This document shows positions 1 through 58,700 of a stretch of 58,700 bases of DNA, in pieces (positions within the stretch are counted from its first letter, which is position 1; each line of letters starts with the position of its first letter). The stretch lies in assembly GCA_002086835.1 (NCBI GenBank), contig MVIG01000033.1:1-58700 (forward strand), in the 5' to 3' direction. Position numbers and translations under genes: made by a program. Under the pieces are notes generated by a model. It saw only the letters and a list, made by a program, of their open reading frames with translations. It was not told where the DNA came from and ran no database searches. Source of the stretch: Mycolicibacterium porcinum. GTDB lineage: Bacteria; Actinomycetota; Actinomycetes; Mycobacteriales; Mycobacteriaceae.

Positions 1-125
1 GCTACAACCTATTGCCATACCTGACCGGGCGCGGGGGGCCCCCCCCCCGCCGGCGGGCGCGGACGCGGGGGGGGGCACCTCGGCCGGCCGGCGCGCCCGG
101 CGGGGGCGCCGCCCCCGCCGCGGCG
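1..125. other. Low-quality contig edge (G/C homopolymers)
   Basis: Bases from about 25 to 120 are dominated by runs of G and C that neither match a lipoyl-domain coding sequence nor resemble the codon use of the rest of dlaT. The opposite end of the window degenerates the same way, which points to sequencing or assembly error rather than biology. Confidence 0.6.
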
Positions 126-1091
126 CAGGCCGCCGACGGCGACGGCTCGCCGTACGTCACCCCGCTGGTGCGAAAGTTGGCCGCGGAGAACGGCGTCGAC
201 CTCGCCACGGTGAAGGGCACCGGCGTCGGTGGCCGCGTCCGCAAGCAGGACGTGCTCGCGGCCGCCGAGGCCAAGAAAGCTCCTCCGGCCCCCGCAGCTC
301 CGGCAGCGCCTGCTGCCCCCGCGGCTGCCGCACCCGCCGCGGCCGCACCGGCGCCGGCCCTGGCTCACCTGCGCGGAACCACGCAGAAGGCCAACCGGAT
401 TCGCCAGATCACCGCGAAGAAGACGCGTGAATCGCTGCAGGCCACAGCCCAGCTGACGCAGACCCACGAGGTCGACATGACCAAGATCGTGGCGTTGCGG
501 GCCCGGGCCAAGGCGGACTTCGCCGAGCGCGAGGGCGTCAACCTCACGTACCTGCCGTTCATCGCGCGCGCCGTGATCGATGCGCTCAAGATCCACCCGA
601 ACGTCAACGCCAGCTACAACGAGGACACCAAGGAGATCACCTACTACGACGCCGAGCACCTGGGCTTCGCGGTCGACACCGAGCAGGGCCTGCTGTCGCC
701 GGTGATCCACAACGCCGGTGACCTATCGCTGGGCGGGCTGGCTCGCGCCATCTCCGACATCGCGGCCCGGGCCCGGTCGGGCAACCTCAAGCCAGACGAG
801 TTGTCCGGTGGGACGTTCACGATCACCAACATCGGCAGCCAGGGCGCGCTGTTCGACACCCCGATCCTGGTGCCGCCGCAGGCGGCCATGTTGGGCACGG
901 GCGCGATCGTCAAGCGGCCGCGGGTCATCTCGGATGCCTACGGCAACGAGTCGATCGGTGTGCGCTCGGTGTGCTACCTGCCGCTGACCTACGACCACCG
1001 ACTGATCGACGGCGCAGACGCCGGCCGGTTCGTGACCACCATCAAGCGCAGGCTCGAAGAAGGTGCCTTCGAGGCCGACCTCGGGCTGTAA
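3..1091 (+). CDS. dlaT: Dihydrolipoamide acyltransferase (E2), 3' part
   Basis: This is the C-terminal part of the E2 acyltransferase shared by mycobacterial pyruvate dehydrogenase and peroxynitrite reductase (Rv2215, DlaT/SucB). A peripheral subunit-binding domain ([19 protein letters not shown], near residue 46 counted from the ATG at 12) is followed by a long Ala/Pro linker. The acyltransferase domain ends with the active-site motif [15 protein letters not shown] around residue 327. The lipoyl domain and the true start lie outside the window. Roughly the first 120 bases are G/C homopolymers whose translation is not trustworthy. The lipB and lipA genes that follow make the lipoyl cofactor this protein carries. 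Confidence 0.9.
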
Positions 1092-1116
1092 GAGCCGTTA
1101 GGAGGGGCTCCCCACT

Positions 1117-2025
1117 GTGGCGGATGCCGTCATCGCGATAGCGGGATCATCCGGTCTGATCGGTTCGGCGCTGGTGTCGACGCTGCGCGCCGCCGATCGC
1201 CGGGTGCTCCGGATCGTACGCAGGGCACCATCGAACGGCGACGAGCTGTTCTGGAACCCCGACACCGGGGAGTTCGACGCAGGCGCGCTGCAGGGCGTGG
1301 ACGCGGTGGTGAACCTCTGCGGCGTCGGCGTCGGTGACAAGCGGTGGTCCGGAGCCTTCAAACAGAGCCTGCGGGACAGCCGGATCGGGCCAACCGAGGT
1401 GCTGGCAGGCGCTGTGGCCGATGCCGGCGTGCCCGTGCTGATCAATGCCAGTGCCGTCGGCTATTACGGCGACACCAGGGACCGGGTGGCCGATGAGTCC
1501 GCACCCGAGGGTCAGGGTTTCCTGGCCGGGTTGTGCGCGGACTGGGAAGCGGCCACCGCCCCTGCCGTCGCGGCCGGGTCGCGGGTGGTGTTGTTGCGCA
1601 CCGGTCTGGTGATGGCCCCGTCGGGCGGCATGGTGAACCGGCTCAAGCCCCTGTTCTCACTGGGGCTGGGAGCCCGGCTCGGCAACGGCAGGCAGTACAT
1701 CCCGTGGATCAGCCTGGAGGACGAGGTCCGCGCGGTGCTGTTCGCGATGTCGAACGAAAGCCTCTCCGGCCCGGTCAATCTCACCGGACCGGCGCCGGTG
1801 ACCAACGCGGAGTTCACCGCGGCACTGGGGCGCGCCCTCAACCGGCCCACCCCGGTGATGGTCCCTGGATTCGCGCTGCGCGCCCTGCTGGGCGAGATCG
1901 CCGACGAAGGGCTGCTGGTGGGCCAGCGCGCCATCCCCGCGGCCCTGGAACGTGCCGGCTTCGACTTCCACCACAAGACCGTCGGCGAGGCGCTGGCCTA
2001 CGCCACCGCACCCAAAGACCTGTGA
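1117..2025 (+). CDS. TIGR01777-type epimerase / NAD-binding protein (Rv2216 type)
   Basis: The 302-residue protein starts with a Rossmann motif, [10 protein letters not shown], close to the N terminus. It belongs to the atypical SDR epimerase family (TIGR01777, with a DUF1731-like C-terminal part), whose substrate is generally unknown. The GTG start at 1117 is preceded by a good ribosome site (AGGAGGGG). The gene lies 25 bases after dlaT and immediately before lipB, the same order as Rv2215-Rv2216-Rv2217, so it is probably co-transcribed with the lipoylation genes. No lipoate-related role can be read from the sequence. Confidence 0.85.
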
Positions 2026-2063
2026 GTGAGGACGCTGCGAAGCTGCGGCGTACCGTCGACGCT

Positions 2064-2741
2064 GTGACATCCATCCGCTCGGCCACCACTGCTCCCCTCG
2101 AGGTGCGACGCCTGGGCACACTCGATTACGCGGCCGCCTGGGACCTGCAGCGCGAGATCGCCGACGCCAGGGTGGCCGGCGGCCCGGACACCCTGCTGCT
2201 GCTCCAGCACCCCGCCGTCTACACCGCGGGCAAGCGCACCGAGCCGCACGAACGCCCGCTGGACGGCACGCCCGTCATCGACACGGACCGCGGCGGCAAG
2301 ATCACCTGGCACGGTCCCGGACAGCTGGTGGGCTACCCCATCATCGGCTTGGCCGAACCGCTGGATGTGGTGAATTTCGTTCGGCGCCTTGAACAAGCAC
2401 TCATCAGCGTGTGTGCGGATCTCGGTTTGGAGACGGGCCGGGTCGAGGGACGGTCCGGCGTGTGGGTTGCCGGCGACGGGCTGCGGCCGGCCCGCAAGGT
2501 CGGGGCGATCGGGATCCGGGTGTCCCGCGCGACGACGCTGCACGGGTTCGCGCTGAACTGTGACTGCGACCTGTCGGCGTTCTCATCGATCGTGCCGTGC
2601 GGGATCGCCGACGCCGGTGTGACGTCGCTGACCGCCGAACTCGGCCGCCGCATCACCGTCGAGGAAGTGACCGACCGGGTCGCCGCCACGGTGGCCGACG
2701 CGCTGGACGGCCGGCTGGAAGTGGCGCTGAACGTAGGATGA
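2064..2741 (+). CDS. lipB: Octanoyl-[ACP]:protein N-octanoyltransferase
   Basis: LipB transfers octanoate from octanoyl-ACP to lipoyl domains, the first step of lipoate synthesis. The protein has the signature [20 protein letters not shown], the active-site lysine in PARKVGAIG, and the catalytic cysteine in IVPCGI. The reading frame is open further upstream. I chose GTG 2064 because the encoded start VTSIRS matches the N terminus I remember for M. tuberculosis LipB. GTG 2022, which overlaps the upstream stop by four bases, is a real alternative. lipA follows after four bases. Confidence 0.92.
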
Positions 2742-2745
2742 ACTC

Positions 2746-3690
2746 GTGACTGTGGTGCCTGAAGGTCGGAAGCTCCTGCGTCTGGAAGTGCGCAACGCGC
2801 AGACGCCCATCGAACGCAAACCACCGTGGATCAAGACCCGGGCCAAGATGGGCCCGGAGTACACCGAGCTCAAGGGGCTGGTGCGCCGCGAAGGCCTGCA
2901 CACGGTGTGCGAGGAGGCGGGCTGCCCCAACATCTTCGAGTGCTGGGAGGACCGGGAAGCCACGTTCCTGATCGGCGGCGAGCAGTGCACCCGACGGTGC
3001 GACTTCTGCCAGATCGACACCGGCAAGCCTGCCGAGCTGGACCGCGACGAACCGCGCCGGGTCGCCGAGAGCGTGCAGGCGATGGGGCTGAAGTACTCGA
3101 CCGTGACCGGTGTGGCCCGCGACGACCTGCCCGACGGCGGCGCATGGCTGTACGCCGAGACGGTCCGCCAGATCCATGCGCTCAACCCGAACACCGGGGT
3201 GGAATTGCTGGCCCCGGACTTCAACGGGCACCCGGACCAGTTGGCCGAAGTGTTCGAGTCCCGCCCAGAAGTGTTCGCGCACAACGTCGAAACGGTGCCG
3301 CGCATCTTCAAGCGGATTCGCCCGGCGTTCCGCTATGACCGCAGCCTGGCCGTGATCACCGCCGCGCGCGACTTCGGTCTGGTCACCAAGTCCAACCTGA
3401 TCCTCGGGATGGGCGAGACCATCGACGAGGTGCACACCGCGCTGCGCGACCTGCACGACGCCGGCTGCGACATCGTCACCATCACCCAGTACCTGCGGCC
3501 GTCCCCGCGCCACCATCCGGTGGAGCGGTGGGTGCACCCTGACGAGTTCGTCGCGCTGTCGAGCTATGCCGAGGGCCTGGGATTCGCCGGCGTGCTGGCC
3601 GGTCCGCTGGTTCGTTCGTCCTACCGCGCGGGCAAGCTCTATGCGCAGGCCGCGCGGGTTCGGTTCGCCGAACGGCCCCCCGTATCCTGA
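2746..3690 (+). CDS. lipA: Lipoyl synthase (radical SAM)
   Basis: LipA inserts two sulfur atoms into protein-bound octanoyl groups. The 314-residue protein has both iron-sulfur signatures: the auxiliary cluster [12 protein letters not shown] and the radical-SAM CTRRCDFC (CX3CX2C). The conserved C-terminal RSSY segment is present as [10 protein letters not shown]. The start is a GTG four bases after the lipB stop, with AGGATG upstream. lipB and lipA form a translationally close pair next to dlaT, whose product they modify. Confidence 0.96.
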
Positions 3691-3694
3691 TGTA

Positions 3695-4447
3695 ATGGCG
3701 AAAACCCGCAATGCCGCTGAGACCAAGGCGGCAAAGGCCGAGGCGAAGGCTGCCCGCAAGGCGGCCTCCAAGCAGCGGCGTAGTCAGCTGTGGCAGGCAT
3801 TCCAGATCCAGCGCAAAGAGGACAAACGCCTCCTGCCGTACATGATCGGCGCGTTCGTGCTGATCGTGGCTGCCGCGGTGGTCGCCGGCCTGCTCATCGG
3901 CGGGTTCACGATGTACACGCTCATTCCGTTGGGCATCGTGTTGGGCGCGCTGGTCGCCTTCATCATCTTCGGCCGGCGGGCGCAGAAGTCGGTGTACACC
4001 AAGGCCGAGGGCCAGACGGGTGCGGCGGCGTGGGCACTGGACAATCTGCGCGGCAAGTGGCGCGTCACCCCCGGCGTCGCGGCAACCGGTCATTTCGACG
4101 CGGTGCACCGCGTGATCGGCCGGCCCGGTGTGATCTTCGTCGGCGAGGGCTCGGCCAATCGGGTCAAGCCGCTGCTCGCCCAGGAGAAGAAGCGCACCGC
4201 ACGCCTGGTCGGCGAAATCCCGATCTACGACATCGTGGTCGGCAACAGCGACGGCGAGGTGCCGCTGTCCAAGCTGGAGCGGCACCTGAACAAGCTGCCG
4301 GCGAACATCACCGTCAAGCAGATGGACTCGATCGAGTCTCGGCTCGCCGCGCTCGGCACCAAGACCGGCCCGGCCGGGATGCCCAAGGGCCCGCTGCCCG
4401 CCGGTGCGAAGATGCGCGGGGTCCAGCGCCGCGTTCAGCGCAAGTAG
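3695..4447 (+). CDS. DUF4191 membrane protein (Rv2219 type)
   Basis: This 250-residue protein has a very basic, Ala/Lys-rich N terminus (about residues 1-35) and two adjacent transmembrane segments (about 48-70 and 75-97). A soluble C-terminal domain ends in a basic tail. It matches actinobacterial DUF4191 proteins, whose function is unknown. I start it at ATG 3695, four bases after lipA, rather than at the upstream extension that overlaps lipA. Its position directly after lipA is conserved in M. tuberculosis. Confidence 0.85.
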   Translation: MAKTRNAAETKAAKAEAKAARKAASKQRRSQLWQAFQIQRKEDKRLLPYMIGAFVLIVAAAVVAGLLIGGFTMYTLIPLGIVLGALVAFIIFGRRAQKSVYTKAEGQTGAAAWALDNLRGKWRVTPGVAATGHFDAVHRVIGRPGVIFVGEGSANRVKPLLAQEKKRTARLVGEIPIYDIVVGNSDGEVPLSKLERHLNKLPANITVKQMDSIESRLAALGTKTGPAGMPKGPLPAGAKMRGVQRRVQRK

Positions 4448-4453
4448 CGACGG

Positions 4454-4939
4454 CTAGCGCCGCACCACGGCGGTGAACGTCAGCCGGTCGTGCAGACCGC
4501 GTAGGTCGCTGTCGGAAACCAGCGGCGGGATCACCAGTGCGATCAAGACCACCCGCAGGAATGCCCGCACGATCCCGATCCGGTCGCGCCCGTCGGCCGG
4601 CACCACGGCCAGGCCCACGGCGAGCTGTCCCGGCGTGAACGAGAACAGCCGCACGGCGACGGTGCCCAGCACCATCCAGATCACCAGGACGGCCGTGGAG
4701 AGCATCGGCAGCGAAATGATCCCGAGGGCCATCACCAGACCCGCGAGCCCGTAGGCCACCAGCCAATCGATGCACAGCGCGCCGAGCCGCCGGCCCATCC
4801 GCGCCAGCGAGCCGGGCCCGGACTCGGGCAGACCGAGGCGCTCACCAGGGTATTTGCCCTGGCCGTCCTGGCCGTCCTCGCCATCGCCGGCGTCGAAAGG
4901 TCCGGGTCCGGACAGCCAAGTTCCCATCGTGCGCGCCAT
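4454..4939 (-). CDS. RDD-family membrane protein (Rv2219A type)
   Basis: The 161-residue protein opens with a Gly/Asp-rich soluble stretch and then the RDD-like entry MGRRLGALCIDWLVAYGL. At least two further hydrophobic segments follow, and the C terminus LRGLHDRLTFTAVVRR is typical of the family. RDD proteins are small multi-pass membrane proteins of mostly unknown role. It converges on the DUF4191 gene with a six-base gap, and its start region faces the glnA1 promoter. Confidence 0.8.
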   Translation of the reverse strand: MARTMGTWLSGPGPFDAGDGEDGQDGQGKYPGERLGLPESGPGSLARMGRRLGALCIDWLVAYGLAGLVMALGIISLPMLSTAVLVIWMVLGTVAVRLFSFTPGQLAVGLAVVPADGRDRIGIVRAFLRVVLIALVIPPLVSDSDLRGLHDRLTFTAVVRR

Positions 4940-5006
4940 ATGGCAAGAATAGGCGGAGCCGCTTCAGCGACGGTCAGTAGCTCACGTCACAAAGAACGGT
5001 CATCGC

Positions 5007-5044
5007 GTAACTTGCGCGCAACATATGGTTGACGACTGCGCAAC
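5007..5044 (+). promoter_or_regulatory. Putative GlnR operator of glnA1
   Basis: Four half-sites occur at exact 11-base spacing: GTAAC (5007-5011), GCAAC (5018-5022), TTGAC (5029-5033) and GCAAC (5040-5044), each separated by six bases. This is the geometry of the actinobacterial GlnR site (gTnAC-n6-GaAAC, repeated). It lies 51 bases upstream of the GTG of the glutamine synthetase gene. The match is visible in the sequence; GlnR control is inferred from what is known in Streptomyces and M. smegmatis. Confidence 0.75.
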
Positions 5045-5094
5045 ATCGTGTCCTTAGCGTCAACCCGCGGGTTACCAGTAAAGGAGAACACTCA

Positions 5095-6531
5095 GTGGCA
5101 GAAAAGACGTCCGACGACATCTTCAAGCTGATCAAGGACGAGAACGTCGAGTACGTCGACATTCGCTTCTGCGATCTGCCCGGCGTCGTCCAGCACTTCT
5201 CGATCCCGGCGTCGGCGTTCGACCAGAGCGTCTTCGAGGACGGTCTCGCGTTCGACGGTTCGTCGGTTCGCGGCTTCCAGTCGATCCACGAATCCGACAT
5301 GATGCTGCTGCCGGACCCCGAGACCGCGCGCATCGACCCGTTCCGCGCCGCCAAGACGCTGAACCTGAACTTCTTCGTGCACGATCCCTTCACCCGTGAG
5401 GCGTACTCCCGCGACCCGCGCAACGTGGCCCGCAAGGCGGAGAACTACCTGGCCAGCACCGGTATCGCCGATACCTGTTACTTCGGTGCCGAGGCCGAGT
5501 TCTACATCTTCGACTCGGTCTCGTTCGACTCCCGGATGAACGGCACCTTCTACGAGGTGGATTCCGAGTCCGCGTGGTGGAACACCGGCGAGCCCGCCGA
5601 GGCCGACGGCTCCCCCAACCTCGGTTACAAGGTTCGTCCCAAGGGTGGCTACTTCCCCGTCGCTCCGTACGACCACTACGTGGATCTGCGCGACGAGATG
5701 TCGACCAACCTGATCAACGCCGGGTTCACCCTCGAGCGCGGCCACCACGAGGTGGGCACCGCCGGGCAGGCCGAGATCAACTACAAGTTCAACACGCTGC
5801 TGCACGCGGCCGACGATGTGCTGCTGTTCAAGTACATCATCAAGAACACCGCGTGGCAGAACGGCAAGACCGTCACGTTCATGCCGAAGCCGCTGTTCGG
5901 TGACAACGGTTCGGGCATGCACGCCCACCAGTCGCTGTGGAAGGACGGCAAGCCGCTGTTCCACGACGAGTCCGGCTACGCGGGCCTGTCCGACATCGCC
6001 CGCCACTACATCGGCGGCATCCTGCACCACGCCCCGTCGCTGCTGGCGTTCACCAACCCGACGGTGAACTCCTACAAGCGTCTGGTGCCGGGCTACGAGG
6101 CCCCGATCAACCTGGTGTACAGCCAGCGCAACCGCTCGGCCTGTGTCCGTATCCCGATCACCGGCAACAACCCGAAGGCCAAGCGCCTCGAGTTCCGCTG
6201 CCCGGACAGCTCGGGTAACCCGTACCTGGCGTTCGCGGCCATGCTGATGGCCGGCATCGACGGCATCAAGAAGAAGATCGAGCCGCTGGCCCCGGTCGAC
6301 AAGGACCTCTACGAGCTGCCGCCGGACGAGGCCGCCAACATCCCGCAGGCCCCGACCTCGCTGGCCGCGGTGATCGACCGCCTCGAAGAGGATCACGAGT
6401 ACCTCACCGAGGGTGGCGTGTTCACCGAGGACCTGATCGAGACCTGGATCTCCTACAAGCGGGAGAACGAGATCATGCCGATCCAGATCCGTCCTCACCC
6501 GTACGAGTTCTCGCTCTACTACGACGTGTAA
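5095..6531 (+). CDS. glnA: Glutamine synthetase type I-beta
   Basis: This is the main ammonium-assimilating enzyme (GlnA1, Rv2220): glutamate + NH3 + ATP gives glutamine. The 478 residues are nearly identical to the mycobacterial enzyme I remember. They include the N-terminal loop [19 protein letters not shown], the ATP/metal motifs [10 protein letters not shown] and [12 protein letters not shown], and the adenylylation tyrosine in [10 protein letters not shown] (about Tyr406), the target of GlnE encoded downstream. I start at GTG 5095, preceded by AAAGGAGAA. The GlnR-type operator lies just upstream, and a long hairpin follows the stop codon. Confidence 0.97.
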
Positions 6532-6549
6532 CGCGACGTTTAACCAGTA

Positions 6550-6607
6550 CGAGCAGACGCCAACACCCCCAATTTCCCTGGATTTTGGGGGTGTTCGCGT
6601 CTGCTCG
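6550..6607. terminator. Long hairpin after glnA1
   Basis: The arms 6550-6559 and 6598-6607 are perfectly complementary (CGAGCAGACG). After a two-base mismatch they extend with a second perfect stem, 6562-6570 against 6587-6595 (AACACCCCC with GGGGGTGTT), closing a 16-base loop. No T-run follows, so it would be a tract-less terminator of the kind common in mycobacteria, or an mRNA 3'-end stabiliser for glnA1. Confidence 0.7.
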
Positions 6608-6630
6608 GCACCCCAAGCACAATGGACCGC

Positions 6631-7062
6631 ATGCGTGTTCTGGTGCAGCGGGTGACATCGGCCAGCGTTGCCGTCGACGGCGAAGTCGTCGGCGCGATCG
6701 AGCCGAACCCGCAGGGGCTGGTCGCCCTGGTCGGGGCGACCCATGACGACGACGCCGCCAAGGCCCGGCGGATGGCCGAAAAGCTGTGGCAGTTACGGAT
6801 TCTCGACGGTGAGAAGTCCGCGGCGGACGTTGCCGCACCGATCCTGGTGATCAGTCAGTTCACGCTGTACGCCAATACCGACAAGGGCAGGCGCCCGTCG
6901 TGGAACGCAGCGGCGCCGGGACCGGTCGCCGAACCGCTGGTGGACGAATTTGCCGGGGCACTCAGGAGTTTGGGCGCGGTTGTGGAAACAGGAGTTTTCG
7001 GGGCGCATATGCGGGTGGAACTGGTCAATGACGGCCCGGTGACGGTGTTGCTGGAGCTGTGA
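6631..7062 (+). CDS. dtd: D-aminoacyl-tRNA deacylase
   Basis: Dtd hydrolyses D-amino acids mischarged on tRNA. The 143-residue protein carries both family signatures: SQFTLYA in the middle and [11 protein letters not shown] at the C terminus (the GP motif). Start 6631 gives the canonical N terminus MRVLVQRV; an in-frame ATG nine bases upstream (6622) is also possible. In M. tuberculosis dtd (Rv1897c) is elsewhere, so its place between glnA1 and glnE is a local rearrangement. Confidence 0.93.
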
Positions 7063-7093
7063 GTTTTCTGCGGACGACGAGTATTGTCGGCAC

Positions 7094-7507
7094 ATGACGA
7101 CCAACTTGGACACTCGACTGAGCTCCCTTTCTCCTGCTGTCATCAGCTTGTTCCGCGTCGTGTTCGGTCTATTGTTCACCATCCATGGCGCGTCCAAACT
7201 CTTTGCCTGGCCGGTCGATTCGGGAAGCGGTGCTGTCCCGGTCGGCACCTGGCCGTACTGGTACGCCGGTGTTCTCGAGCTGGTTCTCGGCCTGCTCATC
7301 ATGGTGGGTCTGTTCACCCGGATCGCCGCGTTCATCGCCGCGGGCCAGATGGCCTTCGCCTACTTCACCGAGCACCAACCCAAGGGCCTGTGGCCGATCG
7401 AGAACGGCGGTGAACTCGCCGTGCTGTACTGCTTCGGGTTCCTGCTGCTGGCCGCCGTCGGTGGTGGCGCGTACGCGCTGGACGTGGCGCTCAGAAAGCG
7501 CACCTAG
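7094..7507 (+). CDS. DoxX-family membrane protein
   Basis: The 137-residue protein has four hydrophobic segments in the DoxX arrangement (about residues 15-35, 55-80, 83-100 and 108-132), with the typical entry LFRVVFGLLFTIHGASKLF. Proteins of this family are linked to quinone or thiol redox chemistry at the membrane, but the substrate here is not evident. The gene starts 31 bases after dtd. Its stop overlaps the stop of the convergent oxidoreductase gene by four bases. Confidence 0.85.
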   Translation: MTTNLDTRLSSLSPAVISLFRVVFGLLFTIHGASKLFAWPVDSGSGAVPVGTWPYWYAGVLELVLGLLIMVGLFTRIAAFIAAGQMAFAYFTEHQPKGLWPIENGGELAVLYCFGFLLLAAVGGGAYALDVALRKRT

Positions 7508-8361
7508 TCCAGCGCAAGGTCTTTGCGGAACCGCTTCAATCCGTCGATCTTCTCGGCCAGCGTGGCGTCGGGGCCGGAGTAGAACATCCACGGCATGGTG
7601 ATGATGCCCTGGATGCCTCCGGCCTCGGCGCGTGCGTAGTGCTCGGGCGTGAACGCGTCGGTGAGCGGTGTGATGACGGTGAAACCGTCCATCGTCAGCC
7701 CTTTTTCGGCGCGCAGGTCGCGCAGCCGGTCCACGCGCTGCAGGGCGGCCTCGGTGGAGATCAGGTCACCGATCCAGCCGTCGTGGCGCGCCGCGCGGCG
7801 CAGCGCGATGTCGGACAGCCCGCCGACATAGATCGGGATCCGCGGCGGCGTGGGCTCCATCTCCAGGCGAGGCGTCGAGTAGAACTCCCCGTCGAACTCG
7901 GTCCACCCGGGCTCCCACAGCTTCTTCATCAGTTCGAGCATCTCGTCGGTGCGCCTGCCGCGTCGCGCGAACTGCTGCCCCAGCAGCTCGAACTCCTCCT
8001 CGCACCAGCCGACGCCGATGCCGAGTTCCAGCCGCCCACCGGCCAGATAGGCCGCGGTGCCAATGGCTTTCGCGGCCGAGTACGGATCGCGCATCGCGGG
8101 CAGATAGACCGTGGTGACGAACTTGAGCCGGGTGGTGACCAGCGCCAGCGCACCGATCATCACCCAAGGGTCCGGCCAGTCGGTGAAGGCCTCCCAGCGC
8201 CGCTTGCCGTCCTTGGTGTAGGGATAGGGCGTCTTCAGCGTCTCCAGGTTCACCACATGATCCGGGATACCCATCCCGTCGTAGCCGAGATCGTCTGCGG
8301 CCCTGGCCACTTCGACGGCCTCCCGGGTATCCATGAAGGCCATGCTCACGTAGAACTTCAT
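7504..8361 (-). CDS. LLM-class F420-dependent oxidoreductase
   Basis: The 285-residue protein is a luciferase-like monooxygenase-fold enzyme of the F420-dependent kind abundant in mycobacteria. It shows LGYDGMGIPDHV near the N terminus, GGRLELGIGVGWCEEEFELLG in the middle (cofactor region) and IPIYVGG later. The substrate cannot be told. Its ATG overlaps the stop of the upstream thioesterase gene by four bases, indicating translational coupling and probably a shared substrate pathway. Confidence 0.85.
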   Translation of the reverse strand: MKFYVSMAFMDTREAVEVARAADDLGYDGMGIPDHVVNLETLKTPYPYTKDGKRRWEAFTDWPDPWVMIGALALVTTRLKFVTTVYLPAMRDPYSAAKAIGTAAYLAGGRLELGIGVGWCEEEFELLGQQFARRGRRTDEMLELMKKLWEPGWTEFDGEFYSTPRLEMEPTPPRIPIYVGGLSDIALRRAARHDGWIGDLISTEAALQRVDRLRDLRAEKGLTMDGFTVITPLTDAFTPEHYARAEAGGIQGIITMPWMFYSGPDATLAEKIDGLKRFRKDLALD

Positions 8362-8987
8362 CCGGCGTCCCGCGCCCAGGCCGGGGTGATGAAGACGCCT
8401 TCGGCCTCGACGGTGATCCCGTCGCCGTCGCTGATATGGCCCCGCGCAAAGGTTTTGACGCCTTCGGTCCGGTCGATGTAGGCCTCGGCGCGCAGCGGCC
8501 CCAGCGGCGTGCCGCGGTTGTACCGGCAGGTGATGGTCCCGGTGTAGCGCGGCTCGTTCAGTCCCCCGCTGGCCACCTCGCCGAGAATGTGGTCGAGCAC
8601 CAGCGCGCAGATGCCGCCGTGCACCCAGCCCAGCGGTCCCTCATAGGCCGCGCCCAGCACGAATTCACTCCAGCAGCTGCCGTCGTCGGCATGTTCGATC
8701 ACCAGCGGCGGGGCCAGCGCGTTGCGCAGTCCGACGACCGGGTTGGCCCACACCACCGGACGGTTCGTATCGGCATGCAGCAAGGCGTGCGGACCATCAC
8801 GCTGTTCGCGGCGCAGCGAGGCGGTGACGGCCTCGACGGCCGCGGTCGCCTCGGCGATGGTCTGCGGGTCCACCTGGGTGCGCACACCGGCGTCCACGAG
8901 CTCGCGCATCGCCCGGGCAAAGGGTTCGTAGAGCGCTTCGAGCCGATCGTGCTCGGCGGCGGAGATGACGTCGAACGTGTGCTTCAT
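8358..8987 (-). CDS. PaaI/hotdog-fold thioesterase
   Basis: The 209-residue protein has a helical N-terminal region and then a hotdog domain with GWVHGGICALVLDHILG, a PaaI-type acyl-CoA thioesterase signature, followed by TGTITCRYNRGTPLG. It probably hydrolyses an acyl-CoA; the acyl group is unknown. It is the first gene of a two-gene operon with the F420-type oxidoreductase. A palindromic promoter region lies directly upstream. Confidence 0.8.
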   Translation of the reverse strand: MKHTFDVISAAEHDRLEALYEPFARAMRELVDAGVRTQVDPQTIAEATAAVEAVTASLRREQRDGPHALLHADTNRPVVWANPVVGLRNALAPPLVIEHADDGSCWSEFVLGAAYEGPLGWVHGGICALVLDHILGEVASGGLNEPRYTGTITCRYNRGTPLGPLRAEAYIDRTEGVKTFARGHISDGDGITVEAEGVFITPAWARDAG

Positions 8988-8993
8988 CCGGAC

Positions 8994-9039
8994 TCCCAGT
9001 GAATTGGTTATACGCCCTTATTAACACCACCCACTGGGA
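8994..9039 (-). promoter_or_regulatory. Inverted-repeat promoter region of the thioesterase operon
   Basis: TCCCAGTG (8994-9001) and its exact complement CACTGGGA (9032-9039) flank an AT-richer stretch. On the minus strand that stretch contains TATAAC (9007-9012), a plausible -10 box about 20 bases from the ATG. The arrangement suggests an operator around a promoter; the regulator is not identifiable. Confidence 0.35.
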
Positions 9040-9048
9040 CGTCCTGCA

Positions 9049-9090
9049 CGCGGGGCACTACTCGCCGCGCGCGGGGCACTACTCGCCGCC
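9049..9090. repeat. 21-bp tandem duplication over the glnE stop codon
   Basis: The 20-base unit CGCGGGGCACTACTCGCCGC occurs at 9049-9068 and again at 9070-9089, period 21. The duplicated unit includes the glnE stop, so a second in-frame TAG lies seven codons after the first. Confidence 0.85.
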
Positions 9091-12084
9091 GAAAATCTTC
9101 CGGACCACGCCCTTGGCCCGCCGGGTCACCCGCAGGTAGTTGTCCAGGAACTCCCCGCCGTCATCGCTGCCCCAACCGGCCGCCAGGGCCACCGCGTTGA
9201 GCTGACGGCCCGGGCCGGGCAACTGATCGGTGGGCTTGCCGCGCACCAGGACCAGGGCATTGCGGGCCCGCGTGGCCGTCAACCAGGCATCGCGCAGCAG
9301 CTCGACGTCACTCTCGGCGACCAGCTCGGCCGCCCCGATCGCGTCGAGGGTCTGCAAGGTCGAGGTGTTGTGCAGGGCGGGCACCTTGTGCGCGTAGCGC
9401 AGCTGCAGCAGCTGCACGGTCCACTCGATGTCGGCCAGCCCGCCGCGGCCCAGCTTGGTGTGGGTATTGGGGTCCGCGCCGCGCGGCAGGCGTTCGGAGT
9501 CGACCCGCGCCTTGATCCGCCGGATCTCCTGGACCGCCTCCGCCGATACCCCGCCGGAGGGGTAACGGGTCTTGTCGGCCATGAGCAGAAAACGGTCGCC
9601 GAGTTCCAGATCGCCCGCCACCCGGTGGGCCCGCAACAGGGCCTGGATCTCCCACGCCTGGGCCCACTGCTCGTAATAGGTCGCATACGAGGCCAGCGTG
9701 CGGACCAGGGGCCCGTTTCGGCCCTCGGGACGCAGCCCCGTGTCGACCTCCAGCGGCGGATCGGCGCTCGGGGTCCCCAGCAGCGCCCTGACCTGTTCGG
9801 CGATGCTCACCGACCAGCGCACGGCTGCCGAGTCCTCGACGCCAGGGTTGGGCTCGCACACGAAGATCACGTCGGCGTCGGAGCCGTAGCCGAGCTCGCC
9901 GCCGCCGAGGCGGCCCATGCCGATCACCGCGATGCGCGCGGGCACACCGGATTCGGGTGTGTTGGCCCGGATCACGGCATCCAGGGCAGCCTCCAGCACC
10001 GCGACCCACACCGAGGTCAGTGCCTTGCACACGTCGGTCACCTCGAGCAGGCCCAGCACGTCGGCCGAGGCGATGCGGGCCAGTTCCCGACGGCGCAGCG
10101 TGCGGGCGGCCGCGATGCCGCGCACCGGGTCCGGATGCCGACCGGCGGAGGCCACCAGTGCGCGGGCCACGCTGTCGGGATCGCCGTCGAGCAGTTTGGG
10201 CCCGTTGGGCCCGTCGGCGTAGAGCTGGATCACCTCGGGGGCGCGCATCAGCAGCTCCGGGATATAGGCCGAGGTGCCGAGCACCCGCATCAACCGCTTG
10301 GCCACCGCCCCCTCGTCCCGAAGGGTCGACAGGTACCAGCGCTGCTCGGCCAGCTCGTCGCTGATCCGGCGGTAGGCCAGCAGGCCGGCGTCCGGGTCGG
10401 GGGTGTCCGACAGCCAGTCGAGCAGGGTCGGCAGCAGCACCTGCTGCACCGTGCCGCGCCGCCCGCTCTGGCCGGTGAGGGCGGCCAGGTGGGTCAGCGC
10501 GCTCTGCGGGCCCTCGTAACCCAGTGCGGCGAGCTGACGTTCGGCCGCCTCGGTGCTCATCCCGGCACCGATGCCGACCGCAGGCTGGCCCACCGATTCC
10601 AGCAGCGGCTGGTAGAAGAGCTTGGCGTGCAGCCGCGACACCCGCATGCTCTGCCGTTTGAGTTCCTCGCGCAGTACACCCTGGGCGTCGTGGCGGCCGT
10701 CGGGGCGCACGTGCGCGGCCCTGGCCAGCCAGCGGTAGGCCTCGTCGTCACTCTCGTCGGGCAGCATGTGGGTGCGCTTGAGCCGCTGCAGCTGCAGCCG
10801 GTGTTCGAGCAGCCGCAGGAATTCGTAGGACGCGGTCATGTTGGCGGTGTCGTCGCGCCCGATGTATCCGCCCTCGCCGAGGGCGGCCAGCGCATCGACG
10901 GTGGACGCCACATGCAACGAGTCGTCATTGCGCCCGTGCACCAATTGCAGGAGCTGGACAGCGAATTCGACGTCGCGAAGGCCGCCGGTGCCCAGTTTGA
11001 TCTCGCGTGCCCGCACTCCGGCCGGGACGAGTTCCTCGACGCGGCGGCGCATGGCCTGCACCTCGGACACGAAATCCTCGCGCTCGCAGGCGGTCCACAC
11101 CATGGGCATCAGGGAGTCGATGTAGGCCTTGCCGAGTTCGGCATCGCCCGCGGCAGGACGTGCCTTGAGCAGTGCCTGGAATTCCCAGGTTTTCGCCCAG
11201 CGCTGGTAGTAGGCGATGTGGGAGTCCAGCGTGCGGACCAGTTGGCCGCGTTTGCCTTCCGGCCGTAGCGCGGCGTCGACCTCGAAGAAGGCTTCGCCGG
11301 CGAATTGCATCATCTCGCCGGCGACCCGGGTCGCGGTGGCGAGGTTGTCGTCGCCGTCACCATCGGCGATCGGCTCGCCGACGAAGATGACGTCCACGTC
11401 GCTGACGTAGTTCAGCTCGCGCGCACCACATTTGCCCATGGCGATGACCGCCAGCCGGGGCTCGTGGCCGTCCTCGCACACCACCCGGGTGGCAACGGTC
11501 AATGCGGCGCCCAGCGCGGCGTCGGCCAGGTCGGACAGGTGCGCGGCAACCTCGACGAACGGCAGCACGGGCTCGTTCTCCACCGTGGACGCCACATCGA
11601 GTGCGGCCAGGACCAGCAGGTGGTCGCGGTAGAGGTCTCGCAGCGCAGGCACGGCACTGCTTGTGCCCCTGTCGATCTCAGCAGTGCGGGCCGCCGCGGT
11701 GAAGATGCCGTGCAGCTCCTCGACACCGGGCAGTACGACCTTGCCTGCGAGCAGGCGCCACGACTCCGGGTGGGCGATGAGGTGGTCACCGAGAGCCAGG
11801 GAGGATCCCAGCACGCCGAACAGCCGGCCCCGCAATGCCCGGTCGGTCAGCAGTTGGCGGTTGAGCTCCTCGACCCCGGCCCCGAGGGCATCGGTCAGTC
11901 GCACCATCGCCAGCAGGGCGACGTCTGCGTCCGGTGCCCGCGACAGCGACCACAGCAACTCGACGTGCGACTCGGTGTTCCAGCCGAGCTGTTCCAGGTG
12001 CGCGGACGCCTGCGGATGCACCAGACCGAGCCGACCGACACTGGGCAGTTTCGGACGATCGGTTGCAGGCTTCGGCACGTTCAC
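9079..12084 (-). CDS. glnE: Bifunctional glutamine synthetase adenylyltransferase/deadenylylase
   Basis: GlnE adds AMP to, or removes it from, glutamine synthetase in response to nitrogen status. The 1001-residue protein shows the expected internal duplication. An N-terminal nucleotidyltransferase motif, [20 protein letters not shown] (about residues 215-234; deadenylylation half), is followed by a C-terminal [20 protein letters not shown] (about 720; adenylylation half). Both keep the paired aspartates. It lies between glnA1, whose Tyr406 it would modify, and glnA2, the order seen in M. tuberculosis (Rv2221c). A 21-bp duplication covers its stop codon. Confidence 0.96.
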
Positions 12085-12121
12085 GACGGTAGCGCACGAC
12101 CCCCGGGCAGCGCCGCCGACT

Positions 12122-13462
12122 CTAGAGCGACAGGTAGTTCTTCAGCTCGTAGGGCGTGACGTGGCTGCGGTAGTTCTCCCACTCCGCGCGCTTGTTGCGC
12201 AGGAAGTAGTCGAATACGTGCTCCCCCAACGCTTCCGCGACGAGCTCGGAGTTCTCCATGGCCTCCAGAGCGTTGCCCAGGCTGGACGGGAGCTCGCGGT
12301 AGCCCATGGCACGCCGCTCTTCGGGCGTCAGGCTCCAGACGTTGTCCTCGGCCTGCGGACCCAGCACGTACCCCTTCTCGACGCCGCGCAGACCGGCGGC
12401 CAGCAGCACAGCGAAGGTCAGGTAGGGGTTGCATGCCGAGTCGGGGCTGCGAACCTCGACGCGCCGCGAGGAGGCCTTGCGCGGGGTGTACATCGGAACC
12501 CGCACCAGCGCCGAGCGGTTGGCCGCGCCCCACGAGGCCGCGGTGGGCGCTTCGCCGCCGTGCACCAGCCGCTTGTAGGAGTTCACCCACTGGTTGGTGA
12601 CGGCGCTGATCTCGCTGGCGTGCTCCAGGATGCCCGCGATGAACGACTTGGCCACATCCGAGAGCTGCAGCGGGTCGTCGGGGCTGTGGAACGCGTTGGT
12701 GTCGCCTTCGAACAGGCTCATGTGCGTGTGCATGGCCGAGCCGGGGTGCTCGCCGAACGGCTTGGGCATGAACGACGCACGGACGCCGTCGGCCAGGGCG
12801 ACTTCCTTGACCAGATAGCGGAAGGTCATCACGTTGTCGGCCATCGACAGGGCGTCGGCGTAGCGCAGGTCGATCTCCTGCTGACCGGGTGCGCCCTCGT
12901 GGTGGCTGAACTCCACCGAGATGCCCATCTGCTCCAGGGCCTCGATGGCGTGCCTGCGGAAGTTGGGTGCCGAATCGTGCACGGCCTGGTCGAAATAGCC
13001 GCTGTTGTCGGCCGGTACGGGCACCGACCCGTCGTCGGGGCCGGGCTGCAGCAGGAAGAATTCGATCTCGGGATGCACGTAGCAGGTGAAGCCGAGGTCG
13101 CTGGCCTTGGCCAGCTGGCGGCGCAGCACGTGCCGGGAGTCGGCCCACGACGGCGATCCGTCCGGCATGGTGATGTCGCAGAACATGCGTGCCGAGTAGT
13201 GCTTGCCGGCGCTGGTGGTCCAGGGCAGCACCTGGAACGTCGACGGGTCGGGCCGGGCCACGGTGTCGGACTCCGAGACGCGGGCGAATCCTTCGATCGA
13301 GGATCCGTCGAAACCGATGCCCTCCTCGAAGGCACCTTCGAGTTCGGCGGGCGCGATCGCTACCGACTTGAGGTAGCCGAGGACGTCGGTGAACCACAAC
13401 CGAACGAACCGGATATCGCGTTCCTCCAGGGTGCGCAGCACGAATTCCTTCTGGCGGTCCAT
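12122..13462 (-). CDS. glnA2: Glutamine synthetase GlnA2
   Basis: The 446-residue protein is the second, type-I glutamine synthetase paralogue (Rv2222c). It has [19 protein letters not shown], the metal-site segment [25 protein letters not shown] and the C-terminal THVTPYEL-like end. Compared with GlnA1 it lacks the YELPP adenylylation loop and has [17 protein letters not shown] instead. Its role in mycobacteria is not settled; some actinobacterial paralogues act on polyamines. I start at ATG 13462, which gives the N terminus [19 protein letters not shown]. The frame is open 16 codons further up. Confidence 0.94.
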
Positions 13463-13513
13463 GAGCGCAGCGTAGGCATCGGCTGTTAATTCTGTGTTAC
13501 GAGCCTGCAAGAG

Positions 13514-15025
13514 TTAGCAGGAGAGATCGCCCGGCGAGGTCTGGGTGACGAAGAAATTCAGTACTGCGGTGTCCACGCAGGCGTCCCCGTTGAACACCAC
13601 GGTGTGCTGGGTTCCGGTGAAGGAGATCAGCGCCGCACCCATTTGCCGGGCCAGGTCCACCCCCGCCTGATACGGCGTAGCCGGGTCCCCGGTCGTGGAC
13701 ACCACGACCACCTTGCCGGGCCCGGGCCCGGTGACCGGGTGCGGAGAAGACGTCGCCGGTACCGGCCACAGCGCGCAGATGTCGCGGGGTGCATAGCCGG
13801 TGAACTCGCCGTAGGACATGAAGGGTGCCACTGTCCGCAGGCGCTGGTCGGCTTCGGCCCATACCGCGGGGTCGGTCGGGAACGGCGAGTCGACGCAGCG
13901 GATCGCGGTGAACGCGTCCTGCAAGTTCTCGTAGTGCCCGGATTCGTCGCGGTGCCAGTAGTCGTCGGCGAGCAGCAGCAGGTCACCGGCGTCGGTGCCG
14001 CGGTTGAGCCCGAGCAGGCCGCTGGTCAGGTAGGGCCAGTACCGCGCTGAATAGAGGGCGTTGCCGGTGCCGGTGATCGCGTCGGCGTAGCCGAGTCCGC
14101 GCGCGTCGGAGGTGGAGCCCGGTGTCGACACCAGCGGGTCGACCAGCCGCTGGAACCGGCCGACGAACTGAGCGGGATCGGTACCCAGCGGGCAGTCGGT
14201 CGATTTCGCACAGTCGGCGGCGTAGGTGTCGAACGCCTTCTGGAATCCGCCGAGCTGGCGGATGTTCTTGGTGATCGGATCCTGGCTGGGGTCGATGGCG
14301 CCGTCGAGCACCATGGTGCGCACCCGGTCGCCGAACTGTTCGGCGTACGCGCCACCGAGCTCGGTGCCGTACGAGAAGCCCAGATAGTTGATCTGCTCCT
14401 CCCCCAGCGCGGCCCGCACCGCATCCATGTCGCGCACCGCCGAGGCGGTTCCGACGTTGGCCAGGAACGGTGCGCCCATGCGGTCGAGGCACTGCTGGGC
14501 GAACTGGCGGTAGAGGTCTTCGATGTGGGCGACCCCGGCCGGGCTGTAATCGGCCATCGGTTCGCGGCGGTAGGCATCGATCTCGGCGTCGGTGCGGCAG
14601 CGCAACTCCGGCGTGGAATGCCCGACGCCGCGCGGGTCGAAGCCGACCAGATCGAAATGGTCGGTGAGCGGGGAGCCGGCCAGTGCGGCACCCATCCCGG
14701 CCACGGTGTTCACCGCCGAGGCGCCCGGACCGCCCGGGTTGATGAACAGCGCGCCGATGCGCTGGCCACTGGCCGGTATCCGGATGACCGCCAATTGCGC
14801 TTGCGCGCCTTGGGGATCCGGCGCGTTCCAATCCAGCGGTACCGCGACAGTGCTGCATTGCGCGGTCGGGATCGCGGCCGGATCCCGCACCCAAGGGGCG
14901 CAGCTTCCCCATTCCGGCCCCGATTCCGGCGCAGCCTGCGCGACTGGGCAGACCACGGCGGTAGCGCCGAGCAGCGCCACCGCCAAAACACGTCCCGCCC
15001 TGCCCGCCCACCACACGGCAGTCAT
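13514..15025 (-). CDS. Secreted alpha/beta-hydrolase, Hip1 paralogue (Rv2223c type)
   Basis: The 503-residue protein is an exported serine hydrolase of the TAP/Streptomyces tripeptidyl-aminopeptidase family. A Sec signal peptide ends near VAQA/APES (about residue 33). NPGGPGAS forms the oxyanion region, the nucleophile is in GFSYGTELGG (about Ser222), and the acid and base are in TTGDPATPY (about 441) and GTQHTVV (about 474). I prefer ATG 15025 because it gives a normal signal peptide; the frame stays open for another 390 codons upstream only as antisense-phase overlap with the next gene. Unlike its neighbour it has no lipobox cysteine. Confidence 0.88.
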   Translation of the reverse strand: MTAVWWAGRAGRVLAVALLGATAVVCPVAQAAPESGPEWGSCAPWVRDPAAIPTAQCSTVAVPLDWNAPDPQGAQAQLAVIRIPASGQRIGALFINPGGPGASAVNTVAGMGAALAGSPLTDHFDLVGFDPRGVGHSTPELRCRTDAEIDAYRREPMADYSPAGVAHIEDLYRQFAQQCLDRMGAPFLANVGTASAVRDMDAVRAALGEEQINYLGFSYGTELGGAYAEQFGDRVRTMVLDGAIDPSQDPITKNIRQLGGFQKAFDTYAADCAKSTDCPLGTDPAQFVGRFQRLVDPLVSTPGSTSDARGLGYADAITGTGNALYSARYWPYLTSGLLGLNRGTDAGDLLLLADDYWHRDESGHYENLQDAFTAIRCVDSPFPTDPAVWAEADQRLRTVAPFMSYGEFTGYAPRDICALWPVPATSSPHPVTGPGPGKVVVVSTTGDPATPYQAGVDLARQMGAALISFTGTQHTVVFNGDACVDTAVLNFFVTQTSPGDLSC

Positions 15026-15114
15026 GGTCGCACGGCGACCCACACCGGGTCTGTGCCCGACGCCGACCAGAGATCGGCCGGAGATCATCCGGTGACCTTG
15101 GCGAGCCGGATCGG

Positions 15115-16629
15115 TCAGCAGCGGGTACCCGGTGGCGGAACCGTCACGTCGACGAGGTAGGTGGCGGCGAGGTCGTCGATGCACTTGTTCCCCTGGAACA
15201 CCACGGTGTGCTGGGTGCCGTCGAAGGTCACCAGCGTGCCGCCGAGCTGGCGGGCCAGGTCGACACCGGCCTGGTACGGCGTGGCCGGGTCGTTCGTGGT
15301 CGAGACGATCAACGTCGGGGGCAGACCCTTCACCGAGATCTCGTGCGGCTTGCTGGTCGGCGGCACCGGCCAGAACGCACAGGTGCCGAGCGGCGCGTGC
15401 CCGGTGAATTCGCCGTAGCTCATGAACGGCGCCACCTCGCGGGCCCGTCGGTCCTCCTCGACGACCGTGGCCCGATCGGTGACGGCGGGCTTGTCGACGC
15501 AGTTGACCGCGACCCGCACATCGGTGGAATTGTTGTAGTGGCCCTTGGCATCTCGGCCCATGTAGAGGTCGGCCAATGCCAGCATCACGTCGCCGTTGCC
15601 GTTCTTGAGCCCGGTCAGGCCGTCGGTCAGGTGCCGCCACAGGTTCGGCGAGTACAGCGGCAGGATGGTGCCCACGGTGGCATCGCTGTAGCTCAGCCCG
15701 CGCGGGTCGCGCGTCTTGGCCGGGTGCTCCACCAGCGGATCGATCAGGCTCTTGTACACCTCGACGGCCTTGGCCGGATCCGTGCCCAGCGGGCAGTCGG
15801 GATTCTTGGTGCAGTCGGCCGCGTAGTCGTCGAAGGCCTTCTGGAACGCGGCGGCCTGGCGGATGTCTTCCTCCACCGGATCGGCGTTGGGATCGACTGC
15901 CCCGTCGAGGATCATCGCGCGGACCTTCTCCGGGAACTGCTCGGCGTAGGTCGCGCCGATGCGGGTGCCGTAGGAGTAACCCAGGTAGGTCAGCTTGTCG
16001 TCCCCGAGGGCGACGCGGATCGCGTCGAGGTCCTTGGCAACGTTTTCGGTGCCGACGTTCTCCAGGAACTCCTTGCCCATCTTTTCGACGCAACGGTCGA
16101 CGAATTTCTTGGTCTCGTTCTCCAGGTGCTCGACGCCTTCGGGGGTGTACTCCACCGTCGGATCGGCGCGCAGCCGGTCGTTGTCCTCGTCGGAGTTGCA
16201 CCAGACCGCAGGCGTCGAGGATCCGACACCGCGCGGATCGAAGCCGACGATGTCGAAGCGGTCCTTGACCACCTGCGGCAGGCCGGACAGCAGGGAGACG
16301 GCTGACTCCACCCCGGACTCGCCGGGGCCGCCGGGGTTGATCACCAGCGAGCCGATCTTCTGGCCCGCGGCCGGGAAGCGGATCATCGCCAGCCGCGCGA
16401 CTTCGCCTTCAGGCTTGGAGTAGTCGACCGGCACCGACAGCATCCCGCATTCGGCGTTGTCGGGGATCTGCACGTGATCACCCGAGCCGGCGTTGCACGG
16501 CAGCCATTGCACCGGCGTGCCGGGCCGCGGGACCGCGATCTTTGCTTCCCCGTCGACCACCTGGGTGCAGCCCGCCGCGGCCACCGCCGTCACCGCCAGC
16601 AGCGCGCCGAACCTCATCCTGAACTTCAT
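15115..16629 (-). CDS. caeA: Cell-envelope serine protease, lipoprotein (Hip1/CaeA)
   Basis: The 504-residue protein matches Rv2224c (CaeA/Hip1), a cell-wall-associated serine protease that in M. tuberculosis cleaves GroEL2 and affects host responses. It starts with a lipoprotein signal (AVTAVAAAGC, Cys about 21). The catalytic serine is in LGYSYGTRIG (about 218), with TTNDPATPYQAGVD (Asp) and GTQHTVVFQG (His, about 473). ATG 16629 gives the shortest good signal peptide; ATG 16647 is possible. It lies tandemly upstream of its paralogue, which suggests an old gene duplication. Confidence 0.92.
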   Translation of the reverse strand: MKFRMRFGALLAVTAVAAAGCTQVVDGEAKIAVPRPGTPVQWLPCNAGSGDHVQIPDNAECGMLSVPVDYSKPEGEVARLAMIRFPAAGQKIGSLVINPGGPGESGVESAVSLLSGLPQVVKDRFDIVGFDPRGVGSSTPAVWCNSDEDNDRLRADPTVEYTPEGVEHLENETKKFVDRCVEKMGKEFLENVGTENVAKDLDAIRVALGDDKLTYLGYSYGTRIGATYAEQFPEKVRAMILDGAVDPNADPVEEDIRQAAAFQKAFDDYAADCTKNPDCPLGTDPAKAVEVYKSLIDPLVEHPAKTRDPRGLSYSDATVGTILPLYSPNLWRHLTDGLTGLKNGNGDVMLALADLYMGRDAKGHYNNSTDVRVAVNCVDKPAVTDRATVVEEDRRAREVAPFMSYGEFTGHAPLGTCAFWPVPPTSKPHEISVKGLPPTLIVSTTNDPATPYQAGVDLARQLGGTLVTFDGTQHTVVFQGNKCIDDLAATYLVDVTVPPPGTRC

Positions 16630-16693
16630 GGCTGACCATGCTGCCATGACGTGACATCGCCGCAGGCCCGGCCTATCGCGACGCGCGGGGACG

Positions 16694-18085
16694 TTATCGG
16701 GTAGCGGCGAGCAGTTCGTCGAGCGCGACGTGGAAATCGTCGGCCATATCCCACAGGTCAGGCAGCAATTCCGGGCAGGACATGATGCCGACGTCGAGCA
16801 TCCCGGTCAGCGACATCACGGTGATGTTCAGTCCCGATCCGTGGAAGATCGGGCCGAGCGGGTACATGGCCTTGACCTCGCACCCCAGTAGGTACAGCGG
16901 GTCCTGGGGTCCGGGCACGTTGGAGATGACGAGGTTGTGGACGGGTTTGGCCCCGGACAGCCGGCTGGCCGCGTACACCCGCATCGCGGCGCCGAACACC
17001 GCCGGTGCCGCGAACTGGGTCCAGTCCTGGAGCAGCGTCGCGCCGATCGCGGAACTGTGTTGTTTGGCAACCGAATTCGAGGCGGCGATGGCCATCAGTC
17101 GCTCGGCCGGATCCTCGATGGTGGTCTCCAGCTTGGAGAACATCCCCGACACCTGATTGCGGCCGGGCCGGTTGGACCGGTCGTGCACCGACACCGGCAC
17201 CATCGCAACCAGGGAGCTTTCCGGCAGTTCGCCGCGGTCGTGCAGGAAGGTGCGCAGCACGCCGGACACCAACGCCATCACCACATCGTTGACCTTGACG
17301 TTGAAGTGGTTCTTGACGGTCTTGATGTCCTCGAGGTCCAACTGGGCGAACGCGACGCTTCGATGGCCGGTGATGTTGCTGTTGAACGCGGTTTTCGGGG
17401 CGTTGAACGGCGCGGCCATCGCCTGCCCGCTGATGGCCCGCCGCACGGTGTCGACGACCGTCGTCGCCGTGGTGGGCAGCACGTTGGCCAGCTTCAGCGG
17501 CCGTGCGGCGAATCTGAGCGCGCCGCTGATGGCGATCTCGGCCCCGGAGGCCGTGCCGACCCCGTCCACCGGATCCGGTGGTGGTGCGTCGGCCTCGGTG
17601 GTGCACAGCTGCGACATCAGGTTGGCCCCGGTCACCCCGTCGACCCCGGCGTGGTGGATCTTTGTCATCAGTGCCAGCCGACCGCCCTCGTGTGCGTCGG
17701 TTCCCGCGACGTTCTCGATGATCCACATCTCCCACAGCGGCCGGGTCCGGTCCAGCGGCAGCGACGCGATGTGGCCGCAGATCTCGGACAGCTCGGCGCG
17801 CCCACCCGGGGCCGGCAGCCCGATCCGGTGCAGGTGCCGGTTGACGTCAAAGTCCTTGTCTTCCACCCACACCGGGTGGTCGAGGTTGAACCGGCTGTCG
17901 GCCAGTTTCTCCCGGAAGTGCGGCATGGCCTTGATCCGCAACGAGAGTTCGTCGCGCATCCGATCGAACGTGTAGCCGCCCGGCATGGTGGAGGTGTCCA
18001 GTTCGAGCACCGAGCACACGTGCATGGGCTGCGCGGCCGTTTCGAGGTAGAGGAAGCTGGCGTCGAGTCCGCTGAGCCGTTGCAT
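16694..18085 (-). CDS. Wax-ester synthase/diacylglycerol O-acyltransferase
   Basis: The 463-residue protein is a WS/DGAT family acyltransferase, making triacylglycerol or wax esters from acyl-CoA. It has the N-terminal RLSGLDASFLYLET signature and the catalytic HHAGVDG at residues 144-150 (HHxxxDG intact). The C-terminal NVPGPQDPLYLLGCEV segment is typical of the family. Mycobacteria have many paralogues, and I cannot assign a specific one. It is not present at this place in M. tuberculosis and diverges from panB. Confidence 0.92.
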   Translation of the reverse strand: MQRLSGLDASFLYLETAAQPMHVCSVLELDTSTMPGGYTFDRMRDELSLRIKAMPHFREKLADSRFNLDHPVWVEDKDFDVNRHLHRIGLPAPGGRAELSEICGHIASLPLDRTRPLWEMWIIENVAGTDAHEGGRLALMTKIHHAGVDGVTGANLMSQLCTTEADAPPPDPVDGVGTASGAEIAISGALRFAARPLKLANVLPTTATTVVDTVRRAISGQAMAAPFNAPKTAFNSNITGHRSVAFAQLDLEDIKTVKNHFNVKVNDVVMALVSGVLRTFLHDRGELPESSLVAMVPVSVHDRSNRPGRNQVSGMFSKLETTIEDPAERLMAIAASNSVAKQHSSAIGATLLQDWTQFAAPAVFGAAMRVYAASRLSGAKPVHNLVISNVPGPQDPLYLLGCEVKAMYPLGPIFHGSGLNITVMSLTGMLDVGIMSCPELLPDLWDMADDFHVALDELLAATR

Positions 18086-18242
18086 GCGCTGATGTTAGGT
18101 CGCCAAGCGCAAACTGTGAGGAAATCCACTCGAACGTCGCTTTTGCCTTCATTCTCCGCGGTGGCAGACTGGCGGATGTCCGACGAACCCGGGGACCGCC
18201 AGGCGGCCTCGAGGATCGAACCGACCATCACAAGGGACGACG

Positions 18243-19100
18243 ATGTCTGAACAGTCTGTTTATGGTGCTTCCGATTCGGCCGCAGAGTCCGTGGCGTCCA
18301 AGCCGCGCACCAAGGTCCGCACGCTGACGCTGCAGAAGTGGAAGTCCGAAGGCCACAAGTGGGCGATGCTCACCTGTTACGACTACTCCAGCGCACGGGT
18401 GTTCGACGAGGCCAACATTCCGGTGTTGCTCGTGGGCGATTCGGCGGCGAACGTCGTGTACGGCTACGACACGACCGTGCCGATCACGATCGACGAGCTG
18501 ATCCCGTTGGCCCGCGCGGTCGTCAAGGGTGCCCCGCACGCCTTGGTGGTCGCCGACCTGCCGTTCGGCAGCTACGAGTCCAGCCCGCAGCAGGCGCTGG
18601 CCACCGCCACCCGGTTCATGAAGGAGACGGGCGCGCAGGCGGTCAAGCTCGAGGGTGGTGAGCGGATGGCCGATCAGATCGCGACGCTGTCGGCCGCCGG
18701 TATCCCGGTGGTGGCGCACATCGGCTTCACCCCGCAGAGCGTGAACGGGCTGGGCGGATTCCGCGTCCAGGGCCGCGGTGACGCCGCCGAGCAGACGATC
18801 CACGACGCGATCGCCGTGCAGGAGGCCGGTGCGATCGCGGTGGTGCTGGAGATGGTGCCCGCCGAGTTGGCCACCCAGATCACCGGCAAGCTGACGATCC
18901 CCACGGTCGGCATCGGCGCCGGCCCGAATTGCGATGCCCAGGTGCTGGTCTGGCAGGACATGGCCGGGCTCACCAGCGGCAAGACCGCCAAGTTCGTCAG
19001 GCGCTTCGGTGATGTCGGCGGCGAACTGCACCGTGCGGCAACGCAATACGCCCACGACGTGGCTTCCGGGGTGTTCCCCGCCGAAGAGCACAGTTACTGA
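18243..19100 (+). CDS. panB: 3-methyl-2-oxobutanoate hydroxymethyltransferase
   Basis: PanB makes ketopantoate from 2-oxoisovalerate and methylene-tetrahydrofolate, the first committed step to pantothenate and CoA. The 285-residue protein shows [32 protein letters not shown] (metal ligand Asp) and VKLEGG. The tail [24 protein letters not shown] is family-diagnostic. It has a weak ribosome site (AAGGGACG) and is followed by a strong intrinsic terminator, so it appears to be monocistronic. Confidence 0.97.
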
Positions 19101-19123
19101 TCTCTCGCGCGTCGAGGCCAACG

Positions 19124-19160
19124 AAAACGCCGCTGCCGAACCGGTGCAGCGGCGTTTTTT
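19124..19160 (+). terminator. Intrinsic terminator of panB
   Basis: A perfect 13-bp stem (19124-19136 with 19146-19158, AAAACGCCGCTGC and complement) and a nine-base loop run straight into six T residues (19155-19160). This is the most classical rho-independent terminator in the window. Confidence 0.92.
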
Positions 19161-19186
19161 GTTGATCTGACCCTGCCCTGGCGTGT

Positions 19187-21031
19187 GTGACGATTGGGCG
19201 TGTGAACAGCGATGCGGATGTGTCCTCCGACAGCGCGACGTCTGGTCGAATGGCATCATTCTTCGCCGGCTTCGCAGTCGTCTGCTTGGTGTCGGCGATC
19301 GGGTTGGCAACGTGGAGTCGCCTCGACGCCAAGTTCGGTTTGATCGGTGATCCGCCACGCCCGCCGAAGGTCGATCAGCACCCGTGGAACTCGCCGGCCT
19401 TCCTGGCAGTATCAGCCGCTGTTATCGCCGCGTTGCTTCTTGTCGCCCTTTTGCTCACCCGCCGGGCGCGAGCCTCCGGGCTACCGCACCGCTGGGTGAC
19501 GGTAGGTGTCCTGGCCGTCGGTGCACTGGTGTTCCTCGCCGGATTCAGCACCGGCGCCCTCGGCTATTGCCGAGAGGTGATGAGCGACGGTCCCATCACG
19601 AAGGCATTGCCTGCGGCGATGGGCGCCTGGGTACTTACCGGCGCAGGCGCGATCGCCACGGTATTTGCGGGTTTCGGGCTGCCCTGGTGGACGCGGCGCG
19701 TCACACCGATGTTCGCCGGCGGTGTCGTCGTCGCGGTCGTCGCATCTTCCGCGGTGACGGTCGCCGCTGGATTCGCGGGTGATGACGGCAGATTCATCGA
19801 CGCGACCACGGCCGCCCAAGTCGACGTTCCGCCGTACCCGACAGCACTCGGTCAGCACCGATTCACAGTGAAACTGTCCGACGCGCTCCCCACCTACAAC
19901 CAGCCAGATTACGAAATCTGGCCCGCCGGTCCCGGCTTCATTGTCAGTTATGCCGGCGCCGTCACGGCATACGGCGCCGATGGCACCGAGCGCTGGCACT
20001 ACCGCAGGACGGGACCGGCAGAGTCCGCCATGGCGGCACGAGTCTACGACGAGGGCGCAACCGTGGTGGTGGCAGATCTGGGTGCAGCGCCATCGCCGTC
20101 ACGGGTCCCGAAATATGTTCTCGTGGGTCTCGACGCGACCACTGGGCAACGCCTGTGGACGCGCCACGATGCGCGGTTGACGTCGGCGTTCCTCGGCAAA
20201 TCAGGCCTCTACGACGCCGATCCGTTCCTCATCGACCGCACCGACGAAACGTGGACCCGTTTCGATGCCCGCACCGGAGAACCCATGTGGTCGGTGACGA
20301 ATCCCCGCGGAGATTGCTCGGAGCAGAGCGCGGCCGATACCGGCAACCAGCTCGCGACCCTGTTGTGGTGTGAGCGCGAGAGCGAGGGACATCGCGTGGT
20401 GGACCACCGAATCCTCGCGGTGGATCCCCAGAACGGTGAGAAGCGCTGGGAACACACCTATCTGTCGGACGTGGTTCTCGACGATGATTCTTGGCGAGGT
20501 TTCTCGATCTACCCGTTCCCGACGGGCTCGGCCGGCCTGTATCTGCGGATCGATTCGAACGACCCGCGCCGCACGAGCGACTACTACGTCGATCCGGGTA
20601 AGCAACTCATCGTGCCGCTACCACCGGACGTTGCCCTAGCGACCACACCGCCACCCGCCGACGATTTCCTGGTCCGCCACCACTACAACGGAGACAGGTG
20701 GGACGTGCTGTCGGTGTACGGCAATGACGGAAAACCGAAATGCACCACCACAACCCCGGTGAACGCCGCAGGCTCGCTGCTGCCCAACCGCAGGCAGTCC
20801 GACGTGGGCTATGTGGCGTTGCGCGATGGCTTCGTGTTCTACGACTTCGGACCGGACTCCAGTTCCGACGAGCATTCGTTCTTGCGAATGTTCAGCAACA
20901 CCACCTGCCAACCGATGGCCGAAGTTCCCTTCGACGCGATCCTCGGACTGGTTTCCGCGCCCGGTGTGCTGTTGGCCCTGCGTCAGGACGTCCCCGACAT
21001 GAACACCGTCGTGATCGACGGCTACGCCTGA
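19187..21031 (+). CDS. Membrane-anchored PQQ-like beta-propeller protein
   Basis: The 614-residue protein has about five transmembrane segments in its first 200 residues (near 22-43, 67-90, 102-122, 143-165 and 175-195). A large extracytoplasmic part follows with PQQ/BamB-like repeats such as YVLVGLDATTGQRLWTRHDA and ILAVDPQNGEKRWEH. No enzyme residues are evident; it may be a sensor or scaffold. GTG 19187 is the first start and GTG 19202 is equally possible; neither has a good ribosome site. It has no counterpart at this place in M. tuberculosis. Confidence 0.75.
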   Translation: MTIGRVNSDADVSSDSATSGRMASFFAGFAVVCLVSAIGLATWSRLDAKFGLIGDPPRPPKVDQHPWNSPAFLAVSAAVIAALLLVALLLTRRARASGLPHRWVTVGVLAVGALVFLAGFSTGALGYCREVMSDGPITKALPAAMGAWVLTGAGAIATVFAGFGLPWWTRRVTPMFAGGVVVAVVASSAVTVAAGFAGDDGRFIDATTAAQVDVPPYPTALGQHRFTVKLSDALPTYNQPDYEIWPAGPGFIVSYAGAVTAYGADGTERWHYRRTGPAESAMAARVYDEGATVVVADLGAAPSPSRVPKYVLVGLDATTGQRLWTRHDARLTSAFLGKSGLYDADPFLIDRTDETWTRFDARTGEPMWSVTNPRGDCSEQSAADTGNQLATLLWCERESEGHRVVDHRILAVDPQNGEKRWEHTYLSDVVLDDDSWRGFSIYPFPTGSAGLYLRIDSNDPRRTSDYYVDPGKQLIVPLPPDVALATTPPPADDFLVRHHYNGDRWDVLSVYGNDGKPKCTTTTPVNAAGSLLPNRRQSDVGYVALRDGFVFYDFGPDSSSDEHSFLRMFSNTTCQPMAEVPFDAILGLVSAPGVLLALRQDVPDMNTVVIDGYA

Positions 21032-21047
21032 GCTTTCCCGAATGAGG

Positions 21048-21833
21048 CTAGGCGAAGTCGGGCTTGCGCTTCGCCAGGAACGCGTCGACGCCTTCGCGGC
21101 CGTCGGCGGAGTTGGCCCGCTCGGCGATGAACCGGGCTTCGGCCGCCATCTGCTCTTCGAGGCTGTTCTTGAACGAGGACACCAGCAGTGACTTGACCGC
21201 ACCGTTGGATCCACCGGATCCCGCCGCGACCTGCTCGGCCAGTTTGGTGGCCCGGGCGTCGAGCTCGTCGCCGGCGACCACCTCGGTGACCAGTCCCCAG
21301 TCCTGCGCCTCGGCCGCCGTGAGTGTGCGGTTGGTCAGGATGAGCTCCTGGGCCCGGCGCAGGCCGACCAGTCGCGGCAGGTGGTAGGACGCGCTGCCGT
21401 CGGGGCTCAGGCCCACCTTGGTGTACGCCATGGTGAATGTGGCGGACTCGGCGGCCAGCACCAGGTCGCCGGTCACCGCAAGGCTGAATCCGGCACCGGC
21501 GGCGGTGCCGTTCACCGCGGTGATCAGCACGGCGTCCATCCGGGCGAACGACGAGATGGCCTGGTGCAGGTCGTCGGCGACGCCCTTGATGAAGCGGCCC
21601 CGGTCGGGTGCGGTGGCGAAGGATTTCAGGTCGCCGCCGGCGCAGAAGAACCGGCCCGCACCGGTCAGCACCACGGCCTTGGTCCCCGGTGTGTCGCAAC
21701 GCCGGGCGGCGTCGGCCAGTTCGCGAGTCATGGTGTCGTTCATGCCATTCGCCGCGTCCGGGCGGTTCAGCGTGATCCGCGCGACGGCGCCGGACTGCTC
21801 GAACGAGATGGCTTCATAGGTGGGCTCGGTCAC
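21048..21833 (-). CDS. Enoyl-CoA hydratase/isomerase (crotonase), PaaG-like
   Basis: The 261-residue crotonase has the oxyanion motif GAGRFFCAGGDLKSF and the AVNGTAAGAGFSLAVTGDLVLAAESA helix. In the active site it carries GLSPDGSASYHLPRLVG, with Asp where hydratases have a second Glu. That is the pattern of PaaG-type isomerases, so an isomerase is as likely as a hydratase. I use GTG 21833 (VTEPTYEAISFEQSG) as start; the upstream extension overlaps the TetR gene. It is 10 bases downstream of that regulator and on the same strand. Confidence 0.85.
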   Translation of the reverse strand: MTEPTYEAISFEQSGAVARITLNRPDAANGMNDTMTRELADAARRCDTPGTKAVVLTGAGRFFCAGGDLKSFATAPDRGRFIKGVADDLHQAISSFARMDAVLITAVNGTAAGAGFSLAVTGDLVLAAESATFTMAYTKVGLSPDGSASYHLPRLVGLRRAQELILTNRTLTAAEAQDWGLVTEVVAGDELDARATKLAEQVAAGSGGSNGAVKSLLVSSFKNSLEEQMAAEARFIAERANSADGREGVDAFLAKRKPDFA

Positions 21834-21843
21834 GGCCCGAACT

Positions 21844-22542
21844 CTAGCGGGCCGGGGTTTGCGGCGGTCGCACGCCCAGCCGGGTCGCGGTGGCAGCCAC
21901 CAGTGGGCCGAAATCGCCGTCGAACCCGAGGATCCGCAGGGCACCCTCGCCGATCACCCACGGCTGCGACGGTGTGGCCTCGACATCGTCCGAGCGGCTG
22001 TTGACCACCGATTCCACCAGCCGGAAGGGGAGGTCAGCGGCGTCGGGTGGGCCTGCGCATTCGGCGGCCACCGCTTCCGACAGCTGGCGATACACCTCGC
22101 GCAGCTCGGCACGGCGGCGGCGGAACGGTTCGAACCGGTCGGTGCGCAGCTCGGGCAGCAGATACAGGGCACCGAGGTTCCACCGGCTCGCGCACAACTG
22201 ATGGGCATCGGCGACCGCGAGCGTGTGCAGACGCTGCGTCGCCGGACCAGCGCTGTCGAGCAGCTCGGCGCCCAGCTGCAGGGCGGTGTCGACGGTGCCG
22301 GCCAGGAGCGCGTCGAGGATGTCGTCCTTGGTGGCGAAATGGTGGTACAGCGAGGCCTGCCGGACCCCGACCTCGTCGGCGATCCGCCGGGTCGACGTGC
22401 TGGCGTAGCCGTGGGTGGTGAACAGCTCCGCGGCGGCGTCGAGAATCTGTTCGCGGGCGGTCGTGCCCGGTCGGCGTGGCCGCTCCAGCCGCGGGCGTCC
22501 GCGTCCGGCAGCGGCGGTCGCCGGTGTTGTCTCAGCCGACAT
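21844..22542 (-). CDS. TetR-family transcriptional regulator
   Basis: The 232-residue protein has an N-terminal TetR helix-turn-helix (AREQILDAAAELFTTHGYAS then RRIADEVGVRQASLYHHFATKDDI, about residues 28-75). The ligand-binding C-terminal half is unclassified. It is followed after 10 bases by the crotonase gene, so the two are probably one operon and the ligand may be an acyl-CoA or lipid; that is inference. The CYTH-CHAD gene diverges from it. Confidence 0.88.
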   Translation of the reverse strand: MSAETTPATAAAGRGRPRLERPRRPGTTAREQILDAAAELFTTHGYASTSTRRIADEVGVRQASLYHHFATKDDILDALLAGTVDTALQLGAELLDSAGPATQRLHTLAVADAHQLCASRWNLGALYLLPELRTDRFEPFRRRRAELREVYRQLSEAVAAECAGPPDAADLPFRLVESVVNSRSDDVEATPSQPWVIGEGALRILGFDGDFGPLVAATATRLGVRPPQTPAR

Positions 22543-22705
22543 GTCAGCAACAGTAGGAGACGCCGGCGGACATGGCCGACAGCGTGGGTGGGCGGCGCGT
22601 CAAGTCTTGATGTTGCTGTGACCAGACACCGGTCGTGGCACCCCCTTGAATGTGGCACGCTGGTGCCATCCGATCTCCCGCCTCCGGTGCACAGCGAAGG
22701 TGACT

Positions 22706-24199
22706 ATGGCCCCCGGCAAATCCAAGACCGCGAGGTACACCGAAATCGAGCGGAAGTTCGTGGTCACCGAGAACACCGTCTCGCCCTCGTTCGAGGGCCT
22801 GTCGGCCGTCGCCGAGGTGGTCCGCACCGGAACCCAGCACCTCGATGCGGTGTATTTCGACACCCCGGATCGCGATCTGGCCGCGCACCGCATCACGTTG
22901 CGGCGCCGCACCGGCGGTTCCGACGCGGGCTGGCACCTGAAGCTCCCGGCCGGCGTCGACACCCGTACCGAGGTGCGCGCCCCGCTGGGCACGGCGACCG
23001 ACATCGTGCCCGAGGATCTGCGGGACATCGTGCTCGCCATCGTGCGGGACCGCCCGCTGTCCCCGGTCGCCCGGATCAGCACCCAGCGCAGCGTCGAGGT
23101 GTTGCACAGCGACGACGGGACGGGCCTGGCCGAATTCTGCGATGACCGGGTGACGGCGTCGGCCGTCGGCGGCGAGGAACAGCGCTGGCGGGAGTGGGAG
23201 CTGGAGCTGCTCACCGCCGATATGCCCGACGATCTGATGGATCGCCTGGCCAACCGGCTGGCGGATGCCGGTGCGGAACCGGCCGGGCACGGATCGAAGC
23301 TGGCCAAGGTGCTCGGCACCGACACCGCTCCGGCCCCTGCTCCCCCGGCCGATCCGGTGCACCGGGCCATCGCCGAGCAGATCGAGGCGCTGCTGGTGTG
23401 GGACCGCGCGGTGCGCGCCGACGCCTACGACTCGGTCCACCAGATGCGGGTGACCACCCGAAAGATCCGCAGCCTGCTGCAGGAGTCGAAGGATGCCTTC
23501 GGGCTCGACGACGACGGCTGGGTCCTCGACGAGCTGCGTGCGCTGGCCGCGGTGCTGGGCGTGGCCCGTGATGCCGAGGTTCTGGCCGAGCGCTATCAGC
23601 ACGCGCTCGACGAGATGCCCGCCGAGTTGATCCGCGGACCGGTACGCCAACGCCTGGTCGAGGGTGCCAACCGCCGCTATGCCGCAGGTTGGCGGCGTTC
23701 GCTGCTGGCGATGCGCTCACAGCGCTACTTCCGGCTGCTGGACGCGCTCGAAGAATTGGTCAACGCCGAGCAGCCGGAATCCGCGGACGCCTCAGAGTCT
23801 TCGGTGAGCATCGACGCCGCGTACAAGCGGGTTCGCAAAGCGGCCAAGACAGCTGCCGCGGCCGACAGCGATGCCGAGGCCAGCGCCGAGGAGAAGGACG
23901 AGGCGCTGCATCGAATCCGCAAGGGCGCCAAGCGGCTTCGCTACACCGCGGCGGCGACGGGCGCCGACAAGGTGTCCGACCGGGCCAAGACCATCCAGAC
24001 CCTGCTCGGCGACCATCAGGACAGCGTGGTGAGCAAGGCTCATCTGAGCACCCAGGCCGACGCCGCGCATGCCGCGGGCGAGGACACGTTCACCTACGGG
24101 CTGCTGTATCAACAAGAGGACGACCTGGCGCAGCACAGCCGAGCCCTGCTGCAGGATGCGCTCAAGAAGCTGGACAAGGCGGTGCGCAAGGCCCATTAG
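22706..24199 (+). CDS. CYTH and CHAD domain protein (Rv2226 type)
   Basis: The 497-residue protein joins an N-terminal CYTH domain (EIERK at 13-17, the triphosphate/metal motif) to a C-terminal CHAD helical domain. The CHAD part has conserved basic helices, QMRVTTRKIRSLL (about 251) and LHRIRKGAKRLRY (about 413). CYTH enzymes hydrolyse triphosphates and CHAD domains bind polyphosphate, so a role in polyphosphate metabolism is likely. I start at ATG 22706, after GAAGG. Its stop lies six bases before the left att repeat of the mobile element, so it is intact. Confidence 0.9.
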   Translation: MAPGKSKTARYTEIERKFVVTENTVSPSFEGLSAVAEVVRTGTQHLDAVYFDTPDRDLAAHRITLRRRTGGSDAGWHLKLPAGVDTRTEVRAPLGTATDIVPEDLRDIVLAIVRDRPLSPVARISTQRSVEVLHSDDGTGLAEFCDDRVTASAVGGEEQRWREWELELLTADMPDDLMDRLANRLADAGAEPAGHGSKLAKVLGTDTAPAPAPPADPVHRAIAEQIEALLVWDRAVRADAYDSVHQMRVTTRKIRSLLQESKDAFGLDDDGWVLDELRALAAVLGVARDAEVLAERYQHALDEMPAELIRGPVRQRLVEGANRRYAAGWRRSLLAMRSQRYFRLLDALEELVNAEQPESADASESSVSIDAAYKRVRKAAKTAAAADSDAEASAEEKDEALHRIRKGAKRLRYTAAATGADKVSDRAKTIQTLLGDHQDSVVSKAHLSTQADAAHAAGEDTFTYGLLYQQEDDLAQHSRALLQDALKKLDKAVRKAH

Positions 24200-24205
24200 G
24201 GGCTG

Positions 24206-24233
24206 GGGCGAACGAGTTGGCCTGTAAGCCGGA
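24206..24233. repeat. attL: 28-bp copy of the rnpB 3' end
   Basis: The sequence GGGCGAACG...AAGCCGGA is identical to 30714-30741 for 28 bases and then diverges on both sides. Here it is a fragment, since no further RNase P RNA sequence follows. It marks the left junction of the element, six bases after the CYTH-CHAD stop. Confidence 0.9.
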
Positions 24234-24583
24234 AATTGACTTTTTACGTTTCCGCAGTTCAACGCGGTTTGGTGCTATTAGTGGCATATGGTGGACAGCG
24301 GCGTATACATGCAGGTAAGTGACAGTTTTTCGGTCTGAATCAAGCGGCCACCAGTGGGCGCAGAGTGCTGCTGTGCGTAGCGTCTGCGTAGCGCAGTACG
24401 CGGTAGTGAACACGCGCGGTTTCCGTTCGCGCTCACGGCGCCCCCAACCTCTGCAACCGCGTACGACCGTGGAAGAGGTGGACCCTGGTGCGGCTGGACG
24501 TTTCTACAAATATCGGCATATGCCGCTTCACCCAATATCGAGGCTTTGCATAGTAACTTCACGTTAGAAGCGCTAGGAGGCCA
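24234..24583. other. Non-coding left arm of the element
   Basis: This 350-base stretch has no credible gene. It holds the tandem arm-type repeats and, at 24519-24530, the perfect 12-bp palindrome CGGCATATGCCG, which could be an operator for the cargo gene that starts at 24584. I see no tRNA or obvious small RNA in it. Confidence 0.5.
24372..24393. repeat. Left tandem 11-bp repeats, putative integrase arm sites
   Basis: Two adjacent 11-mers, TGTGCGTAGCG (24372-24382) and TCTGCGTAGCG (24383-24393), lie 138 bases inside attL. The same tandem pair in the same orientation occurs inside attR. This is the arrangement of arm-type binding sites of tyrosine integrases such as L5 or lambda Int. Confidence 0.7.
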
Positions 24584-25783
24584 ATGACCATCGCTACCAA
24601 ACAAGCAGCCGATACCGTACGGATACTGCGCATGGGAACCTTTTTCTGGGAGGTGCCTAAGGCGACTCCCATCACCGACGGCCCTCGGCTGACAAGAGAA
24701 CTCGCCACGCAACTGCGGTCAGACCCACGTGTTGAAGAAGTGCTCGATCCCAAGTCCGACGACATCTCTGACTTCATGTTCGCCCGGTTCTACCCATCCG
24801 ATCCACCTGATATGGATTCAATTTTATTCGGAAAAGACTCCAAGAAAGCACTAGTTAGTTCGTTTCCGATATTCTTTCGCGTGCGCGTGCCAATTAAGAA
24901 CCAGCCCATTCACGAAGGTGTCGCAGACGTGCCGAGCGACACCTACGCCGTAGCATGGAATGGAGTCACATTGGTCGCCATTTGGCATCAAGGTAGCGAC
25001 CACATCCCCATGAGTGGCGGCCACGTCGTGATAGATGTACTCAGCGAGGCCATATCAAGCCTAGAAGGGGCTTCGTTAGTTAACCAAGCATGCAGTGCGA
25101 ATTGCAGCTTTCAATTTATGCATCCTTCGATGGTTCTAATGGACTTACCAGATAGCGCCGAAGATAGGGATTTCTACATTCAGCTATCATCTCGTGAGGG
25201 CAGGATTCACCACTTCGATTTGTGGACCTACGCTGGAGACGGTAACGACTTTGAAGTGCTGTCGAGCCTGGCCTTCACACTAATGTCCAAAGCAAACGAC
25301 TTCGCTACCGTCAAAACACTAGGGCGTCGGATCATAGCGATAGAAGGGACAGCTAGAGAGGAGTTAACTCACATAATCGCGCACCAATTTGAAAGTTCAC
25401 AAGCCGCGCTTCTGCCAGCCAAAAAGCGCCTAGCGGCGAAATGGACGAACCGAGCAACAAAGAGGCACATTCAACATTCACTAGTTTCGTTGTCGCTTTG
25501 CCTCGCAAATTTGGAAACACTAAAGCGAGCGTGGGAAGAAGAGAAGCGAAGGTTTGACGAAAAGGATTCCACCGATGGCCAGCTGGCATTTTTCACGACA
25601 GACTCAAAATCGGATGAAGCACGCATTCGTTCACTAAATCTGAACCATCTTGAATTGGCTGTGCAACAGATAAATGACAGTTTGAACAATGCCGCCATGG
25701 TTACCGCTACGGTACGTGGCGCACTCGCGGGCGGCGTGGCTGGCGGCGTATTGGGCGCGCTCGCTGCTGCTCTTGGGAGCTAA
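24584..25783 (+). CDS. Cargo protein A: unknown, C-terminal glycine-zipper segment
   Basis: I do not recognise this 399-residue protein. The first ~235 residues look globular alpha/beta. Residues ~235-370 are mostly helical and charged (for example LETLKRAWEEEKRRFDEKD). The last 25 residues form one hydrophobic Gly/Ala segment, GALAGGVAGGVLGALAAALG, with GxxxG spacing, suited to membrane insertion or helix packing. A clear AGGAGG precedes the ATG, with only three bases between. The DNA is far more AT-rich than the host: 25021-25140 has 55 G/C of 120. The layout recalls membrane-acting defence effectors, or distantly CorA-like proteins, but no motif proves this. Confidence 0.7.
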   Translation: MTIATKQAADTVRILRMGTFFWEVPKATPITDGPRLTRELATQLRSDPRVEEVLDPKSDDISDFMFARFYPSDPPDMDSILFGKDSKKALVSSFPIFFRVRVPIKNQPIHEGVADVPSDTYAVAWNGVTLVAIWHQGSDHIPMSGGHVVIDVLSEAISSLEGASLVNQACSANCSFQFMHPSMVLMDLPDSAEDRDFYIQLSSREGRIHHFDLWTYAGDGNDFEVLSSLAFTLMSKANDFATVKTLGRRIIAIEGTAREELTHIIAHQFESSQAALLPAKKRLAAKWTNRATKRHIQHSLVSLSLCLANLETLKRAWEEEKRRFDEKDSTDGQLAFFTTDSKSDEARIRSLNLNHLELAVQQINDSLNNAAMVTATVRGALAGGVAGGVLGALAAALGS

Positions 25784-25821
25784 AGCGAAGTGAAGCGCGC
25801 GATGACGCGCACACCGAGCGG

Positions 25822-26481
25822 TCAGAATGTTCCCAACGCCTGACTTCCCAAATGCACCAACTCCGCGGCTCCGTCGTGCGCGAGTGTGGTCATCCCTATT
25901 CCCAGAGCGGACAGGACCAGCTTTTTGAGCTTGCCGCTTTCTGGCGCATTGGCAGCGGCTTCGGCCTTGATGTCGGCAGCAACCTGGTGGGCACGTTCGA
26001 CATCGCCCGCGTCCCCTTCCGAAGCACTCGCGAGTAGGTCGGCCACAGCAAGGCATTTCTCAATCTGCTCAGAGACGTTGTACGTCTGGGTCGCGCCAGG
26101 ACTGCCGATGGCAACATTTGTGCTGTTCCTGATATGGATCGTCGTAACCCCCTGAGGGTCGGCGGGCGTCTCACCGCCGGGCCGTACAGATAGCTTTTGG
26201 TCGGCCATCCGTTCACCCCTGGGAGTGATTGATGGGCGTATGACGCCATGCCCCCAGGCACTAGACCCGCTGATGTATCCCTCGCCCTTCAACCAGTCCG
26301 ATGCCGCCGCAACTTCGGGCTCGGTCAAGGGAGCCCCCCGCCAGTCCACAGTCGCCGCGATGTCGTCTGGCTTGAGCACCGGGTGCCGGTTGCCTTGAAC
26401 CATCGCCTTTATGTAGAGCCATGCCAAGATTGCGTCGCGGATGCTCCACACACGATCAATCGCGACAATGGGGTCGGTCAT
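25822..26481 (-). CDS. Cargo protein B: winged helix, RHIM-like motif, helical tail
   Basis: The 219-residue protein has three parts. A winged-helix-like N-terminal region (about 10-92: IRDAILAWLYI, then EPEVAAASDWLKGEGYISG) is followed by a short linker with NVAIGSPGATQTYN (about 122-135). A helical C-terminal domain then ends in a weakly hydrophobic LHLGSQALGTF-like tail. The linker resembles the V/I-x-I/V-G-x-x-N/Q core of RHIM-type amyloid motifs found in bacterial signalling and defence proteins; this is a resemblance only. ATG 26481 follows GGGAGGGG and is better than the upstream frame opening at 26523. It converges on protein A with a 38-base gap. Confidence 0.65.
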   Translation of the reverse strand: MTDPIVAIDRVWSIRDAILAWLYIKAMVQGNRHPVLKPDDIAATVDWRGAPLTEPEVAAASDWLKGEGYISGSSAWGHGVIRPSITPRGERMADQKLSVRPGGETPADPQGVTTIHIRNSTNVAIGSPGATQTYNVSEQIEKCLAVADLLASASEGDAGDVERAHQVAADIKAEAAANAPESGKLKKLVLSALGIGMTTLAHDGAAELVHLGSQALGTF

Positions 26482-26683
26482 CTTGCACCCCTCCCGGAGA
26501 CGAACTGTACAGACACATACCAACGCCTGATTGTTATAGCGGAAGCGCCTTGGTCCAATCTGGCGCGCCGGACAACCGATAAGAACTCAACATGTCGACG
26601 CTGTTGCAGAACCAAAGAGCTGAGACGGCACCCCGGCTGATAAGAACGGCAACAACAACTCCCAGGTCACTACATCTCAGAAG

Positions 26684-26711
26684 TTGACTCAAAATAACCG
26701 TCGCATATTGA
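26684..26711 (+). promoter_or_regulatory. Predicted promoter of the serine recombinase gene
   Basis: TTGACT (26684-26689), a 16-base spacer and TATTGA (26706-26711) form a SigA-like promoter. It lies 31 bases before the ATG at 26743 in the 261-base divergent region between cargo protein B and the recombinase. Elsewhere in this region, CTGAGACGGCACCCCGGC (26620-26637) and GAGACGCCGGGTGC (26728-26741) form an imperfect inverted pair that could be recombinase sites. Confidence 0.5.
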
Positions 26712-26742
26712 CACGTTGTGAGACTTTTGAGACGCCGGGTGC

Positions 26743-27345
26743 ATGGCCGCAACACCTGCCCCCACCGCCACTGAAACCGTCCTGGGCTATGCCCGAGTGA
26801 GCACAGGGCATCAGTCCTTGGATCAGCAGGTCGATGCACTCACTGCTGCCGGGGTAGATGAGTCACGGGTCTACAGCGACAAGCTGTCGGGAACCTCCAC
26901 CCGCGAGCAGCGTCCCGGCCTGGCAGCTCTGCTCGACTACGCCCGCGAGGGTGACGTGATCGTGGTGGTCGGCATCGACCGCCTTGGCCGTAACGCCGCA
27001 GAGGTGATGACAACCATCAGGGAACTGGGTCAGCGTGGGATCGTCCTGCGTTCCCTGCGAGAGGGTATCGACACCTCGAACGCAGCGGGTCGTATGATCG
27101 CTGGCGTGCTGGCAAGCCTGGCCGAGCTGGAATTGGAACTCGGACGGGAGCGCCGTACGGCAGCCCGTGAGGCACGCAAAGCACGTGGGCAAGCCATCGG
27201 ACGTCCCAAAGCTCTGGACGCTCAGAAGGCTTCACTGGCCCAGCGAATGCACGCAGCAGGGGAACCCGCCACCACCATTGCCTCAACCCTGGGCGTCAGC
27301 CGGGCCACCGTCTACCGGGTGCTCGCCCAAGACAACGAGTCCTGA
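26743..27345 (+). CDS. Serine recombinase (resolvase/invertase family)
   Basis: The 200-residue small serine recombinase has the catalytic Ser20 in YARVSTGHQSLDQQ and the arginine signature GIDRLGRN (about 77-84). The long E helix is followed by a C-terminal HTH (TTIASTLGVSRATVYRVL, about 177-194). Enzymes of this size act as resolvases or invertases, not as the large serine integrases. On an element that already has a tyrosine integrase it may resolve multimers, invert a segment or be acquired cargo. It converges on the ATPase gene with a 77-base gap. Confidence 0.9.
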   Translation: MAATPAPTATETVLGYARVSTGHQSLDQQVDALTAAGVDESRVYSDKLSGTSTREQRPGLAALLDYAREGDVIVVVGIDRLGRNAAEVMTTIRELGQRGIVLRSLREGIDTSNAAGRMIAGVLASLAELELELGRERRTAAREARKARGQAIGRPKALDAQKASLAQRMHAAGEPATTIASTLGVSRATVYRVLAQDNES

Positions 27346-27422
27346 GCGCGACCCCCTGGGGCCCCATCGGCACCCCCGCAGTGGCCTCGTACTGCCAGCG
27401 ACTTCTCTCTCTCCGCTGAATT

Positions 27423-28949
27423 TCAGCCCGCGAGATCCCAGACTTCGCCCTTGTAGCCCAGCGCGTTAGCCGCAACGTACAAGCTGTTGAGGTTGTAGCC
27501 AGCCGCCTGGCCGGCTTCACGCACAGCAGCGCCTCGCACCTTCTCATGACCCTTGACACGCAGGTCTGACAGATGACCGTCAAGCCAGTTGCGGCACGAC
27601 AACTTGCGCCCGGCCCGTTTCTCCGACCTGTGCTCTTCCAAACTCACCACGCTGGCCGACCGCTCACCCTGAACGGCCCGTTCATCCTCGCCGACCTGCA
27701 CAGATCCGCCCTGAACGGCCTGTTCACCCTGAACGCCCTCGACCAGTTGATACCGCTTGCCGCCAGCAACAGGAATGACCACGATCACCCCCTCGACAAC
27801 CAACTCGGCAAGAGCTTCATTCAGCAGCTTCCGACGATGCGACTTGCCTAGCGCTGTACTCAGATCGCTGGCCGATGCCTGCCCGCACCGCTTGAAGAGC
27901 GTATTAACGACACTGGTCTTCACCGATTCGGTCTGCGCACGGCGATGGTTCTCGCGGCCCTCCCAACGAAGCACATCGTTCTTACGCCGCTCACGGATCG
28001 CAGCAGCCTGAATCTCGGTTTCCTCGACCTGCAACGAGGCACGGGTGCGGTCTGACACCTCCATGATCTCCCCGGCACGGTGCCACTCCCACGACGTGAC
28101 CTTGATCTCCCCATGCATGATCGCCATCAGCGCGGCCACCTTGCAGCGAGTCAGCAACGCACGGCCATCGAGGGCGTCTACCTCGCCGCGATTGCGCGCG
28201 GTGTTAGCAGCCTTGATCGCAGCCGCGATCTCGGGAACCGCATAGACGATCTCGACCACTCCGTCAGCACCTGGGGTCCATGCCGGCATGTCGGCGTCCA
28301 ACGGTTCAGGATCGTCGAACTCGCCATCGGTGATGTTCGGATCAGTCACCGACACCCACAGGAACCGCTGCGGAGTACCGCCAGACGTGTCGCTGAACAG
28401 CACCCCAGTGTGGCCCGGCTGCGCGCCCACCGACATGCACGCCCGATAGGAATGAGCCGGAACGTTACGGCTAGCGCCCTTGGTCGCATTGGCCTGCCCG
28501 AGCTGCTCACCCATCGCCATGCTCTTGATCGTCGGCAGCAGGATGCTGCCCTGAACCTTCGTCAATCCCGTCGATGTGTCGATCTCGGGCACATCGAAGA
28601 TGACCGGCACAACCTCAACTGGGTCGGACCTCTTAGTAAACGCTTCCGCGATCCCCTGCCCCGAACCCAGTGGCAAGACCAGAACATCCACGGGCCATGC
28701 CAAAGCAGCCACCTTTGCGCTGGCTCCCTTACCGGTGCCCGACCGACCTACAAACGCGCACAACAGATTCAAACTGGCTCGGCCACCAATCACACCCGGC
28801 AGCTGCACAAGATGCGGAACGCTCGCCGAAACCCTCAGCAACACCCCAAACAGCACCGCCCAGGGCGACACATGGCGAGCCTGAGCCCACTCATATATCT
28901 TCCGCAGCTGATCGCTACCTGACTCCAAGAAGAACTGTTCACTAGTCAA
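27423..28949 (-). CDS. P-loop ATPase of DUF3987-like replication type
   Basis: The 508-residue protein has a Walker-A-like GRSGTGKGAS (about 68-77) in which Gly replaces the usual Ser/Thr after Lys. VVPVIFDVPEID (about 113-124) serves as Walker B, and GGTPQRFLWV (about 194) follows. A winged-helix segment (LSTALGKSHRRKLLNEALAEL, about 375) precedes a repetitive linker (VQGE/AVQG units, about 405-435) and a basic C-terminal domain. DUF3987-type proteins accompany primases in mobile elements, so replication or maintenance is likely. The start is TTG 28949 with AGGA upstream. It is the last gene of the int-xis-ATPase strand. Confidence 0.65.
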   Translation of the reverse strand: MTSEQFFLESGSDQLRKIYEWAQARHVSPWAVLFGVLLRVSASVPHLVQLPGVIGGRASLNLLCAFVGRSGTGKGASAKVAALAWPVDVLVLPLGSGQGIAEAFTKRSDPVEVVPVIFDVPEIDTSTGLTKVQGSILLPTIKSMAMGEQLGQANATKGASRNVPAHSYRACMSVGAQPGHTGVLFSDTSGGTPQRFLWVSVTDPNITDGEFDDPEPLDADMPAWTPGADGVVEIVYAVPEIAAAIKAANTARNRGEVDALDGRALLTRCKVAALMAIMHGEIKVTSWEWHRAGEIMEVSDRTRASLQVEETEIQAAAIRERRKNDVLRWEGRENHRRAQTESVKTSVVNTLFKRCGQASASDLSTALGKSHRRKLLNEALAELVVEGVIVVIPVAGGKRYQLVEGVQGEQAVQGGSVQVGEDERAVQGERSASVVSLEEHRSEKRAGRKLSCRNWLDGHLSDLRVKGHEKVRGAAVREAGQAAGYNLNSLYVAANALGYKGEVWDLAG

Positions 28950-28970
28950 TTGATTGTCCTAAATTGATTG

Positions 28971-28991
28971 CACTGCAACAGAAGTGCAGTG
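28971..28991. promoter_or_regulatory. Small inverted repeat between xis-like and ATPase genes
   Basis: CACTGCA (28971-28977) and TGCAGTG (28985-28991) form a perfect 7-bp inverted repeat with a seven-base centre, in the 64-base gap upstream of the ATPase gene. It could be an operator or an RNA hairpin. Confidence 0.35.
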
Positions 28992-29013
28992 GATCTGCTC
29001 ATAAGAGAAGCCG

Positions 29014-29199
29014 CTACGCGGCGTCGAACATGGCTTCAAAGTGCGCCACGATCTCATGCCGCTTCCATACGCGACGACGCCCCTGCTTAGCGGACTTAGG
29101 GAGCTGCCCCAACCGCTCCCAGTACCGCACCGTGTCGATGCTCCGACCGCAGTAATCCGCGAAACCGGCAGCGTCGATGAATAGAGCATTTTCGGACAC
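29014..29199 (-). CDS. Excisionase-like MerR-type HTH protein
   Basis: The 61-residue protein is essentially one winged HTH: FADYCGRSIDTVRYWERLG, then QGRRRVWKRHEIVAHFEAMF. This is the AlpA/excisionase fold used as a recombination directionality factor or regulator by actinobacterial elements. I choose GTG 29199 because GAGG lies six bases upstream; the reading frame opens at 29364, but that extension is low-complexity. It lies directly downstream of the integrase gene on the same strand, as expected for a xis gene. Confidence 0.7.
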   Translation of the reverse strand: MSENALFIDAAGFADYCGRSIDTVRYWERLGQLPKSAKQGRRRVWKRHEIVAHFEAMFDAA

Positions 29200-29406
29200 G
29201 TCCAACCTCAGAATCTCAGCAGCACGAATAGACCCCTGCCGTTCAGGCTTGCGCGGTTGCGCACTGGACGCCGTGGGGTTCGTGTCAGGTTGGTGCGCTG
29301 TCGTTGCTACGTGCTGTGGGCGTCCACCAGGTGGCGACAGTACACGAACACCTGTTCGATGCAACGCGGCGCGCCGAGCGTGTCGCGACCGACCGTCTAG
29401 CGGCCC

Positions 29407-30552
29407 TTACCTCAGCACCGAATCAATCGCATCCCGTGTCCGGTCGTCCGAATCCGGCCACAGGTGCGAATAGGTGTCCAGTGTCTCCGCAGCAGACGCA
29501 TGTCCCAACCGTGCCTGCACCGTCTTTACGGATTCCCCGTACCGGATAAGCAAGCTGGCGTAGTAGTGCCTCAGCGAGTGCAGGCCGCTACGTGGCCCGA
29601 GCTTTGCAGCCTTCGCCGCCGCGTTCCAGTGGTAACCGAACGACGACTTGGGAACGGCCTTGCCGTTCCAGGTGAACGCCAGCCCCTCGGGACTGGGCGG
29701 AAACTGTTTCATGTGTTCTTTGAGCGCCTCGACCACCACATCAGGCAACGGAATCGTCCGATAGCTCGCCTGCGTTTTCGGCGGTCCGAACGTGACGGGA
29801 TTTGCCCGGATGAGTTGCTGGTCAACCTTCACCGTGCCAGTACGGTCACCGGAGTTCTCGGGTAGATGTAGCCGGTCTACGACCAAGCCGAAGCACTCCC
29901 CTTTTCTCATCCCGGTACCGGCGGCGAAAGTTGCCAGCGCTTGCAGCTCGTCGGGTAGCTTGCTCCGCACAGTCTCGAACTGCTGGGTCGTCGGCGGCAC
30001 AACCTTCGTGGGCACCTTTGTCGGCAGCTTGGTTCCTTCGCACGGATTAGACGCAATGCACTTGTCGCGCACCGTATCTTTGAAGATGCCGAACACAACT
30101 CCGTGCACTACCCCCACCGTCGACGGTGCCAGCTCAATCCCGGCTACCCATGCCTGTATCTCGCTCGGGAGGACGGCAGATATTGGGCGGTCACCAAGCA
30201 CCGGATAGGCGTGGAGCCGCAACCGGCTCTCCACGTGCTCCGCAGAGCTGTCCCGATGCACCTGTCGCTTGCGCCATGCCTCCGCATAGTCGCGGAAAGT
30301 GACCTGGCCCTTAGCGGGGTCAACGTACGCGCCGGTATGCAAGTCGGAACTAAGTTCCTTCACGCGCCTGTCTGCGTCGGCGCGCTTCTCGTATGACTCG
30401 GTGAGTTCCTTGCCGTCCGGACCGACCCATCGGACGCGCCACCGCCTGCCGGTGCCGTGCAGCTTGTTGCACACCTGCGTGCCGGTCTGCCTGAAGTGCG
30501 TCTTATCCATGCACCACACCGGGCCGTCTGCATTGTCGGCGGGGTAGAACAC
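29407..30552 (-). CDS. int: Tyrosine-type site-specific integrase
   Basis: The 381-residue protein has an arm-type DNA-binding N-terminal region (RRWRVRWVGPDGKELTESYE), a core-binding SAM-like domain (about 85-165) and a complete catalytic domain. Conserved residues are Arg216 (GTGMRKGE), Lys259 (PPKTQASYRT), His325-x-x-Arg328 (HSLRHYYAS), His351 (LGHAS) and Tyr361 (DTYSHLW). The frame is open to 30705, but GTG 30552 has a good ribosome site (GGAAGGG) and leaves the tandem arm-like repeats outside the gene; GTG 30633 is another option. It sits beside attR and reads in the same direction as rnpB. Confidence 0.93.
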   Translation of the reverse strand: MFYPADNADGPVWCMDKTHFRQTGTQVCNKLHGTGRRWRVRWVGPDGKELTESYEKRADADRRVKELSSDLHTGAYVDPAKGQVTFRDYAEAWRKRQVHRDSSAEHVESRLRLHAYPVLGDRPISAVLPSEIQAWVAGIELAPSTVGVVHGVVFGIFKDTVRDKCIASNPCEGTKLPTKVPTKVVPPTTQQFETVRSKLPDELQALATFAAGTGMRKGECFGLVVDRLHLPENSGDRTGTVKVDQQLIRANPVTFGPPKTQASYRTIPLPDVVVEALKEHMKQFPPSPEGLAFTWNGKAVPKSSFGYHWNAAAKAAKLGPRSGLHSLRHYYASLLIRYGESVKTVQARLGHASAAETLDTYSHLWPDSDDRTRDAIDSVLR

Positions 30553-30651
30553 CTGCTCACCCTTCCGGGGTGCTCGGTGCCACTGATCCTCTACGCCTGC
30601 CCGTACGGAGCGCTTGATACCCGGAGAGTTCACAACGGGATCGCATGCTGA

Positions 30652-30673
30652 TCTGCGTAGCCTCTGCGTAGCG
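30652..30673. repeat. Right tandem 11-bp repeats, putative integrase arm sites
   Basis: TCTGCGTAGCC (30652-30662) and TCTGCGTAGCG (30663-30673) lie 40 bases inside attR, in the same orientation as the pair at 24372-24393. Two such pairs flanking the element are best explained as arm-type sites of its integrase. Confidence 0.7.
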
Positions 30674-30715
30674 ACATGGCCAAACAGCCGGATAGCGCCT
30701 GGCAAGAGGCGGTGG

Positions 30716-31107
<392 letters not shown>

Positions 31108-31131
31108 GCTGATCACCGTACCCTTATTTTC

Positions 31132-31584
31132 ATGGTCCAGGTGCCACCGGCCCGATATTTGCTCCGTGCGAAGGATCTCGCGGACGCCCGTTACGCGGAG
31201 CCGATCACCGTCGACGATCTCGCGGCGGCCGCCGGATTGTCGCGGGCTCACTTCAGCCGGATGTTCACCCGCACCTTCGGCGAGTCGCCGCGGGCCTATC
31301 TGCAGAGCCGGCGCCTCGAACGGGCCGCGGCGCTGCTGCGCAACACCGATCGTTCGGTCGCCGACATCTGTGTGATGGTCGGCCTGCACAGCGTCGGTTC
31401 GTTCACCACGAACTTCGCGCGGGTGTACGGCAAGCCCCCGGCCGCCTACCGGGCGAGCCTGCCACCGGCCATGCTTCGCGCCCCGGTGCCCAGCTGCATC
31501 CTGGCGCGCGACACCCGGCGGCCGCATACCGGCCGGGCCAAGACAGCACAAACGGAGAAGACGGCCGGGCCGGAGCGGACGTAG
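31132..31584 (+). CDS. AraC-family regulator, DNA-binding domain only
   Basis: The 150-residue protein consists almost wholly of an AraC double HTH: ITVDDLAAAAGLSRAHFSRM and then RSVADICVMVGLHSVGSFTT with YGKPPAAYR. No sensing domain is present; the basic C-terminal tail is about 35 residues. ATG 31132 lies only 25 bases from the rnpB 5' end, so the two divergent promoters must overlap. The VOC gene follows after nine bases and is probably co-transcribed. Confidence 0.88.
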   Translation: MVQVPPARYLLRAKDLADARYAEPITVDDLAAAAGLSRAHFSRMFTRTFGESPRAYLQSRRLERAAALLRNTDRSVADICVMVGLHSVGSFTTNFARVYGKPPAAYRASLPPAMLRAPVPSCILARDTRRPHTGRAKTAQTEKTAGPERT

Positions 31585-31593
31585 CGTCTGCTC

Positions 31594-32013
31594 ATGATGA
31601 AAATCGCTTACACGCATCTGTGGGTTCACGATCAGGAAGTCGCGCTGAAGTTCTGGACCGAGAAGGTGGGAATGGAAGTGCGCGAGGACGTTTCGTTTCC
31701 GGAGGAGATGGGTGACTTCCGGTGGGTGACGGTCGGCCCGCCCGGGCAGGACGATGTGGGCATCGTGTTGATGGCCGTACCCGGTGAGCCGGTGATGGAT
31801 GAGCAGACCCGCAAACAGGTACAGGACCTGACCGCAAAAGGCTTCGCCGGCACGGTGTTTCTGACCACCGACGACTGTCAGAAGAGCTACGAGGAGCTGA
31901 CCGCCCGCGGCGTCGAGTTCACCGAGCCGCCGAACCAGATGCCCTACGGCATCGACTCCGGTTTCCGTGACCCGTCGGGCAACAGCGTCCGGCTGACTCA
32001 GCGCACCGACTAA
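31594..32013 (+). CDS. VOC (glyoxalase/bleomycin resistance) family protein
   Basis: The 139-residue protein has the paired beta-alpha-beta layout of the VOC fold: YTHLWVHDQEVALKFWTEKVGMEV at the start and GIDSGFRDPSGNSVRLTQ at the end. The usual second metal-ligand acid is not obvious in the final strand, so it may bind rather than transform its ligand. It sits nine bases after an AraC-type gene, an arrangement common for small detoxification or antibiotic-binding proteins. The substrate is unknown. Confidence 0.82.
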   Translation: MMKIAYTHLWVHDQEVALKFWTEKVGMEVREDVSFPEEMGDFRWVTVGPPGQDDVGIVLMAVPGEPVMDEQTRKQVQDLTAKGFAGTVFLTTDDCQKSYEELTARGVEFTEPPNQMPYGIDSGFRDPSGNSVRLTQRTD

Positions 32014-32319
32014 GCCGCGGTCGCGCAACTGCCGATCGAATAGGCAACAACTGTCAGCGCCGTTCTTACAGTTCTGTGGCTCACGGTATTTCGCACCAAA
32101 GCAATGGCGGTGACGAGGCCACCGCGCGACCAAATCATCAACCCAGCCTCACCAGACCGAATGCCGATCAGAGAAGTAAAGGTTGCGGGCGGTGGCTTGA
32201 TGTTTTCGATGTAAGAGCGACCATGCCCAGATGGCACCTTGGGGTGGCGACCCAATGGTTCAGAAACCCCCGAACGCTCGGAAGGGGTTTCTGAACCATT
32301 GGGTCAGGAGCGGTCCCGC
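32014..32319. other. Intergenic region with one hairpin only
   Basis: Apart from the long hairpin at 32250-32304 I see no gene or RNA here. A minus-strand frame of 81 codons (32010-32255) lacks a ribosome site and a recognisable family. Confidence 0.4.
32250..32304. terminator. Perfect 21-bp hairpin between convergent genes
   Basis: Arms 32250-32270 and 32284-32304 are exact complements over 21 bases (ACCCAATGGTTC...), with a 13-base loop. It lies between the VOC gene and the convergent glycine-rich protein gene, so it could stop transcription from both sides. There is no T-run. Confidence 0.7.
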
Positions 32320-33063
32320 TTAGCGGCCGATGCCGCCGCCGAAACCTGTGCCAAATCCAGCGCCGCCAACCGGGGTGGTGAGTTCACCGCCAGTGCCGGT
32401 GGACAGGCCGCCCCCGTCAGGGCCGAGGTTGGTCGATCCGCCCGTATTTAGCCCCCCGCTGCCGATCGGGGTCGTGACACCGCCACCGACGTTGGCATCC
32501 CCCGACGTGTCGGTTGACGGGAAGAACGGATTCGGCAGACCGATGTTCGAGCCACCCTCGACACCGCCACCACCGATCGGCGTGTTCACCCCGCCACCAC
32601 CGTTGACATCCCCGGACGCGCCGGTTGGCGGGAAGAACGGATTCGGCAGACCGATGTTCGAGCCACCCTCGACACCGCCACCACCGATCGGCGTGTTCAC
32701 CCCGCCACCACCGTTGACATCCCCGGACGCGCCGGTTGGCGGGAAGAACGGATTCGGCAGACCGATGTTCGAGCCACCCTCGACACCGCCACCACCGATC
32801 GGCGTGTTCACCCCGCCACCACCGTTGACATCCCCGGACGCGCCGGTCGGCGGGAAGAAAGGATTCGGCAGACCGATGTTCGAGCCACCCTCGACACCGC
32901 CACCACCGATCGGAGTAGTGACATTGCCGCCGGTGCCGCCTGACACATCATCGTCCGCCGCCGCCGCACCCGCTACCACCAGCGGAATTAGACCGCCGGC
33001 GAGAATCGCTGCCGCCCCAGTACCAAGCCCAACAATGACGCGGTGATGTCGGATCTTGCTCAT
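32320..33063 (-). CDS. Secreted glycine-rich protein with 37-residue repeats
   Basis: The 247-residue protein starts with a Sec signal peptide (basic MSKIRHHR, hydrophobic core, cleavage near AGAAAA/DDD, about residue 36). It then has four copies of a 37-residue unit containing TPIGGGGVEGGSNIGLPNPF and a fifth, decayed copy. The C-terminal ~45 residues are Gly/Thr-rich. There are no Cys residues and no catalytic motif, so it is probably an extracellular or cell-wall structural protein. ATG 33063 is preceded by GGAGAGG. The repeats are nearly identical at DNA level. I know no named family. Confidence 0.8.
   Translation of the reverse strand: MSKIRHHRVIVGLGTGAAAILAGGLIPLVVAGAAAADDDVSGGTGGNVTTPIGGGGVEGGSNIGLPNPFFPPTGASGDVNGGGGVNTPIGGGGVEGGSNIGLPNPFFPPTGASGDVNGGGGVNTPIGGGGVEGGSNIGLPNPFFPPTGASGDVNGGGGVNTPIGGGGVEGGSNIGLPNPFFPSTDTSGDANVGGGVTTPIGSGGLNTGGSTNLGPDGGGLSTGTGGELTTPVGGAGFGTGFGGGIGR
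32479..32922. repeat. Four 111-bp tandem repeats (coding)
   Basis: The marker CGTTGACATC recurs at 32601, 32712 and 32823, exactly 111 bases apart. The three central units are almost identical and the outermost more diverged. The repeat is in frame (37 codons), so changes in copy number would keep the protein readable. Confidence 0.85.
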
Positions 33064-33469
33064 GTAGATACCTCTCCAGTTCGTGAATCGATCACATGTG
33101 GCTGTTGGGACTCCGCCATCGTGCGCGCCCACCCCCGACGACCCGAATATCGAGCGCGATGCCCAACTCGTTACACCGCTGCATTGATACGACGTTGCTG
33201 GATCGTTGCCCACGCCCTTTCGCACACTCGACAACCGCTCTGCCGTACGCAGCCACCATCGCGACATGAGCCGTGCTGCGATTCCACCGCACCGACGCCG
33301 TACGTATCCAGAAAACACAGGTTGAGCAGGTCGATGGTCAGATTCGACTGTCCGGGCGGAAACCCGGGCCCGGGATCAAAACCCATGTCGCACAAGCACT
33401 TGGCCGTCACATCGCGCGCCGCGGCGGCGACGCCCGGGCCGCACAGAAAGGGCCTGGGCGCCCCACCAC
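33064..33469. other. Intergenic region without recognisable gene
   Basis: This 406-base stretch holds the upstream region of the glycine-rich protein gene. Short open frames on both strands have no ribosome site and no family signature, and I see no stable hairpin or tRNA. It may contain a decayed gene. Confidence 0.4.
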
Positions 33470-34753
33470 CTAAGCCGCGCAGCGCGCGAACTCGATCGCG
33501 ACCCGCAGCTCGGTCACGCTCTCGTATCTCTCGATGGGCCCGGGTGGCGGCGGGGCTGCGGACCGGTACACCGCCCCGGTCGGGGTGACGAATTCGGCCA
33601 TGTGGACACCGTTCTCGTCACTCGTCGTTACCCTCCATCCGGGTGATTCTTTGACGTAATTGCAGCGTTCGCACTCGCCGAGCCCGTTGAGCACACTGGT
33701 CGGGCCGCCACCGGCATGAGGTTGTGCATGGTCGTGGTGACGGATTGGCGCGTCGCAGTACGGGGTTCTGCAGGTCTGGTCCCGCAGCTCGATGAACTGG
33801 GCCAGCGCCTTGGGAAACAGCCGCGACCGCGACTCCATCGCCGCCAGCGCACCAGATTCCGGATGCCGGTAGAGCCGACGCAGCGTCGCCCGGGAACGCT
33901 CGTCGGCCACCGCCTCACTCACCAAGTTGCGGGCCACCGACGCCGGAACCGGCCCGTATCCCTCGACCACTGCCGGACTCTCGTCGTCCCCAAACAGCGT
34001 CTGGTCGGACAGCACCAGGCCGACCGCCACGGGCTCCGGCACTTCGGCGGGACGGCCCGTCACGCGCTCGTACACCGTGTCGGCCATCACCTGGCCGCGG
34101 GTCCGGCCGTCGAACGTCGTGTCCGCAGATCTCTTCAGCGCCGCGTACACACCGACGCCCTTCTGCATCGGCAACAACACGCCCAGCCACGCCATGCAAT
34201 CCGGCGCCGGCCGGATGGTCACCGTGCGATCCTCTGCCGCCTTCGCCGCCCGATCGACGATGGCCTGCGGGTCCAGACGATAGGCAATCTTCTTGGCCTC
34301 CGCCTCGATCCGCTTATTGCCCATGCCTTCGAGTTTCGTTACATCGCCACACATCTCGGCATCCAGCGCCCGGCGATCCTCGACCGCCAGACATGCCGAT
34401 TCCCGCACGATCAAGGTCGCCCGCCATTCCGACAGCACCCCGGACTCCAGCGCGGCCAACGTGTGCGGCATCTCGTACACCAACGCCTTGGCGAAGCCGA
34501 GGTGGCGGCTCCCCCGGTTCGGCGAATCATGGCGCGCCAGCGCGATCTCCGAGGCCAACCCACGACCCCGTTTCGCTCTCGTCACGCCCGCGGCGGCTTC
34601 GGCGGCCCGGCGTTTCTCGTCCAACAACGCCGCACAGCGGGCCTGCCCCGCCGCCGCGGCCGACTTGGCCCGCTCGAGTTCCTCGATGTGCCGGTGCAGC
34701 TCAGCCTCGTCGGCATGCAGATTGACCTGGGCCAATGCCGCGATATCGAACAT
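33470..34753 (-). CDS. 13E12-type HNH endonuclease-domain protein (DUF222)
   Basis: The 427-residue protein has a helical DUF222-like N-terminal region and a C-terminal HNH domain: CRTPYCDAPIRHHDHAQPHAGG, then NGLGECERCNYVKESPGW, about residues 335-390. This is the 13E12 repeat family, numerous in mycobacterial genomes and often mobile or duplicated. The nuclease activity is predicted, not known. I start at ATG 34753 (MFDIAALAQVNLH); the frame opens ten codons earlier at 34783, and no ribosome site is obvious. Confidence 0.85.
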   Translation of the reverse strand: MFDIAALAQVNLHADEAELHRHIEELERAKSAAAAGQARCAALLDEKRRAAEAAAGVTRAKRGRGLASEIALARHDSPNRGSRHLGFAKALVYEMPHTLAALESGVLSEWRATLIVRESACLAVEDRRALDAEMCGDVTKLEGMGNKRIEAEAKKIAYRLDPQAIVDRAAKAAEDRTVTIRPAPDCMAWLGVLLPMQKGVGVYAALKRSADTTFDGRTRGQVMADTVYERVTGRPAEVPEPVAVGLVLSDQTLFGDDESPAVVEGYGPVPASVARNLVSEAVADERSRATLRRLYRHPESGALAAMESRSRLFPKALAQFIELRDQTCRTPYCDAPIRHHDHAQPHAGGGPTSVLNGLGECERCNYVKESPGWRVTTSDENGVHMAEFVTPTGAVYRSAAPPPPGPIERYESVTELRVAIEFARCAA

Positions 34754-34789
34754 ATTTTCGACTATGCCACACGGGTATGACAAGTCGGC

Positions 34790-36343
34790 TCAGCCCATCC
34801 GCCGCAGCACCATCACGTTGTCGATCAGGACGCCGCGCTGACCGTCCGGGCCGGTCGCCTCCCGCTCATCAGTTCCCACCCGGACCCGCTCCCATTGCGC
34901 CTCATCGAGGTTCAGCGAGTCGACCACGGAGTCGGCGCTGGGGAACTCGAATCTCCGAACATGCTCAGGGGCCCAGGGCGGCGCGGCACCGTGATCGACG
35001 ATGACCAGCAGACCGCCGTCGGCCACCGCACCGGCGGCCCGACGCAGCACACCGGCGCGGTCCAGGGCTACCGGCGACTGCAGAAACTGCGCCGAGACCA
35101 GGTCGAAGCGCCCATCGGGCAGGCTCTCGGAAAGATCGTGGCGTTCGAACGTGATGCGGTCGGCCACGCCCCGCTCCCGCGCTTCGGCGGCCGCGCGGGC
35201 GAGCGCGGTGTCGGAGACGTCGACTCCCGTGACCCGCCAGCCCTGTTCGGCGAGCCAGACGGAATCGCCGCCCTCACCGCAGCCCAGATCCAGCGCCCGG
35301 CCCGCGGGCAGGTCCGCGGCGATCTTGGCCAGCTGGGCGTTGACGCGTCCGCTCCAGATCCGGCCGCGCTGACCATAGTGCCGTTCCCAGTACTGGGCGG
35401 TGACGGCCGTCTGGGCGGGCCACGGTGGCACCGGGAGCCCGACGTCTTCGCCGAGCAGGTGCTGAAGGACGGCCGCGCCGGCCTGACTGCCGGATGCGAC
35501 GGCCGTGGCGACTTGAGGCATCTGGGCACCGAGGTCGCCCGCGGCGAACAGGCCGGGCACCGAGGTGCGGGCGAACCCGTCGACGACGAGAGCGTCGGCC
35601 GCGATCGGCCCGGGCGCCGCGACGGCGCCGAGGTGCGCGGCCAGCGGTGAGCGTTGGTGCAGCGTGGCGGCGACCAGCGCGCCGCGCCTGGCCATCGTGG
35701 TGCCGTCGGTGAATGCGACAGCCGTCAGTTCGCCGTCGTGCGAGACGAGACGGGCGATCGGACGCTCGTCGACGCCGATGCCTGCCGCGTCCAACTGCTT
35801 GACCTGTGCGTCGTCCAGCCCGCTGTCCCCGTTGGTGAGCACCACCACGTCGTCGGTCCAGCCGCGCATCATCAACGCCGAGTGCACGGCACGGCCTCCT
35901 TGGGCGATCACCGCGACCGGCGCATCTCGCACCTCCCAGCCGTGACAGAACGGACAGTGGAAAACCGAACGGCCCCATAGCTCTTCGAGCCCGTCGAGGC
36001 GCGGCGCCCGGTATTCCATGCCGGTGGCCAGCAGCACCGTCCTGGCCTGCTCACGAGTTCCGTCGGCGAGCTCGAGGGTGAATCCCGGTTCCCCGCCGAC
36101 GACTTCGCCGGTCCGCACCTCCACCGTGGGGTACGCGGCCAGTTCGGCGCGGCCGGCCGCATACAGGTCGGCGGGCGGGCGCCCGTCGCTGCCCAGCAGG
36201 CCGCCGATGCCGTCTGCGGCCAGGTTGCTCTGATTTCCCGCGTCGACGAGCAGTACGCGCCGCCGCGCCCGGCCCAGCACCAGCGCCGCACTCAGGCCGG
36301 CCGCACCTCCGCCGACGATGACGCAATCCCAGATGTTCTCCAT
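34790..36343 (-). CDS. Fused thioredoxin-reductase-like flavoprotein and SAM methyltransferase
   Basis: The 517-residue protein combines two enzymes. Residues 1-300 are an FAD/NAD(P) oxidoreductase with CVIVGGGAAGLSAALVLG and a redox pair in FHCPFCHGWEVRD (Cys130, Cys133), the CxxCHG form seen in dithiol oxidases such as GliT and HlmI. Residues ~315-517 are a class I methyltransferase with LDLGCGEGGDSVWLAEQGW (about 350), TehB-like. A flavin thiol oxidase joined to a methyltransferase suggests protection against, or modification of, reactive thiols; this is inference. It starts at ATG 36343 and diverges from an XRE-cupin regulator across 47 bases. Confidence 0.85.
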   Translation of the reverse strand: MENIWDCVIVGGGAAGLSAALVLGRARRRVLLVDAGNQSNLAADGIGGLLGSDGRPPADLYAAGRAELAAYPTVEVRTGEVVGGEPGFTLELADGTREQARTVLLATGMEYRAPRLDGLEELWGRSVFHCPFCHGWEVRDAPVAVIAQGGRAVHSALMMRGWTDDVVVLTNGDSGLDDAQVKQLDAAGIGVDERPIARLVSHDGELTAVAFTDGTTMARRGALVAATLHQRSPLAAHLGAVAAPGPIAADALVVDGFARTSVPGLFAAGDLGAQMPQVATAVASGSQAGAAVLQHLLGEDVGLPVPPWPAQTAVTAQYWERHYGQRGRIWSGRVNAQLAKIAADLPAGRALDLGCGEGGDSVWLAEQGWRVTGVDVSDTALARAAAEARERGVADRITFERHDLSESLPDGRFDLVSAQFLQSPVALDRAGVLRRAAGAVADGGLLVIVDHGAAPPWAPEHVRRFEFPSADSVVDSLNLDEAQWERVRVGTDEREATGPDGQRGVLIDNVMVLRRMG

Positions 36344-36365
36344 GACTCCGAGCTTGCCCAATACA

Positions 36366-36391
36366 TGGCAAAGTGCCAAGCTAATTTGCCA
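36366..36391. promoter_or_regulatory. Operator-like inverted repeats in the divergent promoter
   Basis: TGGCAAA (36366-36372) and TTTGCCA (36385-36391) are exact complements, and a nested TGGCA-AAG-TGCCA lies at 36366-36378. They fill the 47-base gap between the divergent flavoprotein and XRE-cupin genes, as expected for autoregulation by the latter. Confidence 0.55.
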
Positions 36392-36972
36392 TGGAGGCAA
36401 ACCCTGCCCAATCCGATGACATCGACACCCTGGTCCGCAGCCGGCTGCGCGAGCTGCGGGCACAGCGCGGGCTCACCCTGGAAGACGTCGCACGCCGGGC
36501 ACAGATCGACGTCTCGACCCTGAGCCGGCTGGAGTCGGGCAAGCGTCGCCTGGCGCTGGACCACCTGCCCCGCTTGGCCGCAGCGCTCTCGGTGACCACC
36601 GACGAGTTGCTGCGTCCGCCACAGGCCGAGGACCCCCGGGTCACCGGCAGTTCGCACACCCATCACAACATCACCTACTGGCCGCTGACCCGGCAGGGCC
36701 CGGCGGCCGGCTTGCACGCCTACAAGATCCGGATCAGCGCCAAGCGCCGCAAGCCCCCCACCGAATTCCCGGTGCACGAGGGGCGCGACTGGATGTACGT
36801 GCTGTCCGGGCAACTCCGGCTGATCCTGGGCGACCAGGACTTCGTCGTCAATCCCGGTGAGGCCGTGGAGTTCTCGACGTGGACACCGCACTGGTTCGGA
36901 GTGGTCGACGGCCCGGTCGAGGCCATCACCATCTTCGGCCCGCACGGCGAGCAGTTACATCTGCACGCCTGA
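36391..36972 (+). CDS. XRE-family regulator with C-terminal cupin
   Basis: The 193-residue protein has an N-terminal XRE HTH (LRELRAQRGLTLEDVARRAQIDVSTLSRLESGKR, about 20-53). A C-terminal cupin follows (FPVHEGRDWMYVLSGQLRLILG and NPGEAVEFSTWTPHWFG), which would bind a small ligand or metal. The ATG at 36391 has no ribosome site and sits on the operator repeat, suggesting a leaderless transcript. It probably controls the divergent flavoprotein-methyltransferase gene. Confidence 0.88.
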   Translation: MEANPAQSDDIDTLVRSRLRELRAQRGLTLEDVARRAQIDVSTLSRLESGKRRLALDHLPRLAAALSVTTDELLRPPQAEDPRVTGSSHTHHNITYWPLTRQGPAAGLHAYKIRISAKRRKPPTEFPVHEGRDWMYVLSGQLRLILGDQDFVVNPGEAVEFSTWTPHWFGVVDGPVEAITIFGPHGEQLHLHA

Positions 36973-38076
36973 CTACAGGTAGGCGGTCTGGTTCACCAAC
37001 CGCACCGAGGATCCGCCGTCGGCGTAGAACTCGGCGATCGACAGCGAGGCCAGATCCAGATGCAGCCGGTACAGGATGCCCTCGCCGGCATCCAGCGCCA
37101 GTCGCAGAATCGTCTTGATCGGCGTCACGTGGGAGACCACCAGAACCGTTGCCGGGCCGTACTCGGAGATGATCCGATTGCGCGCCCGGCGGACCCGGTG
37201 GGCGACCGCGTCGAAGCTCTCACCGCCGGGCGGCTCGACGCTCGTATCCCGCAGCCAGCGCCGGTGCAGCTCCGGATCCCGTTGCGCCGCTTCGGCGAAT
37301 GTCAGCCCTTCCCACTCACCGAAGTCCGTCTCGATCAGATCGTCGTCGACGCGGACATCGACGCCGAGGGCCTTGGCCGCGGCCGTCGCCGTCTCATACG
37401 CCCGCCCCAGCGGTGAGGTGACCACCGCCGCGATCCCGCCTCGTGCGCCCAGGTAGCGTGCCGCGGCGTCGGCCTGCCTGCGGCCCTCCTCGGTCAGCTC
37501 CGGGTTGCCGCGACCCGAATAGCGCCGGTTGACCGACAGTTCGGTCTGGCCGTGCCGCAACAGCAACAACCGGGTGGGTGACCCGGTGGCACCGGTCCAC
37601 CCGGGTGCCGACAGCGTGGGCTTCTCGGCGACGACGGGTTCCGGGGCGGATGCCGGCGCGTCACCGAGGATCCCGGCAGCGGCATCCATGGCCTCGTTGG
37701 CCAGCCGGTCGGCATGGCTGTTGCGTTCCCGCGGGATCCACGAGTAGCTAACCCGTTCGAAGCCGGCGGCCAGCTCGGCGGCCTGGCGTTGCAGTGGAAT
37801 CAGATCGGGATGCTTGACCTTCCAACGTCCCGACATCTGTTCCACGACGAGTTTGGAATCCATCGACACGGCGACCTCGGTGGCGCCCAGCTCGGTGGCC
37901 GCCGCCAAACCCGCTATCAGGCCGCGATATTCGGCGACGTTGTTGGTGGCCCGGCCGATCGCCTCCTTGCGCTCGGCGAGCACCGCGTCATGGTCGGCAT
38001 CGAGCACGACAGCGCCGTAGCCCGCCGGTCCGGGATTGCCCCGGGAACCACCGTCCGCTTCGACGAGAACCTTCAC
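36973..38076 (-). CDS. Bifunctional RNase HI / acid phosphatase (Rv2228c type)
   Basis: The 367-residue protein fuses an RNase HI domain to a histidine-phosphatase domain. The RNase part has EADGGSRGNPGPAGYGAVV with the catalytic Asp, then NNVAEYRGLIAGL and SMDSKLVVEQMSGRWKVK. The phosphatase part has LLLLRHGQTELSVNRRYSG, about residue 182, and VVSHVTPI. It matches Rv2228c, in which the C-terminal part has CobC-like phosphatase activity. GTG 38076 overlaps the stop of the zinc-ribbon gene by four bases (GTGA). Confidence 0.94.
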   Translation of the reverse strand: MKVLVEADGGSRGNPGPAGYGAVVLDADHDAVLAERKEAIGRATNNVAEYRGLIAGLAAATELGATEVAVSMDSKLVVEQMSGRWKVKHPDLIPLQRQAAELAAGFERVSYSWIPRERNSHADRLANEAMDAAAGILGDAPASAPEPVVAEKPTLSAPGWTGATGSPTRLLLLRHGQTELSVNRRYSGRGNPELTEEGRRQADAAARYLGARGGIAAVVTSPLGRAYETATAAAKALGVDVRVDDDLIETDFGEWEGLTFAEAAQRDPELHRRWLRDTSVEPPGGESFDAVAHRVRRARNRIISEYGPATVLVVSHVTPIKTILRLALDAGEGILYRLHLDLASLSIAEFYADGGSSVRLVNQTAYL

Positions 38077-38801
38077 TGCTTGATCCGTAGGAGGATGGCC
38101 CCGCATTCGGGGCAGCGCAGCACGTCGTCTTCTGCGGCCGCGGCGATCCGGGCGCTCTCACCGCGATCGATCTCGATCCGGCAGGCACCGCAGCGCCGGC
38201 CCTGGAGCAAGCCGGCCCCCGCGCCGCCCCGGGCGCGCAGACGCTCGTAGAGGGCAACCAGTTCAGGGTCGATGAGGCCGACCAGGCCTTCGCGGCGGGT
38301 CGCCGCCTGATGCTTGGCCTGATCGATCTCCACCAGTGCGGCATCGCGGGCCTGCTGCGCCGCGGACAGGGCGGTCTGCAGATCGTCGATGCGTTGCAGG
38401 GCCTCGGCCTGCTGGCCTGCCAGTTCCTCGCGCCGCTCCATGAGCTCCAGCAGGGAGTCCTCTAGGCTGGATTGCCTGCGCTGCAACGTTTCCAGTTCGT
38501 GCTGGATCTCGGCGACCTGCTTGGCACCCACCGTGCCGCCGTCGATCAGCGCACGGTCCCGGTCCTCACGCTGACGTACCGAGTCGATCTCGCTCTCGAG
38601 CTTGCTGACCTGGGCTTCCAGGTCCTCCAACGCGATACCCAGAACGCCGACCCCGTCGCTGGCCGCAGCGTGCTCGGCCTGCGCCTCGTCCACCTTCTTC
38701 TGTTCGGCCAGGTTCTTCGCGCGGTGCGCCAGCCGCCCGAGTTCGGCATCGACCTCGGTCAGCGCGAGAAGCGAACGTTGTTGTTTTACTTCGGCTTTCA
38801 T
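38073..38801 (-). CDS. Coiled-coil zinc-ribbon protein (Rv2229c type)
   Basis: The 242-residue protein has a long coiled coil (about residues 10-165) and then a C-terminal zinc ribbon with two CxxC pairs, CGAC and CPEC. This is the C4-type zinc ribbon family of unknown function, always near Nif3 and RNase H genes in actinobacteria. ATG 38801 starts MKAEVKQQRSLLAL. Its stop overlaps the downstream RNase HI/phosphatase gene, and the Nif3 gene lies 28 bases upstream, so all belong to one minus-strand operon. Confidence 0.9.
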   Translation of the reverse strand: MKAEVKQQRSLLALTEVDAELGRLAHRAKNLAEQKKVDEAQAEHAAASDGVGVLGIALEDLEAQVSKLESEIDSVRQREDRDRALIDGGTVGAKQVAEIQHELETLQRRQSSLEDSLLELMERREELAGQQAEALQRIDDLQTALSAAQQARDAALVEIDQAKHQAATRREGLVGLIDPELVALYERLRARGGAGAGLLQGRRCGACRIEIDRGESARIAAAAEDDVLRCPECGAILLRIKQ

Positions 38802-38829
38802 GCCCTGACTTTCATGTTGTTGGTAGCGA

Positions 38830-39963
38830 TCAGCACTCGACGTTCCACGGGTCGGTGCGCACCGATGACACCCGCACCTGCAAGGCGGCACCGAACTGCC
38901 CGCGCAGCACCCCGGCAGCCTGGGCGCACCAGGGGAACTCGGTGGCCCAGTGCGCCACGTCGATCAGCGCGACGGAAGAGGCGCGGCGGTGCTCGTCGGC
39001 CGGATGGTGCCGCAAATCCGATGTCACATAAGCCTGCACTCCGGCCCTGGCCACCGTGCCCAGCAGCGAATCACCGGCTCCCCCACACACCGCGACCCGC
39101 GACACCATGGCGTCGGGGTCACCCGAGGTCCGCACCCCCCACGAGGTGGCCGGCAATGCCGACCGCACCCGGGATGCGAAGGCCGACAACGGGATCGGTT
39201 GCTCCAGCTCGCCGATCCGGCCGATGCCCACGTCACCGGGGATGGGGGCCAGCGCGAAGATGTCGAAGGCGGGTTCCTCGTAGGGATGCGCGGCGCGCAG
39301 GGCCGACAGGATGGTGGCGCGCAGCCGGGAAGGGGCGATCACCTCCACGCGGTCCTCGGCCACCTGCTCGACGGTGCCCACCTCCCCGATCGCCGGGGCG
39401 GCCCCGTCGTGCGGCAGGAACTGCCCGGTCCCGGCCACCTTCCAGCTGCAGTGCGAATAGTCACCGATGCGCCCGGCACCCGCGTCGAACAAGGCGTCGG
39501 CCACCGCAACGGCGTCCGTGGCCGGCACGAACACCACCCACTTGTCCAGGTCGGGCCCGGCTGTCGCGGGCGACAGCACCGCATCGACGGTCAGGCCCAG
39601 CGCCTCGGCGAGCGCGTCGGATACGCCGGGCGACGCGGCGTCGGCGTTGGTGTGCGCGGTGAACAGGGCCCGTCCGGTGCGGATCAGCCGGTGGATCAGG
39701 GCGCCCTTGGCGGTGTCGGCCGCGACGGTGTCCACTCCGCGCAGCAGCAGCGGGTGATGCGCCAGCAGCAGTCCGCGCTCGGGCACCTCGTCGACCACGG
39801 CCTCGGTCGCGTCGACGGCGATGGTCACCGATTCGACCGGTTCGTCAGGATCGCCGCACACCAGACCCACCGAGTCCCAGTCGTGGGCCAGGTGCGGCGG
39901 GTACGCGGCGTCCAGCGCGGCGATCACCTCCGCCAACGGCACCCCGGCCGTTCGCCCGCTCAT
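38830..39963 (-). CDS. Nif3-like dinuclear metal-binding protein (Rv2230c type)
   Basis: The 377-residue protein belongs to the NIF3/DUF34 family. Metal-ligand motifs are [29 protein letters not shown] and the C-terminal [11 protein letters not shown]. Between them is the CutA/PII-like insert ([23 protein letters not shown] to [11 protein letters not shown]), as in YqfO. The biochemical role is unsettled; links to GTP cyclohydrolase I have been proposed for the family. The ATG at 39963 overlaps the stop of the aminotransferase gene by four bases (ATGA). Confidence 0.92.
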
Positions 39964-41015
39964 TGCAGCACCTCCGTCATGGCGTCGATCAGTGCGGGCC
40001 ATTCCGGCCGCACCGCGGCACGCAGGTAATTCTCCGGCAGGCCCACGAAAGTATCGCAACGGCGTACCGCAATGCCTTTGCTTTCCAGATGTTTTCGCAT
40101 CAGCTCCGCATCGGGCACGGTGAACAGGACAAATGGCGCCTCACCAGCCACCACGCCCAGCCCGAGCCCGGCGAGCCCGGCGACCATCGCGGCCCGCGAA
40201 TCGGTCAGTTGCCGCGCCGCGGCGTCGGCCTCGGCGACCGCTTCGGGGCTACTGGCGGCGGCGATGGCTTCCAGTTGCAGCGTGCCCAGCGGCCAGTGCG
40301 GACGTGGCGCGGTGAGCCGGGCCAGCACCTCGGGCGCGCCGAGAGCGTATCCGACCCGCAACCCCGCCAGCGCCCAGGTCTTCGTCAGGCTGCGCAGCAC
40401 CAACACGTCGGGCAGCGATTCGCCGGCCAGAGTCTGGGCTTCACCGGGGACGCCGTCGGCGAACGCCTCGTCCACCACGAGCAGCCGGCCCGGCCGTCGC
40501 AGCGCCAGGATGTCCTCACGGCGGTGCAGCACGCCGGTGGGGTTGGTCGGATTGCCGACCACCACCAGATCCGCCTCGTCGGGTACGTCAGCCTCGGCCA
40601 CAGAAAATGGGTACGGCAGTACCACGTGGTGAATCGGCACCCCGGCCGCCGCCAGCACCGCCTCGGGTTCGGTGAACGACGGGGCCACCAGCGCGGCCAG
40701 TCGCCAGCGAGTAGCGGAGGCGGATCGCGCATGTAAGGGTCGCAGTCCGGCCAGCAGCGCGAATCCCTCGGCCCCGCCGGCCAGCAGCGCCACCTCGTCC
40801 GCGGCGCGCTCGTGGCGCGCGGCGACGGCCTCCACCGCGCGGCGCTGGTCGGCCGCGCTCGGGTAGCTGCCCAGGTCCGGCAACCGGGCCGCGAGCCGGT
40901 CGGTCAGCCAGGACGGCGGACCACCGGGGCGGACGTTGACCGCGAAGTCCAGCATGCCCGGCAATGCGGCCTGGTCGCCGTGGTAGCGGGCGCCTGCGCG
41001 GGGTGGATTCGGCAC
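39960..41015 (-). CDS. cobC: PLP-dependent aminotransferase, CobC/HisC-like (Rv2231c type)
   Basis: The 351-residue protein is a fold-type I aminotransferase with [26 protein letters not shown] (PLP-ring Asp) and the Schiff-base lysine in [20 protein letters not shown]. In M. tuberculosis the orthologue is annotated CobC, the threonine-phosphate decarboxylase of the cobalamin lower loop. The nearby cobD gene fits this, but a HisC-like amino-acid aminotransferase is not excluded. It is the first gene of the operon that continues through Nif3, the zinc-ribbon protein and RNase HI. Confidence 0.85.
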
Positions 41016-41068
41016 AGCACGACACTAGTGGTCGGAAGGCGGCCCGCGGCATACGGGAGAATGGGCAC

Positions 41069-41746
41069 GTGACTGACACGCTGGAACTGACCCGACCGCA
41101 GCTGGTGCTGTTCGACCTCGACGGCACCTTGACCGATTCGGCGGCCGGAATCGTGTCGAGTTTCCGCCACGCGCTGGCGCACGTGGGTGCCGACGTGCCC
41201 GACGGTGACCTGGCCGGACGCATCGTCGGCCCGCCGATGCACGAGACGCTGCAGGCCTTGAGCCTGGGCGCGACGCGCTTCGATGCCGATGCCGCGATCG
41301 CGGCCTACCGTGCCGACTACACGAGCCGCGGCTGGGCGATGAACAGCCTGTTCGACGGCATCGAGGCGGTGCTGGCCGATCTGCGGGGCGCCGGGGTACG
41401 GCTGGCCGTCGCGACGTCGAAGGCCGAACCCACCGCGCGACGCATCCTCGAGCATTTCGGCCTGGACGGCTATTTCGAGGTGATCGCCGGCGCCAGCCCC
41501 GACGGTGTCCGGGCAGCCAAGGCCGACGTGGTCGCCCATGCGCTGGCGCAGCTGCAGCCCCTGCCGGAGCGCGTCCTGATGGTCGGTGACCGGATGCACG
41601 ACGTCGAGGGTGCGGCCCAGCACGGCATCGACACCGTCGTGGTCGGCTGGGGCTACGGCGCCACCGATTTCACCGGACCCACCGCGGTAGCCGCACACGC
41701 CCACGTCGACGACGTGACCGCCCTTCGGGAGGTGCTCGGTGTCTGA
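41069..41746 (+). CDS. ptkA: HAD-family protein, PtkA type
   Basis: The 225-residue HAD-superfamily protein has LVLFDLDGTLTDS (nucleophile and acid/base Asp), the lysine in VATSKAEPTARR and VLMVGDRMHDVEGA. In M. tuberculosis the orthologue (Rv2232) is described as a tyrosine kinase that phosphorylates PtpA; by sequence alone this is a phosphoglycolate-phosphatase-like HAD. GTG 41069 gives VTDTLELTRPQLV. Its stop overlaps the start of ptpA by eight bases, so the two are coupled. Confidence 0.88.
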   Translation: MTDTLELTRPQLVLFDLDGTLTDSAAGIVSSFRHALAHVGADVPDGDLAGRIVGPPMHETLQALSLGATRFDADAAIAAYRADYTSRGWAMNSLFDGIEAVLADLRGAGVRLAVATSKAEPTARRILEHFGLDGYFEVIAGASPDGVRAAKADVVAHALAQLQPLPERVLMVGDRMHDVEGAAQHGIDTVVVGWGYGATDFTGPTAVAAHAHVDDVTALREVLGV

Positions 41747-42254
41747 CTTCCCCACTGAGCCGCTGCTGCACGTCACGTTCGTGTGCTCGGGCAACATCTG
41801 CCGGTCCCCGATGGCCGAGAAGATGTTCGCCCACCAGATCAGCGAGCGCGGCCTGGCCGACTTGGTCCGGGTGACCAGCGGCGGCACCGGCGGCTGGCAT
41901 GCCGGCGACGGCGCCGACGAGCGGGCCTGCCTGGTGTTGCGCGAGCGGGGCTATCCCAGCGATCACGTCGCTGCCCAGGTGTGCGACGACCATCTCGGCG
42001 CCGATCTGGTCGTCGCCCTCGGCCGCAACCATCTGCGCATCCTGACCGATCTGGGGGTGGCGGGCGACCGGCTGCGCATGCTGCGCTCGTTCGACCCGCG
42101 CTCGGGCGCGCACGCCCTCGATGTCGAGGATCCGTACTACGGCGCCAAGGCCGATTTCGAGGACGTGTTCACCGTGATCGAGGCGTCCCTGCCCGGGTTG
42201 CACGCCTGGGTCGACGAGGCGCTCGCGGCGCGGAAAGTCCTCGAGGAGACCTAG
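41739..42254 (+). CDS. ptpA: Low-molecular-weight protein tyrosine phosphatase
   Basis: The 171-residue protein has the P-loop VCSGNICRSP (CX5R) at residues 15-24 and the general-acid Asp in DVEDPYYG near residue 130, as in PtpA (Rv2234). PtpA is secreted by M. tuberculosis and acts on host proteins; in a presumably environmental species its substrate is unknown. The GTG start lies inside the end of ptkA. Confidence 0.94.
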   Translation: MSDFPTEPLLHVTFVCSGNICRSPMAEKMFAHQISERGLADLVRVTSGGTGGWHAGDGADERACLVLRERGYPSDHVAAQVCDDHLGADLVVALGRNHLRILTDLGVAGDRLRMLRSFDPRSGAHALDVEDPYYGAKADFEDVFTVIEASLPGLHAWVDEALAARKVLEET

Positions 42255-42258
42255 TCTG

Positions 42259-42999
42259 ATGCGGCGTTTGACCTTCCTGCTCCGGCCCCAGTGGGTGGCC
42301 TTGTTCATCGTGGTCGCCGCGTTCGCCTACCTGTGCTTCACCGTGCTGGCGCCGTGGCAATTGGGCAAGAACACCAAGACCTCGCGGGAGAACAACCAGA
42401 TCAGCCGTTCGCTGCAGGCCGACCCGGTTCCTGTCACCACCCTTCTGCCCCAGCAGGATTCGGCGGCACCCGACTCTCAATGGCAACTGGTCACCGCCAC
42501 CGGTCACTATCTGCCCAAGGCGGAGGTGCTGGTTCGGCTGCGCGTGGTCGACGGTGAACCCGCCTTCGAGGTGCTCACCCCGTTCGCGGTCGACGGCGGG
42601 CCGACGGTTCTGGTCAATCGTGGCTTCATCACCCCGATGGACGGGAACAAGGTGCCGCAGTTCGCGGCCGCACCGACGGGCCCGGTGACCATCACCGCGC
42701 GCCTGCGCGATGCGGAAGCCCGGCTGCCGGGTAAGGAGCCGTTCCGCGGCGACGACGGCGCGCAGCAGGTGTATTCGATCAACCCCGAGCAGATCGCCTC
42801 GCTCACCGGTGTTCCGCTGACCGGTTCGTACCTGCAGCTGGTGGCCGGCCAACCCGGCGGGCTCGGGGAGATCTCCCTGCCGCACCTCGACGCCGGACCG
42901 TTCCTGTCGTACGGCATCCAGTGGATCGCGTTCGGGATCGTCGCCCCGCTGGGACTGGGCTACTTCGTCTACGCCGAGGTCCAGCAGCGACGGCGCTAA
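42259..42999 (+). CDS. SURF1-family protein, apparently truncated at its C terminus
   Basis: The 246-residue protein is a SURF1/Shy1-type cytochrome c oxidase assembly factor (Rv2235). Transmembrane segments lie at about 13-33 and 218-238, with [12 protein letters not shown] after the first and [14 protein letters not shown] at the second. The frame ends at TAA 42997-42999 after VQQRRR. However, the same frame continues for 29 codons (43000-43089) and encodes [13 protein letters not shown], the conserved C-terminal tail of mycobacterial SURF1. The stop therefore looks like a recent nonsense change (for example GAA to TAA) or a sequencing error. Both membrane helices are kept, so function may survive. 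Confidence 0.88.
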
Positions 43000-43042
43000 C
43001 GCGCAGCCGCTCAGGCCGCCTCGAAAGAGCCGGCCCGAGAGC

Positions 43043-44002
43043 TCACGACCGAGGAGAAGATCGCCGACCGCTACGGCAAGCGACGCTGACCGCCAGCAGT
43101 ACCGCGACCGCCGCCGAAGCGGCCTGCACCGCGCGCGACAATCGCACCGCGCGCGCCACATCGGCCACCTCGGGGATGCGTCCGTCGCCCAGGGTGGGCC
43201 GGATCTCCAGCTGGTGCGCGTACTGGGTCGGGCCACCCAGACGCACCCCGAGCGCCCCGGCGAACGACGCCTCGGCCACACCGGCATTGGGACTGGGATG
43301 CCGCGCCGCGTCACGCCGCCAGGCGCGCAGCGCCGCGGCAGGCGACCCGCCCACCACCGGTGCGCACAGCACCGCCAGCACACCCGTCAGCCGGGCCGGC
43401 ACGTAGTTCAGTACGTCGTCGAATCTGGCTGCCGCCCAACCGAAGTGGTTGTACCGCGGCGAACGGTGCCCGATCATGGCGTCGAGCGTGTTGGCGCCCC
43501 GATAGACCAGCACGCCGGGAACCCCGCCGATCGCCGCCCAGAACAGCGGCGCCACCTGGGCGTCAGAGGTGTTCTCGGCCAGCGATTCCACGGTGGCCCG
43601 GGTCAGGCCCGAGGCGTCCAGCGCGGCGGGATCCCGCCCGCACAGGGAGGGCAGAAGTCGCCGGGCGCCCGCCACGTCGTCGGCGGTGAGCAGCGTCGAC
43701 ATCCGGTGCCCGACCCGGTTGAGCGACGTACCGCCGAGCGCGACGTAGGTGGCCGCCGCGGTCACCCAGACCCGGTCACGGCGTCCTGCGGCCCAGCCCA
43801 ACCCGGCCAGCCCGCCGAGCAGCAGCCCGGTATGCAGCACGCCTGCCCCGCGAGCGTCGGCGTAGGTCAGCTTTTCCAACCGGACTGCGCCAGTGCCGAA
43901 CCCGGCCACCGGGTGTGCGCGGCGCGGATCACCGAGCAGCAGGTCGGTCAGGAATCCGACGGCGATACCGGCGGCCCTGGCACGACTTCTCGGCGCAAAC
44001 AC
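43043..44002 (-). CDS. cobD: Adenosylcobinamide-phosphate synthase CobD/CbiB
   Basis: CobD attaches aminopropanol phosphate to adenosylcobyric acid in cobalamin synthesis. The 319-residue membrane protein has [21 protein letters not shown] near the start, [25 protein letters not shown] and [26 protein letters not shown], all family-diagnostic. Several hydrophobic segments are present. It starts at GTG 44002, and its 3' end overlaps the ghost tail of the SURF1 gene on the other strand. A CobC-like gene lies 3 kb away. Confidence 0.93.
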
Positions 44003-44038
44003 CCCGGCAGCGTCTCACAAGGTGATCTACTCGATTTC

Positions 44039-44866
44039 ATGAGGCTGGGTCCGCCACGACGCCCGCGCCGGGTCACCGATCTGCTCAACCCCGCGGCGGC
44101 CCTGCTGCCCGCGGCCAACGTCATCATGCAGCTGGCCTCCCCGGGCGTCGGCTACGGCGTCCTGGAGAGCCCGGTGGACAGCGGCAACGTCTACGAGCAC
44201 CCGTTCAAACGGGCCCGCACCACCGGCACCTATCTGGCCGCGGCCACCATGGGCACCGACGCCGACCGGGCGCTGCTGCGCACCCAGATCGACAGGGTGC
44301 ACGCGCTGGTCCGCTCGCGGGAATCAAGCCCGTTGTCCTACAACGCTTTCGACCCCAGGCTGCAGCTGTGGGTGGCCGCCTGCCTGTACCGCTATTACGT
44401 CGACATGCACGAGTTCCTCTACGGACCACTCGACGACGAGTCCGCCGACGCGGTCTATGCCGACGCCCGGACGCTGGGCACCACCCTGCAGGTGCGCGAC
44501 GAGATGTGGCCGGAAGACCGCAATGCCTTCGACGCCTACTGGAAGCAGTCGCTGCAGGACCTGCGGATCGACCCGCCGGTCCGCGAGCATTTGCATGGAG
44601 TCGCCGCGATGGTATTCCTGCCCGCTCCGCTGCGGCTGCTCGCCGGGCGGTTCAACCTGTTCGCCACCACGGGATTCCTGCCCGCCGAGTTCCGCAGCCA
44701 CATGCGGATGAGCTGGACGGCCGATCAGCAGCGACGATTCGAGTGGCTGTTGACCGGCCTGCGGGCCGCCGATCGGGTGATCCCACACGAGGTGTGGTTG
44801 TTGGGTTATCAGCTCTACCTGTGGGACATGCGGATCCGTGACCGCTTCGGCAAACGAGTGGTCTGA
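44039..44866 (+). CDS. DUF2236 (MpaB-like) putative oxygenase (Rv2237 type)
   Basis: The 275-residue protein belongs to DUF2236, related to latex-clearing and MpaB-type haem oxygenases. It has [25 protein letters not shown], the arginine-rich [15 protein letters not shown] and [18 protein letters not shown] (conserved His). The substrate is unknown. ATG 44039 diverges from cobD with a 36-base gap. A VOC gene follows after 14 bases and is likely co-transcribed. Confidence 0.82.
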
Positions 44867-44880
44867 TCGAGGAGGCGAAG

Positions 44881-45273
44881 ATGACGTTCCCAGCGCTCGC
44901 TCATGTGGCGGTCACCGTCCGCGACCTGGCGGTCAGCGGGCCGTGGTACCGCACGCTGTTCGGGGCCGAACCGGTGCTCGACGAGGACACCGACGCCGGT
45001 TTCCACCACCTGGTGTGGCTGCTGGACGGGGGCACCCTGTTCGGCATCCATCAACACCGCGATCCGGCGCCCGACGAGCCGTTCAGCGAGTTCCGCGTCG
45101 GGCTGGACCACGTCGGCTTCGGCTGCGCCTCGCGGGCGGACCTGCAGACCTGGGTGGACCGGCTGGACGCACTGGGCATCGCCCACGGCGGGATCGTCGA
45201 CGCTCCGTACGGGTCCGGGTTGAGCTTCCGCGACCCCGACGGCATCGCCCTGGAATTCTTCGCCGGGGCCTGA
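44881..45273 (+). CDS. VOC-family (glyoxalase-like) protein
   Basis: The 130-residue protein has the VOC fold signature FPALAHVAVTVRDLAVSGPWYRTLFG with the first metal-ligand His, then GLDHVGFGCA. The final SFRDPDGIALEFFAGA has the metal-ligand Glu, so it may be an active metalloenzyme. AGGAGG lies just upstream of the ATG. It follows the DUF2236 gene directly; the substrate is unknown. Confidence 0.85.
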   Translation: MTFPALAHVAVTVRDLAVSGPWYRTLFGAEPVLDEDTDAGFHHLVWLLDGGTLFGIHQHRDPAPDEPFSEFRVGLDHVGFGCASRADLQTWVDRLDALGIAHGGIVDAPYGSGLSFRDPDGIALEFFAGA

Positions 45274-45336
45274 ACCCGGGTGGTACGTCAGGGTATCGCC
45301 GAGTCCGTGGATATGATCCGACTCGGAGGTCCCCTT

Positions 45337-45840
45337 TTGAAAGACGCCATTGTCCTGATTGCCGTTTCGCTGGCAATCGGATTCGCGCTCGGCGGCCTCA
45401 CGTCATCCGGCCCGCCCGCCGCGGCCCCCGAGCCTCCGGCTCCACCGCTGCCTCGACCGGGCGTCTACACCGTCACCGAGCCCTCGTCCGATACCGCGCC
45501 AGAGCCCTACGACTGGACCCTGTCGGGCTGCGGAACGCAGTGCCTGCGGGTGCACTCCCCCGCATCCGACGGCGAATGGCAGCTGGACCTCTCGTGGGAT
45601 GCCGACGCCGATCGGCAGAAGGGCGCGTGGGTCGGCGAGCGCGTCAATCCCGGCATGCGGTGCAAGGCCGGTGCGCTGGCGCAGAAAACCGGCCCCGTGC
45701 CGTTCAAATATGTCATCCGGCCCGACCTCACCGGGTTCGTCAACATGAAGTTCTCCGAGGAGAACCCTTCATGCTGGGGTGAGACCGTCATGCGCGGCCA
45801 GAAGCTCACGCTGAAACGCGCGAAACCGGTGTGGTCCTAG
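45337..45840 (+). CDS. Exported hypothetical protein
   Basis: The 167-residue protein has one N-terminal hydrophobic segment (signal or anchor, AIVLIAVSLAIGFALGGL). A Pro-rich linker follows, and then a small extracytoplasmic domain with four conserved-looking cysteines (SGCGTQCLRVHS, GMRCKAGA, PSCWGE), likely two disulfides. I prefer TTG 45337 because GGAGGT lies six bases upstream. ATG 45313 and GTG 45280 would add residues without a ribosome site. I recognise no function; similar small exported mycobacterial proteins are common. Confidence 0.7.
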   Translation: MKDAIVLIAVSLAIGFALGGLTSSGPPAAAPEPPAPPLPRPGVYTVTEPSSDTAPEPYDWTLSGCGTQCLRVHSPASDGEWQLDLSWDADADRQKGAWVGERVNPGMRCKAGALAQKTGPVPFKYVIRPDLTGFVNMKFSEENPSCWGETVMRGQKLTLKRAKPVWS

Positions 45841-45855
45841 GACCGGAGATTGTGA

Positions 45856-45930
45856 TGGTGGGCGCGGACGGTATCGAACCGCCGACCGCTGGTGTGTAAA
45901 ACCAGAGCTCTACCACTGAGCTACGCGCCC
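45856..45930 (-). tRNA. tRNA-Val (anticodon TAC)
   Basis: Read on the minus strand it folds as a complete cloverleaf: acceptor GGGCGCG/CGCGCCC, D stem GCTC/GAGC, anticodon stem CTGGT/ACCAG enclosing loop TTTACAC (anticodon TAC), and T arm with TTCGATA. Discriminator A is followed by an encoded CCA (45856-45858). No insertion is seen at this tRNA. Confidence 0.95.
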
Positions 45931-45987
45931 CGTCGCAGGCACGGTACACGCCGAGACGGCGTGACCGGAAATCCCGCGGGTGTTTGG

Positions 45988-46449
45988 TCAGACCCGTAAT
46001 GCCGCCAAAGCCTCCCGCCAGACCGCCTGATCTCGCGGCTGGCCCGGGTCCATCATCTCGGCGAAGCGGATCGTGCCGGCCCGGTCGACGACGAACGTGC
46101 CGCGATTGGGATATCCGGCGTCGTCGTTGAACACGCCGTAGGCCTGGCTGACCGCGCCGTGCGGCCAGAAATCGGCCAGCACCGGGAAGGTGAATCCGCT
46201 TTCGATGGACCAGATCTTGTGCGTCGGTGGCGGTCCGACGGAGATGGCCAGGGTCGCGGTGTCGTCGTTCTCGTACAGCGGCAGCTTGTCGCGGATCTCT
46301 CCGAGTTCGCCTTCACACACACCGGTGAACGCCAACGGAAAGAACACCAGCAGCACGTCCTTGGCGCCGCGGTACGCGCTCAGGGTGATCGGCCTGCCGT
46401 TCTGGTCCCGGAGCGTGAAATCGGGCGCCGGGGCACCGACAGCGAGCAC
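45988..46449 (-). CDS. ahpE: One-cysteine peroxiredoxin AhpE
   Basis: The 153-residue peroxiredoxin has PDFTLRDQNGRPITLS and the peroxidatic cysteine in FFPLAFTGVCEGEL (about Cys46). SVGPPPTHKIWSIESGFTFPVLADFWPHGAVSQAYGVF is close to M. tuberculosis AhpE (Rv2238c). No resolving cysteine is seen, consistent with a 1-Cys enzyme reduced by mycothiol/mycoredoxin. GTG 46449 follows GAGGGG and shares one base with the stop codon of the upstream DUF3052 gene, so the two are coupled. Confidence 0.93.
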   Translation of the reverse strand: MLAVGAPAPDFTLRDQNGRPITLSAYRGAKDVLLVFFPLAFTGVCEGELGEIRDKLPLYENDDTATLAISVGPPPTHKIWSIESGFTFPVLADFWPHGAVSQAYGVFNDDAGYPNRGTFVVDRAGTIRFAEMMDPGQPRDQAVWREALAALRV

Positions 46450-46886
46450 TATCCCCTCTTTCCAGCGGCCTTCGATTTCGGCTGCACCAAGCGGCTCGCC
46501 GTCCAGTCCCCCAATTTGGCCGACGAGGTCTGCATCAGACCGGCCGTCGGCGCCGATTCGGCGATCTCGGCCGGCAACACGTGCCCGGCCTTGCCGGTCT
46601 TGGGGGTCACCACCCAGATCACGCCGTCCTCGGCGAGTGGGGTGATGGCATCCATGAGCCGGTCGACGAGATCCCCGTCGTCGTCCCTCCACCAGAGCAA
46701 TACGACGTCGACGACTTCGTCCGAATCCTCATCGAGCAGCTCGGAGCCGCACGCTTCCTCGATGTCGGCCCGGATGTCGTCGTCGCTATCCTCGTCCCAA
46801 CCCAATTCCTGGACTATCTGATCCTTGTGGATCCCCAGGATCTGGGCGTAGTTGGGGCCTGAGTCCGTCCCCGCCGCCGCGACCAC
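46449..46886 (-). CDS. DUF3052 protein (Rv2239c type)
   Basis: The 145-residue acidic protein has GPNYAQILGIHKDQIVQELGWDEDSDDDIR and VVLLWWRDDDGDLVDRLMDA, as in actinobacterial DUF3052 proteins of unknown function. The C terminus is basic. GTG 46886 follows TAGGAGG at good distance. It is translationally coupled to ahpE downstream, so it may act in oxidative-stress or redox handling, but nothing in the sequence proves that. Confidence 0.88.
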   Translation of the reverse strand: MVAAAGTDSGPNYAQILGIHKDQIVQELGWDEDSDDDIRADIEEACGSELLDEDSDEVVDVVLLWWRDDDGDLVDRLMDAITPLAEDGVIWVVTPKTGKAGHVLPAEIAESAPTAGLMQTSSAKLGDWTASRLVQPKSKAAGKRG

Positions 46887-46999
46887 CGTCGGTCCTCCTA
46901 ACCTTTCTTCGAGCCTGTCTCAAGACTGAGTATCGACCTATCGTCGCACGGCGACGCACTCGCGCGGGTGCCCGGCGGGCCACTTTGTCCGTCGGCCCG

Positions 47000-47572
47000 T
47001 CAGTAAGCCTTGTCGCATCGGTTCAGCGCGTCCTCTCTCGCGGTGTTCGATCGAGTGGAGGCCGCGTTGAACTGATCCGGGCCGACGTGGCCGGATATGG
47101 CGGCGACGAGGGCCCTGGCCGAGTCGACCCACTCGGTCAGCGCGGCGCGCAGATCCGGCGACAGCGCGTCGGACAGGCCCGAACTGACCAGATCGGCACT
47201 GCGGTTCAGCCCGTCGATCGCGGGCCCCGCCTTGGCCGCGGTGTCCCCGCCGTTGTTGACGGCTTCGACATAGCCGTTGACGGCGTTGACCGCGTCCACG
47301 GCCGAGGTGCTGAGGTCCTCGCAGACGGTGTGCACGGCGCGGGTGGTCAACGACGCCTGCCGTTCGGATTCGCGGGTCACCGAGCTCGCCGAGGACTCCT
47401 CGATCGAGGCTTTCACCGACGCCCGATAGTCGGGCGCCGCCGACGAATCAACTTGTGCGGTACCGCCGGTAACAGCCGAACACCCCACCACGACCATCGC
47501 GATCACCGCGGCACCACCGAGTGCGCACGCGGCGATCCGCGCCTTTGCCCCAAACTGCCCATCAACCGGCAC
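47000..47572 (-). CDS. Putative lipoprotein (Rv2240c type)
   Basis: The 190-residue protein has a hydrophobic N-terminal segment ending in the lipobox VVVGC (Cys about 31). A Ser/Ala/Asp-rich helical exported domain follows with two more cysteines (VCEDL and NRCDKAY). It matches the position and style of Rv2240c, a mycobacterial protein of unknown function. It diverges from aceE. Confidence 0.75.
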   Translation of the reverse strand: MPVDGQFGAKARIAACALGGAAVIAMVVVGCSAVTGGTAQVDSSAAPDYRASVKASIEESSASSVTRESERQASLTTRAVHTVCEDLSTSAVDAVNAVNGYVEAVNNGGDTAAKAGPAIDGLNRSADLVSSGLSDALSPDLRAALTEWVDSARALVAAISGHVGPDQFNAASTRSNTAREDALNRCDKAY

Positions 47573-47717
47573 GATCTGCAGACGTTACCGGTTCGGAAAG
47601 CAACTGATGGGTAACTTGCGCACCGCCACCCCCAGCGGCACGGAGGCGGCAAGATAGGTGGACGATAGAAGGTGCCACAAGCACTGTCAGTAGTAACCGC
47701 CTAACAAGGAGCGGAAG

Positions 47718-50507
<2,790 letters not shown>

Positions 50508-50523
50508 CCGAATTCTCCGAGCG

Positions 50524-50555
50524 GGCGGTCGCTCTCATGAGAGGGGGCGACCGCC
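50524..50555 (+). terminator. Hairpin between aceE and mabR
   Basis: GGCGGTCGC (50524-50532) pairs with GCGACCGCC (50547-50555), and the loop contains the palindrome TCTCATGAGA. It lies 17 bases after the aceE stop and has no T-run; it may separate aceE from the mabR-fabD transcript. Confidence 0.6.
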
Positions 50556-50607
50556 GGCCGGAGAGCGGTTGGAGGAATCCACCAGAAAAGTGGCGTAGCT
50601 TTTAGGA

Positions 50608-51891
50608 ATGACGGACAAGCGGTTCGTGCCGCCGAAGTCGACCGTCGAGGTCCTTGAGAGCGTGCCCGACTCGACGCTGCGCCGGTTGAAGCAGTATTCC
50701 GGCCGGTTGGCCACCGAGGCCGTCCATGCCATGGCCGAGCGCCTGGACTTCTTCTCCGACCTCGACGCGTCGCAGCGGGCCAGCGTGCAGCTGGTCGTGC
50801 AGACCGCCGTCGTCAACTTCGTCGAATGGATGCGGGACCCGGAGAGCGACGTCAGCTATACCGCGCAGGCCTTCGAGGTGGTGCCGCAGGACCTGCGCCG
50901 TCGCATCGCGCTGCGACAGTCGGTCGAGATGGTGCGGACCTCGATGGAGTTCTTCGAGGAAGTGGTGCCGATGCTGGCCCGATCCGAGGAGCAGCTGAAC
51001 GCGCTGACCGCCGGCATCCTGCGCTACAGCCGCGACCTGGCGTTCGCGGCGGCCAGCGCGTACGCCGATCAGGCCGAGGCCCGCGGCGCCTGGGATCTGC
51101 GGATGGAGGCCAACGTCGTCGACGCCGTGGTCCGCGGCGATACCGGGCCTGAGCTGCAGTCCCAGGCGGCGGCGCTGAACTGGGACGCCACTGCGCCGGC
51201 CACGGTGATCGTGGGGCTGCCGCGACCGGACCGGTTGGACCTGGCCCGCGACGACATCCACGAGGTCGTGAAGCGCAACGACCGCGCGGCCCTGTCGGAT
51301 GTGCACGGCACCTGGCTCGTCACGATCGTGTCGGGTCCGCTGTCAGCAACCGATCGGTTCCTCGGCGACCTGCTGTCGATCTTCGCCGACGGCCCCGTGG
51401 TGGTGGGCCCGACCTCGCCGACGCTGACGGCCGCCCATCGCAGCGCCACCGAGGCGATCTCCGGGATGAACGCGGTGGCCGGCTGGCCCGGCGCACCCCG
51501 GCCGGTGTCGGCGCGCGAGTTGTTGCCCGAGCGGGCCCTGCTGGGCGACGCGACCGCCATCGCAGCATTGGAATCCGAGGTCATGCGCCCATTGGCCGAT
51601 GCCGGGCCGGCGCTCACCGAGACCCTCGACGCGTTCCTGGATTCCGGCGGCGCCATAGAAGCTTGTGCACGCAAATTGTTCGTTCATCCAAACACCGTGC
51701 GCTACCGACTGAAACGGATCGGCGACTTCACCGGCCGCGACCCGGCCGTGCCGCGGGACGCCTACGTGTTGCGCGTCGCGTCGACGGTCGGCAGGCTGAG
51801 CAAACAGGCATACCAGCCGAGCACGTCCGATGCCGGAACCACCGTGATACCGGCGATTCGCCCGGCTCATTCCTCCAGGCAACGAGCCTGA
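50608..51891 (+). CDS. mabR: PucR/CdaR-type regulator of FAS-II genes
   Basis: The 427-residue protein has a C-terminal PucR HTH (AIEACARKLFVHPNTVRYRLKRIGDFTGRD, about 350-380), a helical N-terminal region and a GGDEF-like central part. It corresponds by sequence and place to Rv2242 (MabR), the activator of the fabD-acpM-kasA-kasB-accD6 operon that responds to long-chain acyl-CoA. The next gene is fabD, with a matching palindrome between them. The ATG lacks a strong ribosome site. Confidence 0.88.
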   Translation: MTDKRFVPPKSTVEVLESVPDSTLRRLKQYSGRLATEAVHAMAERLDFFSDLDASQRASVQLVVQTAVVNFVEWMRDPESDVSYTAQAFEVVPQDLRRRIALRQSVEMVRTSMEFFEEVVPMLARSEEQLNALTAGILRYSRDLAFAAASAYADQAEARGAWDLRMEANVVDAVVRGDTGPELQSQAAALNWDATAPATVIVGLPRPDRLDLARDDIHEVVKRNDRAALSDVHGTWLVTIVSGPLSATDRFLGDLLSIFADGPVVVGPTSPTLTAAHRSATEAISGMNAVAGWPGAPRPVSARELLPERALLGDATAIAALESEVMRPLADAGPALTETLDAFLDSGGAIEACARKLFVHPNTVRYRLKRIGDFTGRDPAVPRDAYVLRVASTVGRLSKQAYQPSTSDAGTTVIPAIRPAHSSRQRA

Positions 51892-51964
51892 GTAAGGCTC
51901 ACCGGGCAGCTCAGCGGACGTGACATATTTCGCTGCGGTGAAGGCAACGTCGCATCACATGCAC

Positions 51965-51985
51965 TTTTGTGGGGAACCTACAAAA
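51965..51985. promoter_or_regulatory. MabR-type operator of the FAS-II operon
   Basis: TTTTGT (51965-51970), nine bases, then ACAAAA (51980-51985) form a perfect inverted repeat. To my memory TTTTGT-N9-ACAAAA is the reported MabR motif. A CATAAT -10-like box (52001-52006) lies just downstream, so a bound protein would sit at the -35 position. CCCCACAAAA at 52015-52024 is a further inverted partner of TTTTGTGGGG (51965-51974). Confidence 0.75.
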
Positions 51986-52051
51986 ACATAAGACAAGGTT
52001 CATAATCTCTTACACCCCACAAAACCATCTTCACAGTGTTCTCTTAATGAC

Positions 52052-52984
52052 GTGCCTCAACCCGTGCTCGCATTGCTTGCCCCCGGACAGGGATCGCAGA
52101 CGCCCGGCATGCTCTCCGCTTGGCTGGAGCTGCCCGGTGCCGCCGATCGCCTCGCCACGTGGTCGCAGATCAGCGGCCTGGATCTGGCCCGTCTGGGTAC
52201 CACCGCCACCGCTGAGGAGATCACCGACACCGCGGTGACCCAGCCCCTGGTGGTGGCCGCCACGCTGCTGGCCTACGAGGAACTGACCAAGCGCGGCCTG
52301 CCCCAGACCGCGGAGACCATCGTCGCCGGCCATTCGGTCGGCGAGATCGCCGCGTACGCCATCGCGGGCGTCATCTCCGCCGACGACGCGGTCAAGCTGG
52401 CCGCCACCCGTGGCGCCGAGATGGCCAAGGCCTGCGCGGTCGAGCCGACCGGCATGTCGGCTGTGCTCGGTGGCGACGAGGCCGAGGTCCTGGCCCGGCT
52501 GGAGTCGCTCGACCTGGTGCCCGCCAACCGCAACGCAGCCGGCCAGATCGTGGCCGCCGGTGCGATCGCCGCGCTGGAGAAGCTCGCCGAGGATCCGCCG
52601 GCCAAGGCGCGGGTCCGTCAGCTGGCGACCGCAGGCGCGTTCCACACCCACTACATGGCTTCCGCGCTGGAGGGCTACGCCGCTGCCGCCGAGTCTGTAA
52701 CGACCTCTGAGCCGACCGCGACACTTCTGTCGAACGCAGACGGCCAGCCGGTCGCCTCGGCCGCCGATGCGATGGAGAAGCTGGTGTCTCAGCTGACCAA
52801 GCCGGTGCGCTGGGATCTGTGCACTGCCACCATGCGAGACCGTTTCTCCGGTGCCGAGCGCGCCGGGATCGTCGAGTTCCCGCCTGCGGGCACTCTGGTG
52901 GGCATCGCGAAGCGCGAACTGAAGGGCACGCCGACCCGCGCGGTCAAGGCCCCCACCGATCTGGATGGCTTGGACGAGCTGTAA
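52052..52984 (+). CDS. fabD: Malonyl-CoA:ACP acyltransferase
   Basis: FabD loads malonate onto AcpM for the FAS-II elongation of meromycolates. The 310-residue protein has LLAPGQGSQTPGML, the nucleophile in VAGHSVGEIAAYA (about Ser97), GAFHTHYMA (His) and VEFPPAGTL. GTG 52052 is used; it is the first gene of the FAS-II operon and has the MabR-type palindrome 66 bases upstream. Confidence 0.96.
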   Translation: MPQPVLALLAPGQGSQTPGMLSAWLELPGAADRLATWSQISGLDLARLGTTATAEEITDTAVTQPLVVAATLLAYEELTKRGLPQTAETIVAGHSVGEIAAYAIAGVISADDAVKLAATRGAEMAKACAVEPTGMSAVLGGDEAEVLARLESLDLVPANRNAAGQIVAAGAIAALEKLAEDPPAKARVRQLATAGAFHTHYMASALEGYAAAAESVTTSEPTATLLSNADGQPVASAADAMEKLVSQLTKPVRWDLCTATMRDRFSGAERAGIVEFPPAGTLVGIAKRELKGTPTRAVKAPTDLDGLDEL

Positions 52985-53075
52985 GTCCACCGACAACCGA
53001 ATAGCAGTACCAACCGAACGTCCCGAATTGTCCTCCGCACCCGGAGGGCGCTTTCAACAACAAGAAGGAGCCATT

Positions 53076-53372
53076 GTGGCCGCCAGTCAGGAAGAAATCA
53101 TCGCCGGTCTCGCCGAGATCATCGAAGAGGTCACCGGCATCGAGCCGTCTGAGGTGACCCCGGAGAAGTCGTTCGTCGACGACCTGGACATCGACTCGCT
53201 GTCGATGGTTGAGATCGCGGTTCAGACCGAGGACAAGTACGGCGTGAAGATCCCCGATGAGGATCTGGCCGGCCTGCGCACCGTTGGTGACGTCGTCTCC
53301 TACATCCAGAAGCTCGAGGAAGAGAACCCCGAGGCTGCCGCCGCCCTGCGCGAGAAGTTTGGCTCGGAATGA
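53076..53372 (+). CDS. acpM: Meromycolate-extension acyl carrier protein
   Basis: The 98-residue ACP has the phosphopantetheine serine in [16 protein letters not shown] (about Ser42) and almost the whole mycobacterial AcpM core. It ends at REKFGSE, about 17 residues shorter than the M. tuberculosis protein, whose extended tail is variable. GTG 53076 follows AAGGAG. Its stop overlaps the kasA start (ATGA), so the two are translated together. Confidence 0.96.
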
Positions 53373-54619
53373 GCAAACCTTCCACTGCTAACGGAGGCTT
53401 CCCGAACGTCGTGGTGACCGCCGTGGAGGCAACCACGGCGCTCGCTGCTGACATCGAGAGCACGTGGAAGGGCCTCCTGGCCGGAGACAGCGGCATCCGT
53501 GAGTTGACCGACGACTTCGTCACCAAGTGGGACCTTCCGGTGCGTATCGGTGGCCACCTGGTCGATGACATCGACGGTCACCTGACCCGCATCGAGCTGC
53601 GCCGTAACTCCTACGTGCAGCGCATGTCACTGGTGCTGGCTCGCCGGCTGTGGAAAAACGCCGGTGCGCCCGAGGTCGATCCCGATCGGTTCTCCGTCGT
53701 GATCGGCACGGGCCTCGGCGGCGGCGAGAAGATCGTCGAGACCTACGACGCGATGAACGAGGGCGGCATCCGCAAGGTCAGCCCGCTCGCCGTTCAGATG
53801 ATCATGCCCAACGGTGCGGCCGCGGTCGCCGGTCTTGAGCTCGGCGCCCGCGCCGGGGTCATCACGCCGGTGTCGGCGTGTTCGTCGGGATCTGAGGCCA
53901 TCGCCCACGGCTGGCGCCAGATCGTCATGGGCGACGCGGACTTCGCCGTCGTCGGTGGCGTGGAAGGCGGCATCGAGGCGCTGCCGATCGCGGCGTTCTC
54001 GATGATGCGCGCCATGTCGACCCGCAACGACGACCCCGCGGGTGCGTCGCGACCGTTCGACAAGGACCGCGACGGATTCGTGTTCGGCGAGGCCGGCGCG
54101 ATGATGATCATCGAGACCGAGGAGCATGCCCTGGCCCGTGGCGCCAAGCCGCTGGCCCGCCTGATGGGTGCCGGCATCACCTCGGACGCGTTCCACATGG
54201 TCGCTCCGGCCGACAACGGCGTTCGTGCCGGTGCCGCGATGAAGCGTGCACTGGAGACCGCCGGGCTGGAAGCCAAGGACATTGACCACGTCAATGCCCA
54301 CGGCACGGCCACCCCGATCGGTGACACCGCCGAGGCCAATGCCATCCGGGTTGCCGGATGTCAGAGCGCCGCGGTCTACGCGCCGAAGTCGGCGCTGGGT
54401 CACTCGATCGGCGCAGTCGGTGCGCTGGAGTCGGTGCTGACTGTGCTCGCGTTGCGCGACGGGGTCATCCCCCCGACGCTTAACTACGAGACACCTGATC
54501 CTGAGATCGATCTCGATGTGGTTGCGGGCGAGCCTCGTTATGGCGACTACAAGTACGCCATCAACAACTCGTTCGGTTTCGGCGGCCACAATGTGGCCCT
54601 GGCCTTCGGTAAGTACTGA
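53369..54619 (+). CDS. kasA: Beta-ketoacyl-ACP synthase KasA
   Basis: KasA elongates long-chain acyl-AcpM during mycolic-acid synthesis. The 416-residue condensing enzyme has the nucleophile in [17 protein letters not shown] (about Cys171) and the two histidines in [12 protein letters not shown] and [15 protein letters not shown]. It overlaps acpM by four bases. This is the target of thiolactomycin-type inhibitors. Confidence 0.96.
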
Positions 54620-54703
54620 GGTCGGGCAACCCGAGCCTGATCGGTGGCGCCTGACAGCAGGTAGCGCCGGCAGGTAAACACGGAAGGGAAGAACACAGCA
54701 AAT

Positions 54704-55957
54704 ATGGCGGGATTGTCCACTGGGAACGGTCTTCCCAATGTGGTTGTCACCGGCGTAGCCATGTCGACGGCGCTGGCAACCGATGCTGAAAGCACCTGGA
54801 AGAAGCTGCTAGACGGGCAGAGCGGCATCCGCAAGCTCACTGATTCGTTCGTCGACGAGTACGACCTGCCGGTTCGCATCGGCGGCCATCTGCTCGAGGA
54901 CTTCGATCATGAACTGACGCGGGTCGAACTGCGCCGACTGTCATATTTGCAGAAGATGTCGACGGTCATCGGCCGTCGGGTGTGGGCCAATGCCGGCTCC
55001 CCCGAGGTCGATGTCCGACGTCTCATGGTCTCCATCGGCACCGGTCTCGGTTCCGCCGAGGAGCTTGTGTTCGCCTACGACGGCATGCGGGCCAAGGGCC
55101 TGCGCGCCGTGTCGCCGCTGGTGGTGCAGATGTACATGCCCAACGGCGCAGCGGCCGCCATCGGACTCGAGCGCAAGGCCAAGGCCGGGGTGTGTACCTC
55201 GATCTCGGCCTGCGCCTCGGGTTCGGAAGCCATCGCCAACGCCTGGCGGCAGATCGTGCTCGGCGAGGCCGACATCGCGATCTGTGGTGGCGTGGAAACC
55301 AAGATCGAAGCCGTGCCGATCGCCGGCTTCGCGCAGATGCGCATCGTGCTGTCCAACTCGAACGACGATCCCGAGGGCGCCTGCAAGCCCTTCGACAAGG
55401 ATCGCAACGGATTCGTCTTCGGCGAGGGTGGCGCTCTGATGGTCATCGAGACCGAGGAGCACGCCAAGGCACGTGGCGCCAACATCCTGGGCCGCATCAT
55501 GGGTGCGAGCGTCACCTCGGACGGCTATCACATCGTCGCTCCGGACCCCAACGGCGAGCAGGCCGGTTATGCCATGACCCGGGCCATCCAGTTGGCAGGT
55601 CTGAAGCCCACCGACATCGACCACGTCAATGCGCACGCCACGGGCACCAGCGTCGGCGATGTGGCCGAGGGCAAGGCGATCAACAACGCGATGGCGGGCC
55701 ACAAGCCCGCGGTCTACGCGCCGAAGGCGGCGCTGGGCCACTCCGTCGGTGCGGTCGGTGCGGTGGAATCCATCCTGACCGTGCTGGCATTGCGCGACGG
55801 CGTCATCCCTGCGACGCGCAACCTGCAGAACCTCGATCCGGAGATCGATCTGGACGTTGTCGCCGGTGAACCGCGGCAGGGTGATTTCAAGTACGCAATC
55901 AACAATTCGTTCGGATTCGGTGGGCACAACGTCGCGCTCGCCTTCGGAAAGTACTGA
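54704..55957 (+). CDS. kasB: Beta-ketoacyl-ACP synthase KasB
   Basis: KasB is the paralogue that completes mycolate chains to full length. The 417-residue protein has the same triad as KasA: STS nucleophile in [29 protein letters not shown] (His) and [15 protein letters not shown] (His). It starts 84 bases after kasA with GGAAGGGAAG upstream. The two genes are similar at DNA level and probably arose by tandem duplication. Confidence 0.95.
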
Positions 55958-55989
55958 GCTTCCAGAGCTTTCCACTAAAGGAGACCTAA

Positions 55990-57411
55990 ATGACGATCAT
56001 GGCCCCCGAAACCGCTGCCGAGTCGCTCGACCCACGCGACCCGCTGCTGCGCCTGCAGACCTTCTTCGATGACGGCAGCGTCGAGCTGCTGCACGAGCGG
56101 GACCGCTCGGGCGTGCTTGCGGCTGCCGGCACGGTCAACGGTGTTCGCACGGTTGCGTTCTGCACCGACGGCACCGTGATGGGCGGCGCCATGGGCATCG
56201 AGGGCTGTGCCCACATCGTCAACGCCTACGACACCGCGATCGAGGAGCAGAGCCCGATCGTCGGTATCTGGCACTCGGGTGGTGCGCGGCTGGCCGAGGG
56301 CGTCAAGGCGCTGCACGCGGTCGGCCTGGTCTTCGAGGCGATGATCCGGGCGTCGGGCTACATCCCGCAGATCTCGGTCGTCGTCGGATTCGCCGCAGGC
56401 GGTGCGGCTTACGGGCCCGCCCTGACCGACGTGATCATCATGGCCCCGGACAGCAAGGTGTTCGTCACCGGTCCGGACGTGGTGCGCAGCGTCACCGGCG
56501 AGGATGTCGACATGGTGTCGCTCGGCGGCCCCGATGCTCACCACAAGAAGTCCGGCGTGTGCCACATCGTCGCCGACGACGAGCTCGACGCATACGAGCG
56601 CGGCCGTCGCCTGGTCGGATTGTTCAGCCAGCAGGGTCATTTCGATCGCAGCAAGGCCGAGGCCGGCGACACCGACCTCGCGGCCCTGATGCCCGAGTCG
56701 GCCCGGCGTGCCTACGACGTGCACCCGATCATCGAGGCGCTGCTGGACGAGGGTGTGCCGTTCGAGGAGTTCCAGGCCAAGTGGGCCCCGTCGATCGTGG
56801 TCGGTCTCGGTCGGCTGGCCGGCCGGTCGGTCGGCGTGATCGCCAACAACCCGCTGCGTCTTGGTGGCTGCCTGAACTCCGAAAGTGCCGAGAAGTCGGC
56901 GCGTTTCGTGCGGCTGTGCGACGCGTTCGGCATCCCGCTGGTGGTCGTCGTCGACGTCCCTGGCTACCTGCCCGGCGTGGATCAGGAGTGGGGCGGCGTG
57001 GTGCGTCGCGGCGCCAAGCTGTTGCACGCCTTCGGTGAGTCCTCGGTCCCCCGCGTGACGCTGGTGACTCGCAAGATCTACGGCGGCGCCTACATCGCGA
57101 TGAACTCGCGGTCGCTCAACGCCACCAAGGTGTTCGCCTGGCCGGACGCCGAGGTCGCCGTGATGGGCGCCAAGGCTGCCGTGGGCATCCTGCACAAGCG
57201 CAAGCTGGCCGCCGCACCGGATCACGAGCGTGAGGCGCTGCACGAGGAACTGGCCATCGAGCACGAGCGTATCGCCGGCGGTGTGGATTCGGCCATCGAG
57301 ATCGGCGTGGTCGACGAGAAGATCGATCCGGCCCATACCCGCAGCAAGCTGACGCAGGCCCTGGCCGAGGCCCCGCACCGGCGCGGTCGCCACAAGAACA
57401 TCCCGCTGTAA
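55990..57411 (+). CDS. accD6: Acyl-CoA carboxylase carboxyltransferase subunit AccD6
   Basis: AccD6 is the carboxyltransferase (beta) subunit that makes malonyl-CoA for FAS-I and FAS-II. The 473-residue crotonase-fold protein has both halves of the family: IWHSGGARLAEGVKALHAVG with GFAAGGAAYGPALTD in the N domain, and PGYLPGVDQEWGGVVRRGAKLL with TRKIYGGAYIAMNSRSLNA in the C domain. AAAGGAGACC precedes the ATG. It is the last gene of the operon and ends before a long hairpin. Confidence 0.95.
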   Translation: MTIMAPETAAESLDPRDPLLRLQTFFDDGSVELLHERDRSGVLAAAGTVNGVRTVAFCTDGTVMGGAMGIEGCAHIVNAYDTAIEEQSPIVGIWHSGGARLAEGVKALHAVGLVFEAMIRASGYIPQISVVVGFAAGGAAYGPALTDVIIMAPDSKVFVTGPDVVRSVTGEDVDMVSLGGPDAHHKKSGVCHIVADDELDAYERGRRLVGLFSQQGHFDRSKAEAGDTDLAALMPESARRAYDVHPIIEALLDEGVPFEEFQAKWAPSIVVGLGRLAGRSVGVIANNPLRLGGCLNSESAEKSARFVRLCDAFGIPLVVVVDVPGYLPGVDQEWGGVVRRGAKLLHAFGESSVPRVTLVTRKIYGGAYIAMNSRSLNATKVFAWPDAEVAVMGAKAAVGILHKRKLAAAPDHEREALHEELAIEHERIAGGVDSAIEIGVVDEKIDPAHTRSKLTQALAEAPHRRGRHKNIPL

Positions 57412-57425
57412 CGCTCCAGCTGGCA

Positions 57426-57482
57426 CGAATGGCCAGTTATTGCACATATCAGGCGAAAAGCCGTGCAATAACTGGCCATTCG
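57426..57482. terminator. Perfect 20-bp hairpin between convergent genes
   Basis: Arms 57426-57445 and 57463-57482 are exact complements over 20 bases (CGAATGGCCAG...), with a 17-base loop. It lies between accD6 and the convergent SDR gene and could end transcription from both. There is no T-run. Confidence 0.75.
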
Positions 57483-57487
57483 GCGTA

Positions 57488-58237
57488 TCAGCGGGTGGTG
57501 TAGCCGCCGTTGGCGAAGATGGTCTGCCCGTTGATCCAGTGCCCCTCGTCGGCGAGGAACACCACCAGTGGGGCGATGTCGGTGATCTCGGTCAGCCGAT
57601 TGCCCATCGCCTGCGACTTGTGGAACTCGACCCGCTCCGGGGTCTCCTGTGGGTAGAAGAACGGCGTGTCCATCGGGCCCGGGGCCACGTTGTTGACGTT
57701 GATGCCGCGGGCACCGAACTCCTTGGACGCGGCCCGGGTGAAGTGCTCGACGGGGCTCTTGGAGCCCGCGTAGGTCGAGTACCCGTCGGTGTAGGCCGCC
57801 AGTAGTGCGGTCACGATGGTGACGACCGAACCGTTGTCGTTGAGCCGCTTGCCCGCCTGCTGCAGGAAGAAGTATGCCGCCTTGGCGTTGATGTCGAACA
57901 TCGAGTCGTATTCGGCCTCAGTGGTTTCCACGAACGGCTTGCGCAACACCTTGCCCACTGTGTTGATCGCGATGTCGACTCCGCCGAATGCGTCGACCGC
58001 CGCGTCGAACAGTCGCTCGACGTTGGCGGGCACCGTCAGGTCGCCCTGCACCTTGACCGCCTTGACGCCCGCGTCCTGCACCGCCGCCACGGTCTTGTCC
58101 GCGTCGGCCTCGGTGGCAGCACTGTTGTAGTGAACAGCGACGTTGACACCCCTCGAAGCCAACGTCGTGCTGATCAGACCACCCAGATTCTTGGCGCCGG
58201 CAGCAACAACTGCTGATTTGCCTTCCAGTTTGCTCAT
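57488..58237 (-). CDS. Short-chain dehydrogenase/reductase
   Basis: The 249-residue SDR has the Rossmann motif VVAAGAKNLGGLISTTLASRG and DIAINTVGKV. The catalytic YAGSK (Tyr-x-x-x-Lys) is present, but the usual Ser 13 residues before the Tyr is a Thr (IVTALLAAYTDGYSTYAGSK). The C-terminal FLADEGHWINGQTIFANGGYT is typical. ATG 58237 gives MSKLEGKSAVV. It diverges from a LysR-type gene across 87 bases, so the latter probably regulates it. The substrate is unknown. Confidence 0.88.
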   Translation of the reverse strand: MSKLEGKSAVVAAGAKNLGGLISTTLASRGVNVAVHYNSAATEADADKTVAAVQDAGVKAVKVQGDLTVPANVERLFDAAVDAFGGVDIAINTVGKVLRKPFVETTEAEYDSMFDINAKAAYFFLQQAGKRLNDNGSVVTIVTALLAAYTDGYSTYAGSKSPVEHFTRAASKEFGARGINVNNVAPGPMDTPFFYPQETPERVEFHKSQAMGNRLTEITDIAPLVVFLADEGHWINGQTIFANGGYTTR

Positions 58238-58324
58238 GGTTCGCAGCGTAGTTTCGGCATCCACATATGAACAACGCAAGTTTTCGATGTTTCCACAAGC
58301 CTTGGTTGTAGATAGATTAGGTGG

Positions 58325-58700
<376 letters not shown>

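What the first reader, a model, noticed from the sequence alone, without database searches (positions are those of the whole stretch)
24206..30741. Compact 6.5-kb integrative element using the RNase P RNA gene as attachment site
A 28-bp exact direct repeat marks both junctions, and the right copy is the 3' end of a complete rnpB. Gene order on both sides matches M. tuberculosis Rv2226-rnpB-Rv2228c, so the insertion is clear. Actinobacterial elements usually use tRNA, tmRNA or protein genes; I do not recall rnpB as a described site in mycobacteria. The gene set (int, xis-like, P-loop ATPase, resolvase, two unknown cargo genes, no virion or transfer genes) fits a phage satellite or a new class of small island.
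Basis: partly seen in the sequence, partly recalled or inferred. Interest (0 to 1): 0.85.

Follow-up and report, generated by a model that had tools for sequence, protein, structure and literature searches.

The report
Mobile island in RNase P RNA gene
A 6.5-kb mobile DNA island sits in the 3' end of a mycobacterium's RNase P RNA gene without breaking it, and its integrase belongs to a lineage that docks at this same gene in many other actinobacteria, where some of the islands carry anti-phage genes.

Summary
Confirmed: exact 28-bp repeats (24206-24233, 30714-30741) bound a 59% GC island in 68% GC flanks; the right copy is the 3' end of an intact rnpB, and G020 shows the empty site. Of 297 genus genomes, 25 hold two core copies, 19 of them as same-contig, same-strand pairs. 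The island has lambda/L5-like attachment anatomy: paired motifs 11 bp apart at fixed distances on both arms, shared by islands with unrelated cargo. Of the best 80 integrase relatives in named genomes, 47 lie within 5 kb of rnpB, in many actinobacterial families. A close relative carries terminase, portal and capsid genes with no tail or lysis match; some other rnpB islands carry Dsr1-like, helicase or nuclease cargo. The window's element is a stripped form: integrase, Xis-like protein, replication helicase, resolvase with a plasmid-type partner, one orphan gene. Best reading: a minimal, PICMI-like phage satellite. Integration at rnpB is near certain. The satellite step is inferred: the genome shows none of three virion families, the orphan gene matches no defence model, and the resolvase partner is plasmid-like, so an integrative plasmid remains a serious rival. 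In ten literature searches I saw no report of rnpB as an attachment site.

The parts
24206..24233 (+). left attachment core (copy of the rnpB 3' end)
   Evidence: exact copy of 30714-30741; single in empty sites
24374..24392 (+). left arm-type site: two TGCGTAGC motifs 11 bp apart
   Evidence: same distance from the left core in L063, L065, L071, L084
24584..25783 (+). cargo A, 399 aa, unknown; GC 0.515; suspected anti-phage gene, by position only
   Evidence: no Pfam, PHROG, NCBIfam or PADLOC match of note; one relative among 297 other genomes of the order
25822..26523 (-). cargo B, resolvase partner, 233 aa (an ATG at 26481 is a likelier start)
   Evidence: 65% over 213 aa to the second half of a resolvase fusion on a M. 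pallens plasmid; about 60% on pVT2
26743..27345 (+). serine resolvase/invertase, 200 aa
   Evidence: PF00239 130 bits, HTH_7 45 bits; 78% in M. heraklionensis
27664..27738 (-). three CGTTCAGGG copies inside the helicase gene, tentative origin iterons
   Evidence: a codon-shuffled control reached equal or higher counts, so unproven
27423..28949 (-). replication helicase, 508 aa, like the helicase half of phage primase/polymerases
   Evidence: phrog_28894 1e-44 and phrog_11515 1e-44; P-loop GRSGTGKG; no Pfam match
29014..29364 (-). Xis-like HTH protein (start uncertain, 116 aa at most)
   Evidence: MerR 26.4 bits and HTH_17 22.6 bits, both below the Pfam cut-offs; phrog_66 excisionase 8e-5
29407..30633 (-). 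tyrosine integrase, 408 aa from GTG (ORF runs to 30705)
   Evidence: PF00589 54.6 bits; phrog_1 3e-57; start inferred from relatives
30654..30672 (+). right arm-type site: two TGCGTAGC motifs 11 bp apart
   Evidence: same distance from the right core, within 1-2 bp, in L063, L064, L079, L088, L006
30714..30741 (+). right attachment core, the 3' end of rnpB
30717..31102 (-). rnpB, RNase P RNA gene, complete
   Evidence: RF00010 296.2 bits, model 1-367 of 367
22646..24199 (+). host CYTH/CHAD gene, left flank (long ORF; true start not settled)
   Evidence: CHAD 149 bits, CYTH 52.6 bits

Best explanation
A mobile island whose tyrosine integrase recombines a short attP core with the conserved 3' end of rnpB, so that the RNase P RNA gene is rebuilt on insertion. 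Shown by sequence: identical core copies, the empty site in relatives, paired arm-type motifs on both arms, an open integrase gene, and an integrase lineage that recurs at rnpB across Actinomycetota. Inferred: the Xis-like protein drives excision; the helicase, with host or helper enzymes, replicates the excised circle; the resolvase and its partner resolve multimers; since no virion or transfer gene was recognised, a passing phage packages the DNA, which makes it a minimal satellite working like a PICMI; cargo A may protect the host from phages.
For: Core copies; empty site; 19 same-contig pairs among 297 genomes; conserved arms; 47 of 80 integrase relatives within 5 kb of rnpB, confirmed by cmscan in 7 of 7 tried; clustering on the tree; sister island with the same int, Xis, helicase and resolvase in M. 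heraklionensis; head genes in kin; defence-type cargo in some kin; helicase related to phage primase/polymerases.
Against: No packaging, capsid or interference gene was recognised among the six ORFs. The genome gave 0 matches to Phage_capsid, Phage_portal and TerL_nuclease, so no resident helper of those families. The resolvase partner is plasmid-like. Cargo A has no defence match. The Xis and helicase matches are below Pfam cut-offs or absent. No excision data exist.
Confidence: 0.55

Rival explanations
1. An integrative plasmid: a small plasmid-like replicon (helicase as initiator, resolvase plus partner for multimer resolution) that acquired an rnpB integrase and moves by mobilization or transformation, not by phages.
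For: Cargo B relatives are on mycobacterial and rhodococcal plasmids, 21 of 31 records typed mobilizable, including MobF plasmids pVT2 and one of M. pallens.
Against: No relaxase or transfer match in the six ORFs; the helicase's matches are phage primase/polymerases; the integrase's closest kin sit with phage head genes. oriT was not searched for.
Confidence: 0.3
2. A decayed remnant, once a larger satellite or prophage, now fixed in the genome and kept for its cargo.
For: Many rnpB islands are decayed: of 18, 10 keep only integrase fragments or none.
Against: Here int, both cores and both arm pairs are present, and int, Xis-like, helicase and resolvase genes are open and match a sister island.
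Confidence: 0.13
3. The repeats are a chance or assembly product, or an ordinary duplication of the rnpB end.
For: The assembly is a draft of 102 contigs, and the window is one whole contig.
Against: Empty sites and many different islands at the same place; different GC inside.
Confidence: 0.02

Closest known systems
PICMI, phage-inducible chromosomal minimalist islands of Vibrionaceae (PMC10803314, passages seen)
   Same: About 6 kb; integrase, small HTH regulator/excisionase, primase-helicase type replication gene, few other genes, no capsid genes; a known one carries a defence system
   Different: PICMIs sit next to fis; this one is in rnpB. Its regulator and helicase do not reach the Pfam families of the PICMI model, it has a resolvase module, and no helper is known
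Candidate capsid-bearing PICIs of mycobacteria (PMC10654092, passages seen) and capsid-forming PICIs (PMC11389934, passages seen)
   Same: L063 and L069, with related integrases at rnpB, have terminase, portal and head genes and no tail or lysis match among the ORFs scanned
   Different: The window's element has no head gene; the four mycobacterial examples drawn in that paper use tRNA genes (three) or a serine integrase site (one), not rnpB
[quoted passage not shown]
   Same: Core is the 3' end of an RNA gene, which is restored by the insertion
   Different: The RNA gene is rnpB; that resource names only tRNA/tmRNA, protein-coding and intergenic sites
pVT2-type mobilizable mycobacterial plasmids
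   Same: Share the cargo B protein (about 60% on pVT2)
   Different: They encode a MobF relaxase; the island has no relaxase match and has an integrase

Membership tests
Site-specific integrative element (tyrosine integrase) | direct-repeat cores at both ends, single in empty sites | tested here: met
Site-specific integrative element (tyrosine integrase) | integrase gene open, with the catalytic motifs (motif identities recalled) | tested here: met
   PF00589; motifs TGMRKGE, LHSLRHYY, LGHASAAETLDTY
Site-specific integrative element (tyrosine integrase) | excision as a circle | not testable with these tools
   needs PCR or reads
PICMI | integrase, PF00589 in the published model | tested here: met
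   54.6 bits, cut-off 27.1; model
PICMI | AlpA (PF05930 or PF12728) | tested here: inconclusive
   PF12728 22.6 bits, cut-off 27
PICMI | primase with DUF3987 or DUF5906 | tested here: not met
   no Pfam match up to E 0.1; PHROG primase/polymerase only; the relative in L069 reaches DUF3987 at 26.1 bits, cut-off 27
PICMI | insertion next to fis | tested here: not met
   in rnpB
Capsid-forming PICI | own capsid and packaging genes, no tail | tested here: not met
   no such match in the six ORFs; present in relative L063
PICI / phage satellite | induced and packaged by a helper phage | not testable with these tools
   no resident helper of three virion families
Integrative mobilizable or conjugative element (IME/AICE) | relaxase or FtsK-type transfer protein | tested here: not met
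   no match among the six ORFs
Integrative mobilizable or conjugative element (IME/AICE) | oriT usable by a helper | not tested
   not searched for

The most novel reading that the evidence does not exclude
The RNase P RNA gene is a general integration hotspot of Actinomycetota, served by an old, dedicated integrase lineage whose passengers range from head-forming satellites to minimal 6-kb satellites and defence islands. By aiming at one of the most conserved parts of an essential ribozyme, the lineage gains a very wide host range, provided that each insertion rebuilds the gene.
Probability: 0.7. Interest if true: 0.75.

Novelty: new variant of a known kind. Interest (0 to 1): 0.66.

Why it matters
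It adds the RNase P RNA gene to the tRNA and tmRNA genes known as attachment sites, and it would explain a set of islands that surveys without an rnpB category would count as intergenic. The integrase and attP could serve as an integration vector at a site that most mycobacteria and many other actinobacteria have. The site is a place to look for unknown anti-phage genes and for satellites in mycobacteria. Whether insertion changes RNase P RNA levels can be tested directly.

Tried and rejected
Cargo relatives in viral contigs: none for cargo A or cargo B. Cargo A in plasmids: none. Solved structures: only weak matches (E 0.24 or worse) for the helicase and the cargo B profile, none for the cargo A profile. 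The gap between cargo B and the resolvase was searched in plasmids as a possible res site: 7 records, weak short matches. Iterons in the helicase gene: three copies seen, but 12 codon-shuffled controls gave 3-5 copies against 4 observed; in the M. heraklionensis gene 5 against 3-4; kept as tentative. A first rnpB search by two recalled motifs found a pair in 12 of 80 loci, because the second motif varies outside mycobacteria; blastn replaced it, and cmscan agreed for 7 of 7 positives and 7 of 7 negatives tried. A first tree held a frame-shifted row, L147; it was rebuilt without L147 and L131. Chance, duplication and assembly artefact were rejected.

Literature: ten searches. Two listings were capped (20 of 464 papers, 15 of 28). 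I saw passages only in 15 papers. No title, abstract or passage that I saw gives rnpB as an attachment site. Subscription papers and preprints are not held. PMC9569102 reports predicted additional rnpB copies in mycobacteria (passage); the passage says nothing of islands.
Full report
WHAT IS THERE. Two identical 28-bp repeats lie at 24206-24233 and 30714-30741, with no other copy in the 6.96-Mb genome at up to 3 mismatches and about 5e-7 pairs expected by chance in the window. The right copy is the 3' end of a complete rnpB (RF00010, 296 bits). In the RNase P model the core covers the 3' strand of the terminal helix and the conserved segment before it; that this is among the most conserved parts of the molecule is recalled. 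GC between the copies is 0.594 against 0.676 and 0.684 in the flanks.

THE EMPTY SITE. Of the 30 loci L003-L032 brought in, 22 show CHAD gene, one core, rnpB. The other 8 are: L003 and L023 (split rnpB, no CHAD hit), L005 and L006 (integrase or resolvase remnants beside rnpB), L007 and L016 (two-copy genomes), L024 (an island broken by a contig end), L032 (no CHAD hit). The window's two flanks, joined over one core, align to G020 at 751 of 839 columns; besides small gaps inside the CHAD gene, only a 10-nt and a 1-nt gap lie between the CHAD stop and the core.

A RECURRENT SITE. In 297 genus genomes the 25-bp core (up to 2 mismatches) is found in 259, and 25 have two copies by my count of the listing. 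Of the 25, 19 are same-contig, same-strand pairs and 6 lie on different contigs or strands. I aligned 18 of the 19, the window included; G281, about 40 kb in two fetched stretches, was left out. In the 17 besides the window a CHAD hit lies left of the left copy, at up to about 1.5 kb, and rnpB follows the right copy. Spacings among the 18 run from 1.1 to 17.2 kb. Integrase state among the 18: near-full coverage in 6, split or diverged in 2, fragments in 6, none in 4.

ATTACHMENT-SITE ANATOMY. Two kinds of arms exist. Type A, the window's, has TGCGTAGC N3 TGCGTAGC, two motifs 11 bp apart, at +160/+171 from the left core and -68/-57 from the right core (counted from the start of the 20-bp core). 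Both arms are seen in the window and L063; one arm, within 1-2 bp of the same distance, in L065, L071, L084 (left) and L064 (one mismatch), L079, L088, L006 (right). In 2.31 Mb of fetched loci (overlaps counted) the double motif occurs only in these islands and other fetches of the same places; one L071 copy lies about 1.5 kb from its core, apparently moved by an insertion. Type B has ACTGCGGACG, in pairs 11 bp apart where two are found, at about 104/115 and -70/-59, with int pointing towards rnpB instead of away. Type B arms were not found in L080, L082, L083 and L085. Conservation at fixed distances among islands with unrelated cargo is the best sign that these are integrase arm sites. The right type A pair lies just upstream of the likely int start.

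BEYOND MYCOBACTERIA. A scan of named genomes with the integrase alignment, made without regard to rnpB, found 194 relatives and kept the best 80. rnpB was found in 47 of the 80, 36 within 600 bp and all 47 within 5 kb of int. cmscan agreed for 7 of 7 positives and 7 of 7 negatives tried; some loci are cut by contig ends, so negatives may be missed. Hosts include Nocardioides, Microbacterium, Blastococcus, Promicromonospora, Terrabacter and Pseudonocardia; one record is titled as an unverified Bacillus. A second copy of the rnpB 3' end, 25-31 nt long, was found in 11 of the 47; the 10-kb flank makes this a lower bound. On a quick tree of 79 integrases the rnpB label needs 5 changes against a mean of 25 in shuffles, 0 of 500 as low. 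A clade from Streptomyces and kin at about 40% identity had no rnpB in its loci; its site is unknown.

WHAT THE ELEMENT IS. The sister island in Mycolicibacter heraklionensis (L088) has rnpB, int 77%, Xis-like 72%, helicase 47% and resolvase 78% in the same order, then a Mrr_cat gene before the contig ends, so its left end was not seen. The kin in Mycolicibacterium rhodesiae (L063, int 81%) has terminase, portal, scaffold-like, major head, head-tail adaptor and HNH genes; 10 of its 13 ORFs of 80 aa or more were scanned, with no tail-tube, tail-fibre or lysis match. L069 has terminase and portal, a head protein that clusters with that of L063, and a primase/helicase 33% like the window's. L066 and L068 carry Phage_capsid proteins and L067 a tape-measure protein. 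Three contigs of the viral collection, 10.2-10.8 kb, hold 81-84% integrases; one of them looks like the M. rhodesiae island itself (same ORF sizes). The window's element is the capsid-free end of this range.

RESOLVASE MODULE. Cargo B is 65% identical over 213 aa to the second half of a 405-aa protein on a MobF plasmid of M. pallens, whose first half is a serine resolvase (45% to the window's). In the window the two genes are divergent neighbours. I read this as a multimer-resolution module shared with plasmids. It is the best evidence for the integrative-plasmid rival. The M. heraklionensis island has the resolvase but showed no cargo B in the part held.

MECHANISM AND LIMITS. Shown: an open integrase gene, identical cores, conserved arms, a complete rnpB. 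Inferred: excision by the Xis-like protein, replication by the helicase, packaging by an outside phage. Three virion families gave no match in the window's own genome, so no resident helper of those families was found; other families were not tried.

NOVELTY. The kind is known (islands in RNA genes, minimal satellites). The attachment gene appears undescribed within the searches listed under Tried and rejected.

Noticed in passing
L197:8992-10426 and L198:12008-13442: Two genomes (G034, G037) carry an rnpB copy split by about 1.1 kb that, in L197, encodes a DDE_3 (IS630-like) transposase, with integrase scraps beside it. G034 has a second core match elsewhere, not checked for an intact rnpB.
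   Followed up: partly
window 32453-33007: Tandem 111-bp repeat, 4 overlapping copies reported, inside an ORF at 32320-33318 that encodes a repetitive glycine- and proline-rich protein.
   Followed up: no
window 32249-32305: Perfect 22-bp inverted repeat with a 13-nt loop, terminator-like in shape.
   Followed up: no
L079:1789-5295 and L084:3134-6303: Largely decayed islands at rnpB keep a Dsr1/SIR2 gene (L079) and a helicase plus methyltransferase-like gene (L084) after losing most or all of the integrase.
   Followed up: partly
L143 and L148-L160 (Streptomyces): A related integrase clade, about 41% identical, is not beside rnpB in the loci held; its attachment site is unknown.
   Followed up: no
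L195:1284-2797: G086 holds a remnant of a window-like island at rnpB: an 88% resolvase fragment, the right arm pair and integrase scraps.
   Followed up: no
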